Assembly: GCA_947088345.1 (NCBI GenBank)
Contig: CAMUGE010000016.1
Span: 1-55,638 of the forward strand
Direction: 5' to 3'
From: an uncultured Roseburia sp.
GTDB lineage: Bacteria; Bacillota; Clostridia; Lachnospirales; Lachnospiraceae
Length of the DNA: 55,638 bases
How positions within the stretch are numbered: position 1 is the first letter of the stretch; every line of letters begins with the position of its first letter. Under the pieces are notes generated by a model. The model had not been told where the DNA came from and did not search any database. It saw nothing but the letters and a program-made list of their open reading frames with translations. A program made the position numbers and the translations under genes. Positions 1 to 55,638 of this stretch are shown here, piece by piece.

Positions 1-15
1 TGGCTAAAGTATAGC

Positions 16-43
16 AGGCTTTTGGAGGAATTTCCAAAAGCCT
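16..43. repeat. 11-bp perfect inverted repeat, terminator-like
   Basis: AGGCTTTTGGA (16-26) is followed after six bases by its exact complement (33-43). The plus side continues into a T-rich stretch (51-55). It could be a second or convergent terminator between the hydrogenase-like gene and whatever lies to the left of the window. Confidence 0.4.
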
Positions 44-80
44 AATTGAAGTTTTTCAGTTCCCCGTTTGATCCAGTGCA

Positions 81-114
81 AAAGGCAGGTCAATGCAAAA
101 CGCATTTTCCTGCC
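81..114 (-). terminator. Probable intrinsic terminator of the hydrogenase-like gene
   Basis: Read on the minus strand, GGCAGG and CCTGCC arms (109-114 and 84-89) enclose a second small stem (ATGC/GCAT), and a short T-run follows. It lies 14 bases after the stop codon of the hydrogenase-like gene. The T-run has only four bases, so the call is moderate. Confidence 0.5.
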
Positions 115-127
115 CCCATTCCTTTTC

Positions 128-1381
128 TTAAACCTGCACCGCATTTTTCCCGTTTCCAAAATCTCTTGTAAGGATATCGCTCTTCTCCAGAAATTCCTCC
201 ACCGACCCAAAATCAAGCCTTGCCAGCAGTTCCATCACATATGGATTTTCTAAAGGCGTCTGGTAGACAGCCTCATCGGCGTACTGTTCTACCGCCGCTT
301 TCCCCTCTTCCTTTGAAACAATTGCTTTTGGCCCGCCGACACAGCCGCCCGCGCAGGCCATCCCCTCAAAAAAGTTCGCATTTGTCTCGCCTTTTTGAAT
401 CTGATCAATCAGCTTTCGGCATGCGGGAACCCCGTCCGCCTGTGCCGGACGCACCGTAACTTCTCTGTCCGGGTGCAGCTGCTCTACGGTACGTTTTACC
501 GCTTCACTTACGCCGCCTGTTCTGGCATAGATCCTCCCGGCTCTTGACGAGTGCTCTTTTCCGTCCTCCGTCAGTTCCTCGGGCTTTATTTCGGCGGCGT
601 CAAAGATTTCCCGGACTTCCTGGAAAGTCAGCACATAATCTACCGCCCCGGCAATATCCGGCTCGTGCGCCTCCTTCTTCTTTGCCATACAAGGGCCGAT
701 AAATACGGTGACCGAATCGGGATGCAGTTTTTTTACTACCCTTCCGGCTGCTATCATCGGCGAAACGGCTCCCGGCACATGCGGCGCCAGCTCTGCATAA
801 ATATTGCGGATCAGAGCGATCCATACCGGACAGCAGCAGCTTGTCAGCTGAAAATCAGAATCTTTTACCACATGTCGGTCAAATTCAAGCGCCTCTTTCA
901 ATGTCAAAATATCAGCAAACACCGCAACCTCTACCATACCTTTAAATCCGATGGCTTTCAACGCGCTGCGCAGCCGTCCCGGCGTTGCCCTCTCTCCAAA
1001 CTGTCCCATAAAAGCCGGTGCGACCAGCGCATAGACATCGCGTTTTTGCTCCCGCACCGTCTTTAATACCGGAAATACGTCTTTATTTGCAGCAAGGCGC
1101 TCTAAACGGCATGCATCCACACAGACGCCGCAGCCCACACATTTGTCCGCATTGATATGGATTCCTTCTGCTTTCTCCTCAATCGCATCAAACACGCAGC
1201 TGGTCATACATGCCCGGTCATAAGCGCACTCTTCGCACTGCTGCGTGTGAACTACAGGCGCATGTTTTTCCGGGTGGAGCAGGCAGTCCATATGATACGG
1301 ATTGTAATCGTCAATCAGATGTCTCCCCTCTTTTGCTTCCTGTTTTAAAATTTCCAGGTATAATTCATGAAATGTTTTCAT
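128..1381 (-). CDS. [FeFe]-hydrogenase-like iron-sulfur protein
   Basis: A 417-residue soluble protein with an N-terminal ferredoxin-like part (Cys clusters CEECAYDRACMTSC near residue 50 and CVGCGVC near 82) followed by the large-subunit C-terminal domain of iron-only hydrogenases. The three H-cluster signatures are recognisable: TSCCCP near 180, GPCMAKKKE near 230 and EGMACAGGC near 350, so all four H-cluster cysteines are present. The sequences deviate from the canonical catalytic L1/L3 motifs (extra Cys in L1, GGCVGGP in L3), which fits the divergent or sensory hydrogenase groups better than the main H2-evolving enzyme. It is monocistronic in this window. Redox or H2-related function is inferred from the family. 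Confidence 0.8.
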   Translation of the reverse strand: MKTFHELYLEILKQEAKEGRHLIDDYNPYHMDCLLHPEKHAPVVHTQQCEECAYDRACMTSCVFDAIEEKAEGIHINADKCVGCGVCVDACRLERLAANKDVFPVLKTVREQKRDVYALVAPAFMGQFGERATPGRLRSALKAIGFKGMVEVAVFADILTLKEALEFDRHVVKDSDFQLTSCCCPVWIALIRNIYAELAPHVPGAVSPMIAAGRVVKKLHPDSVTVFIGPCMAKKKEAHEPDIAGAVDYVLTFQEVREIFDAAEIKPEELTEDGKEHSSRAGRIYARTGGVSEAVKRTVEQLHPDREVTVRPAQADGVPACRKLIDQIQKGETNANFFEGMACAGGCVGGPKAIVSKEEGKAAVEQYADEAVYQTPLENPYVMELLARLDFGSVEEFLEKSDILTRDFGNGKNAVQV

Positions 1382-1489
1382 TTTTCCAACCGATCTTTCT
1401 GTTATTTTTTCATTAGTATGTGTAAAAATATGGTATCTTATACGGCAAAATTATCGCTGATTGATGTCAAGCACCAGATACTGTTTTCC

Positions 1490-2452
1490 TTAATACCGTA
1501 AAATTTCAACAACCTCGTTTTTCATTGGAATCGCAGGGATTCCGCCTCTTTTTTGTACGCATAAGCCGGCCGTTGCATTTCCAAATTTCGCACATGCTCT
1601 CCAATGATCCCATGACATTTTATGCAGATCCATCTGACGCCCTAAATATTCTGACAGGAAACCGCCCCAAAAAGAATCGCCTGCGCCTGTAGTATCTACT
1701 GCCTCTGCCTTAAACCCGGGGATTTGTTCCCGGTGTTCATGGTTGGCCAGATAAACGCCCTGACCGCCTAAAGTTATCGCAGCCAGTTTTGGACCCTGTC
1801 TTAATAACTCGTCAGCAGCCTGCTGAAAATCCGCTTTTCCTGTGAGCAGTAAGCTCTCCTCGTCCGATATTTTCAGCATATCCGCATACGGAAGAACACT
1901 TTGTATCGTTTCGATTGCCTCACTTTCACTTTTCCATAACGACGCCCGGTAATTCGGGTCAAAAGAAATCAATGCACCGGCAGCCTTCGCTATTTCAACG
2001 GCTTTCATTGTGGCAGTCCTTGCCGGTTCATCGGTCAATGACAGGGAGCCAAAATGAAATATTCTGCAATCCTTTATTACCTGCAAGTTGATTTCCGAAT
2101 ACGTCAGACATGTGTCGGCGCCCGGTTTTCTCGCAAAAGAAAATTGCCGCTCCCCATTTTCATTGATTGCAACAAATGCCAGCGTTGTAAAAACAGAATC
2201 ATCTTCCACAATATAATCCGTGCAGATTCCCTCCTGCCCCAGTACCTTTTTCAAAAAACTGCCATGCATATCTGCGCCGATTTTTCCAATCATGGCTGTC
2301 TTAAAACCCATATGGCTGACTGCTGTCAACAGGTTCGCAGGAGCTCCCCCCGGATTCTGCTCAAACAGCTTCATTCCGTCTTTACTTACTCCAAGCTCCG
2401 TAAAATCAATCATAAGTTCGCCCAGCGCGATCACATCATACTTTTTTCCCAT
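1490..2452 (-). CDS. scrK: PfkB-family carbohydrate kinase, probable fructokinase
   Basis: A 320-residue ribokinase/PfkB-family kinase of normal length. The N-terminal GELMIDF and GGAPANLL motifs and the C-terminal DTTGAGDSFWGGFL signature, which holds the catalytic Asp and anion hole, are intact. It most likely phosphorylates fructose to fructose-6-phosphate in the cytoplasm. The start overlaps the end of the transporter gene by about 17 bases, so it is the last gene of a transporter-dehydrogenase-kinase operon. With a polyol dehydrogenase in the same operon, a route from polyol to ketose to ketose-6-phosphate is a reasonable inference. Fructokinase specificity itself is a family-level call. 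Confidence 0.8.
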   Translation of the reverse strand: MGKKYDVIALGELMIDFTELGVSKDGMKLFEQNPGGAPANLLTAVSHMGFKTAMIGKIGADMHGSFLKKVLGQEGICTDYIVEDDSVFTTLAFVAINENGERQFSFARKPGADTCLTYSEINLQVIKDCRIFHFGSLSLTDEPARTATMKAVEIAKAAGALISFDPNYRASLWKSESEAIETIQSVLPYADMLKISDEESLLLTGKADFQQAADELLRQGPKLAAITLGGQGVYLANHEHREQIPGFKAEAVDTTGAGDSFWGGFLSEYLGRQMDLHKMSWDHWRACAKFGNATAGLCVQKRGGIPAIPMKNEVVEILRY

Positions 2453-3800
2453 GTTTTAGCTCCTCCACAATTTCATTATAATGTTTTCTGTTTAGACGGT
2501 AGAAAAACAGCACCACTGCCGTTATAAGCCATAACACTCCCGGAATCGTGGTAAAAGCGTGCTTCATAACCGCAAGCACAGCATCGTTTTGCCGCTGATT
2601 TGCCACATACCCGAATTTACCAAGCATCCCGGCCAATAAGGCGGTCCCAACTGCCATTCCCACCTTATTTCCCAAAGAAATAAATGCATACTGAAAGCCG
2701 TCGTTACGCAGCCCTGTTTTCCACTGCCCATACTCTGCGCAATCCGGTATGATTGCATAAATTGCCGTATTAAAACCGGAAAAGAAGAACTGCGTTAAGC
2801 CGGAGAAGAAATAAAAGGCGACAGGATTCTCCCTTACGCTGAACAAATATAAAATCAGCATCGAGCAGCCGGTCAGCAGGGCAAATACAGACGCCGCCCG
2901 CCCTTTATTATTCGTTTTCTTAAATACCGGCTGAAAACAGGCAGCTCCTATAATGGATGGGATAATAATGCACATAGAATAAGTTGTATAATAAGATGCA
3001 TCACCCTCAACATAAGTAAAATAATAAAGGACGTCCGCATTTCTTCCATACAGCGTAAATCCAAAAAGAATCTGTCCTATCAGCGCCAACAGATAAGGCC
3101 GGTTCTGTATTACAGCCTTTAGCTGCACTTTCAGAGATATCTTTTCTTTCTCCGGCATCTGGACAACCTCTCTTGTCTTTGCAAAGCAGAAGAAATGACA
3201 TGCTGCAAAAACGCAGCCATAAATCACCGCGACAGTGAGATATCCGGTCTTCGCGCTGTTTTTTCCAAAAACAGTGATCAACGGAACCGTAATAATATTG
3301 ATAATTCCAATGGCAATCATTGCGGATACGGAGCGGGATGTATTGATTTTTGCCCTCTCGTCAATGCTCTGCGTCATTGCGCCGCACAGCGTCCCGTATG
3401 GAATATTCACACATGTATAACCTAACACCAGCAGACAGTAAGTAATAATCATATAGATAATTTTTGTTGTATTCGGCCAGTCAGGGTGCGCCCAGAAACT
3501 TAATGCAAGAATAACCGCAGTGACAGGCGCACAGAACAGCAGCCATGGGCGGTACCGTCCCCATCTCGTCTTCGTCTTATCTGTAAGCCCCCCAATAATA
3601 GGGTCGTTAATTGCATCCCAGAACCGTGAAAACAGCATTAACCCCGAAACTGCCGCCATACTGATTCCAAATACATCCGTATAAAAGATCATCAGGAAAT
3701 TACTTACAAACATCCAGCTGAAATTACATCCCACATCCCCAAAACCATACGCTATTTTACTGATCAAAGGTACTTTGTCATTGCTGTTTCTGCTCTCCAT
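2436..3800 (-). CDS. GPH-family (MelB-like) sugar/cation symporter
   Basis: About 454 residues and roughly twelve hydrophobic segments, with the GPH signature RFWDAINDPIIGGLTDKT near residue 60 followed by RWGRYRPW. The family imports glycosides, pentoses or polyols with Na+ or H+ across the cytoplasmic membrane. The ATG at 3800 is preferred over the GTG at 3821 because a GAGGAGAGGG ribosome binding site sits just before it. It lies between the dehydrogenase (30 bases upstream) and the kinase (overlapping), so it probably imports the substrate of that pathway. The substrate is not readable from sequence. Confidence 0.85.
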   Translation of the reverse strand: MESRNSNDKVPLISKIAYGFGDVGCNFSWMFVSNFLMIFYTDVFGISMAAVSGLMLFSRFWDAINDPIIGGLTDKTKTRWGRYRPWLLFCAPVTAVILALSFWAHPDWPNTTKIIYMIITYCLLVLGYTCVNIPYGTLCGAMTQSIDERAKINTSRSVSAMIAIGIINIITVPLITVFGKNSAKTGYLTVAVIYGCVFAACHFFCFAKTREVVQMPEKEKISLKVQLKAVIQNRPYLLALIGQILFGFTLYGRNADVLYYFTYVEGDASYYTTYSMCIIIPSIIGAACFQPVFKKTNNKGRAASVFALLTGCSMLILYLFSVRENPVAFYFFSGLTQFFFSGFNTAIYAIIPDCAEYGQWKTGLRNDGFQYAFISLGNKVGMAVGTALLAGMLGKFGYVANQRQNDAVLAVMKHAFTTIPGVLWLITAVVLFFYRLNRKHYNEIVEELKHGKKV

Positions 3801-3830
3801 ATTCCCTCTCCTCACTTCCACAAAACGTCT

Positions 3831-4856
3831 TTATTCCTGCACATTTATAATGACTTTCATCGTTGTTTCACGATTATTATCAATATACTGATACGCCTTT
3901 AAATAATCCCGGAACGCAAAAGTTTTGGAAATCAGCGGCTGCAGCAAAACCCGTCCTTCGCTTACCAGGCGGATGCCGTCCAGATAATCGTCATGCCGGT
4001 ACATCATGGTACTTTTAATGTCCAGCTCATGGTCATTTGCGACTGCAAGGTCTACTTCCGCCATTCCTGCAAATACAGCAACCAGAACAATAATACTTCC
4101 TTTTCTTGCATGTTTAATCGCCTGCCCCATCGTAATATTATTTCCTGCGCAGTCATAAATCACATCTGCTTTATCCGGGCCAAACGCCTCCAGCATGGCT
4201 TCCCCAAAATCCTTGTTCCTGGTATTCACACAGATATCAATCCCGCATTCTCCTGCCTTTTCCAGCCGCAGGTCGCTGACGTCGGTAACCATTACCCTGG
4301 CAGCCCCCATTCCCTTTGCTGCCTGTGCGACCAGGTTTCCAATCGGCCCTGCGCCAATTACAGCAATATTCATTCCCGTAACATCCCCAACCTGCTTTAC
4401 TCCATGGACGGCCACCGCAAGAGGTTCTATCATTGCGCCTTCCTCAAAAGACATTTCTTCTGGTATCGGCGTTACTTTTGACGCGTCCACAGCAAAAAAT
4501 TCAGATGCCGTCCCTGTTGTCTGAAATCCCATTACTTTCAGTTCTTCACAGAGATTATACTTTCCATGACGGCACGGATAACATTTGCCGCAATATACCT
4601 GCGGTTCAATCGTAACTTTCTGTCCAATGCGAAACCCTTCCACACCTGCCCCGATTTCCGTAATCTCCCCTGAAACTTCATGCCCCTGTGTTACAGGATA
4701 GGAAGTAAATGGATGTTTTCCATGATATACATGAATATCCGAGCCGCATATGCCGATATTTCTGATTTTTACCATGACCTGGTTTTCCTTTCGCTGCGGA
4801 AGCGGTACATCCTTAAAAGTAATCTCGCCCGGTTTTGTCATAATCTGCTGTAACAT
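3831..4856 (-). CDS. Zinc-dependent polyol/sorbitol-type dehydrogenase (MDR family)
   Basis: About 341 residues of the medium-chain dehydrogenase family. Catalytic zinc site elements GICGSDIH and GHEVSGE, the four-cysteine structural zinc loop CGKCYPCRHGKYNLC, and the NAD-binding GAGPIGNL turn are present. Several candidate starts lie in a row (GTG 4871, then ATGs); the ATG at 4856 is chosen because GTGAGG lies at a workable distance before it. It probably oxidises a polyol or acyclic sugar to a ketose that the downstream kinase phosphorylates. First gene of the operon, directly behind a promoter and a candidate ROK operator. Confidence 0.8.
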   Translation of the reverse strand: MLQQIMTKPGEITFKDVPLPQRKENQVMVKIRNIGICGSDIHVYHGKHPFTSYPVTQGHEVSGEITEIGAGVEGFRIGQKVTIEPQVYCGKCYPCRHGKYNLCEELKVMGFQTTGTASEFFAVDASKVTPIPEEMSFEEGAMIEPLAVAVHGVKQVGDVTGMNIAVIGAGPIGNLVAQAAKGMGAARVMVTDVSDLRLEKAGECGIDICVNTRNKDFGEAMLEAFGPDKADVIYDCAGNNITMGQAIKHARKGSIIVLVAVFAGMAEVDLAVANDHELDIKSTMMYRHDDYLDGIRLVSEGRVLLQPLISKTFAFRDYLKAYQYIDNNRETTMKVIINVQE

Positions 4857-4883
4857 AATCATCATCCTCACTTTCTTATTTTC

Positions 4884-4942
4884 TTTTATTAAACGTTTTA
4901 TTAAAGTGATTACATTATTGCACCAGCTGACGAAAAAGTCAA
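4884..4942 (-). promoter_or_regulatory. Promoter and direct-repeat operator of the polyol operon
   Basis: On the minus strand TTGACT (4937-4942) and AATAAT (4914-4919) are separated by 17 bases. Just downstream of the predicted start site lie two identical 10-mers, TTTTATTAAA at 4884-4893 and 4896-4905, separated by CG. This AT-rich double site is in the position expected for repression by the adjacent ROK regulator. The assignment is inference. Confidence 0.55.
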
Positions 4943-5004
4943 TCCTATTTTTCAGTTTTTATATTTTAGATAAAGTTTCGCATTTTTCTTTGTGACAATT
5001 ACAC

Positions 5005-5045
5005 AAAAAAGCCGTCAAGCTCACCCATCCGCTCAACGACTTTTT
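5005..5045 (-). terminator. Intrinsic terminator of the ROK regulator gene
   Basis: Minus-strand RNA would form a 10-bp stem between GTCGTTGAGC and GCTTGACGGC (some G-U pairs), followed by six T residues. It starts 24 bases after the ROK stop codon and separates this gene from the polyol operon. Confidence 0.75.
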
Positions 5046-5068
5046 CTATCACGATTCTAACTCTGTTC

Positions 5069-6166
5069 TTATATTGTCTCCATGACTTTCCAGAAAAACT
5101 GCTTTGCCACCCCTACCGCGGACGCCTCTCTCCGATAGGAACAATTTTTCAGGTAACTCAAATCATCATCGAATAAATTATATTGGAATATCTTTCTGCC
5201 AAGCTCAACCATATGGTCCTGCAGATATCCTCCCACTTCACCCCCTAAAATTATGTCCGTATCATAAGACATCCGCAGATTGGAAATCAGTATTGCCAGA
5301 TTTTCCAGATACTCCTCCCATTCCTTCATTGCTTTTGCATCTGTCTGTATGCTTTCCATAAATTCATCTAGCTTTTCTTTCCCCCCCTGTGTCAGCACAC
5401 TTGCTGCGCAATAAGCATCTGCGCATCCGCATTTACCGCAATAACATTTTCTGCCGCCCGGAACCAGAATCATATGACCAAATTCCCCCGCCCTGCGGTT
5501 CTGCCCGGTAAACAATGTTCCATTCATACAAACTGCCCCGCCAAGCGTACTGTTCAGGGATAAATAAACGGAATTTTTCAGCCTCTGCGGATTTTCTGCC
5601 AGCATTGCCGCATTTGCATCGTTTTCGTAATATACAGGCAGCGCCAATATCTGCTCAATCATTTTTAAACTATAGTTTTCCAAATTTAATGCATGAGATT
5701 TTACAAGGATCTTTTCTTTTTGGTTGATAATTCCCGGCAGCGAAATCCCAACGCCCAGGAGTTTACCGGAATCAATCTGAGGCGCATAAATTCTTCTCAA
5801 TTCTTCTGCCATCCTGGCATAATAAGATAAATCCGTATGAAATTTCATCCGGATGCGTTCCTGTCCTAAAATCTCTCCACATAAATTTAACAGCACGATT
5901 CCAAGATGGTTGGCTGTAATGTCTACGCCCAGAGCATATCTGTAATCGCTTTGCAGGCCGATTAAAGCTGCTTTGCGTCCTCCGGTAGATTCCAGTTCCC
6001 CTTTTTCTGTTACAAGCCCTGATTCCATCAATTCGTTTACATTAGATAACACCGTAGGCATACTTAAGTTTAATTGCTTTGCCAGTTCTACTTTTGAAGT
6101 ATCCCCATGATTTAACATATAACTAAGTATGTTGTATTTTGTTGCCTTTCTCCCTGAATATGACAT
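5069..6166 (-). CDS. ROK-family transcriptional regulator
   Basis: About 365 residues: an N-terminal MarR-like winged helix (residues 5-60, with KVELAKQLNLSMPTVLSNV as recognition region) followed by the ROK sugar-kinase fold. The ROK zinc signature CYCGKCGCADAY is present near residue 245. An upstream ATG at 6199 exists, but a TATAAT element at 6211-6216 would leave almost no leader for it, so 6166 is preferred. It is transcribed separately and lies directly upstream of the dehydrogenase-transporter-kinase operon, which it most likely represses until its sugar ligand binds. Confidence 0.8.
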   Translation of the reverse strand: MSYSGRKATKYNILSYMLNHGDTSKVELAKQLNLSMPTVLSNVNELMESGLVTEKGELESTGGRKAALIGLQSDYRYALGVDITANHLGIVLLNLCGEILGQERIRMKFHTDLSYYARMAEELRRIYAPQIDSGKLLGVGISLPGIINQKEKILVKSHALNLENYSLKMIEQILALPVYYENDANAAMLAENPQRLKNSVYLSLNSTLGGAVCMNGTLFTGQNRRAGEFGHMILVPGGRKCYCGKCGCADAYCAASVLTQGGKEKLDEFMESIQTDAKAMKEWEEYLENLAILISNLRMSYDTDIILGGEVGGYLQDHMVELGRKIFQYNLFDDDLSYLKNCSYRREASAVGVAKQFFWKVMETI

Positions 6167-6199
6167 ATCAAACTCAACTTCCTTACTTTCATAAATCAT

Positions 6200-6484
6200 T
6201 TTATAAAAGAATTATACTCCATAATGGAAGAGAAGTAAAGTCGATTTAATACAGTCCTTGCTATCCGAATGTGACAATATCACCAAAGATCAGACTAAGA
6301 CCGCCACAGAATCAGCATATGCCGAGATAATCAGCTACAGCAAAAAGAACCTTAAGAGAGCTTCAGAACTAGAGCCGGCAGCATAACAGACAACAAGGCA
6401 GACTGAAACGGAGGGAGGAAGAAATTTATTGAAAATGTGATAGAAATTTGAGCTCGCTTATGGTATTCACTTCGGACGAAACGT
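6200..6484. other. Non-coding gap, ROK promoter only
   Basis: Beyond the probable ROK promoter (TTTACT, 17-base spacer, TATAAT with the -10 at 6211-6216, minus strand) I see no gene, stem-loop or repeat here. The plus strand is purine-rich around 6330-6440 but every frame is closed quickly. Confidence 0.4.
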
Positions 6485-7378
6485 CTATTTGAGTTCTCTC
6501 GCTTTCCAATCCCAAATACTTAATTGTTTATTATCGTTATTTTCTTCAAAGAAATGCAGATAGTTAAATATTTGCCCGTTGTCATGCACAATCCCATTTT
6601 CTTCGCATTTTCGATGAAAAAGCCGCATTAAATCTTTGTTATTGCCGCTCTCTATCATATACTGATTTCCGTATGTACGAATGAATTTTTCTTTTAAGCC
6701 GGGAAACAATCGGTCTAACTGTTCGTAGAAATACTCTCGATTTCCTTCTCGAAGCGTCAATCCCATTCCAAAGCAGATCACACCATAAACCTTTGCTTCC
6801 ATGCACATATCCAAAATACCAGAAATATTATCTTCCGTATCGTTAAGAAACGGCAAAATGGGCGTCAGCCATACAACGGCTGGTATCCTTAAATCTCTCA
6901 GCTTTTTCAATACTTCAAAGCGTTCTCTTGTCGTGCTTACATTCGGCTCAATCATTTTGCACAAATCTTCATCGTAAGTAGTCAAAGTCATTTGCACAAC
7001 GCATTTTGTCCGTTCATTTATTTTCTGCAAAAGGTCTAAATCCCTCAATATACGGTTTGATTTTGTAATGACTGTAAAACCAAAACCATGTTCATATATT
7101 AAGTGCAGAGCCTTTCTGACATTTCCGATCTCCATCTCCAACGGAATATAGGGGTCTGTCATAGAGCCTGTACCTATCATACACTTTTTACGCTTATGAA
7201 TAAGCGCATACTCCAACAGGTCAGGCGCATTTTCTTTGACTTCAATATCTTCAAAAGCGTGTTCCATGTGATAGCACTTGCTTCTGGAGTCACAATAAAT
7301 GCACCCGTGAGAGCAGCCACGGTATAAGTTCATTCCATTTTTAGCAGATAATATCCCTTTCGCTTTCACAAAGTGCAT
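6485..7378 (-). CDS. Radical SAM protein, SplB/Rv2578c-like
   Basis: About 297 residues with the radical SAM cluster motif RGCSHGCIYCDSRSKCY near residue 22, which holds the CxxxCxxC triad. It resembles the Rv2578c/spore-photoproduct-lyase-like group; the substrate is unknown. An in-frame extension to 7525 exists, but the ATG at 7378 has a clear GGGAGG site eight bases before it and the family begins here, so the upstream 49 codons are probably not part of the protein. It lies directly after the remnant of a WYL-type regulator gene. Confidence 0.75.
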   Translation of the reverse strand: MHFVKAKGILSAKNGMNLYRGCSHGCIYCDSRSKCYHMEHAFEDIEVKENAPDLLEYALIHKRKKCMIGTGSMTDPYIPLEMEIGNVRKALHLIYEHGFGFTVITKSNRILRDLDLLQKINERTKCVVQMTLTTYDEDLCKMIEPNVSTTRERFEVLKKLRDLRIPAVVWLTPILPFLNDTEDNISGILDMCMEAKVYGVICFGMGLTLREGNREYFYEQLDRLFPGLKEKFIRTYGNQYMIESGNNKDLMRLFHRKCEENGIVHDNGQIFNYLHFFEENNDNKQLSIWDWKARELK

Positions 7379-7431
7379 GGTATGTCCTCCCTGCATTTTG
7401 GCACAATTTTTCCTTTGCGCTTTCAGTTTTT

Positions 7432-7890
7432 TCATTGCCCAGTCATCATGACTCGCTGTAACGCTGACAAAATAAGAACCCAGGGTACTTTTGCCTGCCC
7501 ATTTATAAACGCCTTTTGAAAACAATTCCTCATCGTGCGAAAAAATTCAAGCCAGTTTTCCGAACTCATATTAAAAATTGCAGAAAGTTTTTGTAATGTT
7601 TCATTGCTGCCAATCTTATTCATAAAGCTGATACTTTGTAATGCTGTTAGAATTTCCTGCTTTTCTTCTTCTGACAGCACCGCTCTGTCTAAAACAAAAT
7701 CATGCATTAGATGAATGCCGCCGTTTCGCCCCGCTTCTGCATAAACAGGAACACCCGCGCCACTTAGGGCGTCAATATCCCTGTAAATCGTCCTTACAGA
7801 CACTTCAAATTTTTCTGCTAATTCCGGAGCAGCAGCCTGTCCTTTATTAAGTAAATGATATACAATTTTAAATAGTCTGCTTTCCTGCAT
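7432..7890 (-). pseudogene. Truncated YafY-type HTH/WYL transcriptional regulator
   Basis: The first ~115 residues are a typical YafY-family start: HTH_11 helix-turn-helix (LAEKFEVSVRTIYRDIDAL near residue 25) followed by the conserved linker ending SSENWLEFF. Family members are about 300 residues and continue into a ligand-binding WYL domain. Here the WYL domain is absent: after NWLE the reading frame runs into unrelated residues and stops at 152. A second frame across the same DNA (to about 7380) is open and looks coding (SKGVYKWAGKSTLGSYFV), which suggests a deletion junction. DNA binding may survive, ligand sensing cannot. Confidence 0.65.
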
Positions 7891-8138
7891 TGCCCGCCCC
7901 TACTTTGATCTTAGAATACTATCAAAATCCTGACACTATATGGCAACATTTATTATAATCATTTTTCTGCTCATTATCAACGGAGCAGGCATCCATAAAT
8001 TTGATTTCATGCAAAACCAAGGATAACTACCGTTTTTCTATTCTGTACCGGCTATATCTTTGACGCATTTCAAAGCTTAAAAGAAGAGCAGGGAATGCCA
8101 TGGCTTAATTAAAATACAGATCTTTTGCTTTTATTTCA
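7891..8138. other. Intergenic region with faint coding remnants
   Basis: No intact gene. On the plus strand two short open stretches read like fragments of a membrane protein (about 7947-8025 and 8033-8110, the second ending KEEQGMPWLN before a stop). They lack starts and ribosome binding sites and are treated as decayed sequence at best. Confidence 0.25.
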
Positions 8139-8822
8139 TTACCTCGTCGGCATCCGAAACCCCTCGAGCGCTTTGTTTAAATAATCGTTAAAAGGTTTCA
8201 TGATTCGGAAAAGTTCTGCTGCCCTTGCACAAAATTCGTCGGCATCTTTCATCTCCTCGTCCTTGAGCGGATACTCCAGATACCAGCTCTTAAATTTCAG
8301 ATATTCCGCCTGAGGATGTTCCTTTTCATAACCCGCGGGAACATTTTTTAACGCTGTTCCTTTTACAGTAAAATATTTTTCAAACTCCGGTTCATGAATG
8401 ATTGTTTCCCATTCTTTCCCATTGTCAACGATATAATCCCGTATCATCTTCGTTGCATCCTTAAACATATCCGCAAACAGACCCCCGCCCAAAAATGACT
8501 GATCGCCGGGCTTTATCATAATATAATATCCAACGGGAACAGGCAGCTTCCCCTTAGAAGAAATATGGGCGCGGAACGCAGGATTGTAAGGAGACTTGTC
8601 GTGGCTGAATCGGGTATCCCTTACAATCTTAAATGTAAGATCTTTCGGATTGTTATGGAGAACGCTCTCGTCAAACTTTCCGATTTCCAGTATCAATGAC
8701 TGTACTAAACTTTCAAACTCAGCGTTTGCATTTTTATAATCCTCCTTATTTGCATGATACCATTCACGGTTATTATTCGAACTCAATGCTGATAAATAAT
8801 CCATAATTAACTGTGTATTCAT
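8139..8822 (-). CDS. DUF2461 domain protein
   Basis: A 227-residue protein that matches the DUF2461 family along its whole length: NNNREWYHANKEDY near residue 15, the central RDTRFSHDKSPYNP near 70 and the C-terminal RIMKPFNDYLN. The family is cytoplasmic and of unknown biochemical function. It starts 15 bases after the end of the ECF sigma gene and has its own ribosome binding site (AAAGGAGAAG), so the two are probably co-transcribed. Confidence 0.85.
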   Translation of the reverse strand: MNTQLIMDYLSALSSNNNREWYHANKEDYKNANAEFESLVQSLILEIGKFDESVLHNNPKDLTFKIVRDTRFSHDKSPYNPAFRAHISSKGKLPVPVGYYIMIKPGDQSFLGGGLFADMFKDATKMIRDYIVDNGKEWETIIHEPEFEKYFTVKGTALKNVPAGYEKEHPQAEYLKFKSWYLEYPLKDEEMKDADEFCARAAELFRIMKPFNDYLNKALEGFRMPTR

Positions 8823-8837
8823 ATTTTGTCTTCTCCT

Positions 8838-9689
8838 TTATGATTGCTGGATAATAGAAAACTGCGTGGAATCTAAAAATTCCTGTATCAGATGTTTTGT
8901 GTGTTCGGGAGACTGGTAAGGCTTGCAGAACGAAAAATCCTGTGATAAATCGTCAATATCTTCCATCGCATTTTTCACATCCATCATGGTCTGAACGGGG
9001 ATTTCTGCAGCCGTCATGTAGTCAAGGTGCAGCGGGTTTAATCTATGGCTTTGTATCGCATAATTTACCCTGTCATTACATTTGCATGTGCCGCCGCCAT
9101 ATTCCCCGCAATACTGTCCGAGAAAATCCGCCATTTTTTTGCGTATGCGTGAAAGACGTTTCCGATAAACTTCCGGGGTGATTTCCAAAATGTCACCCGC
9201 AATTCGACTGTCGATCTTAAACATTGTACCCAGTATGAAAATGCACCTGCTCTCCACATCGAGACACTGCAGCATCACATTCGTACACGACATTTTCAGT
9301 TCTTCCGCCAATATATCCTTTTCCACATTTTGCGTTAAATCCGGCACATCCTGTATGTTTCCGTTTTCAATATCATCTCCATAGTACTCAAAGCTCAACG
9401 GGTAACGGGCAAACATATGCTTTCTATAATTCTTCAGATGATTCACAGCAATACAAAATACCCATGTTGTAAACGAGCTGTCGCCTCTGAAAGAAGACAG
9501 ATGTGTGATCATTTTCAGCAGAATATCCTGTGTGGCATCCTCTGCATCCTGAAATGTGCCAAGCATACGCAAAGAGAGATTAAAGACAATGTCCTGCACA
9601 CCGGCAACAAGCGTTTCAAGGGCTTTTTTATCCCCTGCTGTGGCTTTATCGACCAAAGCCTGCAACTCTTCATTCGTTTTATTTTTCAT
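8838..9689 (-). CDS. ECF-type RNA polymerase sigma factor with C-terminal extension
   Basis: 283 residues. Region 2 is clear (ETLVAGVQDIVFNLSLRMLG, then DAEDATQDILLKMI and SSFTTWVFCIAVNHLKNYR), and region 4 follows around residues 140-190 (EVYRKRLSRIRKKM). About 90 residues then extend beyond region 4, starting with a Cys-rich segment YCGEYGGGTCKC that could bind metal. No anti-sigma factor gene is adjacent, so the tail may regulate the protein. The upstream region contains TGTCACAAA and GTCTAAT, which could be an autoregulated ECF promoter. A perfect AGGAGG site sets the start. Confidence 0.85.
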   Translation of the reverse strand: MKNKTNEELQALVDKATAGDKKALETLVAGVQDIVFNLSLRMLGTFQDAEDATQDILLKMITHLSSFRGDSSFTTWVFCIAVNHLKNYRKHMFARYPLSFEYYGDDIENGNIQDVPDLTQNVEKDILAEELKMSCTNVMLQCLDVESRCIFILGTMFKIDSRIAGDILEITPEVYRKRLSRIRKKMADFLGQYCGEYGGGTCKCNDRVNYAIQSHRLNPLHLDYMTAAEIPVQTMMDVKNAMEDIDDLSQDFSFCKPYQSPEHTKHLIQEFLDSTQFSIIQQS

Positions 9690-9801
9690 GAATTTTTACC
9701 TCCTATTTAATTAGACAACTCTCCCCTGGCTTTGTGACATAAAATTTTAAAAAATCTTAACTTTCGTCTCAATCCAGATTCATTGCAGGATTCATTTTTC
9801 T

Positions 9802-9853
9802 AAAAACTGCCCTGCAACGGCAATACAAAATAGCCGTCACAGAGCAGTTTTTT
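9802..9853 (-). terminator. Intrinsic terminator of the GH28-GH115 gene
   Basis: Long interrupted hairpin (AAAAACTGC/GCAGTTTTT outer arms, ACGGC/GCCGT inner arms) followed on the minus strand by TTTTT, overlapping the stop codon of the giant hydrolase gene. Confidence 0.75.
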
Positions 9854-12800
9854 CATTCGTCAACGGATCTGACATCCACAGCATTATCCCATGCGCCCTC
9901 CATCAGCAAAAACAACTCCTGATCTTTCAGATGATTTTCCGTATTTAGTAATAGAAAAACACGCCTGTCTTCTTTTGCGTCTAAAAATTCTCTCTGCCAC
10001 TGAAAAAAATGCGGTCCGTCTCCAAGGTTTCTCACATATGCCATAAAACCGTCCAAAACCCATGCGGTCTGTTTGATATCGGTAAGGCATTCGTTTGCGT
10101 AAAAACCTTTCCATTTTCCGTGTTCGCTGCTGCGCATTGCCATGTCCGCGCAAAGATATTCTTTCTTTGCTTTTCCGCCGTAATAGAATGCTCTCTGACA
10201 GGAACCGTCAAACGCTTCGAGAATCGCCGCGCAAATCAGGCCGGCGCCGCGGCTGCAATGCAGATACAATCTCGCCTGCAGCAGAATCGAATCTTCAAAC
10301 AGCCTCTTTCCATTTCCGGACAAAGCGTTCATTGTCTGCTCACATTCTTTTGCAAAAGCCTGATATCTCTCAGCACTGTGCTGACATATGTTTTTGTACC
10401 ATGTAACCTGGTCACGCAAAGTATCGCAATCGGCCGCCCATCGCATCTCATTAGCCGGCTGGGATTTGTCTTTCATATACTGCGAGATCAAAATACGGGC
10501 CGGATGATTAAAAAACTGTTCCCCCGCATGCTCATCCTCATTTTTCCCGTAACTTGCCGCATACTCTGCATAACGGCCCAGACAGCAGGCCACCCTGACA
10601 AATGCATCCTCTCCATAATACTCTCTGCAGTACTGCTTTCTGTGCCGTTCGATATCTAATTCCCGATTCTTCCAAAGCCCGGCTATCAGATCAAGCAGGT
10701 AGACATGCGGCTTTACATTGGAACAGTTTATAATCCAATACTGATCCGCCCCCGCCAAGAACACTTTCGTCAGTTCATTCTTTATAAACTCCGGAGAGTT
10801 ACCGCACATTGTAATATGGTTTGCAGCCTGCAGATCATAAAACGAGACATGATAGTAAATACCGTGCGCTCCCGCTCCATCCTGTGTTGGCAGTGCAAAA
10901 ACGCGCGGGTTGTGGTTTCCCTGCCGCCTGCTTACCATTTTTCCGTAGCCGTTGTCCGCCCAGATCACAATCACATCCGACGGAATCGCAAGAACGCCGG
11001 CCCGGTAAAGTTCCATAGCCTCCCCATATAAGTTTGTGCAGCAGACAGCATTCGCATCCTGCCGCTTTACCAGATCATACTGTTCTCTGATCAGTCCGGC
11101 AATCAGTTCTCCGCGTTTCTTTTGCGTGTCAAAAGACGGATCATTTTCCCAAAACGGCAAATCACCCTGCCCCCGAAAACCGATATTCCAGACAATTTTC
11201 CTTCCGGCCTGCCTTCTTATGGCGTCTCTCCATAAGCTGCGAAACAGCTTTGGATGCTCCGAAAAAGACGGCGCCAGATCCGGGTAAGCTCTGGCAAACA
11301 TCTCTGCTCCCAACGGCTCCGCATGATGATGCGTCACCCATAACCCAAGTTCCGCCGCCAGCTTTTCATATTTTTTTGCATTTTTATCGGTCCCGGGAAT
11401 CACCATATTTCCGCCCAGGCGCAGCAGCGCCTCCATTGCCATCTCCCAGGGAAAGGACTCCTGCTCTCCTGCGTCCCAGTGACTGATCAGTACTTCGTCA
11501 TTTAAAAACCAGCCGCGGTAGCGCACGGTATACGGCTCGCTGCGCTCTTCCCCGACCGGAATGCGCACTTCCTCTCTGGCAACAAATTCCTGGTCGTTCC
11601 AGAACCAGAACGGTTTTACGCCCAGATATTTCCTGCTGAGAGAAAGAAGCGCATAGACAAAACCAAGATCGTCTCCGGCCAAAATCCTGATGCAGTGCGG
11701 CGTTATACAGATTCTGTATGCTTCCGGCTCCATACACTGATACTGCAGCAGAACAGAATGATCCGGTTTCGCTGTCGGCCCGCCAAACACATGCTCCATA
11801 TCGCGCATAAACCATTTGACGGCATGACAAATCGGAGCACAGTTCTCTATCTCATCCGGCATACAGGGATCTATTCCGGTATTTCTGTTAATGACAAATT
11901 CCTTTTCCGCTGATTGAGCATAGACAGGCAGGCCGCCTTTCTGACTGATCCCTTGGAACCGGACGTCCTCACAGTACTGTAATTTTACTGTCGATTCTCC
12001 CGATTCGTGCAAAATACTGATATCCGTAAATTCAATCCGTGAAATCCCCGGCTCGTCTTTTTCGAAACCGCAGACTTCAATCGCAGCGCAGGGATGAAAC
12101 GAAGCAAATTCATCCTGATACGCACCGAAAACTGTGACATGTTCAAACTGACAGTCCTCAAAAACTGGCGCAGATCCGGCTGAAACGCCGTCATCATTGT
12201 ATGCAACAGAATGAAGAAGAATTCTTGACACTGTACAATGACGCATCCGAATCCCCCGCACATAACCGCCTCTCTTCTTTGTCGCTTTGATTTCCATTCC
12301 AAACATGGACCGCCCAAAATCACAGTCCCAGATCTGCACGTCCTCTATCCCTCCGGACATCTCGCTTCCGATCGTAATCCCGTGTCCGCAGTAACTGATA
12401 CAGTCAAATATTTTTATGTGCGCGCTGGGACGGCCGATCTGATTTCCCTGCGGATTTTTACCTGATTTAATAGCGATGGAATCGTCACCGGTGTAAAACC
12501 TGCATCCAAAAATTGTGCAGTTTGTCGAAGAATCGGGGTCCCAGCCGTCCCCGTTCCAGACATTTTCCGAATAAAATGTACAGTGGTCTGTGAGAATATG
12601 ATCCGAATAAATCATATGTATATTCCAGCTTGCGCCATTTTTAATTGTCAATCCGCTGATTCTTACATTACTTGCATTGCGTATCTCAATCAGACGCGGC
12701 CTTGCACGGCCCGGAACAGTATCCGCCGATTCATACTCTCCTGCGTCGTTTGACAGCCCGCCCCCCGCAGAACTTATGCGCTCTCTTTCCGCCGCGATCA

Positions 12801-13443
12801 CACGCCCGGCCAGCTCCCTGCCGCCTCCGGCGATTGTACCCTCTCCCTGTATCACGACATTTCCTGTCGTATCACCTTTTTTATGATCCAGTTCTCCAAG
12901 ACTTAACAGCGCGCTGTAACACTCCATTTCCAGTCCCTCAAAACGGCTCGGGTATTTAGGAAGATAGTCCTCCGGCTCTCGGGCGCCCTGCAAAACGGCA
13001 TTTTTTTCAAGATACAGTTCCATATCCGCGTGGAGCTTAAGCGCTCCTGTTAAAAACACACCTTCCGGCAGATAAACCACATTGTTTGGCCCACAATCGT
13101 CAATTGCCTGCTGAAGCGCAGCAGTATTTTTTATAATCCCGTCTCCAACCGCAAAATACGGCGCTTTCGTCACATCGATTTTTCGCTTTTTCTTTGCTGT
13201 CTTTACGGATCGCTCCGCAAGTTTACACAATTCGCCGCTCTGATTCCGTATCCACACTGCGACGCTGTATTCTGTTTCCTCCTGCAGCCCCGTGACGGAA
13301 AAATGTGTCTGCCGTGCAGTCCCGGCATCTTCACCGTCTACTGTAATATGGTAAATCATTTCACTGCGCGATCCCTCCGGCCTGTCCCAGTATATCCGGA
13401 CGCTATCCTCCCGCGCGTAATCATATATTTCTGCCGGTTCCAT
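9853..13443 (-). CDS. Cytoplasmic GH28-GH115 fusion glycoside hydrolase with N-terminal Fn3
   Basis: A 1196-residue protein in three parts. Residues 1-85 look like a fibronectin type III domain. Residues ~95-515 are a right-handed beta-helix GH28 polygalacturonase: catalytic elements NGDGWDPDS, GDDSIAIKSG, GHGITIGSE and EIKAT are in order. Residues ~535-1196 resemble GH115 alpha-glucuronidases (HAVKWFMRDM, RYRGWFLNDE, LLRLGGNMVIPG, then the C-terminal helical part). There is no signal peptide or anchor, so it should act in the cytoplasm on imported uronic-acid oligosaccharides. The start is 47 bases after the chemoreceptor gene and uses AAAGGA. The individual family calls are solid; the combined substrate is unknown. 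Confidence 0.8.
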   Translation of the reverse strand: MEPAEIYDYAREDSVRIYWDRPEGSRSEMIYHITVDGEDAGTARQTHFSVTGLQEETEYSVAVWIRNQSGELCKLAERSVKTAKKKRKIDVTKAPYFAVGDGIIKNTAALQQAIDDCGPNNVVYLPEGVFLTGALKLHADMELYLEKNAVLQGAREPEDYLPKYPSRFEGLEMECYSALLSLGELDHKKGDTTGNVVIQGEGTIAGGGRELAGRVIAAERERISSAGGGLSNDAGEYESADTVPGRARPRLIEIRNASNVRISGLTIKNGASWNIHMIYSDHILTDHCTFYSENVWNGDGWDPDSSTNCTIFGCRFYTGDDSIAIKSGKNPQGNQIGRPSAHIKIFDCISYCGHGITIGSEMSGGIEDVQIWDCDFGRSMFGMEIKATKKRGGYVRGIRMRHCTVSRILLHSVAYNDDGVSAGSAPVFEDCQFEHVTVFGAYQDEFASFHPCAAIEVCGFEKDEPGISRIEFTDISILHESGESTVKLQYCEDVRFQGISQKGGLPVYAQSAEKEFVINRNTGIDPCMPDEIENCAPICHAVKWFMRDMEHVFGGPTAKPDHSVLLQYQCMEPEAYRICITPHCIRILAGDDLGFVYALLSLSRKYLGVKPFWFWNDQEFVAREEVRIPVGEERSEPYTVRYRGWFLNDEVLISHWDAGEQESFPWEMAMEALLRLGGNMVIPGTDKNAKKYEKLAAELGLWVTHHHAEPLGAEMFARAYPDLAPSFSEHPKLFRSLWRDAIRRQAGRKIVWNIGFRGQGDLPFWENDPSFDTQKKRGELIAGLIREQYDLVKRQDANAVCCTNLYGEAMELYRAGVLAIPSDVIVIWADNGYGKMVSRRQGNHNPRVFALPTQDGAGAHGIYYHVSFYDLQAANHITMCGNSPEFIKNELTKVFLAGADQYWIINCSNVKPHVYLLDLIAGLWKNRELDIERHRKQYCREYYGEDAFVRVACCLGRYAEYAASYGKNEDEHAGEQFFNHPARILISQYMKDKSQPANEMRWAADCDTLRDQVTWYKNICQHSAERYQAFAKECEQTMNALSGNGKRLFEDSILLQARLYLHCSRGAGLICAAILEAFDGSCQRAFYYGGKAKKEYLCADMAMRSSEHGKWKGFYANECLTDIKQTAWVLDGFMAYVRNLGDGPHFFQWQREFLDAKEDRRVFLLLNTENHLKDQELFLLMEGAWDNAVDVRSVDE

Positions 13444-13490
13444 ACCTGTAAATCCTTTCCATGCAACATTTTTTTGGATGCAAAATCTGT

Positions 13491-14965
13491 TTATGCATCT
13501 TTTGTAAATAATCTGGTCATTTTTTCCACCATTTCGTTTATTACACCGGCCTGCGCAGCAACATTCGAGATGTCGCCCGCGTTACTTTCAGCCATTGTAC
13601 TGATCGACTGAAACTGCCCGTTTTCACTGCGGATACTTTCGGCAATATCCCTGTTAATTGCTACGTCTTCTTAATTACCTGGGCCTGCCTGCCGTGTGCT
13701 TCTCCCATTGTTCCGATCGCACTGACAGAAATATGTAAGAGCTTCGTCATATCTTTCATGCCGCCGATTACATTGGCAAACTGTTCTGTCTGCGCTCCCA
13801 TCTTAGCCGAGTTTTCCTCAACCTGCGCCGTAATATCCCTGACGTTCTGCTGAACGCGCTCAATCACAGACTGTACCACGGTCAGCGATTCCTGCGTACT
13901 GTTTGCCAGGTTGCCCACTTCCGTTGCGACAACTGCAAATCCCCGTCCTGCTTCTCCTGCCCTTGCCGCTTCAATGGATGCGTTTAATGCCAGTAAATTG
14001 GTAGAATCCGAAATGTCGCTGATCAGACTTAGTGTAACGCCGATTTCCTTTACCGCCTCAGACAGTCTTTGCGTGATATCGTTTGTCGCTTTCATCGAAT
14101 CGGCTACCTCCGCATTGATGCTCATTAAGTCATTCAGAAATTTTTCATTTTCGGCTGATTTTTCCAGTAAATCTCTGGAGGAAGTTTCCACTTTCCCCAC
14201 ATTTTCAGCAACGATACTCTCCCATTCGCTCAATTCGGAAAGGTTTGCCATACTCTCATCTGTCTTTAAACTGAGTGTATTATTTCTCTCCGCCAGCTGC
14301 TCGCTGGTAGCGGCCAGTTCCTGCGCCGACGCACTTTCGTTTTCGGATACGGATGATAGCGCCGCCCCTGCGGTACACAGGTCTTCGGATAACTCCTGTA
14401 CCTCGTCCAATACGTTTTTTAGATCTTCTTCTTTCTTTTCAACCATACCAAACAGCGCAGTCGCGCGATAACTGATAAAGAGGCAGGCCGCAATTAATAC
14501 GGTATAAACAATCGCTGTGAAAATCCACCCGATCAGCGTGTGAAGTTTTAAAAATCCGGCCGGAAACGCAATCATCATGACCGCATTTGCCACCAGGGTA
14601 ACGATATAGCTGGTTCCAAGTAATTTCTGTTCATAATACGGCACCAGCAGAAGCGTCGCGACAAAATAATAATGTGTCAGGCATACATAACCGCCGCTGT
14701 CATTGGTGCAGGATACCGCCGCTGTAATCGCTCCTACAAGCGGCGGAATACAGGCATATACATATTTTGCCCTGCCGCCCAGTTTGTGCTCAGACAATTT
14801 CGTTGCAACCGCAGACAGTCCTGACAATAAGAAAATACACTCGCGCAATCCGCCGTTTAAAAATATCATCACAAAAATCCATCCGGAAATTGCCACCCCT
14901 AAAATGTAAAGAAATAAAATGTTGTTAATCCTCTTTTCCTCATTTTTCATAGACAATACATGCAT
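13491..14965 (-). pseudogene. Methyl-accepting chemotaxis protein with a C-terminal frameshift
   Basis: An N-terminal membrane region of about six segments (residues 10-180) is followed by a cytoplasmic signalling domain; the hairpin-tip sequence is replaced by a [20 protein letters not shown]-type core near residue 325. The first frame stops after residue 434 at TAG (13661). The next frame continues without a gap as typical MCP tail (INRDIAESIRSENGQFQSIS, NEMVEKMTRLF) to TAA at 13491. Adding one G inside ACGTAGC restores the full protein. It is either a true one-base deletion or a sequencing error. Start supported by GGAGGAGAG. Confidence 0.8.
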
Positions 14966-15025
14966 GATGCTCTCCTCCCCCGTTCTGTTAGAATATATCG
15001 CTGGCTGCGCGTCGTTTGCCTACAC

Positions 15026-15071
15026 AAAAACGCCTTTTGACACACAGACAATCTATCTATCAAAAGACGTT
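15026..15071 (-). terminator. Terminator-like hairpin in the chemoreceptor leader
   Basis: On the minus strand a 12-bp stem with one G-U pair (around ACGTCTTTTGA and TCAAAAGGCGT) is followed by TTTTT. It lies between the predicted promoter and the chemoreceptor start codon, so it is in the leader rather than at an operon end. Confidence 0.5.
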
Positions 15072-15119
15072 GTAATTCAAGTAAAAAATCCCTTTCTGTT
15101 AATCATAAAATATAAGAAT

Positions 15120-15148
15120 ATTATACTATCGCCGCATATTTTTGTCAA
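15120..15148 (-). promoter_or_regulatory. Consensus promoter of the chemoreceptor gene
   Basis: Perfect TTGACA (15143-15148) and TATAAT (15120-15125) on the minus strand, with a 17-base spacer. The predicted leader is about 150 bases long. Confidence 0.75.
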
Positions 15149-15181
15149 TTTATTCTAATTCTGTTCTTCTTCACGCAGGAA

Positions 15182-15267
15182 TTGTAGATTTACAAAATCG
15201 GGAAACTCAAATTTGTAATTCAGATTGACAGAATCTGCAACTTCCTTTATAATGTTTTTATTACAAA
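15182..15267 (+). promoter_or_regulatory. Promoter and candidate autoregulatory operators of blaI
   Basis: TTGACA (15225-15230), 17-base spacer and TATAAT (15248-15253) form a consensus promoter for the BlaI-like gene. Around it are TTGTAGATTTACAA (15182-15195, palindromic), TTTGTAA (15212-15218) and TTACAAA (15261-15267). BlaI/MecI proteins bind TACA/TGTA dyads, so these are plausible self-binding sites. Confidence 0.6.
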
Positions 15268-15293
15268 CATAAGATCATGGGAGGGAATATTCT

Positions 15294-15680
15294 GTGAAAA
15301 CACTGCCAAAAATCTCGGAAGCGGAATTTGAAGTGATGAAAGTCATATGGAAAAATGCGCCGGTCAGTACAAACGAAATCACGGAGGAACTTACAAAAAC
15401 AACCTCCTGGAAACCAAAAACAATACAGACGATGATCAAGCGGCTTGTCACAAAAGGAGCTCTTTCCTACGAGAAACAAAGCCGTGTCTATGTCTATACT
15501 CCTTTAGTGGAAGAGAACGAATATATCGAACAAAAAAGCCGTTCTTTTCTCAACCGTTACTATAACGGAGATCTTTCTGCCCTGTTTTCTTCTTATATTG
15601 AGGCTGACAGTCTGTCCGAGTCGGAGATCGCCACTCTGCGCGAACTTCTCGATAAGGGAATGAAAAACGGGAGAAAATAG
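15294..15680 (+). CDS. BlaI/MecI/CopY-family transcriptional repressor, orphan
   Basis: 128 residues with the family winged helix (ISEAEFEVMKVIWKNAPVST near residue 6; TTSWKPKTIQTMIKRLVTKG near 36) and the C-terminal dimerisation region. GTG start with GGGAGG seven bases before it. In most genomes such a repressor is paired with a BlaR1-type M56 membrane metalloprotease that cleaves it; here no such gene follows, only a convergent lipoprotein gene. It is also one of only two plus-strand genes that look intact. Targets are unknown apart from likely autoregulation. Confidence 0.85.
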   Translation: MKTLPKISEAEFEVMKVIWKNAPVSTNEITEELTKTTSWKPKTIQTMIKRLVTKGALSYEKQSRVYVYTPLVEENEYIEQKSRSFLNRYYNGDLSALFSSYIEADSLSESEIATLRELLDKGMKNGRK

Positions 15681-15776
15681 CCATCTTTCTCCCTGAAAAA
15701 TCCCAACATATAAAAAAGGCCTTTGAATTTATCTCTCTGATCAAAAGCCTTTGTCATCTCATTTGGTCTGATATAA

Positions 15777-17024
15777 TTACCATGTTTTCTCCAACGGCGT
15801 CTTAAAATCAACGGCATATGGATTGTCCTCTCTTGATTTTAAATCTTCATAAATTCCCCGACGCTCGTCCGAACTCTCTTTTGCCCAATACTGATAACCG
15901 CGCAGATAGCTGTCTACCAGTTCGTCCCAGGAACCAAATTTTTCCTGTACTGTCTTTGCAATTTCCAGCGACTTGTCAAGCGCCTCCTGCTCGGTATAAT
16001 AACCTGCCAGATAGTAAAAGCTCAAAAGGTTTAATGCGCGGCAATAGTCCCATCCGTCGATTGCAGTCTCTCCATATTCAGCAAAAAGCGGGTATGAATC
16101 CACCATTTCCTGCGCTTCTTCATCATTAACAATAAAATTATCTTTTACAAAAGCGAGACGATCCGCTTCTGCTGTATCATCCATTCCTCTCTCCTGCAGC
16201 GTCTTCATATTGTCTGCAAAACCGGTACGGTGTCCCTCTGTCAGTATCCAGTCCAACGTCTCGTCTGCAGATGCACGGTCGGATACGTCCCACCACTCTT
16301 TTAATGATTCCTGCTCCAGCTGTTTGGAGGAATCGTTTGCGGCGATACCCGCAAAACGATTATAATCCCATCCATTTAACTCTGTCAGTACGGCATAGGA
16401 AGCGTTAAACCAACGAATTGTATCGGTGAGCTCCGCGGTTGTGGAATCTTCTTCCTCAACCGGAGTCTCTGTGAACTTTGACAGCGCTGCTTTTGCAAAA
16501 GCAATCTCATTTTCCCCGAGCTTGTTTGCCGCAAACATAATTGCATAGTTCGCATAATCTGTCTCGCCGTATACGATATATGCTTTTGCGGTTGTCGTAT
16601 CCACTTTCACATCACCGACTGCAACTTCTACATTTGTCATTCCCGGTACCGCAGGCGCTTCATAAGTCTCGCCGTCAGCAGAAAAGCTGTAGTTCTCGCT
16701 GATTGTTGCCTTTACTTCCTCCATATCGGCTGCAAGCTGCACTGCGCCGCTTTTCGGAAACTGCAGCAGCATTGCAATCTGACCGCCGGATTTGCTTGCC
16801 GCGCCGAGCCAAAAATCAATGCCTGTGCCTTCCAACCCCATATCCTGTACTTCCCAGTCATTTCCAAGATAAATGGAAGCGCTTCCGTTTGGTACGGCAA
16901 ATTCTTTCATTTCAGCCAGATGCTCTTCCTGCGTCTTTGGGCCGCCGCACCCCTGCAGTGCCGTTGCCATCATTGCAAAAACAAAAATGACAACAAGTGA
17001 CAATTTCTTGAATTGGTTTTTCAT
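15777..17024 (-). CDS. DUF1266-domain lipoprotein
   Basis: 415 residues. A signal peptide (residues 1-25) ends in the lipobox LQGC, so the protein should be lipid-anchored outside the membrane. Residues ~40-200 are an uncharacterised globular region; ~205-400 match DUF1266 (WDYNRFAGIA, WDVSDRASADETLDWILTEGHRTGF, GWDYCRALNLLSFYYLAGY). DUF1266 proteins are usually cytoplasmic in enterobacteria, so the exported two-domain form is unusual. Monocistronic, start set by GGGAGG. Function unknown. Confidence 0.75.
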   Translation of the reverse strand: MKNQFKKLSLVVIFVFAMMATALQGCGGPKTQEEHLAEMKEFAVPNGSASIYLGNDWEVQDMGLEGTGIDFWLGAASKSGGQIAMLLQFPKSGAVQLAADMEEVKATISENYSFSADGETYEAPAVPGMTNVEVAVGDVKVDTTTAKAYIVYGETDYANYAIMFAANKLGENEIAFAKAALSKFTETPVEEEDSTTAELTDTIRWFNASYAVLTELNGWDYNRFAGIAANDSSKQLEQESLKEWWDVSDRASADETLDWILTEGHRTGFADNMKTLQERGMDDTAEADRLAFVKDNFIVNDEEAQEMVDSYPLFAEYGETAIDGWDYCRALNLLSFYYLAGYYTEQEALDKSLEIAKTVQEKFGSWDELVDSYLRGYQYWAKESSDERRGIYEDLKSREDNPYAVDFKTPLEKTW

Positions 17025-17172
17025 AATACCCTCCCTGTATGTATGTATTCTGAGAAAAAAACAGAACCTTTTTTACTTTATCACACAGAACAAATTTTGC
17101 AATGGTATTTTTTAATAATAAAAGGCGAATTATCCAATTGTTTTTTGGCTAAAATTACCATTGATTTTTCTT

Positions 17173-18081
17173 TTATCTGTCATGTACTGCTCCAATCAGT
17201 TCACTGATATCAGCCACATGATACTGTCTCATATATCGCTCAATTCCTTTTATAATCTCTTCCGTCGCATGCATATTCGTGAAATTTGCCGTGCCCACCG
17301 ACACCGCCGTCGCCCCTGCAAGTATCATCTCGACAGCATCCTCCGCCGTCATTATGCCGCCCATTCCGATCACCGGAATTTTCACAGCCTGCGCCGATTC
17401 ATAGACCATGCGCACCGCAACCGGATGAACTGCCGGGCCGGAAAGACCGCCGGTACGGTTTGCCAGCGCAAAACACCTGCGGTGGATATCTATTTTCATT
17501 CCGGTAAGCGTATTGATTAAAGACACCGCGTCGGCGCCTCCCGCCTCCGCCGCCCTGGCCATCTCTGCAATATCCGAGACGTTTGGAGAAAGTTTCATAA
17601 TCACAGGCTGTTTTGCATATTTTTTAATTTCTTCTGTAACCTCGCAGACAGTCTTTGCACTCTGGCCGAAAGCGATCCCCCCCTCTTTTACATTCGGACA
17701 GGAAATATTGATCTCAAGCAGATCCACCGGCTCGTTGGAAAGGCGCTCTGCAACGGCTGCATACTCTTCTACTGTATGCCCGCAGACATTGACGATTATT
17801 TTTGTGTCGTACTGTTTCAAAAAGGGAATATCTCTCTGTGCAAATAGTTCAACTCCGGGATTTTGAAGCCCGATCGCATTTAACATGCCTCCGTAAACCT
17901 CCGCCACACGCGGAGTCGGATTGCCCTCCCACGGCACATTTGCAACGCCTTTTGTGACCACGGCGCCCAATTTATTTAAGTCTACAAATTCCGCAAACTC
18001 CGCGCCGGAACCAAATGTACCGGAAGCCGTCATCACCGGATTTTTCAGTGTAACACCGCATAAATTAACTGCCGTATTCAT
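17173..18081 (-). CDS. pyrD: Dihydroorotate dehydrogenase B, catalytic subunit
   Basis: 302 residues, full length. Flavin/orotate site features are present: NPVMTASGTFGSG, the ISCPNVKEGG loop with the catalytic Cys of class 1B, NTLTGM, and GMGGIMTAEDA. It oxidises dihydroorotate to orotate and passes electrons through PyrK to NAD+. The start overlaps the pyrK stop by four bases. Last gene of the pyrC-pyrK-pyrD operon. Confidence 0.95.
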   Translation of the reverse strand: MNTAVNLCGVTLKNPVMTASGTFGSGAEFAEFVDLNKLGAVVTKGVANVPWEGNPTPRVAEVYGGMLNAIGLQNPGVELFAQRDIPFLKQYDTKIIVNVCGHTVEEYAAVAERLSNEPVDLLEINISCPNVKEGGIAFGQSAKTVCEVTEEIKKYAKQPVIMKLSPNVSDIAEMARAAEAGGADAVSLINTLTGMKIDIHRRCFALANRTGGLSGPAVHPVAVRMVYESAQAVKIPVIGMGGIMTAEDAVEMILAGATAVSVGTANFTNMHATEEIIKGIERYMRQYHVADISELIGAVHDR

Positions 18082-18854
18082 GGAATCTCCACCTCCTCTG
18101 CGCGAAATACAGGCCCCTCTTTGCAGATTCTTTTATTATGTACATTGGTGTGCAGATCTTTCTCGGCAGAATGGCAGACACAGGCAAGACACGCGCCGAT
18201 TCCGCAGGCCATACGCTCTTCCATCGAGATATAGCATTCGATTCCCTGCGCGGCAGCATACTCTTTTACTGCCCGAAGCATCGGCGCAGGACCGCACGCG
18301 TAAATAACGTCCGCCGTAAGCCGATAGTTTCGTACTGCATCCAGCACATTTCCTTTGATACCCGCACTGCCGTCCTCCGTGGCAAGGTAAATCTCCCCCT
18401 GCCCGCTGAACTCCTCCAGCAGAAAAAGCTCGCTGCGAAAACCGAGCACGATCTTTTTTTCACAGTCCAGGCTTTTTGCAAGCTCCAGCATCGGCGGAAT
18501 ACCGATCCCGCCGCCAATGACAAGCGCCGGTTTCTTTTCATTCGGAAAACCGTTGCCAAGAGGTCCCGTCACAGTCAGATGCATCCCTGTACGCATTCTG
18601 CAAAATTCATCCGTCCCCTTTCCGGCGACACGATAGACGATGCGCACCGCGTCATCCGGCCTGTCGATCTCGCAGATACTGATCGGCCTTGGCAAAAGCC
18701 TGCTTCCCTCATTGCAGTAAATGGATAAAAACTGCCCCGCTTTTGCATGCGCCGCAATCTGTTCGGTTGCAAGCCACATGCTGTAAATATCATCTGCGAT
18801 CTCCTCCTGCCGTATTATAATCGCAGTTTCCTGAAATTTCTCCCGTTTCTTCAA
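18078..18854 (-). CDS. pyrK: Dihydroorotate dehydrogenase electron transfer subunit
   Basis: 258 residues with a ferredoxin-reductase-like FAD/NAD fold (RPISICE FAD motif near residue 55, GGGIGIPPMLELA near 110) and a C-terminal [2Fe-2S] cluster loop CGIGACLACVC near residue 220. It moves electrons from the PyrD FMN to NAD+. The start is probably TTG at 18854, overlapping the pyrC stop (TTGA), with GGAGGATGG ahead. Confidence 0.93.
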   Translation of the reverse strand: MKKREKFQETAIIIRQEEIADDIYSMWLATEQIAAHAKAGQFLSIYCNEGSRLLPRPISICEIDRPDDAVRIVYRVAGKGTDEFCRMRTGMHLTVTGPLGNGFPNEKKPALVIGGGIGIPPMLELAKSLDCEKKIVLGFRSELFLLEEFSGQGEIYLATEDGSAGIKGNVLDAVRNYRLTADVIYACGPAPMLRAVKEYAAAQGIECYISMEERMACGIGACLACVCHSAEKDLHTNVHNKRICKEGPVFRAEEVEIP

Positions 18855-20200
18855 TCTGCCCCATCCTCCCTTATGCCATCTTCATACGCTACCTGTCCGT
18901 CTACAATAGTAAACTTAACCCGGCCTGTCACCTGCCTGCCGTCAAACGGCGTATTTTTTGCTTTTCCGGCAAATTCTTCTATGTCGATCCGGTATGATTC
19001 ATTTGGGTCAAACACCACGATATCCGCTGCCTTTCCGACCTGAATATCTCCCCGGTCCAGCTTTAAAACCCTCGCGGGATTGCGGCTCATCTTTTCCGCC
19101 ATCTGCATCGGAGTCAGATAGCCGCCCAGCACAAGCTCCGTATAGGTCAGACATGCCGCTGTCTCAAGCCCCACAATGCCAAACGGCGCCTTTTTGACCG
19201 GGCGTCCTTTCTCCTCGCGCGTGTGCGGCGCATGGTCTGTAGAAATCACATCCATAATATTGTCGCGCAGTCCTGCTTTTAAAGCTTCCACATCCTCCCT
19301 TGTACGTAACGGCGGATTCATTTTATAGTTGGCGTCGGCATCCGTTTCGACATAAAACTTGGTCTGTTCGTCCACAAAAGGTTCCTTTATCACAATATCG
19401 TCGGAAGTCAGTGTAAAATGATGCGGACAGACTTCTGCGCTGACAGCAAGTCCCTCCTTTTTCGCCTCCTCCACCATTTTCACCGAATCTTTCGTCGAAC
19501 AATGGCACAGGTGCAGTCTTACGCCTGTATCTTTACTTAGCAGAATATCTCTGGCGATGATAATATCCTCCACCGAATTACTGATACCGTCAAACCCGTT
19601 TTCTTTCATACGCCTGTCTGCATTGACAACGCCGCCTCTGACCAGATTGATATCTTCACAGTGCGCCAGAACAGGGATATCAAGCTCCGCTGCAATCTCC
19701 ATCGCCTGCCGGTAAAGTCCCGAATCCATGACAGACTTGCCGTCCTCACTGATAGCCGGACTTCCCGCGTCCACCATCCCTCTGATATCGGCAAGTTCTT
19801 TGCCCTGCTGCCCCTTTGTCACCGCCCCGGCCTGCAGAACATGGACAATACCAACCGCTTCTGCTTTATTGTGCACATAGTCCACGACATCGGCATTATC
19901 CACAACCGGTTTCGTGTTAGGCATGGCGACTATCGTTGTAAATCCGCCTCGCGCAGCTGCTCTTGATCCTGTCTCAATCGTTTCTTTCTCCTCAAAACCG
20001 GGATCGCGCAAATGTACATGCAGATCAATAAAACCGGGCATCACGTAACAATTTTCTGCATGGATGGTCCGATCATAAGATCCCCCTTTGACTTCCTTTT
20101 CCATTTCCCGGACCAGCCCGTCTTCAACCACAAGATCTGCCGTTTCATCAAATCCTGTCGCCGGATTGACGACATGTCCGCCTTTGATCAGTATTTTCAT
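18851..20200 (-). CDS. pyrC: Dihydroorotase
   Basis: 449 residues, class I dihydroorotase length. Zinc ligands are visible: DLHVHLRDPG near residue 60, AHCED near 180, HLCHCS near 230 and DHAPH near 305; MPNTKPV is also conserved. It cyclises carbamoyl aspartate to dihydroorotate in pyrimidine synthesis. First gene of a tightly overlapping operon with pyrK and pyrD, preceded by an unusually structured 145-base leader. Confidence 0.95.
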   Translation of the reverse strand: MKILIKGGHVVNPATGFDETADLVVEDGLVREMEKEVKGGSYDRTIHAENCYVMPGFIDLHVHLRDPGFEEKETIETGSRAAARGGFTTIVAMPNTKPVVDNADVVDYVHNKAEAVGIVHVLQAGAVTKGQQGKELADIRGMVDAGSPAISEDGKSVMDSGLYRQAMEIAAELDIPVLAHCEDINLVRGGVVNADRRMKENGFDGISNSVEDIIIARDILLSKDTGVRLHLCHCSTKDSVKMVEEAKKEGLAVSAEVCPHHFTLTSDDIVIKEPFVDEQTKFYVETDADANYKMNPPLRTREDVEALKAGLRDNIMDVISTDHAPHTREEKGRPVKKAPFGIVGLETAACLTYTELVLGGYLTPMQMAEKMSRNPARVLKLDRGDIQVGKAADIVVFDPNESYRIDIEEFAGKAKNTPFDGRQVTGRVKFTIVDGQVAYEDGIREDGAD

Positions 20201-20212
20201 AAAACTCTCCTA

Positions 20213-20345
20213 TTCCGAGAACGTTTTCGTTCGAGGAACCGCAGGAGAAATCTGCGAATGCAGTTTCTCCTGTCGGATCAGGGCTTATTTGTGACGTTCC
20301 CGGCACAAATAGCCGTGTGATAAAATCAGCTATCGAGCTGATTTT
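20213..20345 (-). promoter_or_regulatory. Multi-hairpin leader between hflX and pyrC
   Basis: Four stem-loops fill the gap: 20322-20345 (AAAATCAGC/GCTGATTTT, probably ends hflX transcription), 20282-20314 (GGCTTATTTGTG/CACAAATAGCC), 20242-20272 (CAGGAGAAA/TTTCTCCTG around a second CTGC/GCAG stem) and 20213-20238 (TTCCGAGAACG/CGTTCGAGGAA). I see no canonical PyrR-binding loop. Could be a pyrimidine attenuator or a palindromic repeat. Confidence 0.5.
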
Positions 20346-21632
20346 TCACACTACTCCTCCCGACGTTTCATTCTGCCCGCCAACCCGGTACAGATAATAC
20401 AGGGACTGTGTGGGCACATAAGCTTTGATATAGATTCCTTCTTCCCGGTATTCCTCGCACAAAATCTCACCGCCGCCCCGGATCTTCGCAAGGATTCCGG
20501 CATCCTCATACGGAATTACCTGTTCGACCAGGCTTTTGCCCTCGCGCAGTATCGTTCCCAGCAATTCTTTTAATTCCTCAAGTCCGGTATTATTTTTTGC
20601 GGATATATTCTGTTCGTAGTCTGCGCGAAAATCGCGCATCGGTTCCCGCTCTGTGATTTTATCCTGCTTGTTCCACAGCGTAATCATAGTCTTGCCCCGG
20701 ATCTCAAGCTGATTCAGCGTATCATAGACAATCTGCATCTGCTTGCGGTACTGCGGATTTGACGCATCGACCACATGCAGAATCAGATCTGCATAGCGCG
20801 CCTCCTCAAGCGTACTCCGAAACGCCTCGATCAAATGATGCGGCAGCTTGCGGATAAATCCGACCGTATCGGTCAACAGAATCTCCTGCTTCCCTGCAAG
20901 CGGCAGCTTGCGTGTCGTCGGGTCTAAGGTTGCAAACAGTTTGTCCTCTTCAAGCACGTCGGCTCCGGTCAGGTGATTGAGCAGTGTAGATTTACCGGCA
21001 TTGGTATAGCCTACGATGGCCGCAATCGGCAGACTGTTTTTTTCTCTCTTTGCCCTGTTCACGTCACGGTGCATCCGCACGTCTTTTAATTCACGGTTTA
21101 ACTGTGCGATACGACTTTTGATCATACGCCTGTCCATCTCCAGCTTTTTTTCTCCCGGCCCTCTTGTGCCAATCCCTCCGCCAAGCCTCGACATGGATTT
21201 TCCAAAACCGGTAAGTCTGCTCATCCGGTATTTTAACTGCGCCAGCTCCACCTGAATTTTTCCCTCCTGCGTAACTGCCCGCGCCGCAAAAATATCAAGT
21301 ATGACAAGCGTGCGGTCCATCACCTTTGTATCCAGCGCATCTCTTAGATTTTTCAGCTGCGCCGGCGATAACTCGTCGTCACAGACTATCCCGGTTGCAT
21401 CTGTCTCCTGCAGCAGCGCTTTGATTTCTTCCACTTTTCCGGTTCCGACATACAGACCGGGATGCACTGTCTGCCGCCGCTGAATCAGCGTCCCTGCCAC
21501 GACGGCTCCCGCAGTATGAACAAGTTCTTTCAATTCCTCAATGGAATCGTCCGTATCATCCCCTTCCTGCTCACTGACGCCGACCAATATGACTCTTTCT
21601 TCCACTTCTTTGATCTCAATTGCCTGTGCCAT
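20346..21632 (-). CDS. hflX: GTPase HflX
   Basis: 428 residues. N-terminal HflX domain (GTLIQRRQTVHPGLYVGTGK region), the glycine-rich linker (SRLGGGIGTRGPGEKKLE near residue 150) and a TRAFAC GTPase domain: GYTNAGKSTLLN (G1) near 205, DTVGFIRKLP (G3), NKQD (G4). Ribosome-associated GTPase that splits stalled or hibernating 70S particles. The start overlaps the TPR lipoprotein gene by 17 bases; GGAGG lies nine bases before the ATG. Confidence 0.95.
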   Translation of the reverse strand: MAQAIEIKEVEERVILVGVSEQEGDDTDDSIEELKELVHTAGAVVAGTLIQRRQTVHPGLYVGTGKVEEIKALLQETDATGIVCDDELSPAQLKNLRDALDTKVMDRTLVILDIFAARAVTQEGKIQVELAQLKYRMSRLTGFGKSMSRLGGGIGTRGPGEKKLEMDRRMIKSRIAQLNRELKDVRMHRDVNRAKREKNSLPIAAIVGYTNAGKSTLLNHLTGADVLEEDKLFATLDPTTRKLPLAGKQEILLTDTVGFIRKLPHHLIEAFRSTLEEARYADLILHVVDASNPQYRKQMQIVYDTLNQLEIRGKTMITLWNKQDKITEREPMRDFRADYEQNISAKNNTGLEELKELLGTILREGKSLVEQVIPYEDAGILAKIRGGGEILCEEYREEGIYIKAYVPTQSLYYLYRVGGQNETSGGVV

Positions 21633-22695
21633 CCTCCAAATCCTCCGTCTGTGTACCTTCTGGCTGTGTATCCTCCGTCTGCGAATCCCCTGTCTGCGTA
21701 TCTTCTGCCGCGTCGCTCAACTCTCTGATTCCCTGCCTGTTTTTTAAAAACAGGTATTCCCGCTCAATGGCCTCATCTGTGGGGTAATTCTCGCAGTACT
21801 CCTGAATGGCAGTCCACGCTCCCGCAAAATCCCCTGTAAACTCGCAGGCGATAATCTGATTATAGAGCAGCATCCGCCTGTTAGGCACTTTTTCCATCGA
21901 AAGTCCCTGGTTGATATATTCCAACGCAAGGTCATAATTTCCCTTTTCAAGCTGGATTGCTGCAAGCGCATTCATCACGATGGAATCCGCTTCCCCGGAC
22001 TCAAGATATGCCTGATAATAATTCTCGGCGCTTGCATCATCCCCGAGCGCATCGTAAACTTCCGCAAGATAAAGGTTTGCCTTTACGCTCTCCTTTTCGA
22101 TTGCGGCAAGAAGTTCTGTCTTTGCATTGTCGTACTGGCCGAGCAGATAATAGATCCTGCCGCGGTTTTCCAGATTTACGGCCTCGTTTCCTTTTAAGGT
22201 AAATGCCTGGTTTAAATATTCTTCCCCTTCGGCCGCCATATTATAAGCAGATAACTTCTCATAAATCTGTATGTAAAGCTCATATTCCTTTTTGCAGTAT
22301 TTTACGGCCGACTCGTAATCCGACAGAGCCGACTCTGTGTCGCCTTTTTCCAGATACAGGCTTCCCCGCAAAAAATAAGCCTTTCCTTCTTTTTTATCAT
22401 ACTCAAGCAGCGCATTGTACGTCGCAAGCGCGCCGTCCACATCATTCAATTCATATTGCGCCGCCGCTTTATAATAACAAATATCCAGTTCGACGTCTGT
22501 GATCTGTCCGATATGCTGCTCAAGCGCAGTGGAAAATGCTATCAGCGCATCCTCGTAATTGCCGTCGTCCATATTTTTTATGCCGATCTGCCGGTATGCC
22601 AGCTCATTTTCCAGACGCTCGCTGCTGCCGCAGGCAAAAACCGGCAATACCAGTATCATGACTGCAAGAACTGCAGCTGTATGTTTTCTTTTCAT
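21616..22695 (-). CDS. TPR-repeat lipoprotein
   Basis: 359 residues. A signal peptide ends in a lipobox-like VFAC at residue 22, so it is likely anchored outside the membrane. At least seven tetratricopeptide-like repeats follow (for example GNYEDALIAFSTALEQ, GDTESALSDYESAVKY, GQYDNAKTELLAAIEK). The last ~30 residues are a low-complexity TQTxDxQxE tail. A scaffold role is likely; partners are unknown. Overlaps hflX, so probably co-transcribed. Confidence 0.8.
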   Translation of the reverse strand: MKRKHTAAVLAVMILVLPVFACGSSERLENELAYRQIGIKNMDDGNYEDALIAFSTALEQHIGQITDVELDICYYKAAAQYELNDVDGALATYNALLEYDKKEGKAYFLRGSLYLEKGDTESALSDYESAVKYCKKEYELYIQIYEKLSAYNMAAEGEEYLNQAFTLKGNEAVNLENRGRIYYLLGQYDNAKTELLAAIEKESVKANLYLAEVYDALGDDASAENYYQAYLESGEADSIVMNALAAIQLEKGNYDLALEYINQGLSMEKVPNRRMLLYNQIIACEFTGDFAGAWTAIQEYCENYPTDEAIEREYLFLKNRQGIRELSDAAEDTQTGDSQTEDTQPEGTQTEDLEDGTGN

Positions 22696-22699
22696 TTCT

Positions 22700-22813
22700 T
22701 CATGCCTTTCTCATCCGATATTCGTTCTCTGCGTGGATCAATTCAATCAAAACAGCAAAATAGACGGCTACTGCAATTCCTTTGCCAAAGCAAATGCCAT
22801 TAGAATAACACAT
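22700..22813 (-). CDS. Possible 37-residue membrane peptide
   Basis: An ATG at 22813 opens a 37-codon frame with one hydrophobic stretch (GIAVAVYFAVLIELIH) and a charged C-terminus ending just before the TPR lipoprotein start. No ribosome binding site is seen, and the same frame is continuous with fruR after its stop codon. It could be a small protein or fortuitous. Confidence 0.2.
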   Translation of the reverse strand: MCYSNGICFGKGIAVAVYFAVLIELIHAENEYRMRKA

Positions 22814-22846
22814 GGCACAGGCAGAATGGAAAGAACCGCAAACCCG

Positions 22847-23623
22847 TCATTTTTCTTTTTCCAGCAGAGATGTATCGTTACTCTTCTCGTCCGCAATCAG
22901 GACATGCCCCGTAAACTCCGCGGGACAGTTGTCCGCAATCACCGCCGCTGCCGCAAGAGGCGCAAACGTAACGGAGCTGATTAAATTAAATTTACTGTGA
23001 TCGCATAGCACAAATGCCCTTGCGCACTGTAAGAGCGCCGTCTTTTTTACAAGCGCCTCGCTGGCGTCCGGCGTCGTAAAACCTGCCGTCTTACTGGCTC
23101 CGTTAGTCCCGAAAAATCCTTTTGTAAAATGATATTCTTTTAACATCAGCGCTGCTGTGGCTCCGACCACAGCTTCCGTCGTGCCTTTTAATGTGCCGCC
23201 GATTAAGATCACCTGTCTGCCAAGGGCGGCAAGCCGCTGTGCATGTGCAACCGCATTTGTCACAAACGACGCGGTCGCCTCGGTGAGAAACTCAATCATA
23301 AAACCGGTTGTCGTTCCCGCATCCAGATATACAAAATCCTGCGGGCCGACCAAAGAAGCTGCATATTTTGCAATACGCCGCTTCTCGTCCCGCATAATCT
23401 CCGATTTTTGCATGACAGTCGGCTCGGACGGGGAAAACACACTGTCGACACACACGGCTCCGCCAAATACTTTTGTCAGCCTGCCCGCCTTATCCAGCGC
23501 GGCAATATCACGTCTCGCTGTCGATTCCGATATGTGAAGCGTCTCTGTCAGCTCCGCCACTGTTACGCTGTTTCGTTGCTCTAAAATTTTAAGGATCATT
23601 GCGTATCTTTGTTCCGATAACAT
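22847..23623 (-). CDS. fruR: DeoR-family regulator of the fructose operon
   Basis: About 258 residues: DeoR winged helix (RYAMILKILEQRNSVTVAEL, then ISESTARRDIAALDKAGRL) and a DeoRC sugar-phosphate sensor domain (YLDAGTTTGFMIEFL, LIGGTLK, FGTNGASKTAGFTTPD, DHSKFN). The ATG at 23623 has TTGGAGG before it and overlaps ptsI by 28 bases; the longer frame to 23776 is only ptsI in another frame. As the last gene of fruK-fruA-ptsH-ptsI-fruR it likely senses fructose-1-phosphate and controls this operon. Most fruR genes come first, so the position is unusual. Confidence 0.85.
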   Translation of the reverse strand: MLSEQRYAMILKILEQRNSVTVAELTETLHISESTARRDIAALDKAGRLTKVFGGAVCVDSVFSPSEPTVMQKSEIMRDEKRRIAKYAASLVGPQDFVYLDAGTTTGFMIEFLTEATASFVTNAVAHAQRLAALGRQVILIGGTLKGTTEAVVGATAALMLKEYHFTKGFFGTNGASKTAGFTTPDASEALVKKTALLQCARAFVLCDHSKFNLISSVTFAPLAAAAVIADNCPAEFTGHVLIADEKSNDTSLLEKEK

Positions 23624-25272
23624 CCTGCCTCCAACCCCGCTCTGTATGCGCCGGCATCTGTCTGCAGTACAATTTGCCTGATTGGCAGTATGCTTCCCGG
23701 CGACACGGACAGTTCGTCGACGCCCATCGCAAGAAATTCTTTTGTCAGCGATGTATCTGAGCCAAGCTCCCCGCATATTCCGGCCCAGATACCGGCTTTA
23801 TGCGCATGATCCACAACCATGGAAATCATACGCAGCACTGCCGGATGATGCGGGTCATAAAATTCGTCCAGCGCCATATTCTGCCGGTCGACTGCCAGTG
23901 TATATTGTGTCAGGTCATTTGTCCCGATACTGAAAAAATCTACTTCTTCCGCAAGCAGATCGCTGATCATAACAGCAGCGGGCGTTTCGATCATAATCCC
24001 CTGCTCCGGCTCATTATACCGGATTCCCTGACTTTCTAACTCATCTTTCACCTGTGCGGCGATCTCTTTGATTTTTCTTATTTCTTCGAGACTTGTGATC
24101 ATCGGATACATAATTGCTATTTTTCCGAATGCGCTTGCACGATAGAGCGCACGCAGCTGCGTTTTAAATATTTCCGGGCGCGTTAAACAGATGCGTATGG
24201 CACGCAGCCCCATCGCCGGATTCTCTTCTTTTTCCAGCTGAAAATAATCGCAGCTCTTATCAGCGCCTATGTCAAGCGTCCGAATAATCACCCTTTTTCC
24301 GGCCATAGTCTGCGCCACGAACCGGTAAATTGCGAACTGTTCTTCCTCGGTTGGGAAACGGTCATTTTCCAGATAAATAAACTCGCTGCGAAACAGACCG
24401 ATTCCTCCGGCATCATTTTCAAGTACAGCCGCCAGATCTTTCATACTTCCTATATTAGCATACAGCATGATTTTGTGTCCGTCAAGCGTGATATTTTCTT
24501 TCCCCTTTAATGTCAGCAACAGTTCTGCCCGCTTCTTTTCCTCTTCCTTTTTTTTTCGCATCCGTTCCAGTGTCTCTTTGTCGGGGTCTACATAAATCAC
24601 GCCGTTTGTTCCGTCTACAGCGGCGTATTTGCCGTCTATCGTTTCATCCAGCGGCAGCGGCGCACAAACCAGAGCCGGAATCCCCATTGTCCGCGCGAGT
24701 ATTGCCGTGTGAGAATTTAACGAACCGTGAACTGTCACAAACGACAGCACCATGTCCTTGTTAAGCTGTACCGTTTCAGACGGCGCAAGGTCGTCCGCCA
24801 CAATAATCGCCGGCGAGGCAGTATGCATATTCGTTTCATCTACCCCGTGCAAAACGGTCAGAAGACGCTCGGAGATATCTTTTACATCGGCAGCGCGCTC
24901 CCTCATGTATTCGTCTTCCATCGCCGAAAACATGCGTGCAAAATTGTCCGCCGTCTGTGCAACTGCATACTCCGCATTTACGTTTTGCGTGCAGATCATA
25001 TTTTCTATCGAATCCTGGTAATCGCCGTCCTCCAGCATGACCTGATGTATTTCAAAAATAGCGGCATTTGCCTCGCCCACTTCTTTTACGGCTTTTTCAT
25101 ACAGCTTTTTCAGCTGTCCCTGCGCTGCCTGTGTGGCTTTCCTGTAACGTTTGATTTCGCTTTCGGTATCCTCGATTCGGATGCGCTTGACCTGCTGCTC
25201 TCCTTTTTTATAAACTCGTATGGTTCCGATTGCCGTTCCGGAAAATACGCTTTTTCCGTGAAATACTTTCAT
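23596..25272 (-). CDS. ptsI: PTS enzyme I (phosphoenolpyruvate-protein phosphotransferase)
   Basis: 558 residues, standard enzyme I layout. N-terminal HPr-binding part, phosphorylated His in GSLNSHTAILAR near residue 187, PEP-binding barrel with GIGLFRSEFIYLE near 290 and the catalytic Cys region GICGELGSD near 500. It transfers phosphate from PEP to HPr. Located inside the fructose operon together with ptsH, so its supply is tied to this operon. Start supported by AGGAGG. Confidence 0.95.
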   Translation of the reverse strand: MKVFHGKSVFSGTAIGTIRVYKKGEQQVKRIRIEDTESEIKRYRKATQAAQGQLKKLYEKAVKEVGEANAAIFEIHQVMLEDGDYQDSIENMICTQNVNAEYAVAQTADNFARMFSAMEDEYMRERAADVKDISERLLTVLHGVDETNMHTASPAIIVADDLAPSETVQLNKDMVLSFVTVHGSLNSHTAILARTMGIPALVCAPLPLDETIDGKYAAVDGTNGVIYVDPDKETLERMRKKKEEEKKRAELLLTLKGKENITLDGHKIMLYANIGSMKDLAAVLENDAGGIGLFRSEFIYLENDRFPTEEEQFAIYRFVAQTMAGKRVIIRTLDIGADKSCDYFQLEKEENPAMGLRAIRICLTRPEIFKTQLRALYRASAFGKIAIMYPMITSLEEIRKIKEIAAQVKDELESQGIRYNEPEQGIMIETPAAVMISDLLAEEVDFFSIGTNDLTQYTLAVDRQNMALDEFYDPHHPAVLRMISMVVDHAHKAGIWAGICGELGSDTSLTKEFLAMGVDELSVSPGSILPIRQIVLQTDAGAYRAGLEAGCYRNKDTQ

Positions 25273-25344
25273 CCCGTCCTCCTGTTCTGTGATAGGAAAC
25301 CTACGCTGCGCCTTTTGGCTCAGCGTAAGTCTGAAACGTTTTGC

Positions 25345-25602
25345 CTACATATTTTCTTTCATAAACCTGCTGACTGCCTCATATGCCGCTTCCTCGTCTT
25401 CTCCATCAAACGTGAGTATTATTTCGTTCCCCTGTTTAACGGCAAGCCCCATAATTCCGAATATCTTTTTACAGTCCGCTTCCGTTTTATCTTTGGAAAG
25501 CTTAATACTGCTGGAAAATGCTTTTGCCGTCTTAACCAGTTCGCCTGCCGGACGCGCATGAATCCCTTCCGGATCTGTGATAACATACCTAAATTCTTTC
25601 AT
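25345..25602 (-). CDS. ptsH: HPr-like phosphocarrier protein
   Basis: 85 residues. The His phosphorylation site GIHARPA (His15) is intact. At the place where Firmicute HPr has the regulatory Ser46 (KSIMGVM) this protein reads KKIFGIM, so the serine phosphorylated by HPr kinase is replaced by lysine. It should carry phosphate from EI to the fructose EIIA but should not act as CcpA corepressor. Lies 72 bases before ptsI and 28 bases after fruA. Confidence 0.93.
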   Translation of the reverse strand: MKEFRYVITDPEGIHARPAGELVKTAKAFSSSIKLSKDKTEADCKKIFGIMGLAVKQGNEIILTFDGEDEEAAYEAVSRFMKENM

Positions 25603-25629
25603 TGTTCTTTTCTCCTTTTCTGGTTTTGT

Positions 25630-27549
25630 CTATGATTCCACAATATTTTTTTTCAATAACCCAAGCAGCGCTGCCGAAATAACCGTACCTGCCGCCAAAG
25701 CCGCCAGATACATTAACGCATTTCCTACTACCGGAAACACAAAGATTCCTCCGTGCGGCGCCATCAGCGTACAGCCAAACAGCATTGATAACGCTCCCGC
25801 CACGCCGGAACCTACGATACAGGCCGGAAGTACGCGCAGCGGATCGGACGCCGCAAACGGAATCGCTCCTTCTGTAATAAAGGCAAGCCCCATAATAAAG
25901 TTGGTCGGGCCGGATTCTCTCTCTTCTCTCGTAAATTTTTTGCGGAACAAAAGTGTGGCAAGCGCAATTGCGCAGGGAGGCGTCATACCGCCAATCATTA
26001 CAGCCGCCATAATATCGTAATTTCCGGCTGCAATCGCTGCCGTTCCGAATACATATGCCGCTTTGTTAAACGGACCTCCCATATCGATCGCCATCATAGC
26101 GCCCAGCACAATGCCGAGCACAATTTTACTCGCACCGCCCATTCCGTTCAGCCCGTTGTTTAACGCCGTATTGATCCCGCCCATCACCGGCTCAATTAGA
26201 AACGCCATCACAATTCCTGTCAGCAAGACCCCAACCAGCGGATAAATCAGAACAGGAGCAATTTTCTCCAGAAATGCGGGGAGATATTCACACAATTTAC
26301 GAAGCAGTAAAATGATATAACCCGCAAGAAACCCTGCTGCCAATGCGCCAAGAAAACCGGATTTTCCGTTCGCCGCGATCATCCCGCCAACAAATCCGAG
26401 TACAAGCGCAGGCCGATCGCCGATTGCCTCTGCAATAAAACCGGCCAGAACAGGAAGCATAAAACCGAAAGCAACGCCGCCCAGGTTTTTAAACCATGCC
26501 GCCATGGGCGTAATTGTTCCGAAATTCGCGCGTTCTGCTGCGTCAAGCGCATTCATATCAACCAACAGACCGTCGATCAGGAAAGAAATCGCAATTAAAA
26601 TCCCGCCGCCTACAACAAACGGAAGCATATGAGAAACCCCATTCATCAGCTGCGTATAAATCTGATGGCCGACTCCCCCGCTTTTTCGATTCGCCAAGGA
26701 CTCCTGTCCGGAACTCTCTTTCGCGTGATAAACCGGTACGTCGCCGGCTATTGCACGGTCCAACAGCTCTCCCGCTTTGCTGATGCCGTCCGAGACCTGG
26801 CATTCGATCACTTTCTTTCCGTTAAAGCGCTCCATCGGCACTTTGGCATCCGCCGCGACAATAATACAGTCCGCCTCCTCGATTTCCTTTGCCGTCAGCA
26901 CATTTTTTGCCCCGCCGGAACCTCTTGTCTCGATTTTGACAGAACAGTTTCGATCTCCTGCAGCTTTCTCAATTCCTTCCGCCGCCATATACGTATGCGC
27001 GATTCCGGTCGGACAGGAGGTAACTGCAAGAATCTTTACATTTGAACTGCCGGAAGTATCGCAGGCGCCAAGTCGTTCATCAATGCTTTTTCCCTCCTCA
27101 TCCGCCTTGTCGATAACGGCAAGAAATTCTTCCGCCGACTTTGCCTGGCGCAGACTTTCCGAAAACTCCTCATTCATCATCAACACGGACAATTTACTGA
27201 GCACGTCAAGATGAACGTTGTCTTTCGTATTCGGGGCGGCAATTAAAAACAGTAATGTGACCGGCTCATTGTCAAGCGCATCAAAATCAACGCCGTCTTT
27301 CACCACCATAGCGGCAAGCCCCGGCTTTGCCACTGCATCACACTTGCCGTGCGGAATCGCAATACCCTCGCCGATTCCCGTCGTACTCTCTTCCTCTCTC
27401 GCATACACCTGTCTGCGATAGGCTTCCTTATCTCTGAGCCTGCCGCTTTTCGCCATCAGTTCCACAGCCAGGTCAAGCGCTTCCTTTTTTGTTTTCGGCG
27501 CTGCGTCAAGCGAAATACTGCGTTTGTCCAATAAATCAGTAATTCTCAT
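25630..27549 (-). CDS. fruA: PTS fructose transporter EIIABC
   Basis: About 639 residues in the order EIIA-EIIB-EIIC. EIIA (1-145) has the phospho-His in EGIAIPHGKC; EIIB (~170-270) has the phospho-Cys in AVTSCPTGIAHTYMAAE; EIIC (~300-639) is a multi-spanning membrane domain (GGGILIAISFL, MIAANGKSGFLGALAAGFLA). It imports fructose as fructose-1-phosphate for FruK. The ATG at 27549 with GGAG six bases before is chosen over the upstream in-frame ATG at 27624. Confidence 0.93.
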   Translation of the reverse strand: MRITDLLDKRSISLDAAPKTKKEALDLAVELMAKSGRLRDKEAYRRQVYAREEESTTGIGEGIAIPHGKCDAVAKPGLAAMVVKDGVDFDALDNEPVTLLFLIAAPNTKDNVHLDVLSKLSVLMMNEEFSESLRQAKSAEEFLAVIDKADEEGKSIDERLGACDTSGSSNVKILAVTSCPTGIAHTYMAAEGIEKAAGDRNCSVKIETRGSGGAKNVLTAKEIEEADCIIVAADAKVPMERFNGKKVIECQVSDGISKAGELLDRAIAGDVPVYHAKESSGQESLANRKSGGVGHQIYTQLMNGVSHMLPFVVGGGILIAISFLIDGLLVDMNALDAAERANFGTITPMAAWFKNLGGVAFGFMLPVLAGFIAEAIGDRPALVLGFVGGMIAANGKSGFLGALAAGFLAGYIILLLRKLCEYLPAFLEKIAPVLIYPLVGVLLTGIVMAFLIEPVMGGINTALNNGLNGMGGASKIVLGIVLGAMMAIDMGGPFNKAAYVFGTAAIAAGNYDIMAAVMIGGMTPPCAIALATLLFRKKFTREERESGPTNFIMGLAFITEGAIPFAASDPLRVLPACIVGSGVAGALSMLFGCTLMAPHGGIFVFPVVGNALMYLAALAAGTVISAALLGLLKKNIVES

Positions 27550-27702
27550 TTTTTTCTCCATTTCTGCGCTGCTTTCGTGGCTTCGCTTTGCACGGCCAAC
27601 AGAATCGGCATTGACTTTGCGCATAGGCGATTCTGCGACAAGCCGTACCGGCTTTACAGCGCGCAGTCACTAAGTTCGCGATTGAATTTTTCATTCTCCG
27701 TC

Positions 27703-28623
27703 TTACATCTCTTTTTGTATTTGTATCTGTCTGTAAATGTCCATAATCTGCTGCTCTGATGCCAGCGTTTCTGAAAATGCGCTTGCGCTTCCCGCTGCCA
27801 CTCCCATACAGAATGCATGTTTATATTCTCTGCGCTGCATCCATCCCGCAATAAATCCTGCAACCATGGAATCGCCGGCGCCTACGCCGTTGACCAGAGT
27901 GCCCTTTGGAGCCGGCGCGCTGTAAATCTCCCCGTTTTCTGCTGCAAGAACCGCCCCCTCACCGGCCATAGAAACAAGCACATTCGACGCTCCCATTTCT
28001 TTTAATTTCTGCGCATAGGGAATCACTTCATTTTTCTTTTTCAGCTCCACACCAAATATCTCACCCAGTTCATGATTGTTTGGTTTTACAAGAAACGGAT
28101 GATATGCCAGCGCATTGACCAAAAGTTCTCTGGTCGCATCTACCGCGATTTGCACATTGCGCCCCGAAAGACCCGCCATAATCTGACTGTAGCTGTCATC
28201 GGGCATGGAAGCCGGTATGCTCCCAGCCAGCACCAAAACGTCTCCATCCTGCAATACCTCAAGTTTTTTCATTAATTCTGCCGCATCATCGTCACTGATT
28301 TCTGGTCCGCATCCGTTGATTTCCGTCCCCTCGACCGACTTTAGTTTCAGATTGATTCTGGAATTTCCCTCCGAAAGCCGGATAAAATCAGTCCTGACGC
28401 CGGTCAGTGCAATGCGGCGGCTGATTTCTTCTCCGGTAAACCCCGCCGTAAATCCCAGCGCCGTGTTTTTGATGCCGAGATTTTTTAACACAGTCGATAC
28501 ATTTAACCCTTTCCCGCCCGGAAGCAGCAGCTCGGAATCCGTCCTGTTTGTGATTCCCAGTTTAAAGTCTTCCACGGTAAAGATATAATCAAGCGACGGA
28601 TTAAAAGTGACTGTATAAACCAT
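27703..28623 (-). CDS. fruK: 1-phosphofructokinase
   Basis: About 306 residues of the PfkB family. Starts MVYTVTFNPSLDY, with LLPGGKGLNVS near residue 35 and the catalytic GVGAGDSMVAGF near 245. Converts fructose-1-phosphate to fructose-1,6-bisphosphate. The ATG at 28623 follows a strong AAGGGGGGAG; the in-frame ATG at 28677 overlaps the promoter and is rejected. First gene of the fru operon. Confidence 0.93.
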   Translation of the reverse strand: MVYTVTFNPSLDYIFTVEDFKLGITNRTDSELLLPGGKGLNVSTVLKNLGIKNTALGFTAGFTGEEISRRIALTGVRTDFIRLSEGNSRINLKLKSVEGTEINGCGPEISDDDAAELMKKLEVLQDGDVLVLAGSIPASMPDDSYSQIMAGLSGRNVQIAVDATRELLVNALAYHPFLVKPNNHELGEIFGVELKKKNEVIPYAQKLKEMGASNVLVSMAGEGAVLAAENGEIYSAPAPKGTLVNGVGAGDSMVAGFIAGWMQRREYKHAFCMGVAAGSASAFSETLASEQQIMDIYRQIQIQKEM

Positions 28624-28665
28624 TTTTCTCCCCCCTTTTCTTTCCTGACTTCCTTTGATAAATTC

Positions 28666-28693
28666 ATTATACATCATTTTCAGTCAAAGTCAA
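28666..28693 (-). promoter_or_regulatory. Promoter of the fru operon
   Basis: TTGACT (28688-28693), 16-base spacer, TATAAT (28666-28671) on the minus strand, about 40 bases before the fruK start. A TTGACTTTGACT direct repeat spans the -35 region and is a candidate operator for FruR. Confidence 0.65.
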
Positions 28694-28817
28694 TCAAACT
28701 AATTTCCAAAAATCGGATTCCGTTTTTGGTAAAATTGCACGATTATGAATGAATTTGATTTATTTTAGTCATCTAAATAACAAAGCGAACATACCTTTCG
28801 CACGAGTGCGCATAACA

Positions 28818-28883
28818 TTTTCTATGACAGGAGTCCTAATTTTTAGCACTTCTCCGCAGCAAGGTCTTTCCTGTCATAGAAAA
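28818..28883. repeat. 15-bp perfect inverted repeat with 36-base loop
   Basis: TTTTCTATGACAGGA at 28818-28832 is exactly complementary to 28869-28883. It lies in the gap between the glgP terminator and the fru promoter. No ORF runs through it. Next to it a CGCAC/GTGCG mini-hairpin sits at 28799-28812. Function unknown. Confidence 0.6.
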
Positions 28884-28921
28884 AACGGCAAATCCCGAAA
28901 TTGATTCGTGGTATTTGCCGT
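28881..28921 (-). terminator. Intrinsic terminator of glgP
   Basis: ACGGCAAAT (28885-28893) pairs with ATTTGCCGT (28913-28921), and the minus-strand transcript continues into six T residues. It lies about 105 bases after the glgP stop codon. Confidence 0.75.
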
Positions 28922-29025
28922 CTCTTACCGCATAAAAATTGCTGATACTATCTATGCTCTCTTCCGTTTTTCTTTATAAAATTTAAATCTTTCATTTTCG
29001 ATCAAAATACGTCAAATTTATCCGA

Positions 29026-31281
29026 TCAGGAAAGTTTCCAGATTTCATTATTGTACTGCGCGATCGTGCGGTCGGATGAAAAGAACCCTGCCTTGCTGAT
29101 ATTGACAAGCATCTTTTTCGCCCATGCCATACGGTCCTCATAGTCCGCATAAATGCGCTCTTTTGCCTCTGTATAATCTTTAAAATCAGGCAATGTCATA
29201 AACCAGTCTTTGTTTAACAACTCGTCGTGCAGACGCTTTAAATTTTCTTTGCATCCGACTGCCGTCATCGTATCGCTTACAATAAAGTCAATTGCACGCT
29301 TAATATCTTTGTCCTTCTCATAGTATTCACGCGATACATAATCCGCTTTTTCATAATGAGCAATGACATCCTCCGAGGACTCGCCAAAAATATAAATATT
29401 GTCATCCCCGACAAACTGGTGCATTTCCACATTTGCTCCGTCCATCGTTCCAATTGCAACTGCGCCGTTTAACATAAACTTCATGTTGGAAGTGCCGGAC
29501 GCCTCTTTGGATGCAAGCGAAATCTGCTCATGAATATCGGCTGCCGGAATCAGTTTTTCCGCAAGTGTTACATTGTAATTCTCTACCATAACCACTTTCA
29601 GATACGGTGCAACTTCCGGATCTTTACCGATCACTTCCTGCAGGCAGAGGATCAGGTGGATGATATCTTTCGCAATCACATAAGCAGGAGCCGCCTTTGC
29701 ACCGAAAATTACAGTGATCGGATGCGACGGTTTTTTGCCTGCCTTGATCTCAAAATACTTGTGGATCACATACAAAGCATTCATCTGCTGTCTCTTATAC
29801 TCGTGCAGACGCTTGATCTGGATATCAAAAATCGAATTGTCGTCCAGCGTGATATTCTGTGACTTGGAGAGAAACTCTTTCAGCTCTTTCTTCTTTGCAG
29901 TTTTAATTTCCAAAAGACGCTTTAACACCGTCTCATCATCAACAAATTTTCCTAATTTTTCAAGCTCGGCCGCATCTTTTTTGAAGTCCGGACCAATCAG
30001 TTCTTCAATCAGCGCCGCAAGCTCATGATTGCTGTGCAGCAGCCAGCGGCGGAATGTAATTCCATTTGTCTTGTTATTAAATTTCTCCGGATATATTTTA
30101 TAGAAATTATTCAGCTCCGAATTCTTTAAAATTTCTGTATGCAGATAGGCAACGCCATTCACGCTGTATCCGTAATGGATATCCATATGCGCCATATGGA
30201 CGCGTTTCTCCTCATCTATAATTGCCACTGATCTGTCACTGTATTTTTGTACCACACGATTGTTTAATTCGAAAATAATCGGAAGAAGCTGCGGCACTGC
30301 CTGCTCCAAAAAGTGCATCGGCCATTTTTCCAGCGCTTCGGCCAGTATGGTGTGGTTTGTATAAGCGCATGTCCTGGACACAATATCAATTGCCTCGTCC
30401 ATCAGTATCCCATGCTGCTGCAGCAGACGGATCAGCTCCGGAATCACCATACTCGGATGCGTATCGTTGATCTGGATTGCTGCGTATTCATGTAAGTCAT
30501 GCAGATTACTGCCGCGCTCTATGGCTTCGTCAAGAATCAGCCTTGCCGCGTTGCTGACCATAAAATACTGCTGGTACACGCGCAAAATACGTCCGTTGTC
30601 ATCAGAGTCATCCGGATACAGGAATAATGTCAGATTTTTTGCAATATTTGTCTTGTCAAAATCAATGCCGTTCCCGACCAGGCTCTCATCAACTGTCTCC
30701 ACATCAAAAAGATGCAGTTTTGTCGTACGGTTCTCATAGCCGATCACATCAATATCATAAAGCCGTGATTTCAGCGTAAATCCCCCAAACGGGATCTCAT
30801 AAGAAACATCTGTCTTATGAAGCCAGCTTTCTTTCTCCATCCAGGGATTTGGCGTCTCATGCTGTAAGTTCTTCTCAAATACCTGTTTAAACAGGCCGTA
30901 GTGGTAATTGAGTCCGACGCCGTCGCCGTTTAAGCCAAGGCTTGCTATCGAATCCAGAAAACATGCGGCAAGACGCCCAAGTCCGCCGTTTCCAAGAGAC
31001 GGTTCCGGCTCAATTTCCTCAATCTCATTTAAATTTTTTCCGTTCTTCTCAAGCAGTTCCCTGACCTCGTCATAAACCCCAAGATTAATCAGATTGTTTG
31101 AGAGAAGCCTGCCAATTAAAAATTCGGCGGAAATATAATATAATTTCCTCTTTCCCTTATTGCTCTCTTTCTTTTTCGCCATCTCCTTTGTCATCTCAAG
31201 CAGGGAAAAATAAATCTCCTCATTGGTACACTGCGCAATCTTTCTGCCAAAACGTTTTTTTGCAATTTCCTGTAAATGCAT
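29026..31281 (-). CDS. glgP: Glycogen/starch phosphorylase
   Basis: 751 residues, GT35 family. The pyridoxal-phosphate lysine lies in [15 protein letters not shown] near residue 600, and [15 protein letters not shown] near residue 97 and [12 protein letters not shown] near 270 are conserved active-site segments. It releases glucose-1-phosphate from glycogen or alpha-glucans in the cytoplasm. Transcribed alone, with a perfect GGAGGGG ribosome binding site and its own terminator. Slightly shorter than the typical ~800 residues but all catalytic blocks are present. Confidence 0.95.
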
Positions 31282-31415
31282 GACTGCCCCTCCATATCCT
31301 GTTAATTATTTTATTTTGATACAAACCGCGGGAAATTATTCCGTTCCTGTCGCAATTTCAAGTCTTTCTCTTCCCAATAACAAGATTTATTATAGAATCC
31401 GTTTCCATTTTTTTC

Positions 31416-31445
31416 TTGTCATATCTGCTTCAAAAGTGGTACAAT
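31416..31445 (+). promoter_or_regulatory. Promoter of the AraC-type gene, predicting a leaderless mRNA
   Basis: TTGTCA (31416-31421), 18-base spacer and TACAAT (31440-31445). The expected transcription start falls on or next to the ATG at 31452, and no ribosome binding site is visible. Confidence 0.5.
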
Positions 31446-31451
31446 CCTATC

Positions 31452-32342
31452 ATGAATAGATTAGAATATGAAAATTATAAAGAAAAAACAAAACACGGGG
31501 ACGCATTGTTTCCCTATATTACCTATCCCTGTTCCATTCCGCTTGATTTCCCTTCCGTCCCGCTGCACTGGCATGAAGAAATGGAAATTATTTACGTAAA
31601 AAAAGGAAAGGGCGTTATCCATGTCGATTTTAGAGAATACCCCGCAGACACAGGGGCAATAGCGCTGATCATTCCGGGGCAGCTCCATTCAATCGAACAG
31701 TATCAAGACATTTCCATGGAGTACGAAAATATCATATTCCACCCAAATATCCTGTTGTCCAAACAGACCGATGCGTGCAGCAGTGATTTTTTTCTGCCGC
31801 TTTTAGCGGGAACAATCTCGGTTCCCATACTGTATACGCAGGATCTTCCCGCTTATGGGCTTCTCGCATCCTGTCTGGACAAAAACGACGAGGCAAGTGA
31901 AAAGCGAAAGCGCGGATATCAGCTGTTAATCAAGAGTCAGCTTTTTTTCTTTTTTTCTGTTCTGGATGAATTATTCTGTTGCGACACTCCCCGTCGAAGC
32001 GATCAAAATTCCCTGGAAAAAATGAAGCTGATCTTAAAATACATAGAAAATCATTATATGGATAAAATTACAATTTCCGATATCGCCAAAGAAATTAACT
32101 TAAGCGATTCCCATTTTATGAAATATTTTAAAAAGACAATGGGCACTACGTTTATTACCTATTTAAACGACTACCGCCTGACGATGACACAAAGGCTTTT
32201 GCTCTCTTCCGACGATTCCATCCTGGAGATCGCCGCGGAAACGGGCTTTGAAAACCTGTCCTATTTTAACCGGATTTTTAAAAAACGCTTCGGCCAGACT
32301 CCAAGCGAATACAGAAAAAAAAGCAAACCTGCCTCTTTCTGA
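31452..32342 (+). CDS. AraC-family transcriptional regulator with cupin sensor domain
   Basis: About 296 residues. N-terminal AraC-type cupin (residues 20-150; PLHWHEEMEIIYVKKGKG) and a C-terminal double helix-turn-helix (KITISDIAKEINLSDSHFMK near 205; SILEIAAETGFENLSYFNRI near 255; GQTPSEYRK at the end). Likely sugar-responsive activator. Divergent from glgP, so it may control that gene or a distant locus. Start at 31452 rather than the in-frame TTG at 31416, which would overlap the -35 box. Confidence 0.85.
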   Translation: MNRLEYENYKEKTKHGDALFPYITYPCSIPLDFPSVPLHWHEEMEIIYVKKGKGVIHVDFREYPADTGAIALIIPGQLHSIEQYQDISMEYENIIFHPNILLSKQTDACSSDFFLPLLAGTISVPILYTQDLPAYGLLASCLDKNDEASEKRKRGYQLLIKSQLFFFFSVLDELFCCDTPRRSDQNSLEKMKLILKYIENHYMDKITISDIAKEINLSDSHFMKYFKKTMGTTFITYLNDYRLTMTQRLLLSSDDSILEIAAETGFENLSYFNRIFKKRFGQTPSEYRKKSKPASF

Positions 32343-32366
32343 AAGCAGATTTGCACTTTTGTCTGT

Positions 32367-32891
32367 CTATATAAATATATAAAACCCGGCTATTCCACAC
32401 GCGATACCAACCAAAGCGCCGACAGTCACGTCCCGTACTTCATGGACGCCGCCTATCACACGCAAAACACCCATTGCAGCGCCAGCTATACAGAGCAAAA
32501 ATCCCAGAACCGGATAGCAGTAACCCTCTGTCATTGCAATGATAAACACAGAAAACACATGACGGCTTGGAAAGGAATTGCCTGCCGTATCTTTTTTTAA
32601 AACAGGCGGCATTCCAAATTTCTCATAGGGACGCGGCGCATTGATACACTTGCGAAACAATGTCACTACAAGAAACGAGACGGCGGGAACAAAAACGGCA
32701 CGCCAGAAAAATTTGTGCCTGCCAAAAGCCAGACTTATGAGAAACAGCGGGTAGGAAATAAAAACGCCTCCGGTCAGGATACGGTTCCCAGTTTCAAGCA
32801 GCCGTATCCGTTTCGGATGCTCCCGCACCAGCCCTGTTATTTTTCGATATGTTTCTTTTGTCACAGATACCCCCGTTCCCGTCTCATACAT
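32367..32891 (-). CDS. PAP2-family membrane phosphatase
   Basis: 174 residues, about four to five membrane segments. The three phosphatase motifs are recognisable: KCINAPRPY, GNSFPSRHVFSVF (His catalytic, Gly of PSGH replaced by Arg) and LRVIGGVHEVRDV (catalytic His, D). Substrate probably a lipid or polyprenyl pyrophosphate. Start ATG overlaps the nicotinate phosphoribosyltransferase stop by eight bases, so expression is coupled. Confidence 0.8.
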   Translation of the reverse strand: MYETGTGVSVTKETYRKITGLVREHPKRIRLLETGNRILTGGVFISYPLFLISLAFGRHKFFWRAVFVPAVSFLVVTLFRKCINAPRPYEKFGMPPVLKKDTAGNSFPSRHVFSVFIIAMTEGYCYPVLGFLLCIAGAAMGVLRVIGGVHEVRDVTVGALVGIACGIAGFYIFI

Positions 32892-34371
32892 TTTTTACGC
32901 ATTTGGAACCGTCCAGAAGCTGCATTTTCATCCGGTAATACCCTGGCGTCATATCCATATAATGTACATGCGGATTTACAAACCTCTGCTCTTCCTCCCA
33001 GATTTCCTCAGCCAGCTGACGTTTCGTGTACTCCCGTATCTCTTTTAACGCCGGAAGTTTTGCAACCAGTTTTCCGTCCCGAAAAACCGGAGCAAGAAGC
33101 GGTTTTGCGCTGCAGTCGGTATAAGCAAGACTCTTCCATGGTTTTGCCGGGTCGATATATGTAAACGGCCTCGACAAATCAACCTCCTCCGTCCATTCCG
33201 CAATCAGGTCTGCACGCGCTTTTTTATTTTTATCGTAGATACGATAGACCTTTTTCAATCCGGGATTCGTAATCTTCTCGATATTTTCCGAGATTTTAAT
33301 ACGCGGGCAGTAAATCCCGTTCTCTTCCACTGCCGCAATTTTATAGACTGCCCCAAGAAGCGAAATGGATTCTTTCGAGTAAGCGCTTGACGCGCCTGTA
33401 ATCAGACGCTCTCCCACGCCGTACGCATCAATCTTTGCCCCCTGGCTGTTTAATGAGCTGATGGTATATTCATCCAGGCTGTTTGACACAATAATCTTAC
33501 AGTCGTCCAACCCTGCATCATTCAGCATTTCCCGCGCACGCACCGAAAGATATGCCAGATCTCCGCTGTCAATGCGCACGCCCTTTAACCGTTTTCCAAG
33601 CGGCTTTAGCACTTCTTTTGCCGTACGAATGGCGTTCGGAATACCGGACTCCAACGTATCATACGTATCGACTAAAAGCACCGTATGATCCGGATAATTC
33701 TCGGCGTAATGCCGAAACGCATCAAACTCGTCCCTGTAATACATCACCCAGCTGTGCGCCATTGTCCCGCTGACAGGAATTTGAAACATCTGTCCCGCAA
33801 GAACAGTTGCGGTGCCGGCAGCCCCTCCAATGTAGGAAGCTCTCGCACCGTAAACTGCCGCATCCATATTGTGCGCCCGCCGCGCGCCAAAATCCGAAAC
33901 CGCCCTGCCGCCCGCGGCCTTTACGATGCGTCTTGTCTTTGTTGCAACAAGCGACTGATGATTGATCTGTGTTAAAATCGCCGTTTCCACCAACTGTGCG
34001 TCAATCAACGGCGCAATCACGGTTATGACCGGCTCATTCGGATACATTACCGTACCTTCGGGAAATGCATAGATATCCCCTTTAAACTCAAAATCTTTCA
34101 GGTAATCAAGAAAATCCGCCGTAAATATACGCAGCGATGCGAGATAATCAATATCATCCCTGGTAAAATGCAGATTCTCTATATATTCTACAACCTGTTC
34201 CAATCCGGCAAATATGGCGTAACCGCCGCCATCCGGATTTCTCCGGTAAAAAACGTCAAATGCGACGCGCGCATCTTTGTCTCCGTCGTTAAAATAGCCG
34301 TTTGCCATGGTCAGTTCATACAAATCCATTACCATAGAAAGGTTGCGTTCCACCGACTGTCCTGTTATCAT
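32884..34371 (-). CDS. pncB: Nicotinate phosphoribosyltransferase
   Basis: About 495 residues. Conserved features: MDLYELTMANGYF at the start, the TQINHQSLVATKTRRIV region near residue 130, phospho-site AVSDFGARRAHN near 160, the catalytic SGTMAHSWVM near 210 and RIDSGDL near 275. Makes nicotinate mononucleotide from nicotinate and PRPP in NAD salvage. The ATG at 34371 has GGAGG six bases before it; the 23-codon upstream extension is unlikely. Confidence 0.93.
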   Translation of the reverse strand: MITGQSVERNLSMVMDLYELTMANGYFNDGDKDARVAFDVFYRRNPDGGGYAIFAGLEQVVEYIENLHFTRDDIDYLASLRIFTADFLDYLKDFEFKGDIYAFPEGTVMYPNEPVITVIAPLIDAQLVETAILTQINHQSLVATKTRRIVKAAGGRAVSDFGARRAHNMDAAVYGARASYIGGAAGTATVLAGQMFQIPVSGTMAHSWVMYYRDEFDAFRHYAENYPDHTVLLVDTYDTLESGIPNAIRTAKEVLKPLGKRLKGVRIDSGDLAYLSVRAREMLNDAGLDDCKIIVSNSLDEYTISSLNSQGAKIDAYGVGERLITGASSAYSKESISLLGAVYKIAAVEENGIYCPRIKISENIEKITNPGLKKVYRIYDKNKKARADLIAEWTEEVDLSRPFTYIDPAKPWKSLAYTDCSAKPLLAPVFRDGKLVAKLPALKEIREYTKRQLAEEIWEEEQRFVNPHVHYMDMTPGYYRMKMQLLDGSKCVKNV

Positions 34372-34550
34372 AGGAATCCTCCATTTCCGTTCAACTCTCT
34401 GCCATATTGCCAGTATAACCCCAGCCAATAAACCTTTCATTTTACTTGTCTAAATTTACATCCGGCGTGTTGTCCTCATTTGTCGATGCCGCTTTCCCGC
34501 TCTGCCTTGCAGACTGAGAATTAATTCTGCATGAAACACACCGGTAATTC
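34372..34550. other. Leader region of pncB
   Basis: No gene. The only structure I see is a weak ACACACC/GTGTG pairing at its left-to-repeat border (34536-34555). A promoter for pncB must lie here or beyond the repeats but no consensus pair stands out. Confidence 0.3.
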
Positions 34551-34700
34551 GTGTGAGAAGAACTTCTAAAGCTCGCAGCAGATCCGCTAACGCGAAACAG
34601 GTTCGCGCGCTAAGAAGTTCTAAGTCTCACACCAGAGAATCCCCAAAAACAGGGGATTCTTCGCGCAGATTTGAGTCGCGGCAGAGCCGCGACATGGGGG
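34551..34700 (+). repeat. Structured multi-hairpin repeat, copy A
   Basis: A closing stem of 17 bp (GTGTGAGA 34551-34558 and AGAACTTCT 34559-34567 with AGAAGTTCT 34613-34621 and TCTCACAC 34625-34632, AAG bulge) encloses a conserved CGCGAA-ACAGG-TTCGCG hairpin. It is followed by a stem capped by AAAAACA (34636-34660), a conserved CAGATTTGAG, a GC-rich stem (34676-34692) and CATGGGGGTTAG. Same architecture as copies B and C with different stem sequences. Confidence 0.75.
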
Positions 34701-34861
34701 TTAGCGTGAAAAGTACTTGTAAGGCTCATGCCAAAGGGCAAAACGCGAAACAGGTTCGCGCGCCAACAAGTACTAAGTTTCACGCCGAAAAACGCCAAAA
34801 ACAGGCGTTTTTCATACGGATTTGAGATTCCGCTCCGCGGAATCATGGGAGTTAGTTTGAA
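34695..34861 (+). repeat. Structured multi-hairpin repeat, copy B
   Basis: Directly abuts copy A. Closing stem GCGTGAAA/TTTCACGC and AGTACTTGT/ACAAGTACT (34704-34720 with 34766-34785, AAG bulge at 34775-34777), inner CGCGAA-ACAGG-TTCGCG hairpin, AAAAACA-capped stem GAAAAACGCC/GGCGTTTTTC (34787-34813), GATTTGAG, ATTCCGC/GCGGAAT stem (34827-34843), CATGGGAGTTAG. Compared with copy A almost every stem base pair is changed but pairing is kept. Confidence 0.75.
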
Positions 34862-34865
34862 GTAT

Positions 34866-35720
34866 CTAGTATTCTTTTTCAATAAATAATACGCCGAGCG
34901 TCCCCGGACCGCAGTGAGATGAGATCACGCCTCCCGCTCTCGTGACAATAATCTCCTTAAAATGATTTAAACTTTTCAGATAATCGGACACCTCTTTTAC
35001 AATCTCGTCGTCACATCCGGAATGCGTGATAAATACACGGTCTTCTTTCGCACTGCGCAGCGCGGTCTCCATATCTTTTACATAGTTTAAAATCACGGCG
35101 GAAAGCTTTCCCCGGTATTTCTTCCCGGCGTTCATCACCCCGTCCGTAACTGCAATTCTTGGATGCAGTTTTAACATACCGCCCGCCATTGCGGCAAGCC
35201 CGCTGCATCTGCCGCCCCGGTGCAGATAAATAAGCGTGTCCACAACAAAACTTGCGCGCACAAGAGGTCTTATCTTCTCAATATAGGAGACAATCTCCTG
35301 TCTTGGCTTATTTTGTTTTGCCAGCAGAGCAGCTTCTATGACGAGATGGCCGATCCCTGTCGATAAATTCCTCGAATCTATCACAGTCACCTGTTCTGCA
35401 GCATTTAGTTCCTCTGCTGCCATGCGCAGTACATTGCCGTTTGTGGACATCTGTTCTGAAATACAAAATGCAATGATCTCATTTTGATCATCCAATATTT
35501 TTTTCATTGCTTCCAACACATCCTCCAGAGATGCCGCTGAAGTTTTTGGCGTTGTCCTGTTCGCATCCGACCACGCGTAGATATCTTCGGGACTGATCTC
35601 GGTCCCATCCCGGTATTCTTTATCCCCCAAAAGGATATGAAGCGGAACAATTGTTATCTCATATGCTTCCACCAGTTCTTTTGTCAAATCACATGTACTG
35701 TCGGCAATTATTTTTACCAT
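34866..35720 (-). CDS. DegV-family fatty-acid-binding protein
   Basis: About 284 residues, DegV fold throughout: IIADSTCDLTKEL at the start, TSAASLEDVLEAM near 80 (TSqps-type loop), IDSRNLSTGIGHL near 125, RGGRCSG near 165 and SSHCGPGTLGVLF at the end. Family members bind fatty acids and can serve as FakB subunits of fatty acid kinase. The ATG at 35720 has a perfect AGGAGG. It overlaps the upstream histidine-phosphatase gene by about 30 bases. Confidence 0.88.
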   Translation of the reverse strand: MVKIIADSTCDLTKELVEAYEITIVPLHILLGDKEYRDGTEISPEDIYAWSDANRTTPKTSAASLEDVLEAMKKILDDQNEIIAFCISEQMSTNGNVLRMAAEELNAAEQVTVIDSRNLSTGIGHLVIEAALLAKQNKPRQEIVSYIEKIRPLVRASFVVDTLIYLHRGGRCSGLAAMAGGMLKLHPRIAVTDGVMNAGKKYRGKLSAVILNYVKDMETALRSAKEDRVFITHSGCDDEIVKEVSDYLKSLNHFKEIIVTRAGGVISSHCGPGTLGVLFIEKEY

Positions 35721-36285
35721 AATCCTCCTCTTCTTTCCTCTGCCTGTCAAACTCATATTTTAGTATGTCGCAATTGTCAATTCCAAATTCTGCGTATTCA
35801 TCATTTGTCATTTCATTAAAATAGGAGTGAACAACACGCGCAATTCCGTTGTGCGCCACCAGGATATAATTCTTTCTTTCCGGATTATCTTTCAGCTCAT
35901 CCAGCAGATTATAGATGCGCTGTGCCAGCCTCAGCATGGATTCACCGCCGTCATAACGCAATGCAAATTCCCGCTTTGCCTGCTGAAATTCAAGACCGTC
36001 CCGCGGAGTCGACTCAAATTTTCCAAAATTCTGCTCGGTTAAACGCGCTTCCATGCGCGCGGGTATCCCGGTAATACCGGCAATTTCACGCGCTGTGCAC
36101 ACTGCCCGCACAAGGGGGGAATAGAGGATCTCGTCGGCCGTAATCCCAAGTTTTACCAGTTTCTTTCCCGTTTCCTTTGCCTGCTTATATCCAAGCGGCG
36201 TCAGTGCAATATCTGTGGCGCCGCAGATTTTATTTTCCACATTCCAGAGTGACTCTCCATGACGTACAAAATATAGAAATCGCAT
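35689..36285 (-). CDS. Histidine phosphatase (phosphoglycerate mutase-like) protein
   Basis: 198 residues. Catalytic RHGES at residues 8-12, CTAREIAG near 65, EQNFGKFE near 85 and the second catalytic His in LVAHNGIAR near 150. Cytoplasmic phosphatase with unknown substrate. It has its own AGAGAGG site, starts a two-gene unit with the DegV gene, and is separated from the BMC operon by the strong terminator at 36401. Confidence 0.85.
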   Translation of the reverse strand: MRFLYFVRHGESLWNVENKICGATDIALTPLGYKQAKETGKKLVKLGITADEILYSPLVRAVCTAREIAGITGIPARMEARLTEQNFGKFESTPRDGLEFQQAKREFALRYDGGESMLRLAQRIYNLLDELKDNPERKNYILVAHNGIARVVHSYFNEMTNDEYAEFGIDNCDILKYEFDRQRKEEEDYGKNNCRQYM

Positions 36286-36400
36286 TTTTCCTCTCTCCGT
36301 TTTCTGTTGTTCTTTGTTGTAAGAGTATCAATTACTTTCCGCGTGCATTAACAGTATTGTAAATCATTTTCGATTTATTAGCAACAGGAAAGAATCATCA

Positions 36401-36427
36401 AAAAAAATCCGGCTTTGCCGGATTTTT
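36401..36427 (-). terminator. Strong terminator at the end of the BMC operon
   Basis: AATCCGGC-TTT-GCCGGATT hairpin with a run of eight T residues on the minus strand and five on the plus strand. On the minus strand it ends the operon 50 bases after the small ParA-partner gene. Confidence 0.85.
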
Positions 36428-36476
36428 GTAATCTTGTAACATTTTTCTGATCTGTTCCCAATTTTTTCCACATCAA

Positions 36477-36830
36477 CTATAACAGATAAACAGGCATCTC
36501 CTGTGTCAGCTGACACGATTCATTTGTACTCCTTGCCGCTTCGTCAGCCATAAACTGCTTTCCCGCCTCTGTCGGGATTACTTTCTCTGTCTCCTTTGAC
36601 GGTGTATCTGACACAGTTTTAGACGATTTTGCAGACGATTTCTTCTTTCCCGTTGTTTTCGAAGTTTTTGCGGAAGATGATTTGGACGACTTGGAACGAC
36701 TGCCTTGTGCCGTCTCTGTCTCTTTGCCTGTCTCTTCCACTGCCGCCCCCTCTAAAACCTGCTCTGTATCCGCGGCGCAATCCGCTGCCTTTTTTGCTGC
36801 TCTTTTAATACTACCCGATCCTACGGACAT
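36477..36830 (-). CDS. Small Lys/Ser/Thr-rich protein, putative ParA partner (McdB-like)
   Basis: About 117 residues, start ATG at 36830 set by GGAGATGG and by a 20-base overlap with the ParA gene. Residues ~5-30 can form a helix (GSGSIKRAAKKAADCAA). The middle (~35-90) is low-complexity, rich in Ser, Lys, Thr and Glu, and predicted disordered by eye. The C-terminus has a hydrophobic end, LTQEMPVYLL. I recognise no domain. Position directly after a ParA ATPase, inside a BMC operon, is what McdB adaptor proteins show, but the conserved Trp often seen at the McdB end is missing. Confidence 0.5.
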   Translation of the reverse strand: MSVGSGSIKRAAKKAADCAADTEQVLEGAAVEETGKETETAQGSRSKSSKSSSAKTSKTTGKKKSSAKSSKTVSDTPSKETEKVIPTEAGKQFMADEAARSTNESCQLTQEMPVYLL

Positions 36831-37611
36831 TTTCTTCCATCTCCTTTGCAAGTTCCATATATTCTCCCGCGCTGCGTGCACTCTTCTTATGCGCCATAAT
36901 GGGTTTGCTGCTGTCCTGCGCCCATTCCACCTCGCTGTCTACACGTATGATATGCTCGAATACATGTACATTTTCTTCCTGTTTTAGTATTTCCAATGTC
37001 TGTTTATAATAATTCTTCCTGACATCAACTTTTGTAACCGCAATGCCCAGCAGCTGCAGCGATTCGTTGATCTTTTTGACATCCTCCAGAAATTCAAACA
37101 TATTTGCGACGCCAAACAGCCCCCATGGGCTTGCCTCCACCGGCATAACGACAAAATCGCTTGCACACAGTATATTCATCACCCATCCGCCGAGCGTAGG
37201 CGGTGCATCTATCAATATATAATCATAATTTCCGGACTCTTTCACAGGCTTTAAGATATTCTTCAGAATAAATTCCCGCTGCCATTTGGTAAAAAGTTCA
37301 TATTCGATTCCGCTCATCAATGTAGATGACGGAACAAGATCGAGATTCGGATAAGCGGTGTGCAAAATATAATCGCTCAGATCTTTCTGGTTTTTTACCG
37401 CATAATATAAATTTTTCTCGCCGGCTGCAAAGGAAAGAACTTCGTCCTCTGCAAAAAATGACAGGGAAAGATTTAACTGCATATCGCCGTCAATCAACAG
37501 GACTTTTTTCCCCCTTGCCGTCAGGGAGTATCCGATATTCGCGCAGGTTGTCGTCTTGCCGCTTCCACCCTTATTATTGGCAAACGCAATTGTCTTAAGC
37601 TTCTTCTCCAT
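36811..37611 (-). CDS. ParA/MinD-family ATPase, putative microcompartment positioning protein
   Basis: About 266 residues. Deviant Walker A NNKGGSGKTTTCANIG near residue 10, with the signature lysine of ParA proteins, Walker A' LLIDGDMQLNLSLSFF near 40 and Walker B YILIDAPPTLG near 118. Such ATPases move or space cargo on the nucleoid together with a small adaptor. The ATG at 37611 lies inside the DeoR gene end (17-base overlap) and the next small gene overlaps its stop, so it is translationally coupled to both. There is no ParB gene or parS-like site, which argues against plasmid or chromosome partitioning. Role in BMC distribution is inferred from the operon. Confidence 0.8.
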   Translation of the reverse strand: MEKKLKTIAFANNKGGSGKTTTCANIGYSLTARGKKVLLIDGDMQLNLSLSFFAEDEVLSFAAGEKNLYYAVKNQKDLSDYILHTAYPNLDLVPSSTLMSGIEYELFTKWQREFILKNILKPVKESGNYDYILIDAPPTLGGWVMNILCASDFVVMPVEASPWGLFGVANMFEFLEDVKKINESLQLLGIAVTKVDVRKNYYKQTLEILKQEENVHVFEHIIRVDSEVEWAQDSSKPIMAHKKSARSAGEYMELAKEMEENVRRIG

Positions 37612-38365
37612 ACAGGCACCTGATTCCCTTTTCCTCAAAAAATTTCAGCCACTCTTCCGACGGCTTTACATCAGTCACAACCAGATCAATCTCATCAAAC
37701 TGGCAGATCCTGGAAAATGCTATGCGTCCGAATTTTGTACAGTCAACGGCAAGAATTTTTTCTCTTGCCGAGTGCAGCATCGTCTGTTTGACCTGAGAAA
37801 ACAAATCGTTTGCATCCGTAATTCCTTTTTGCATGTCAATGCCTTTGCATGACAGGATTACTTTATCCGCATGAAAGGAAGCGATTTCCTCCATTGCCCT
37901 GGGTCCTACCAGAGCAAGATAATTTTCCTTTAATGTACCGCCGGTAGAAATAATATCCCATCCGTTTTTATCCGCAAGTTCCACAAGCACTTCAATTGAG
38001 TTTGTAATAATCGTCAGGCGTTCCTTGTCCTGCAGTGACTTCACAATTGACACTGCTGTCGTGCTCGGATCTAAAATAATATGGTCGCCATCCTCAATCA
38101 GCGCCGCAATCAGCGAGGCAATCTTTTGCTTTCCGGGCATGTTCTTTTTCTTTCGGACACTAAACGGAATGTCAATGTTGTTATTCTCGTTTAAAACAGC
38201 GCCGCCATAACTTTTGATTGCCATTCCCTCTTTGCCAAGCTTATCGAGGTCGCGCCGGATTGTCTCCTCAGATACGCCGAACAATTCCCCTAATTCACTG
38301 ACAACAACCTTTTTTTCATCAATCAGTTTTTCTAAAATAAGCGTCCGTCTCTCCGCTGCCAGCAT
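37595..38365 (-). CDS. DeoR-family transcriptional regulator of the BMC operon
   Basis: 256 residues: DeoR winged helix (KVVVSELGELFGVSEETIRRDLDKLGKEG near residue 18) and DeoRC sensor (ILDPSTTAVSIVKSL, ISTGGTLKENYLALVG, DCTKFGRIAFS). Ligand is probably a sugar phosphate such as a ketose-1-phosphate of the deoxyhexose pathway. Starts 15 bases after the PduT-like gene and overlaps the ParA gene, so it is produced with the system it most likely controls. Start supported by GGGATGG. Confidence 0.85.
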   Translation of the reverse strand: MLAAERRTLILEKLIDEKKVVVSELGELFGVSEETIRRDLDKLGKEGMAIKSYGGAVLNENNNIDIPFSVRKKKNMPGKQKIASLIAALIEDGDHIILDPSTTAVSIVKSLQDKERLTIITNSIEVLVELADKNGWDIISTGGTLKENYLALVGPRAMEEIASFHADKVILSCKGIDMQKGITDANDLFSQVKQTMLHSAREKILAVDCTKFGRIAFSRICQFDEIDLVVTDVKPSEEWLKFFEEKGIRCLYGEEA

Positions 38366-38380
38366 ATAAAATCCATCCCT

Positions 38381-38929
38381 TTACACTATGGTTTTGCAGA
38401 TCTGAGGGTCCGGATGCGCAATAACGGAAGAATCCAAAAACATCCCTTTTTCTCCCACAGAATTTTTTGCTTTTTCTATCGCGGATTCACAGGCAGCAAC
38501 CTCGCCGGTAATCAGCATATAGGACTTTCCGCACATACCTTTTGCAATTCGCAGTTCAATCAGCTGCACAATTGCTGTCTTTGCGGCAATATCGGCTGCT
38601 TCGATAATCGCTGCCGCATCATATGTTTCTAATATGCCCAGCGCGTTAACACTTTCAATCTGACTTGTTCCGTAGATGGCCGGAAAAATTGAATCATCAG
38701 GATTGCCAAGTACAAAACTGTCGATCAGCTGATCGGGCCTTGTTGTCTTTCCACGCTCTACGGCCGCATTTACTGCGCTCAAATCACCTTTAACCAATGC
38801 GATGTATTTTCCGGGACAGACAGTCTGCGCTTCGATAATCTCTACATCGGAGGTTTTTACCATCTGATCTGTCGCTGTGATTCCCGCCGACACTGTTTTA
38901 AATTCTATCATTCCGATTGCTGTATGCAT
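38381..38929 (-). CDS. pduT: PduT-like tandem BMC-domain shell protein with [Fe-S] pore
   Basis: 182 residues containing two BMC domains (about 1-88 and 95-180), so it forms pseudohexameric trimers. The first domain has the Cys of TVCPGKYIAL near residue 38, the residue that holds the central [4Fe-4S] cluster in PduT. It probably passes electrons across the shell together with PduS, whose gene ends two bases upstream. Confidence 0.93.
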   Translation of the reverse strand: MHTAIGMIEFKTVSAGITATDQMVKTSDVEIIEAQTVCPGKYIALVKGDLSAVNAAVERGKTTRPDQLIDSFVLGNPDDSIFPAIYGTSQIESVNALGILETYDAAAIIEAADIAAKTAIVQLIELRIAKGMCGKSYMLITGEVAACESAIEKAKNSVGEKGMFLDSSVIAHPDPQICKTIV

Positions 38930-38931
38930 GG

Positions 38932-40260
38932 TTATGATTCCCCTCCAATCATTACATAATGATCCGTTACCTCCGTCACCGTTCCCGCTATAGAGGCATG
39001 GATATTGACAGAAAGGCCGTCTCCTGACGCACCGACAATTGCGCCGCAGGATACCGTATCACCGGTTTTCACCGCCGGTTTTGCAGGCGCGCCGATATGC
39101 TGGGACAACAATATTTTTACTTCCTTAGCTCCTCTTACCCAATCGTCTAACGGCGCGTCTTTGTCATAGACGTCCAGCCCGAGTCTTGCTGACAATCGTG
39201 CCTCCGGCGCTCTTCTGTACTCCCTTGCCGGATTAACAGGATCTGCCGTAACTGCGGGCGGCTTTAATCCCTCTTTGCGAAGTCCGTTTTTGTACTGCGC
39301 CATAATGCTTCTTGGCGAGAGGCCCTGCGGGCAGCTGTACAGCTCGCAAAGTCCGCACGAACTGCAGAACATGGTATTGATAAACGGCTCCAATGTCTGA
39401 AAATCCCGATTCGCCGCTGCACGCATAAACAGATGCGGTTCGATCGGATGTCCCAGCGCATGCCGGGGACACAGGTCGGTACATGTCTCGCACTGACAGC
39501 ACGAGGACGCCGCTCTTGCAATCGCATTTGCAATATTCGGTTTTTTTCGATAGACCAGCGTATGGTCCTGCGGCAGTACAATCACCGCATTCGTCGTTTT
39601 TGTGACAGGCTGGTATTCCGTACCGAAATTTCCCATCATCGGCCCGCCCAACAGATAAACCGGATGTTTTGTCGTAATTGCGCCCGCCATTGCGACCACA
39701 TCGCGTATCCTTGTACCGATGGGCACGCGCACTGTAATCGGATGCTCGACTTCCCCAACAACCGATACACATTTATCCGTCACCGGATGCTGTTCGAAAA
39801 CCGCCCGGTAAACATTAAACAATGTCTCTACATTAAATACCGCAACACCGCATTCAATTGGCAGTCCGCCCGGTCGCACAACTTTCCCGGTCGCCTCATA
39901 GATTAAGACAACCTCGTCTCCCATCGGGTATGCACCCGGAAGTTTGTGAATTTTAATTACGGGATACTCCCCTATGTATTCTTCCAGTGCGGTAACGGTA
40001 CTCTTATATTCCTCTTTTATTCCGATAATTGCTTCTTTTACGTGAAGTGTCTCCGCAATCAAAGCAAATGCTTTCAAAATTTCCTGCGCATGCTCTTTCA
40101 GCAGCTGTCTGTGCAGTTTTAAGAGCGGTTCACATTCCGCGCAGTTCATAAGGATGGTATCGGCTTTCTCCGAGAGCTTGCCGTAAGTCGGAAATCCTGC
40201 TCCGCCGGCTCCGACGATACCGTTTTCCTTTAGGATCTGACTTAATTTATCAATTTCCAT
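38932..40260 (-). CDS. pduS: PduS-like (RnfC-type) flavo-iron-sulfur protein
   Basis: 442 residues. RnfC-like N-terminal part (GIVGAGGAGFPTYGKL, NCAECEPLL), SLBB-like middle, two [4Fe-4S] clusters (CQCETCTDLCP near 260 and CSSCGLCELYSCP near 305) and a C-terminal barrel-sandwich domain. In cobalamin-dependent Pdu systems PduS reduces corrinoid; here the dehydratase uses a glycyl radical, so PduS more likely recycles NAD or supplies electrons to the radical SAM activase through PduT. That role is inferred. Confidence 0.9.
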   Translation of the reverse strand: MEIDKLSQILKENGIVGAGGAGFPTYGKLSEKADTILMNCAECEPLLKLHRQLLKEHAQEILKAFALIAETLHVKEAIIGIKEEYKSTVTALEEYIGEYPVIKIHKLPGAYPMGDEVVLIYEATGKVVRPGGLPIECGVAVFNVETLFNVYRAVFEQHPVTDKCVSVVGEVEHPITVRVPIGTRIRDVVAMAGAITTKHPVYLLGGPMMGNFGTEYQPVTKTTNAVIVLPQDHTLVYRKKPNIANAIARAASSCCQCETCTDLCPRHALGHPIEPHLFMRAAANRDFQTLEPFINTMFCSSCGLCELYSCPQGLSPRSIMAQYKNGLRKEGLKPPAVTADPVNPAREYRRAPEARLSARLGLDVYDKDAPLDDWVRGAKEVKILLSQHIGAPAKPAVKTGDTVSCGAIVGASGDGLSVNIHASIAGTVTEVTDHYVMIGGES

Positions 40261-40266
40261 AACCGT

Positions 40267-40533
40267 TTACACCAACTTTCCAATGTCATCGATAATTCCA
40301 ACTATAGCAGCGTCAATCGGTGAATCCGGCATCCCGCATCCGATGCGCGCCGCACTTCCCTGTGCCACCAGAACATATTCTCCTATGCCTGCCCCGATAT
40401 TGTCAATTGCCACCAACTGGCTGCTCTCACTATTCATGGTGTGGATCGGCTCGATCACCATAAATTTATTGCCGATCAGGTTATCCTGTTTACGGGTTGA
40501 AACGATACTTCCGGTTACTTTTCCTATAATCAT
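40267..40533 (-). CDS. pduN: Pentameric shell vertex protein (EutN/CcmL family)
   Basis: 88 residues of the BMC-P (Pfam 03319) family: IIGKVTGSIVSTRKQ start, GIGEYVLVAQGSAAR and PIDAAIVGIID. Five copies cap each vertex of the shell. Single copy here, between pduL and pduS. Confidence 0.93.
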   Translation of the reverse strand: MIIGKVTGSIVSTRKQDNLIGNKFMVIEPIHTMNSESSQLVAIDNIGAGIGEYVLVAQGSAARIGCGMPDSPIDAAIVGIIDDIGKLV

Positions 40534-40601
40534 TTCTATCCCTCGATTCTTGTTTTCATTTCAAAGTGTGTCTGAAAAATATTTTCAGACACACCTTTTT
40601 C

Positions 40602-41258
40602 TTATTGTTTCAGAATCGACACATGGTCGCCGCATTTAATTTCGCTGGCGTTTGCTTCGTCTGTGTCGATATGCATTTCCAATGTAAAACTTTCGTCTAC
40701 GCGGATTTTTACTCTGTCAAATGTTGTTCCCCGTTCATTGTCCATTTTTACGCTGACATAATCGCCGTCGCCTACGCCGCAGGCCGCCGCGTCCGCCGGG
40801 GACATATGGATATGTCTTGCTGCAATAATACAGCCCTCTTTGCAGTATATCGCACCTTTTGGACCTACAATTGCAATCGGTGCAGATTCTTTTGTGTCGC
40901 CGGATTCACGTACCGGCACGCTGATTCCTAATTTTCTCGCATCTGTCTGGCTGATCTCTACCTGGGTCGCTTTACGGACAGGCCCTAAGACTCTGACATT
41001 CTCGATCGCCCTTAATTTCAGACCAACAATCGTACAGCATTCGTTGGATGCAAACTGACCGCCCATCAGCTCTTTTTTCTTTGTCAGCTGATAGCCCGGT
41101 CCGAATAGTGTCTCCACATCCTCCTGCGTCAGATGGATATGACGGTTACTTACGCCAACCGGCACCAAAAAACCGTTTCCTTTTTCCTTTCCGCTTTGAA
41201 TGCTGGATAAGATGATCCTTGTCAATGCTTCTATTTCATGCTTTTCCAACCTGTTCAC
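40602..41258 (-). CDS. pduL: PduL-type phosphate propanoyltransferase
   Basis: 218 residues with two PduL domains. Zinc-binding VSNRHIHLTQEDVETLFG near residue 35 and AARHIHMSPADA near 145; FASNECC and GPVRKATQVE are conserved too. Converts propionyl-CoA to propionyl phosphate and recycles CoA inside the shell. The N-terminal ~25 residues (KHEIEALTRIILSSIQSG) form an amphipathic helix that serves as encapsulation peptide in other PduL proteins. Confidence 0.92.
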   Translation of the reverse strand: MNRLEKHEIEALTRIILSSIQSGKEKGNGFLVPVGVSNRHIHLTQEDVETLFGPGYQLTKKKELMGGQFASNECCTIVGLKLRAIENVRVLGPVRKATQVEISQTDARKLGISVPVRESGDTKESAPIAIVGPKGAIYCKEGCIIAARHIHMSPADAAACGVGDGDYVSVKMDNERGTTFDRVKIRVDESFTLEMHIDTDEANASEIKCGDHVSILKQ

Positions 41259-41317
41259 CTGCCACTTTCGTTATATCCAGAACCCGCGGCAAGGCGGGTT
41301 CTGCCACCTGAAATGTT

Positions 41318-41596
41318 TTATTTTATTTTCGGAAGTATTCCCTCTACGTCTGTGTGCGGTCTTGGGATTACATGCTGTGCTACCAGTTCGCCGAGTCTCT
41401 CTGCATTTGCAGCGCCTGCTTCCACTGCCGATTTTACGGCTCCTACGTCGCCGCGTACCATTACGGTTACAAGTCCGGAACCGATTTTCTCTGTTCCGAC
41501 CAGATTTACGTTTGCTGCTTTGCACATGGTATCCGCTGCTTCAATTGCAGCCGTAAGTCCTCTTGTCTCTACCATTCCCAATGCTTCCTGTGCCAT
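41318..41596 (-). CDS. Hexameric BMC shell protein (PduA/PduJ type), copy 1
   Basis: 92 residues, single BMC domain. [19 protein letters not shown] start, central pore loop [14 protein letters not shown] and [12 protein letters not shown] end. One of the main facet tiles. Nearly identical to the copy at 42113-42394 (about a dozen differences), so a recent duplication or gene conversion is likely. Confidence 0.95.
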
Positions 41597-41749
41597 TTTA
41601 AAGTTCCTCCTTTATTCTGATTGCGGCTTGGGACGCCAATTCGCTGTATGTACTGCTCAGCTGTCTGCTGCTCTGTAATCAGCGCCCAAACCGCCCGCTC
41701 TTATTTCTGTTTTTTGACTGTACCGATACCGCATATTTTGCGGAAGTTG
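41597..41749. other. Gap inside the shell gene cluster
   Basis: Unusually wide gap in a compact operon. A frame on the minus strand reads ALITEQQTAEQYIQRIGVP, which looks coding, but it follows a stop and has no start codon. Probably a remnant or chance; otherwise only the ribosome binding site (AAGGAGGAAC) of the shell gene is seen. Confidence 0.25.
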
Positions 41750-42106
41750 CTATTGTTCTTGACTGTCCGTTTCCTGACTCTCAGGAGGTTGTGCTTTCAT
41801 CTCTTCCAACTGCCTTTGGATACGTTTGGCGCTAAGCGCTACCATTTTGCGTATCTCGTCGCTTGGAGCTGCTATGACGCCGGATGCTGCCAGAATATGG
41901 TTGTTCTGCCTGCAGAGGTCTTTTGCCGCTTCTACCGATGCTTTTACATCTGCAACATCGCCTTCCACAATCACAGTCACCAGTCTTCCGCCCAGTTTAC
42001 GCTCCCATGTGACAAGCGTTACTCCCGCCGCTTTGCACATCGCATCCAGAGAATCGACCGCGGCAACTACGCCGGAAACTTCAATCAGTCCATATGATGT
42101 ACCCAT
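41750..42106 (-). CDS. BMC-domain shell protein with C-terminal extension (PduK-like)
   Basis: 118 residues. A BMC domain (SYGLIEVSGVVAAVDSLDAM to about residue 85) is followed by a ~30-residue helical and acidic tail rich in Glu and Gln. The tail lacks the Cys cluster of true PduK. Probably a minor hexamer that binds other components through its tail. Seven bases after the PduA-type copy 2. Confidence 0.85.
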   Translation of the reverse strand: MGTSYGLIEVSGVVAAVDSLDAMCKAAGVTLVTWERKLGGRLVTVIVEGDVADVKASVEAAKDLCRQNNHILAASGVIAAPSDEIRKMVALSAKRIQRQLEEMKAQPPESQETDSQEQ

Positions 42107-42112
42107 ACGCGT

Positions 42113-42394
42113 TTAAGCCTTTGGAAATCCCGGAAGAATTTTCTCAACATCAGTATGCGGCCTCGGAATGACATGCTGCGCTACCAGCTCGCCGAGACGT
42201 GTCGCGCTTGCAGCGCCAGCCTCTACCGCTGCCTTTACTGCGCCTACATCTCCGCGTACCATTACGGTTACAAGTCCGGAACCGATTTTTTCTGTTCCGA
42301 TCAATGTAACTTCCGCAGATTTTGTCATTGCATCAGCAGCCTCAATCGCTGCCGTAAGTCCTCTTGTTTCTACCATTCCCAATGCTTCCTGTGA
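42113..42394 (-). CDS. Hexameric BMC shell protein (PduA/PduJ type), copy 2
   Basis: 93 residues, BMC domain with the same pore motif [14 protein letters not shown] as copy 1. The ATG at 42394 with a GAGGAA site is used; the longer frame to 42433 is upstream-gene sequence. Major facet protein. Confidence 0.95.
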
Positions 42395-42413
42395 CATTTT
42401 TATTCCTCGCTTT

Positions 42414-42731
42414 CTAATTTGTGTCAAACGCACAAATACCTAACATTTTTAATGTGTCCTGAGTCGGTCTTGGAATGACATGGCTCACAACGACGCCAGT
42501 CAGTTCCTCTGCTGTCTGTCTGCCTGCTTCTACTGCCGCAGTTACATCCTCCACGCTCCCCCGAAACTTTATCGTTACAAGAAGCGGCACCGGAAGTGAA
42601 TCTGCATTTGCGGGCTTGTTTTTATCAAACGGCTCCAATGTGACATTCGCCGCCTTGCAGCCTGCATCGGCCGCAATAAATGCACAGACAAGACCATAAA
42701 CCTCTAATATTCCTACTGCTCTCTCGTCCAT
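42414..42731 (-). CDS. Divergent hexameric BMC shell protein
   Basis: 105 residues. BMC domain beginning [18 protein letters not shown], with a longer central loop ([16 protein letters not shown]) than PduA-type proteins, and [11 protein letters not shown] near the end. The enlarged loop should change the pore. Located between the zinc alcohol dehydrogenase and copy 2. Confidence 0.88.
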
Positions 42732-42764
42732 CCAGCCGGCTCCTTTCTATCTGTCTGATCCGGA

Positions 42765-43970
42765 TTAATCCATCATAACCGCGATCTTAAGTCCGGTCAT
42801 CGCAAGATTTTTCCGATATGCCTCGTTGATCTGGCTTAACGGATATTTATCTGTGATCAGCTCATTAATTGGAAGCCCGATTGCTTTTGCACTCTTTAAG
42901 AAATCAAATGTGGTCGCGTAATCTCTCAATGTGTAAACCCAGCTTCCGACTGTCGTGATTTCTTTGGAGCAGATATCAAAATGCGGATTAATGGTTGCAT
43001 CGCCGCCGTTGATGAAAAATCCAAGCTCACATAAACCGCCGCCGTTGCGGATAAATTTGTAAATATTTGCGTGTCCTGCCGGAGAACCAGTACACTGGAA
43101 CGCAAAGTCCGCCAGATGGCCGTCAAACTGTGCCTTAACTCCTTCTGTCAGGCCCTCGATTCCATTGAAATCCTTGAAATTCGCGGAACCTGACGCGCCA
43201 AGTCTTTTTGCAAATTCAAGTCGTCCCTCGTTGCCGTCAACCGCTACGATATTGTTGATTCCCATCGTCTTTAATATGGCGATACAGATCAGACCGATCG
43301 GTCCGCAGCCCTGTACGACAACACGGCTGTTGAATCTTAATATATTGGTTGATTTCGCACGCTCTACTGCATGAACAAGTACGGCGCAAGGCTCAATTAA
43401 AATCCGGGAGTCCAGATCCAGATCACTTACATTGAAAAATGTGGAACCGCCGCGGATAAAGATATAGTCGGAAAACCATCCGTTTAAATGGATGTCGTCA
43501 TCCGGAAGCAGACCGTATACGTCGGCGCCGCCGACATTCTGCTTGTTTAAGTCAAACATTGTGATATCCGGGTTATCTTTAAATATCATACAGGTTACAA
43601 CTTTATCGCCAACTTTTACCGGTTTTCCGGCGCTGTCAACTTTTACATTCTTACCCAGTTTAACAATCTCCCCGGTTCCCTCATGTCCCAGCGCAACCGG
43701 TATCAGTCCGAACGGATCGCGCTTAAATTCGTGTGCATCGGTACCGCAGATTCCGCAGCCTTCTACTTTTACAAGAATATCGTCGTCCCCGACTTCCGGA
43801 ATCGGAAATTCTTTTATTTCAAAATTCTCTAAGGATGTAAGCATTGCAACATGCGCTGTCCTTGGAATTGCATTGCCCGCAGAAGATACGCCGGATGAAA
43901 CAGGAGAACCTGAAATACTGTTTAACACCTGTTTTACAATGGCTTCCACCGCTGATGCGTTCATATCCAT
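42765..43970 (-). CDS. Zinc-dependent alcohol dehydrogenase, BMC cargo
   Basis: 401 residues of the medium-chain zinc family: GCGICGTDAHEF, GHEGTGE near residue 100 and GCGPIGLICIA near 230. The first ~20 residues (NASAVEAIVKQVLNSISGS) form an amphipathic helix joined by a Ser/Gly linker, typical of encapsulation peptides. The normal structural four-Cys lobe is replaced by a loop without that cluster. It probably regenerates NAD by reducing propionaldehyde to 1-propanol or lactaldehyde to propanediol, taking the place of iron-type PduQ. Confidence 0.85.
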   Translation of the reverse strand: MDMNASAVEAIVKQVLNSISGSPVSSGVSSAGNAIPRTAHVAMLTSLENFEIKEFPIPEVGDDDILVKVEGCGICGTDAHEFKRDPFGLIPVALGHEGTGEIVKLGKNVKVDSAGKPVKVGDKVVTCMIFKDNPDITMFDLNKQNVGGADVYGLLPDDDIHLNGWFSDYIFIRGGSTFFNVSDLDLDSRILIEPCAVLVHAVERAKSTNILRFNSRVVVQGCGPIGLICIAILKTMGINNIVAVDGNEGRLEFAKRLGASGSANFKDFNGIEGLTEGVKAQFDGHLADFAFQCTGSPAGHANIYKFIRNGGGLCELGFFINGGDATINPHFDICSKEITTVGSWVYTLRDYATTFDFLKSAKAIGLPINELITDKYPLSQINEAYRKNLAMTGLKIAVMMD

Positions 43971-44043
43971 TTTCTGTTACCTCCTAAAAATATATTGTAA
44001 AACCCCCAAAAACATTTCTTAATCTGATTATTCTGTCTGACTC

Positions 44044-44101
44044 CAATGAATCCGATCGGATTCATTGTATCCTAACGGATTCATTGTATCCTAACGGATA
44101 C
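44044..44101 (-). repeat. 24-bp palindrome plus 19-bp tandem repeat between cargo genes
   Basis: 44044-44067 is a perfect 24-bp palindrome centred on CCGATCGG. A 19-bp unit (CGGATTCATTGTATCCTAA) occurs at 44057-44075 and 44076-44094 with a partial third copy to 44101. The last copy overlaps the final codons and stop of the aldehyde dehydrogenase gene. In RNA it folds as consecutive hairpins and may set mRNA processing or stability. Confidence 0.75.
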
Positions 44102-45476
44102 AAAGGCTGTCTGACATCGTGCAGCGTCTGCGTTTTGTAAAAGTCGCTGCGCTTGTTAAGCCTTCGCCGGTACGGCTTGCAATCGTAAAGGTCGGGAAGC
44201 CCTCCCCGCCGAATCCGAGCGCCGCATAAGACGGCCCGTTCTTTACAAGAATTGCTGTGTCAAGCGCCCTTGCATACTCGGTAATACGATCGACGTTCTT
44301 GGAATGGATATGTGCGGAATGGCGGTTGCCATGTTCTAACCACACGGCCTGTTCCACCGCATCTTTGAAATTTTTCGCGCGCACAACGCCCAAAATCGGC
44401 ATCATCAGTTCTTCTGCAATCAACGGATGCTCCTTTGGCCCCTCAAATGTGATACAGCGAATATTATCCGGCACATCTACTCCTACCATTTTTAATAACG
44501 CCTTTGCGCTTCTTCCGACACATTTACGGTTTAGCGCGCCTTTTTCTGTAAATACGGTTGCCACAAGGCGATCCTGTATATCTTTGGAGGCAAGGTAACA
44601 TCCCTGCTCTTCCACCATATATCTCATCAGCTCGTCACAGATCCCGTCTACCGCGATAATTTCTTTTTCTGCAATACATGGCAGATTGTTATCGAAAGTA
44701 CATCCGTTTACGATATCCTCCGCTGCTTTTCGAATATCGGCTGTCTCGTCAACCAGAGCCGGCGGATTACCTGCGCCTGCGCCGATCCCTCGCTTGCCGC
44801 TTGAGAGCACGGCTGTCACGACGCCCGGACCCCCTGTTGCAACAAGAAGCGGAATGTCTTTGTGTTTCATCATAACGGCGCTTGAATCAAGCGTCGGTTT
44901 TTCTACCGTACATGCGATATTGTCCGGCCCGCCAGCTTCCATGGAAGCTTCGTTGATCAGATTGATCGCAAATATTGTTGTTCGAATTGCCTGCGGATGC
45001 GGATTAAATACTACGGTATTTCCACCGGCAAGCATTCCGATTGTGTTGCAGAGAACAGTCTCGCTTGGGTTGGTACATGGGGTAATCGCACCGATCACAC
45101 CAAATGGTCCCATCTCAATTAAGGTAAGTCCTCTGTCCCCCGACCATGCCTCTGTCCTGATATCTTCCGTTCCCGGTGTTTTTTCCGCTACCAGAAGATG
45201 TTTTAAAATTTTATCGCCGACATTGCCCATGCCTGTCTCATCGACTCCCATGCGTGCAAATGTCTCGGCGTTCTCTTTGATTTTTGTGCGGATACAGGAA
45301 ATAATTTTTTCACGCTGGTCCATTGACATCACGCGAACTACTTTCTGTGCCGCTTTTGCTTTTTCTATCGCCGTATTCATATCGGAAAACACGCCATGCA
45401 TCCCGGCAACGCCGCTGCTCAACTGCATTTTTGCCATGACCTCTCCGACAATACTCTTGATCTGGCTCTCTGTCAT
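44091..45476 (-). CDS. pduP: CoA-acylating propionaldehyde dehydrogenase (PduP-like)
   Basis: About 461 residues. N-terminal encapsulation peptide (MTESQIKSIVGEVMAKMQ), then the aldehyde dehydrogenase fold: GVIGAITPCTNPSETV near residue 130, ATGGPGVVTAVL near 210 and catalytic Cys in NNLPCIAEKEII near 265. Produces propionyl-CoA and NADH inside the shell. The ATG at 45476 shares ATGA with the stop of the DUF336 gene; the TTG two codons earlier is less likely. Confidence 0.93.
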   Translation of the reverse strand: MTESQIKSIVGEVMAKMQLSSGVAGMHGVFSDMNTAIEKAKAAQKVVRVMSMDQREKIISCIRTKIKENAETFARMGVDETGMGNVGDKILKHLLVAEKTPGTEDIRTEAWSGDRGLTLIEMGPFGVIGAITPCTNPSETVLCNTIGMLAGGNTVVFNPHPQAIRTTIFAINLINEASMEAGGPDNIACTVEKPTLDSSAVMMKHKDIPLLVATGGPGVVTAVLSSGKRGIGAGAGNPPALVDETADIRKAAEDIVNGCTFDNNLPCIAEKEIIAVDGICDELMRYMVEEQGCYLASKDIQDRLVATVFTEKGALNRKCVGRSAKALLKMVGVDVPDNIRCITFEGPKEHPLIAEELMMPILGVVRAKNFKDAVEQAVWLEHGNRHSAHIHSKNVDRITEYARALDTAILVKNGPSYAALGFGGEGFPTFTIASRTGEGLTSAATFTKRRRCTMSDSLCIR

Positions 45477-45961
45477 TTCCAAGATATCACATCCTTTAAT
45501 ATATTTTTTCCATAGGCGCCAAGCTTTGTATCCTGCTCTGCGGTCCCTCCGCTGACACCGATTGCCCCTATCATTACACCGTTTACCGTCAGGGGCTCGC
45601 CGCCCCCGAAGATCACGATTTTTCCCTCGTTTGTATTCTGGATACCGTAAAGGGAACCGCCCGGCGCAGCAAGCTTTGCAAGTTCGGCTGTTGACATCTG
45701 AAAGGCAACGGACGTATAGGTTTTGTTCAGCGCTACGTCATAGCTTCCGATGTAAGAACCGTCCATACAATGTACCGCAATCGGACGGCCCGCTGCATTT
45801 GAAACTGCAACTACGGCATTGACACCCATCTTCGCTGCCTCTTCCTCCACTTTTTCAATCAAAAGAGTCGCCAGCTTTAAGTTCATTGTGGAAAGTCCTT
45901 TTACCTGACGCACGACCTCGCGCACCGTATTTTCCATTTCCGTATGATTCATCGGGTTCAA
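45473..45961 (-). CDS. DUF336/GlcG-HbpS (PduO C-terminal type) BMC protein
   Basis: 162 residues. After an amphipathic N-terminal helix (EMENTVREVVRQVKGLS), which may be an encapsulation peptide, comes the GlcG/HbpS fold: NAVVAVSNAAGRPIAVHCMD, LNKTYTSVAFQMSTAEL, GGGEPLTVNGVMIGAIGVSGG. The family binds haem or small ligands; the role in BMCs is unknown. Expression is coupled to the aldehyde dehydrogenase. Confidence 0.85.
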   Translation of the reverse strand: MNPMNHTEMENTVREVVRQVKGLSTMNLKLATLLIEKVEEEAAKMGVNAVVAVSNAAGRPIAVHCMDGSYIGSYDVALNKTYTSVAFQMSTAELAKLAAPGGSLYGIQNTNEGKIVIFGGGEPLTVNGVMIGAIGVSGGTAEQDTKLGAYGKNILKDVISWK

Positions 45962-45980
45962 TACCTCCTCTCCGAAATTA

Positions 45981-46829
45981 TCAGCGCATTTCGGAAATTA
46001 CTTTCTTTACGATTTCTGCGATTGCATTTTCGTCAACGCTTCCGCCGCCGTTGTCGCAGTCGCAGCCGAAATTATACTGATAGCCCGGCATATTGGAGTA
46101 ATCTGCGCTACCACAACCGCCGCCGCAGTTGTGACAGTTTTCTTTGCCCTTATTTAAGCAGATATTTGCAGGATGTTTTCCCGGCATACCGAATTTACGG
46201 CGAATCTCATATAATTTTTTAATATTTGCAGTGTCAAATTCCTTTGGTCCGCCGAGCATTTTTGATTTGTAAAGAAGTTCTGCATAGAACTCAACGCTTT
46301 CCATCTTGTGGTATGCTGCCAGAAGATCTGTGCTCCATGTCAGTGCGCCGTGGCTCTCGAGAAGAACTGCGTCAAAATACGGCAGATATTTCTCAAGATT
46401 GTCCGGAATTTCCATTGTGGACGGTGTGCCGTACTCTGCAATCGGAACACATCCAAGCGCGATCACTGCTTCCGGCATAATCGGCTGTGTCAGCGGAATA
46501 CCTGCAATTGCGAAAGATGTTGCAAAGGTCGGATGTGCATGTACAACTGATCCGACGTCCGGACGTTTCTGATAAACGCGCATATGCATTTTAATCTCAG
46601 AAGACGGTTTGAATCCTTTGTTTGCCTGGATTACGTTTCCGTTCTCGTCCACTTTACAGATAAATTCCGGTGTCATAAACCCTTTGGACACGCCTGTCGG
46701 TGTGCATAAAAACTCATGGTCGTTTAATTTTACAGAAATATTTCCGTCATTTGCCGCAACCATGTTACGGTTGTAAATCCTTTTGCCGACCTCACAGATT
46801 TGTTTCTTAATTTCCATTTCATTAATCAT
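45981..46829 (-). CDS. fucA: Class II aldolase (L-fuculose/L-rhamnulose-phosphate type) with C-terminal encapsulation peptide
   Basis: 282 residues. Residues 1-215 are a FucA-type zinc aldolase: NMVAANDGNISVKLN, GVSKGFM, PSSEIKMH with the catalytic Glu near 77, and zinc ligands HAHPTF near 98 and ESHGALTW near 160. The remaining ~65 residues are an extra Cys-rich linker (CHNCGGGCG, CDCDNGGG) and a terminal amphipathic helix DENAIAEIVKKVISEMR. The tail should send the aldolase into the BMC so lactaldehyde is formed inside. Substrate could be fuculose- or rhamnulose-1-phosphate. Confidence 0.9.
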   Translation of the reverse strand: MINEMEIKKQICEVGKRIYNRNMVAANDGNISVKLNDHEFLCTPTGVSKGFMTPEFICKVDENGNVIQANKGFKPSSEIKMHMRVYQKRPDVGSVVHAHPTFATSFAIAGIPLTQPIMPEAVIALGCVPIAEYGTPSTMEIPDNLEKYLPYFDAVLLESHGALTWSTDLLAAYHKMESVEFYAELLYKSKMLGGPKEFDTANIKKLYEIRRKFGMPGKHPANICLNKGKENCHNCGGGCGSADYSNMPGYQYNFGCDCDNGGGSVDENAIAEIVKKVISEMR

Positions 46830-46901
46830 TGCTTGTGTTCCTCCTTAAAATAGTAATCTTTCTATATGGTTGCATTTTGTTTCCCATAAATAAGGAAACA
46901 T

Positions 46902-47357
46902 TTATAACTCACTAATTTTAGTTTTTTGAGTGTCTTCTCTCAGATACTCCAAAATTTCGGGAACGCCGACACCCTCTAAGGAATTGACATGGAATATCGT
47001 TTTACAGCCTGCAATCTCAAGCCATCTGTCTGCCATTGGGATATTGGCGTTCGGCAGGTCTATTTTGGTCACAATTCCAATGCATTCCCGATTTGCCTGG
47101 CATGTCACATTCGGCGGAAAAATCGAGTAAGGTTCCGTCGCCGAGACCAGAATACCGACAACATCGGCTTCATAGGTATAGAGCGCAAGGGCTTTTCCAA
47201 GCCTGTGGCTCTGCGCATACTCCCCCGGCGTATCAATGACACTCTCAAAATGATTGACATACTGCGTCTTGTAATAATGAATTTCTTCACCGCGCAGCGC
47301 CTGTGTCAGTGTTGTCTTTCCGGCCTCGCTGCGCCCCATTAAAATTAATTTTCTCAT
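46902..47357 (-). CDS. EutP/PduV-family GTPase-like protein
   Basis: 151 residues: P-loop GRSEAGKTTL at residues 8-17, DTPGEY near 43, TKID near 97. Family members attach to microcompartments and are proposed to affect their movement. The start shares ATGA with the end of the PduU-like gene. Confidence 0.9.
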   Translation of the reverse strand: MRKLILMGRSEAGKTTLTQALRGEEIHYYKTQYVNHFESVIDTPGEYAQSHRLGKALALYTYEADVVGILVSATEPYSIFPPNVTCQANRECIGIVTKIDLPNANIPMADRWLEIAGCKTIFHVNSLEGVGVPEILEYLREDTQKTKISEL

Positions 47358-47725
47358 GTCTTTGTAATCGGGCAGACAGTGTAACCTAACTTTTCTTCCA
47401 CATAATCCTGCATGGCTTCAATCGCGGCCTGTACTTCGCTGACCGTTCCTGTGATAATCAAAGAACCGCTAAAGCGGTCTACAAACCCAAGATTAATCCC
47501 GCTTGCTTTCATCGCAATATCGGCCATGATAATTGCCGTCTCCGACGGCGTTACCGTTGTGACGCCGATTGCAGCTCTCTCGTAGTCGATTTTAGGATCA
47601 AGGCCCAGTTTTTCATACAAAACCTTGTCCGGACTCGCAATAATATGCGCCAGCGTCACCTGACGCCCCGGCACCGACTCCTGTATAATTCTCATTCCGT
47701 TTTCCAGTGTATTTGAATCCAGCAT
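47354..47725 (-). CDS. pduU: PduU/EutS-like circularly permuted BMC shell protein
   Basis: 123 residues. N-terminal beta-barrel segment RIIQESVPGRQVTLAHIIAS, central PSETAIIMADIAMKASGINLGF and C-terminal SITRT-like PITKT, as in PduU. In PduU the barrel plugs the pore; EutP/PduV is its known partner and lies next to it here. Confidence 0.92.
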   Translation of the reverse strand: MLDSNTLENGMRIIQESVPGRQVTLAHIIASPDKVLYEKLGLDPKIDYERAAIGVTTVTPSETAIIMADIAMKASGINLGFVDRFSGSLIITGTVSEVQAAIEAMQDYVEEKLGYTVCPITKT

Positions 47726-47765
47726 ACAATACCTCTCAAAGATTGCCGTCCTTTCGGCTTTCCTA

Positions 47766-47945
47766 CGCTAACCTCCATGTCGCGGCTCTGCCGCGACTCA
47801 AATCTGCGCGGAGAATCCCCTGTTTTTGGGGATCTCTGGCGTGAAACTTCGTACTTGTTGCCGCGCGAACCTGTTTCGCGTTTTGCCCATTGACATGAGC
47901 CTTACAAGTACTTTTCACGCTAACTCCCATTCGCCCGCAATGGCG
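47766..47945 (-). repeat. Structured multi-hairpin repeat, copy C, inside the BMC operon
   Basis: Reverse orientation relative to copies A and B. Closing stem arms at 47904-47920 and 47839-47858 (GCGTGAAA and AGTACTTGT families, one mismatch), CGCGAA-ACAGG-TTCGCG hairpin, AAAAACA-capped stem at 47811-47836, CAGATTTGAG, TCGCGGC/GCCGCGA stem (47780-47796), CATGGAGGTTAGCG. It fills most of the 261-base gap between the activase and pduU genes, with a further GCCCGC-CATT-GCGGGC hairpin at its edge. Confidence 0.75.
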
Positions 47946-47986
47946 GGCATTCCAATCAGGATTGTGAAATTTCTAATTTCACGCTG

Positions 47987-48781
47987 CTAACCGCCAATCT
48001 GACACTTAAGTCTCGACACACTCTCCACTGTTTTCTTTAGCATTGCCATATGTTCGTTTTCCGGCGGGAGGATGTCCCCCATCAGATATTCTCTCGAAAG
48101 TCCCTCATATTTATCCTGCCCAAGCCTGTGATAGGGCAAAAGATGTATCTTACTGACTCCGGGCAGCCGGTCGGAAAACCTTGCGATCGACGCAATCTCC
48201 TCCGGCGTATCGTTAAACGTCGGGATAACCGGGACGCGTATGACAAGGTTTGTCATTCCCGATTCCGCTATTTTTCTCGCGTTCAAAAGCATCAGGTCGT
48301 TTGCCCGTCCCGTAAATTCTTTGTGTTTTGCTATATTCGTATGTTTTATGTCCATCAAATATGTGTCAAGATACGGCAGAATCCGCTCAATCACTTCATA
48401 AGGCGCGCATCCCATACTTTCCATCGCAGTGTTGATCCCGATTGATTTTGCCGCCATAAGCAGGGCCTGCGCAAAATCCGGCTGGCACAGGCTCTCCCCG
48501 CCGGAGAGTGTCAGCCCGCCGCCGCTTCTGCGGTAATAGCCGCGGTCTTTTTCCACGACCTCCATCACTTCTTCCACAGTGACGTCCTGTCCGATCACTT
48601 TCGTTTTCCCGGCCACTCTCATAGTCTGTATCCCGAACTCCTGCGACTCCGGATTGCAGCACCAGCGGCATCTTAAGACACACCCTTTCAAAAACACAAT
48701 CGTGCGGATTCCTCTGCCGTCATGAATGGAATATCTCTGAATATCAAAAATACGCCCTCTTGTCTGCAATATATTCTCCAT
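47987..48781 (-). CDS. Glycyl-radical enzyme activase (radical SAM)
   Basis: 264 residues. Radical SAM cluster CVLRCRWC near residue 34 and the GGE motif TLSGGES near 93. It lacks the extra ferredoxin-like domain with two [4Fe-4S] clusters found in longer activases, so it belongs to the short, PflA-like form. It installs the glycyl radical on the dehydratase encoded directly upstream (nine-base gap). Start supported by GGAGGCGGG. Confidence 0.92.
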   Translation of the reverse strand: MENILQTRGRIFDIQRYSIHDGRGIRTIVFLKGCVLRCRWCCNPESQEFGIQTMRVAGKTKVIGQDVTVEEVMEVVEKDRGYYRRSGGGLTLSGGESLCQPDFAQALLMAAKSIGINTAMESMGCAPYEVIERILPYLDTYLMDIKHTNIAKHKEFTGRANDLMLLNARKIAESGMTNLVIRVPVIPTFNDTPEEIASIARFSDRLPGVSKIHLLPYHRLGQDKYEGLSREYLMGDILPPENEHMAMLKKTVESVSRLKCQIGG

Positions 48782-48790
48782 CCCGCCTCC

Positions 48791-51316
48791 TTAGAAGCCC
48801 TGTTCGGTACGCCGGATGATATCGTCCTGAAGGCTCTTTGAGAGCGTTGTAAACAATGCGCTGTATCCCGCCACACGCACAACAAGATGTTTATAATTTT
48901 CGGGATGTTTCTGCGCGTCAAGCAGCGTCTCTCTGGATACTACGTTAAACTGCATATGGCTTCCCTTTTTATCAAAGTATGTGCGGATTAAGCTGACAAA
49001 ATTGTCAAGCCCTTCCTCGCCGCTTAATGCCGACGGATGAAATTTCTGATTAAACAGCGTGCCGTTCGATGCGATTCCATGATCTAACGTCGAGACAGAG
49101 TTTGCAGCCGCTGTCGGACCATGCACATCTTTTCCTGCGGACGGAGAAACGCCGTCTGCCACCGGAACGCCTGCAAGTCTTCCGTCCGGAGTCGCGCCTG
49201 TCTGTGCGCCAAGCGGTACGTTGGCGGAAACCGGGTAAAGTCCTGCCTGGAATCGCCCGCCTCTTGGGTTATAATATTTTAGCAGCGGTTTTGTATAAGT
49301 ATAAGCGGCGTCTCTTGCAAACTTGTCTACAATCTCGTCGTCATTGCCAAATTTGGGCACGTTTTCAATCAATTCAAGAAGCTCTTTAAATTTCCTCTGA
49401 TCCTCGGCTGTTACCGACTGCCTTAAGATCTCCTGCGTCGCCGAGGCAACCGTTGCCGAATCCGCCTTTACGCCGTTCATTGCAAATTCTCTTGCCACTT
49501 TTCCTGAAATCTGCGCAACGACAAGTTCATTGACTTCTTTTCCGTAGTTAAACGTAAGCGCTTTTTTGTAATCCGCCATTGAAACTTTTTTCTCGTCATA
49601 GACAAGCGTTTTTATTGCATAAAGAGAATCAGCAACATTTGCGATGCCAAATCCCTGCGGTCCTGTAAAGTTATAAACGGCTCCGCCCTGCTCGCATGTC
49701 TTTCCACGTTTGATGCAGTCATCCACCATACATGCCAGGAACGGAAGCGGCGCCCGCTCGGCATGCGCCTGATCGATTGCGTTGTCCGCATTGACAAGCA
49801 GAGAAATAAAATATTCCATCTGTGTCTTATAGGCTTCATAAAATTCTTCAAACGTCTGCATGTCCTCAACTTCGCCGGTAGCCGGCCCGATCTGCTCTCC
49901 GCAGTCAATTCCGTTTTGGAAGACAAGCTCTAACGGCCTGCACATATTGTAGAATGCCGCGTCATGCCATCCGTTTGTCTTTCCCGCTTTCTGCGGTTCC
50001 ACGCAGCCGATGATATTGTATGTTCTCGCATCCTCAAGCGTCAGTCCCATACTCATTAAAGACGGAATGATCACTTCATCATTGTAATAAGCCGGCAGCC
50101 CGATTCCTGTCCTCGTCAGTTCTGCCGCACGCACCAGAAGATCATGCGGGGAACCGTTCCAGACGCGGATGGAAAGCGACGGCTGCGGTAAAAATACATG
50201 AAACGAAGCTTCGATACACATAAACGACAGATCGTTTGTCACATCGCGCCCGTTCTCATCCTGGCCGCCCACAATCAGATTCTGAAACAGGCTGTAGCCC
50301 GCAAATCCTTTTGCGCTCTCAGCGTCACGGCACTTGTTCAAATCGTTTAATTTTACCCAGATACAGTCTATGTACTCCTGCGCCTGCTCTCTGGTCAGCC
50401 TGCCCTCCTCCAGATCTTTTCTGTAATAAGGATACATATACTGATCAAAACGTCCCGGCGAAATCGAATGTCCGGATGACTCAAGCTGAAGCAGCTGCTG
50501 CACAAACCAAAAACTCTGACACGCCTCATGAAATGTCTGCGCTCCTTTTGCCGGTACCCTGCTGCAGTTCGATGCAATCTGCAAAAGCTCTGCCCGGCGA
50601 ATCGGATCGCTGCAGCCGGCAGCTTCTTTTTCGGCAAGCCGCGCATATCGGTCTGCATAGCCGATTACGGCGCGGCAGCTGATTAACACTGCTTCATAAA
50701 ATCGGCTTCTTGTCGCATAATCCGCGTCTCCGACCTGACAGCCGGCAAGCGCTTCCTCCACTTCTTTCATAATGCCTTCGAATCCGACGGCAATGACTTT
50801 CTCATACTGCACCGTAAAATGTCCGACGCCGTTATAAAAATAATTACCCGGCGTAAACATATTGTGCTCCATTGCCTTAATTGTTTCCGGCGCCATGTAT
50901 GCCGTAGCAAGCTCGCTTGTCGTCTTGCCGCTCCAATACGCATCCGCCTCTAACAGCTCCCTTTTCGTCTGATCGGCAATATAAAAAGGATCGGCTTCCC
51001 GCGTCTCAACCGTGTCGAACTCTTTTTCCATCCAGTCATAAGAAAATTCCGGATATGTCTGGCAGCCTCTTGGGGCGATTGTGGAACTGCCCACAATAAG
51101 CTCCCCCTCACGTATAATGATCGGGATCTGCTCCAAAATATGGGCGAATGCTTTCGCCTTGCGAATGATCATCGGTTCATTCTCTGTCTGTTTAAATGAT
51201 TCGGTCAACAGGATAGCCCTTGCGGATTCAATCTCCGGCAGTTTCGCATAGAGATGCTCGACCAGCTTTGTTATCCGCTCTGTCTTGGGAATCCTTTCAC
51301 TGTTATACTTCTTCAT
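48791..51316 (-). CDS. Glycyl-radical propanediol dehydratase
   Basis: About 841 residues of the pyruvate-formate-lyase family. Catalytic Cys in NIIGCVEPQ near 425, with the Glu of the dehydratase subgroup in the same motif, and the glycyl radical loop VVRVAGYSALF near the C-terminus. Dehydrates 1,2-propanediol (or glycerol) without cobalamin. The start is the ATG at 51316 after TTTGGAGG; the in-frame 16-residue extension upstream has no ribosome binding site. With this start there is no N-terminal encapsulation peptide. First gene of the BMC operon. Confidence 0.93.
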   Translation of the reverse strand: MKKYNSERIPKTERITKLVEHLYAKLPEIESARAILLTESFKQTENEPMIIRKAKAFAHILEQIPIIIREGELIVGSSTIAPRGCQTYPEFSYDWMEKEFDTVETREADPFYIADQTKRELLEADAYWSGKTTSELATAYMAPETIKAMEHNMFTPGNYFYNGVGHFTVQYEKVIAVGFEGIMKEVEEALAGCQVGDADYATRSRFYEAVLISCRAVIGYADRYARLAEKEAAGCSDPIRRAELLQIASNCSRVPAKGAQTFHEACQSFWFVQQLLQLESSGHSISPGRFDQYMYPYYRKDLEEGRLTREQAQEYIDCIWVKLNDLNKCRDAESAKGFAGYSLFQNLIVGGQDENGRDVTNDLSFMCIEASFHVFLPQPSLSIRVWNGSPHDLLVRAAELTRTGIGLPAYYNDEVIIPSLMSMGLTLEDARTYNIIGCVEPQKAGKTNGWHDAAFYNMCRPLELVFQNGIDCGEQIGPATGEVEDMQTFEEFYEAYKTQMEYFISLLVNADNAIDQAHAERAPLPFLACMVDDCIKRGKTCEQGGAVYNFTGPQGFGIANVADSLYAIKTLVYDEKKVSMADYKKALTFNYGKEVNELVVAQISGKVAREFAMNGVKADSATVASATQEILRQSVTAEDQRKFKELLELIENVPKFGNDDEIVDKFARDAAYTYTKPLLKYYNPRGGRFQAGLYPVSANVPLGAQTGATPDGRLAGVPVADGVSPSAGKDVHGPTAAANSVSTLDHGIASNGTLFNQKFHPSALSGEEGLDNFVSLIRTYFDKKGSHMQFNVVSRETLLDAQKHPENYKHLVVRVAGYSALFTTLSKSLQDDIIRRTEQGF

Positions 51317-51585
51317 ATGCGCCTCCAAATATTGTGTGTCCATTTGTGTCTTACCGAAAAGCAATTCTAAAACTCAACACAATTCCACACCTATATTAGA
51401 TATTATATGTTTGTTTGTGTGGTTTGTCAACCAAAAAATATGTGGTTTTGTGTGGTTTTTATGTTTTTTTGCTTTTTTGTGCAAATTGACCATGCCATCG
51501 GTATAATTTATGCGTTTTTATGGGATTTATGAACCGATTTTAAAATATTTTTGTACAAACTGCACAATTTATTCTTTCCCAATCA
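51317..51585 (-). promoter_or_regulatory. Promoter region of the BMC operon with repeated operator-like motif
   Basis: TTGACA (51425-51430), 17-base spacer, TATAAT (51402-51407) on the minus strand, a perfect consensus. On the plus strand TTTGTGTGGTTT-like motifs recur around 51414-51425 and 51443-51458, overlapping the spacer and upstream side, a pattern that suits a DeoR-type repressor. No gene in this stretch. Confidence 0.7.
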
Positions 51586-51622
51586 AAAAAGACGGCAGGA
51601 ACAGAGAACCCGCCGCCTTTCT
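51586..51622 (-). terminator. Terminator after the isomerase gene
   Basis: Minus-strand RNA forms GGCGGCGGG/CCTGCCGTC (nine pairs with two G-U) and ends in six T residues. It separates the kinase-isomerase unit from the BMC operon. Confidence 0.75.
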
Positions 51623-51702
51623 TTTTATGTGATTTGTTGTGTATTTCGCGATAAAATTTGGTTTTTTGTGCATTTATTACAAATTCGGGCACAAAGTTCC
51701 AA

Positions 51703-53121
51703 CTATCTTGTCACGATATCAACAGGCACATTGAAAATCTTTGCCACTTTTAAAATCGTATCAATATGTCTGCCTGTCGCAGCTGCAAAATGATGCGTCG
51801 GACCGCATTCGCTCCAACGGTTTACAAATTCTCTTGCACCGCAGGTAAAACGCGTCCGCATATTGGTATCGCCAAAGGAAAGTATCTTACCCTCCTCATT
51901 CACGCCCTCTGCCGCGATAAACTTAAAGTGTCCGTCGCCGTCCTGTGTAATCGCAAGATAGGTCACAGGACCTGTATACGGATAGAACTGTGTCAGATAA
52001 CCGCCGCCTGTTTTTCCATGGAATACCTTTACAATCTTCATCGTCGGTTTTTTATCCGATATATCGGCGTCGCCGGAACCGCTGTGCCCAATGATTGCAA
52101 TATCGTCGTTAAAGTCAATGGAATACATCTCGGCAAGCTGGCCCGTCCCGGAAATAGTCTTTAAAATACTCATTGCCATGGCAACTTTCATGTCTCCCTC
52201 AACCGCACAAGCTGTTCCCTGTTTAATCAACATGGAGAACGCCGGAATCAACATACTGTCCAGAACGCCTGCCTTGCCCTGGGCAAATCCATCGTAGTGG
52301 GATGCGATCAGACCAAGCTGCTCGTCTTTCACCCACTGCTCAAAAGCGACAACATATTTTGCCATCTCCCATACTTCTTCAATACTTCCGCCGCCTTCGA
52401 TATCAAAAGTATCAAGAATATCCTGTGCCTTAGCGCGAATTGCTTCTTCATCATGAATATCATCTGCAATCGCCCACATTTTTTCCCAATCAAACTGTTT
52501 GGTATATAAATGCATTCTCCGGTACAGATTGGATTCGTCTATGTAGAGATCCATCATACCAGGATATGGTCTGCCGATCTGCGCAATATTGGTATCCCTG
52601 AACCTTCTTCTCACCTGCGCTGCGCGGCACCAATCTTCGATTTCAGCCTGAACACCGGGGTCTCCTCCCTCGACAACGCCTGTGATTACAGCATGTCTCT
52701 TTCCGTAACGCTCCAGATCAGCTACCATCTCGCCGACAGCGCCGCAGGCGTAGCCCTCGCCAAGCCAGGATGCAATATCCGTGTGATCATAATCGAGCGC
52801 TTTCAGTTTCTGGACATTAACCAGAACAACCGGAACATCAAGATCTCTCACTGCCGGAAGCATATTGTATGATGTCGCATAGGTTAACAACTGTAAAAAT
52901 ACAAGATCCACATCAGCCGCGCGGAATAAATCCCCCGCCGCCTGCGACTGTTCTTTTGTGGTTACCATTCCGCCGTCGATAATCTCCACCGTATCCGGAA
53001 GCGTCTTTTTAAACGCTTCATACTGTGCCTCAAACTCCGGTACCAGCGACGGAAACTGCGGCAGATACGCGCCTAACGCAATGGAAAACACACCCAACTT
53101 TGCTTTCGTGTTTACTAACAT
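51703..53121 (-). CDS. L-fucose/L-arabinose isomerase-family protein
   Basis: 472 residues of the COG2407-type ketol-isomerase family: N-terminal flavodoxin-like part (GVFSIALGAYLPQFPSL), central ACAVEGDMKVAMAMSIL with a metal-binding Glu near residue 310, EMYSIDFNDD near 335, HSGSGDADI near 350 and the C-terminal GPTHHFAAATG near 445. Considerably shorter than E. coli FucI (591). It most likely converts L-fucose or another 6-deoxyhexose to the ketose used by the adjacent kinase. Confidence 0.8.
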   Translation of the reverse strand: MLVNTKAKLGVFSIALGAYLPQFPSLVPEFEAQYEAFKKTLPDTVEIIDGGMVTTKEQSQAAGDLFRAADVDLVFLQLLTYATSYNMLPAVRDLDVPVVLVNVQKLKALDYDHTDIASWLGEGYACGAVGEMVADLERYGKRHAVITGVVEGGDPGVQAEIEDWCRAAQVRRRFRDTNIAQIGRPYPGMMDLYIDESNLYRRMHLYTKQFDWEKMWAIADDIHDEEAIRAKAQDILDTFDIEGGGSIEEVWEMAKYVVAFEQWVKDEQLGLIASHYDGFAQGKAGVLDSMLIPAFSMLIKQGTACAVEGDMKVAMAMSILKTISGTGQLAEMYSIDFNDDIAIIGHSGSGDADISDKKPTMKIVKVFHGKTGGGYLTQFYPYTGPVTYLAITQDGDGHFKFIAAEGVNEEGKILSFGDTNMRTRFTCGAREFVNRWSECGPTHHFAAATGRHIDTILKVAKIFNVPVDIVTR

Positions 53122-53178
53122 AATATACCCTCCTTATTTTTGATCCGCAAAGTACCCGCGGATTTCATAATCATATTC

Positions 53179-54591
53179 TTATTCTCCTGAAACCGGCTCA
53201 TACGTTTTGATTTCGAATGAATCAAAAATACAGTTTCTTGCTGCTGACAGACTCGCAAATTCTTCTCCGGTGATCATCTGCGCCGCAATGTTGCCGATTG
53301 CGGTTGCTTCCGTCGGGCCTGCATAGACAGTACAACCTGTCGCCTTTGCGGTCAGCTCATTTAAATAAGCTGCATTTGCACCGCCGCCTACCACATGAAT
53401 GCTCTCATATTTACTTCCGGTCATATCTTCAATCTCCGCAATCGTCTGCGCATAGCATTTTGCAAGGCTGTTGTAGATGACGGCCGCCACTTCCGCAATG
53501 CCCTCCGGCGCCTGCTGGCCGGATTCCTCACAGGCCGCCTGTACTTCTCTCGTCATACTCTCGGGCGCCAGGAAACGGTCGTCGTTACAGTCAACCAACG
53601 ATGCAATATCTGTCATGGATGCACTCTCGCAGATTTCCCCAAACCCCTGCTCAGGTGCCAGTTCCTTGCGAACAGACTGAATCATCCAAAGCCCCATAAT
53701 ATTTTTCAGATAGCGGAAACGATAGTCGTAACCGCCCTCATTTGTAAAGTTATGCTGCATACTCTTTAACGAGCAGTCCGCATGCATTCGCTCGGTCCCC
53801 ATCAGTGACCATGTGCCGGAACTGATATATATAGTATCCTCCTGATTTGTTGGAACGGCCATCACTGCCGAACCAGTGTCATGTGTTGCCGGAAGCACAA
53901 CTTTGCAGTTAAATCCCACTTCATCGCTGATCTGCTCGGTAAGATTTCCAAGCACAGTACCCGGTTTTTCTATTTTACAGAAAATACGCTCCGGATATCC
54001 CAATTTGTCAATCAGGTCGTAATCCCAGTCTTTTGTATCGGGATGCACCAACTGCCCGGTTGTTGTATTGGTGTATTCGGAAATTTTTTTGCCGGTCAAA
54101 AGGAAGTTAAAGTATTCCGGTATCATAAGAAGAGCCTCTGCCTTTTCCAGATATTCCGGATGATCCCTCTTTACTGCCATAAGCTGGTATACTGTATTAA
54201 ATATTTGCTTTTGAATCCCTGTCCTGCCATAGAGCTCTTTTTCCGGTATCAGCTGATAGACCAGTTCATCGGCGCCGCCTGTGCGGTCATCACGGTAACC
54301 GACCGCATTGCCGATCCTCTGGTCGTCTTTATCCAGCAGCACAAAATCCACGCCCCATGTGTCAATTCCCATAGATACCGGAACTTTTCCTGCCTCTTTG
54401 CACTTTTTCATGCCGGTCTTAATTTCTGTAAAAAGCTGGTCGACATCCCAGCACAATTCATTGTCTTTTTTTGTCATACCGTTTGGAAAACGGTACATCT
54501 CCTCCAGAACCATCTTCCCGTTTTCAAGATGCGCCAGAATGTGACGTCCGCTGGAAGCCCCAATATCAATTGCCAGATAGTATGTCTGCAT
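53179..54591 (-). CDS. Rhamnulokinase/fuculokinase-type FGGY kinase
   Basis: About 470 residues of the FGGY sugar kinase family, closest in style to RhaB: LAIDIGASSGRHILA start, MGIDTWGVDFVLLD near residue 72, YISSGTWSLMG near 265 and the ATP-site VVGGGANAAYLNELTA near 405. Phosphorylates a deoxy-ketose at O1. The ATG at 54591 follows AGGAGGT; the longer frame to 54669 includes sequence after the terminator. Co-transcribed with the isomerase. Confidence 0.88.
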   Translation of the reverse strand: MQTYYLAIDIGASSGRHILAHLENGKMVLEEMYRFPNGMTKKDNELCWDVDQLFTEIKTGMKKCKEAGKVPVSMGIDTWGVDFVLLDKDDQRIGNAVGYRDDRTGGADELVYQLIPEKELYGRTGIQKQIFNTVYQLMAVKRDHPEYLEKAEALLMIPEYFNFLLTGKKISEYTNTTTGQLVHPDTKDWDYDLIDKLGYPERIFCKIEKPGTVLGNLTEQISDEVGFNCKVVLPATHDTGSAVMAVPTNQEDTIYISSGTWSLMGTERMHADCSLKSMQHNFTNEGGYDYRFRYLKNIMGLWMIQSVRKELAPEQGFGEICESASMTDIASLVDCNDDRFLAPESMTREVQAACEESGQQAPEGIAEVAAVIYNSLAKCYAQTIAEIEDMTGSKYESIHVVGGGANAAYLNELTAKATGCTVYAGPTEATAIGNIAAQMITGEEFASLSAARNCIFDSFEIKTYEPVSGE

Positions 54592-54685
54592 TTCCCCAAT
54601 TACCTCCTTTTGCACTGCAATTTTGCCGTTTCTGCAACAAAACTGCTTTTCTGCTGTCTGCTCTATCATAACGGATTAAACGAAT

Positions 54686-54721
54686 AAAAAAAAGGACACT
54701 TTTTGTGAAATAAAGCGTCCT
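54686..54721 (-). terminator. Terminator in the kinase leader
   Basis: AGGACGCTTT and AAAGTGTCCT (54712-54721 and 54693-54702) pair over ten bases with one G-U and precede a run of eight T residues on the minus strand, about 95 bases before the kinase start. Confidence 0.75.
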
Positions 54722-54829
54722 CTTTTGCAAATCTGTCTTTTCGCGTGAAAAACAGCTGAAAACGCGCTATTTCAGGCAGATTTATCAGGAAAGCAAAAAC
54801 CGGGATTATGCATCCCGTACACAAATACG

Positions 54830-54868
54830 GGTATAACTTTGTATAAACTGGAATAACTTTGACTGCAA
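54830..54868 (-). promoter_or_regulatory. Possible promoter and phased direct repeats of the kinase-isomerase operon
   Basis: TTGCAG (54863-54868), 17-base spacer, TATACA (54840-54845) on the minus strand. Two 12-base direct repeats, GGTATAACTTTG (54830-54841) and GGAATAACTTTG (54850-54861), lie exactly 20 bases apart, on the same face of the helix, and overlap the -10 and spacer. Confidence 0.45.
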
Positions 54869-54880
54869 TTGTCTATGTTG

Positions 54881-55185
54881 TCATTTCCTTTGTTCAAAAT
54901 TTATGTTTATGATATTATGTCTAAGTATTGCGGAAGCTGTAAAAAATTCTGTTTGATTTTCTTCGGCTTGTTTTGCTAAAGTAACATACTGTTCCATAGA
55001 ATTTTGCATAGGTACATTTACAACCTTAAATAATTCTGTCCCCTTTTTCAAATATGTAAAAGAAGTGTTGATTGTTTCAAAAATTGCAGGCTTTCCGTCC
55101 ACAAATCGACAACGAAATTCTTCAATCTGATTAGCACATTTTGTTACTGCATAGACAAAGGCAATTATTCTTGGTTTTATTTACG
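54881..55185 (-). pseudogene. Unidentified protein fragment
   Basis: An open stretch on the minus strand reads as about 100 residues (RIIAFVYAVTKCANQIEEF ... ILRHNIININFEQRK) but has no start codon with a ribosome binding site at its upper end; the only ATG (55102) is internal. It is probably the C-terminal remnant of a gene cut at its upstream side. I do not recognise the family. Confidence 0.35.
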
Positions 55186-55236
55186 GAACAAAGCCCGCCG
55201 CAGAGGGAGTAGCTTATACTTTTATGGAACAATCCT

Positions 55237-55506
55237 TTGGCGCACTTTGCTGTATTTCAATTTGCGCAGGCGGACTTGGGACACACGCTTGCGGGTACCG
55301 GCGTATCGCTTGAGCTGTCTATGAACTTTGAAGCAGTCACAGCGCGTTATGTGGACGTGCGGCTTGAACGGAAGAAAGAAGTCCTTGACGCATACCATAA
55401 CGCGGTAGGGAAATCATCAATCCGCTTAGTCGGAAATCGCGTTTCCGTTAAAAAGGAAATCGCTTTATCAAAAATACGGGCTATACCGACATATAAGAAC
55501 TTCTAA
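55237..55506 (+). pseudogene. Unidentified ORF, probably a fragment
   Basis: 89 codons on the plus strand starting inside a sequence without ribosome binding site. Charged C-terminal half (KKEVLDAYHNAVGKSSIR). No recognised domain. The neighbouring frames carry other coding-like pieces (EGVAYTFMEQSFGALC), so the area looks like decayed or transferred DNA. Confidence 0.3.
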
Positions 55507-55638
55507 GGTAGTGTAAAATAGTTTGTGTCTTTCGGAAAAAACACCTCTTTTTTGGTAAGAATCAAGATATGACAATTCTTATCAAAAAGTCCAGCTAATA
55601 AATGTCAATAGGAGAATGAAAAAACTTTGATCTTATTT
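55507..55638. repeat. AT-rich end region with one large inverted repeat
   Basis: TTTTTTGGTAAGAAT (55548-55562) pairs imperfectly with ATTCTTATCAAAAA (55575-55588). The GTGTAAAATAGTTTGTGT preceding it (55512-55529) is reminiscent of the ends of some transposons, but no transposase is in the window. Confidence 0.35.

Follow-up and report, generated by a model that had tools for sequence, protein, structure and literature searches.

The ends of IS200/IS605-type elements and of their non-autonomous derivatives, the PATEs, are characterized by subterminal hairpins, the lack of terminal inverted repeats, and insertion 3' of a short motif. BOX elements of Streptococcus are composed of the modules boxA, boxB, and boxC; PMC3049150 counts 125 of them in the S. 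pneumoniae genome studied, describes terminal inverted repeats and target duplications, and states that some copies encode the stop codon of a neighboring gene. For the GTAG class of REPs a cognate RAYT is reported, whereas the CGTC class lacks one, according to PMC3733652, in the main text of which Roseburia, Clostridium, and Firmicutes are unmentioned.

The window analyzed here is a stretch of 55,638 nucleotides from the assembly of an uncultured Roseburia sp., referred to below as the source genome. The repeats found in it are best explained as modular, non-autonomous mobile intergenic repeats of the BIME/BOX kind, a reading with an estimated probability of roughly 0.6. They occur in high and variable copy number, are present or absent at orthologous sites, have their left border at TAG, which is often a stop codon, and form arrays joined at GTTAG.

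Architecture of the Repeat Units

A tandem pair, copy A (34551-34704) and copy B (34705-34855), forms two direct repeats with a spacing of 153 nt, whose stems differ between the copies yet pair (Table 1). A sequence-only reading of the window had described tandem structured repeats at this position, and the description is borne out: the stem pairs and common single-stranded parts that it named are all present, and the fold stands at a z of about −7 against shuffles (−6.93 for the stretch around A and −6.74 around B, with none of 200 shuffles folding as well). The fixed AAG bulge after P2 and the end of copy B at 34855 supplement or correct that reading. In both copies, P1 and P2 form a long hairpin with the 3-nt AAG bulge on its 3' side, the inner P3-P4 region is enlarged by a CGCGAA-ACAGG-TTCGCG stretch, P5 has an A-rich loop, and the right end consists of GATTTGAG, the hairpin P6, and ATGGRGTTAG. 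The first G of P1 in copy B (GCGTGAAA) is the final base of copy A. A DegV-family gene and an NAPRTase gene, both encoded by the minus strand, flank the array, which is atypical both in this antisense orientation to its neighbors and in the absence of TAG directly before it. The orthologous site of the related genome G032 (L170, corresponding to window 34.4-34.9 kb) holds other sequence with no clean empty site, a short ORF-like stretch taking the place of the array.

Copy B is not followed by a further unit; the third copy of the window is located 13 kb away (47919-47768, minus strand). Together with a shorter gamma module it makes up a minus-strand array (47986-47768) flanked by a radical-SAM gene and a BMC shell gene. 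The surroundings of this copy (46902-48781) contain microcompartment-type genes for radical SAM, BMC shell, and PduV-EutP proteins. With the P1-P5 covariance model, copy B scores 81.2 bits, copy A 78.0, and the third copy 55.7, compared to 15.8 for the next match in the window, A and B themselves being among the 35 training rows of the model.

Table 1. Positions of repeat features and the adjoining stop codon in the window
Feature	Position	Strand
Copy A core: P1 GTGTGAGA/TCTCACAC, P2 AGAACTTCT/AGAAGTTCT, AAG bulge, inner P3/P4 with long loop variant	34551..34632	+
Copy A hairpin P5: GAGAATCCCC-AAAAACA-GGGGATTCTT	34633..34664	+
Copy A right end: GATTTGAG, hairpin P6, ATGGGGGTTAG	34668..34704	+
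Copy B core: P1 GCGTGAAA, P2 AGTACTTGT	34705..34785	+
Copy B hairpin P5: GAAAAACGCC-AAAAACA-GGCGTTTTTC	34786..34814	+
Copy B right end: GATTTGAG, hairpin P6, ATGGGAGTTAG	34819..34855	+
Third window copy, beta type: core, P5, and right end	47768..47919	-
Gamma module: GTGAAATT hairpin, then GATTGG, hairpin, ATGGGAGTTAG; in tandem with third copy	47920..47986	-
TAG stop codon of radical-SAM gene 47987-48781(-), directly left of inserted array	47987..47989	-

A full unit is comprised of a left hairpin beginning at YRTGARAAG (P1-P2 with the AAG bulge, enclosing P3-P4), the hairpin P5, and a right end of the form GATTTG-hairpin P6-ATGGRGGTTAG; P5 is missing in some copies. Units of tandem arrays are joined at GTTAG. 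A three-unit array at L363 (G000:C21:42622-42988) shows three model matches of equal score at a regular spacing of 134 bases. By inspection, the left tip YRTGARAAG and the right tip GGRGGTTAG do not form an inverted-repeat pair, and a DDE MITE was rejected because terminal inverted repeats are absent.

Other modules share the ends of the main family. Gamma-type modules contain GTGAAATT...AATTTCAC, GATTTG, and a hairpin GCCCGCC-AAA-GCGGGC; the delta module is longer and ends in GCGAACTGCGTTCGC...ATGGRGGTTA. Further module types are found at 47920-47986 (minus strand) of the window and at the loci L017, L019, L025, L012 (C18), and L048. The module types with common ends look like a mosaic superfamily. 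At positions 1372-1501 of L011 (G000:C9), a match to the group II intron D1-D4 model RF02001 (61.3 bits; gathering threshold, 32) adjoins the left side of the element and ends at the start of the repeat array.

Size and Distribution of the Family

Model R1, a covariance model of P1-P5, was built from 35 training rows, 28 of them from a pattern scan. The covariance search of related genomes that the sequence-only reading had proposed gives 84 copies in the source genome and 41 and 36 in the relatives G032 and G215, followed by 15 in G004, 14 in G020, 11 in G023, and 10 in G177; at the low end of the 12 genomes stand G303 with 5, G019 with 3, and G035 with 1, and G016 and G297 show none, with at most 150 candidates scored per genome. 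A BLAST search of the source genome with 331 bases returns 64 matches, of which one unit can hold several.

Beyond these genomes, at least 6 of 246 in an even sample of the order contain matches, a lower bound owing to the stricter filters in that sample, and all six belong to the same family. An exact short-core pattern matches 83 stretches in the genome collection. The 80 listed matches span 49 accession prefixes by hand count; 75 of these 80 bear the title Lachnospiraceae, Roseburia, Parablautia, or Lachnoclostridium, and the other five are titled uncultured bacterium, Ruminococcus sp., Bacterium C-53, Bacterium 1xD42-87, and Clostridiales bacterium. Phage and plasmid records give no match to a 311-base query. 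Mean identity is 0.91 for copies of the same assembly (68 pairs) versus 0.82 for copies of different assemblies (793 pairs), calculated for part of the pattern-scan loci.

The sequence-only reading could assign the repeats to no known riboswitch, ribozyme, or CRISPR repeat; at gathering threshold, the 4227 Rfam models return no hit in the window or in 10 related loci. At a lax threshold, three matches appear far below their gathering scores, the best being S35 with 18.8 bits versus 69. Searches of the open-access literature turned up no description of these repeats. PMC8040213 reports 3,161 candidate structured RNAs, and a model of this family may already be among its supplementary candidates. 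The repeats apparently constitute a large, undescribed family of short folding DNA elements spread through the gut Lachnospiraceae, a host group of major gut bacteria.

Left Border and Stop Codons

Removal of 22 tandem followers from 105 model matches leaves 83 first-in-array copies, a set free of the search pattern but not of model R1, 28 of whose 35 training rows come from the pattern scan. TAG directly precedes 54 of the 83 copies, and a same-strand in-frame stop codon (ORF of at least 90 codons) lies 0 to 11 nt upstream in 50. On the opposite strand, the same border gives 0 of 83; as a control this is weak, because that side is taken up by the element itself. Of the 105 matches, 27 are at borders already seen; the 61 copies with borders outside the earlier loci show a TAG in 42 cases and a nearby stop in 35. 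The first, pattern-biased set shows TAG at 69 of 107 copies, with 35 tandem followers set aside, and a stop within 11 nt at 57 of 102.

A stop codon is located exactly at the border in 31 of the 83 copies, comprising 30 TAG and 1 TAA, whereas the 18 stops found 2 to 4 nt from the border include 10 TAA. What is recognized thus seems to be the motif rather than the stop codon itself. Base −4 is G in 36% of the 83 copies, which gives a left flank of NTAG. Among 75 copies with both flanks called, out of 94 examined, 44 are oriented along both neighbors, 15 and 10 along one, and 6 against both. This sense orientation would follow from a target TAG located at stop codons.

Stable hairpins behind stop codons are also typical of intrinsic terminators, but copies A and B have no T-run behind P5 or P6, a terminator scan of 34300-35000 finds a single site, outside the array, and a same-strand gene follows 65 of the 94 copies examined, so that a terminator function is very improbable.

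Occupied and Empty Orthologous Sites

The guess of a non-autonomous mobile repeat was the better supported of the two offered by the sequence-only reading, the other being a new structured RNA, as copy numbers and empty sites indicate. At the 47.8-kb site, G032 is without a 219-base insert and reads GGTTAG|TGTGAGAAAGCC, compared to GGTTAG[insert ending GGAGGTTAG]CGTAGGAAAGCC in the source genome; both the third copy and the gamma module are lacking, and the orthologous loci of G032 and six further relatives contain no model match. A two-unit array on contig C1 (L020) has no counterpart in G032 (ACTAG|TGTGAGAAACC). The end of a livG-like gene forms a third site, at which the stop codon TAG is followed directly by an array in both the source genome and G032, but by a different one in each. 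The loci of 13 other relatives were read here out of 30: 12 show the gene end without the element, and the remaining one, L265, is out of register there. A model match at an E value of 1 or better is absent from all 13.

The two empty sites and the 12 element-free relatives at the third site support probable insertion behind TAG, as judged by sequence comparison. Both clean G032 empty sites read TAGTGTGAGAAA and retain TGTGAGAA, the first bases of the element, and could therefore be deletion scars rather than virgin targets. With respect to a target-site duplication, TAG stands on both sides at two empty sites, but the element's own end is TTAG. Other comparisons between the source genome and G032 are mixed. 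L030 reads AAAAAGGAGGTCAG in G032 versus AAAAGGAAGGTAG plus the element in the source genome; the element of L006 is present in both genomes; at L011 and L013, what G032 retains of it is partial or degenerate; the element of L028 is missing there with a diverged spacer; and L005, L009, L026, and L029 offer no clean junction.

One site is common to G019 and G004, genomes with 3 and 15 copies. Its flanking coding DNA is 85 to 86% identical and the element matches at 93 of 100 positions, an identity that is in part forced, as the loci were found via the core sequence. All seven differences are in unpaired positions or the tail and the stems are unchanged, a conservation that hints at function in place.

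Covariation of the Stems at the RNA or DNA Level

The 105 model matches, of which 100 are distinct, come from 92 stretches in eight genomes and show two-sided changes in 33 of 34 pairs, and not near-identical copies with random stem decay. These changes amount to 579 two-sided cells versus 175.8 in shuffles, a value reached by none of 500 shuffles, in an alignment fitted to model R1 and with a shuffle control that takes no account of relatedness among copies. Pairing reaches 95.5% and falls to at most 49.9% when the partner is slid. Smaller sets agree: 35 chosen sequences, 28 of which stem from the P2-fixing pattern scan, have two-sided changes in 21 of 35 pairs (134 cells versus 39.7 in shuffles), and 33 rows (32 distinct; 6 pattern seeds, the remainder BLAST or model matches) have them in 21 of 25 core pairs (128 cells versus 37.3). 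The right-end hairpin P6 shows 36 two-sided cells versus 11.0 in shuffles; its number of changed pairs, 4 of 7, is no excess over shuffles (386 of 500 reach 4), and in the underlying alignment A4 one of 19 rows (L012) is misplaced but still counted. Truncated 5' ends and overrunning 3' ends affect one L005 row in alignment A1 and two in A3.

Stems of RNA tolerate G.U pairs but as a rule not A.C. In the repeats, G.T and A.C mismatches are both rare, with 51 versus 63 of 3,296 cells. Eight tRNAs from the fetched sequences, found with ARAGORN, which itself favors G.U, show 10 versus 0 of 175 cells (Fisher p 0.0006 for 10:0 against 51:63, uncorrected for relatedness). In the earlier alignment A2 (first 107 of 116 rows), 39 G.T stand against 73 A.C, 30 of the latter supplied by a single conserved position, and a smaller count of P1, P2, and P5 leans the opposite way, though not far (21 G.T, 14 A.C). 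Fifty terminator-like hairpins give 16 versus 13, too weak a contrast to serve as a control. The sequence-only reading had taken the covariation as a sign of selection on RNA; the compensatory changes are indeed strong, but as G.T is no commoner than A.C, covariation does not establish selection at the RNA level. The equal rarity of the two mismatches indicates that the stems are maintained in the form of near-perfect Watson-Crick palindromes. This is what DNA-strand-symmetric upkeep predicts, and such upkeep fits the mismatch pattern at least as well as RNA selection does. Predicted routes for such upkeep are hairpin-templated repair, gene conversion among copies, and recognition as folded single-stranded DNA; RNA roles may be compatible with the same pattern. 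The scarcity of G.T pairs despite strong covariation is a warning that covariation alone proves no functional RNA.

A cis-acting structured RNA, intercistronic or in the 3'-UTR, could act at stop codons through stabilization, processing, or re-initiation and could have multiplied because it is useful. The strong covariation, the stop-codon position and gene-sense orientation, and the unchanged stems at the G019/G004 site agree with such an RNA. The missing G.T excess speaks against it, as do a copy number that varies between 0 and 84 across the 12 genomes, the different arrays that the source genome and G032 carry at one site, and the lack of a common function among the six window neighbors looked up (NAPRTase, DegV, His phosphatase, radical SAM, BMC shell, and PduV-EutP). 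Taken together, a structured RNA of this type appears unlikely, and mobile intergenic repeats are preferred.

Right End and Translation

The flank behind the terminal TTAG is YRTGAAAA-like, as seen in 64 flanks, some of which are chance matches or belong to following modules. The start codon of an ORF of at least 50 codons lies behind the right end in 12 of 39 arrays (1 to 2 nt) and in 7 of 29 arrays of a second set (0 to 3 nt), some of these start codons being chance frames inside a following module; the Shine-Dalgarno and right-end expressions were self-chosen and differ slightly between the two sets. The spacing between the element's GGRGG and such start codons is that of a Shine-Dalgarno sequence. 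Ahead of a start codon the tail would act as such a sequence, and insertion between operon genes could thereby be tolerated. Entry of the element between an existing Shine-Dalgarno sequence and its start codon was considered, but is retained only in the tentative extension described below: in the first set, an SD-like left flank accompanies a following start codon in 9 of 12 arrays versus 7 of 27 (p 0.006), which is unrepeated in the second set with 2 of 7 versus 9 of 22 (p 0.68; pooled p 0.10, at least four arrays occurring in both sets).

A tentative and rather doubtful extension is an element adapted to the translation map, which would insert behind TAG, chiefly at stop codons and sometimes in the spacer between Shine-Dalgarno sequence and start codon. 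Its own GGRGGTTAG before RTG would restore the ribosome-binding site and keep insertion into operons silent, while an unrecognized single-strand-reading enzyme, other than the known Y1 transposase, would keep its hairpins perfect at the DNA level. The frequent position of the element at the stop-start junction of operon genes bears on operon translation and transcript processing, and the family is relevant to the misprediction of terminators and ncRNAs as well as to how mobile DNA becomes harmless.

Proposed Mobilization and Candidate Enzymes

For movement of the repeats, a mechanism can be proposed. Units would insert just 3' of TAG, and the TTAG end of a unit would serve as the target for the next one. 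As each unit ends in TTAG, the next could land behind it, and arrays would arise without further assumption. The moving enzyme may read the folded single strand, as is the case for HUH/Y1 elements; by analogy, the proposed logic resembles HUH/Y1 single-strand transposition.

The search for transposases covered the Y1 family and tied no mobilizing enzyme to the ends of the element. PF01797 (Y1) has no match in the source assembly, which is 90.5% complete, so that a missed Y1 gene is possible. Four of 11 other genomes match, two of them with weak fragments, and the copy-rich G032 is among those without a match. The four strong Y1 loci are IS200-like, with ends that by eye are unlike those of this family. 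These IS200-like elements have hairpin ends of their own and are located at L247, L251, and L252 in G020 and L248 in G004; one right end reads CTGACTTAG.

Descent from the REP/BIME lineage, with movement in trans by a RAYT (Y1 HUH transposase), is suggested by the bulged imperfect palindrome after a short fixed motif and by the mosaic arrays, which resemble E. coli REPs as presented in PMC8266576. It is nevertheless improbable, as the GTAG tag is inconstant, with a G at −4 in only 36% of 83 copies, units are about 150 nt long with several hairpins, and the Y1 family is unmatched in the source genome and in 7 of 11 others.

Tandem, structured, covarying units joined at GTTAG further recall the attC-like sites of chromosomal integrons. 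The core consensus of attC is GTTRRRY. The junction GTTAGY of the repeats does not fit this core, and the integron integrase model TIGR02249 is above its cutoff in none of eight genomes. Sub-threshold matches to TIGR02249 occur in all eight and likewise in all 14 control genomes, and are thus most likely other tyrosine recombinases; an attC origin is scarcely credible.

Comparison with Known Systems

With IS200/IS605-type ends and PATEs the family has in common subterminal hairpins, no terminal inverted repeats, and apparent insertion 3' of a short motif. In contrast to these, the left hairpin of the repeats begins at the very tip, and no transposase was found with these ends in the Y1 search.

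REP/BIME sequences show a similar clustering of imperfect, bulged palindromes beside a short fixed motif, as described in PMC8266576 and PMC3733652. The present unit differs in extending over P1-P6, without a constant unpaired GTAG or CGTC at the end of a single 5- to 13-bp hairpin, and the source genome is rich in copies yet has yielded no Y1 gene.

Like the BOX elements, the repeats are modular, hairpin-rich, and dispersed between genes. The description of BOX in PMC3049150 sets them apart through their tips, which do not form inverted repeats, and through their joining at GTTAG. The right end of the present family in addition carries GGRGGTTAG, at times before a start codon.
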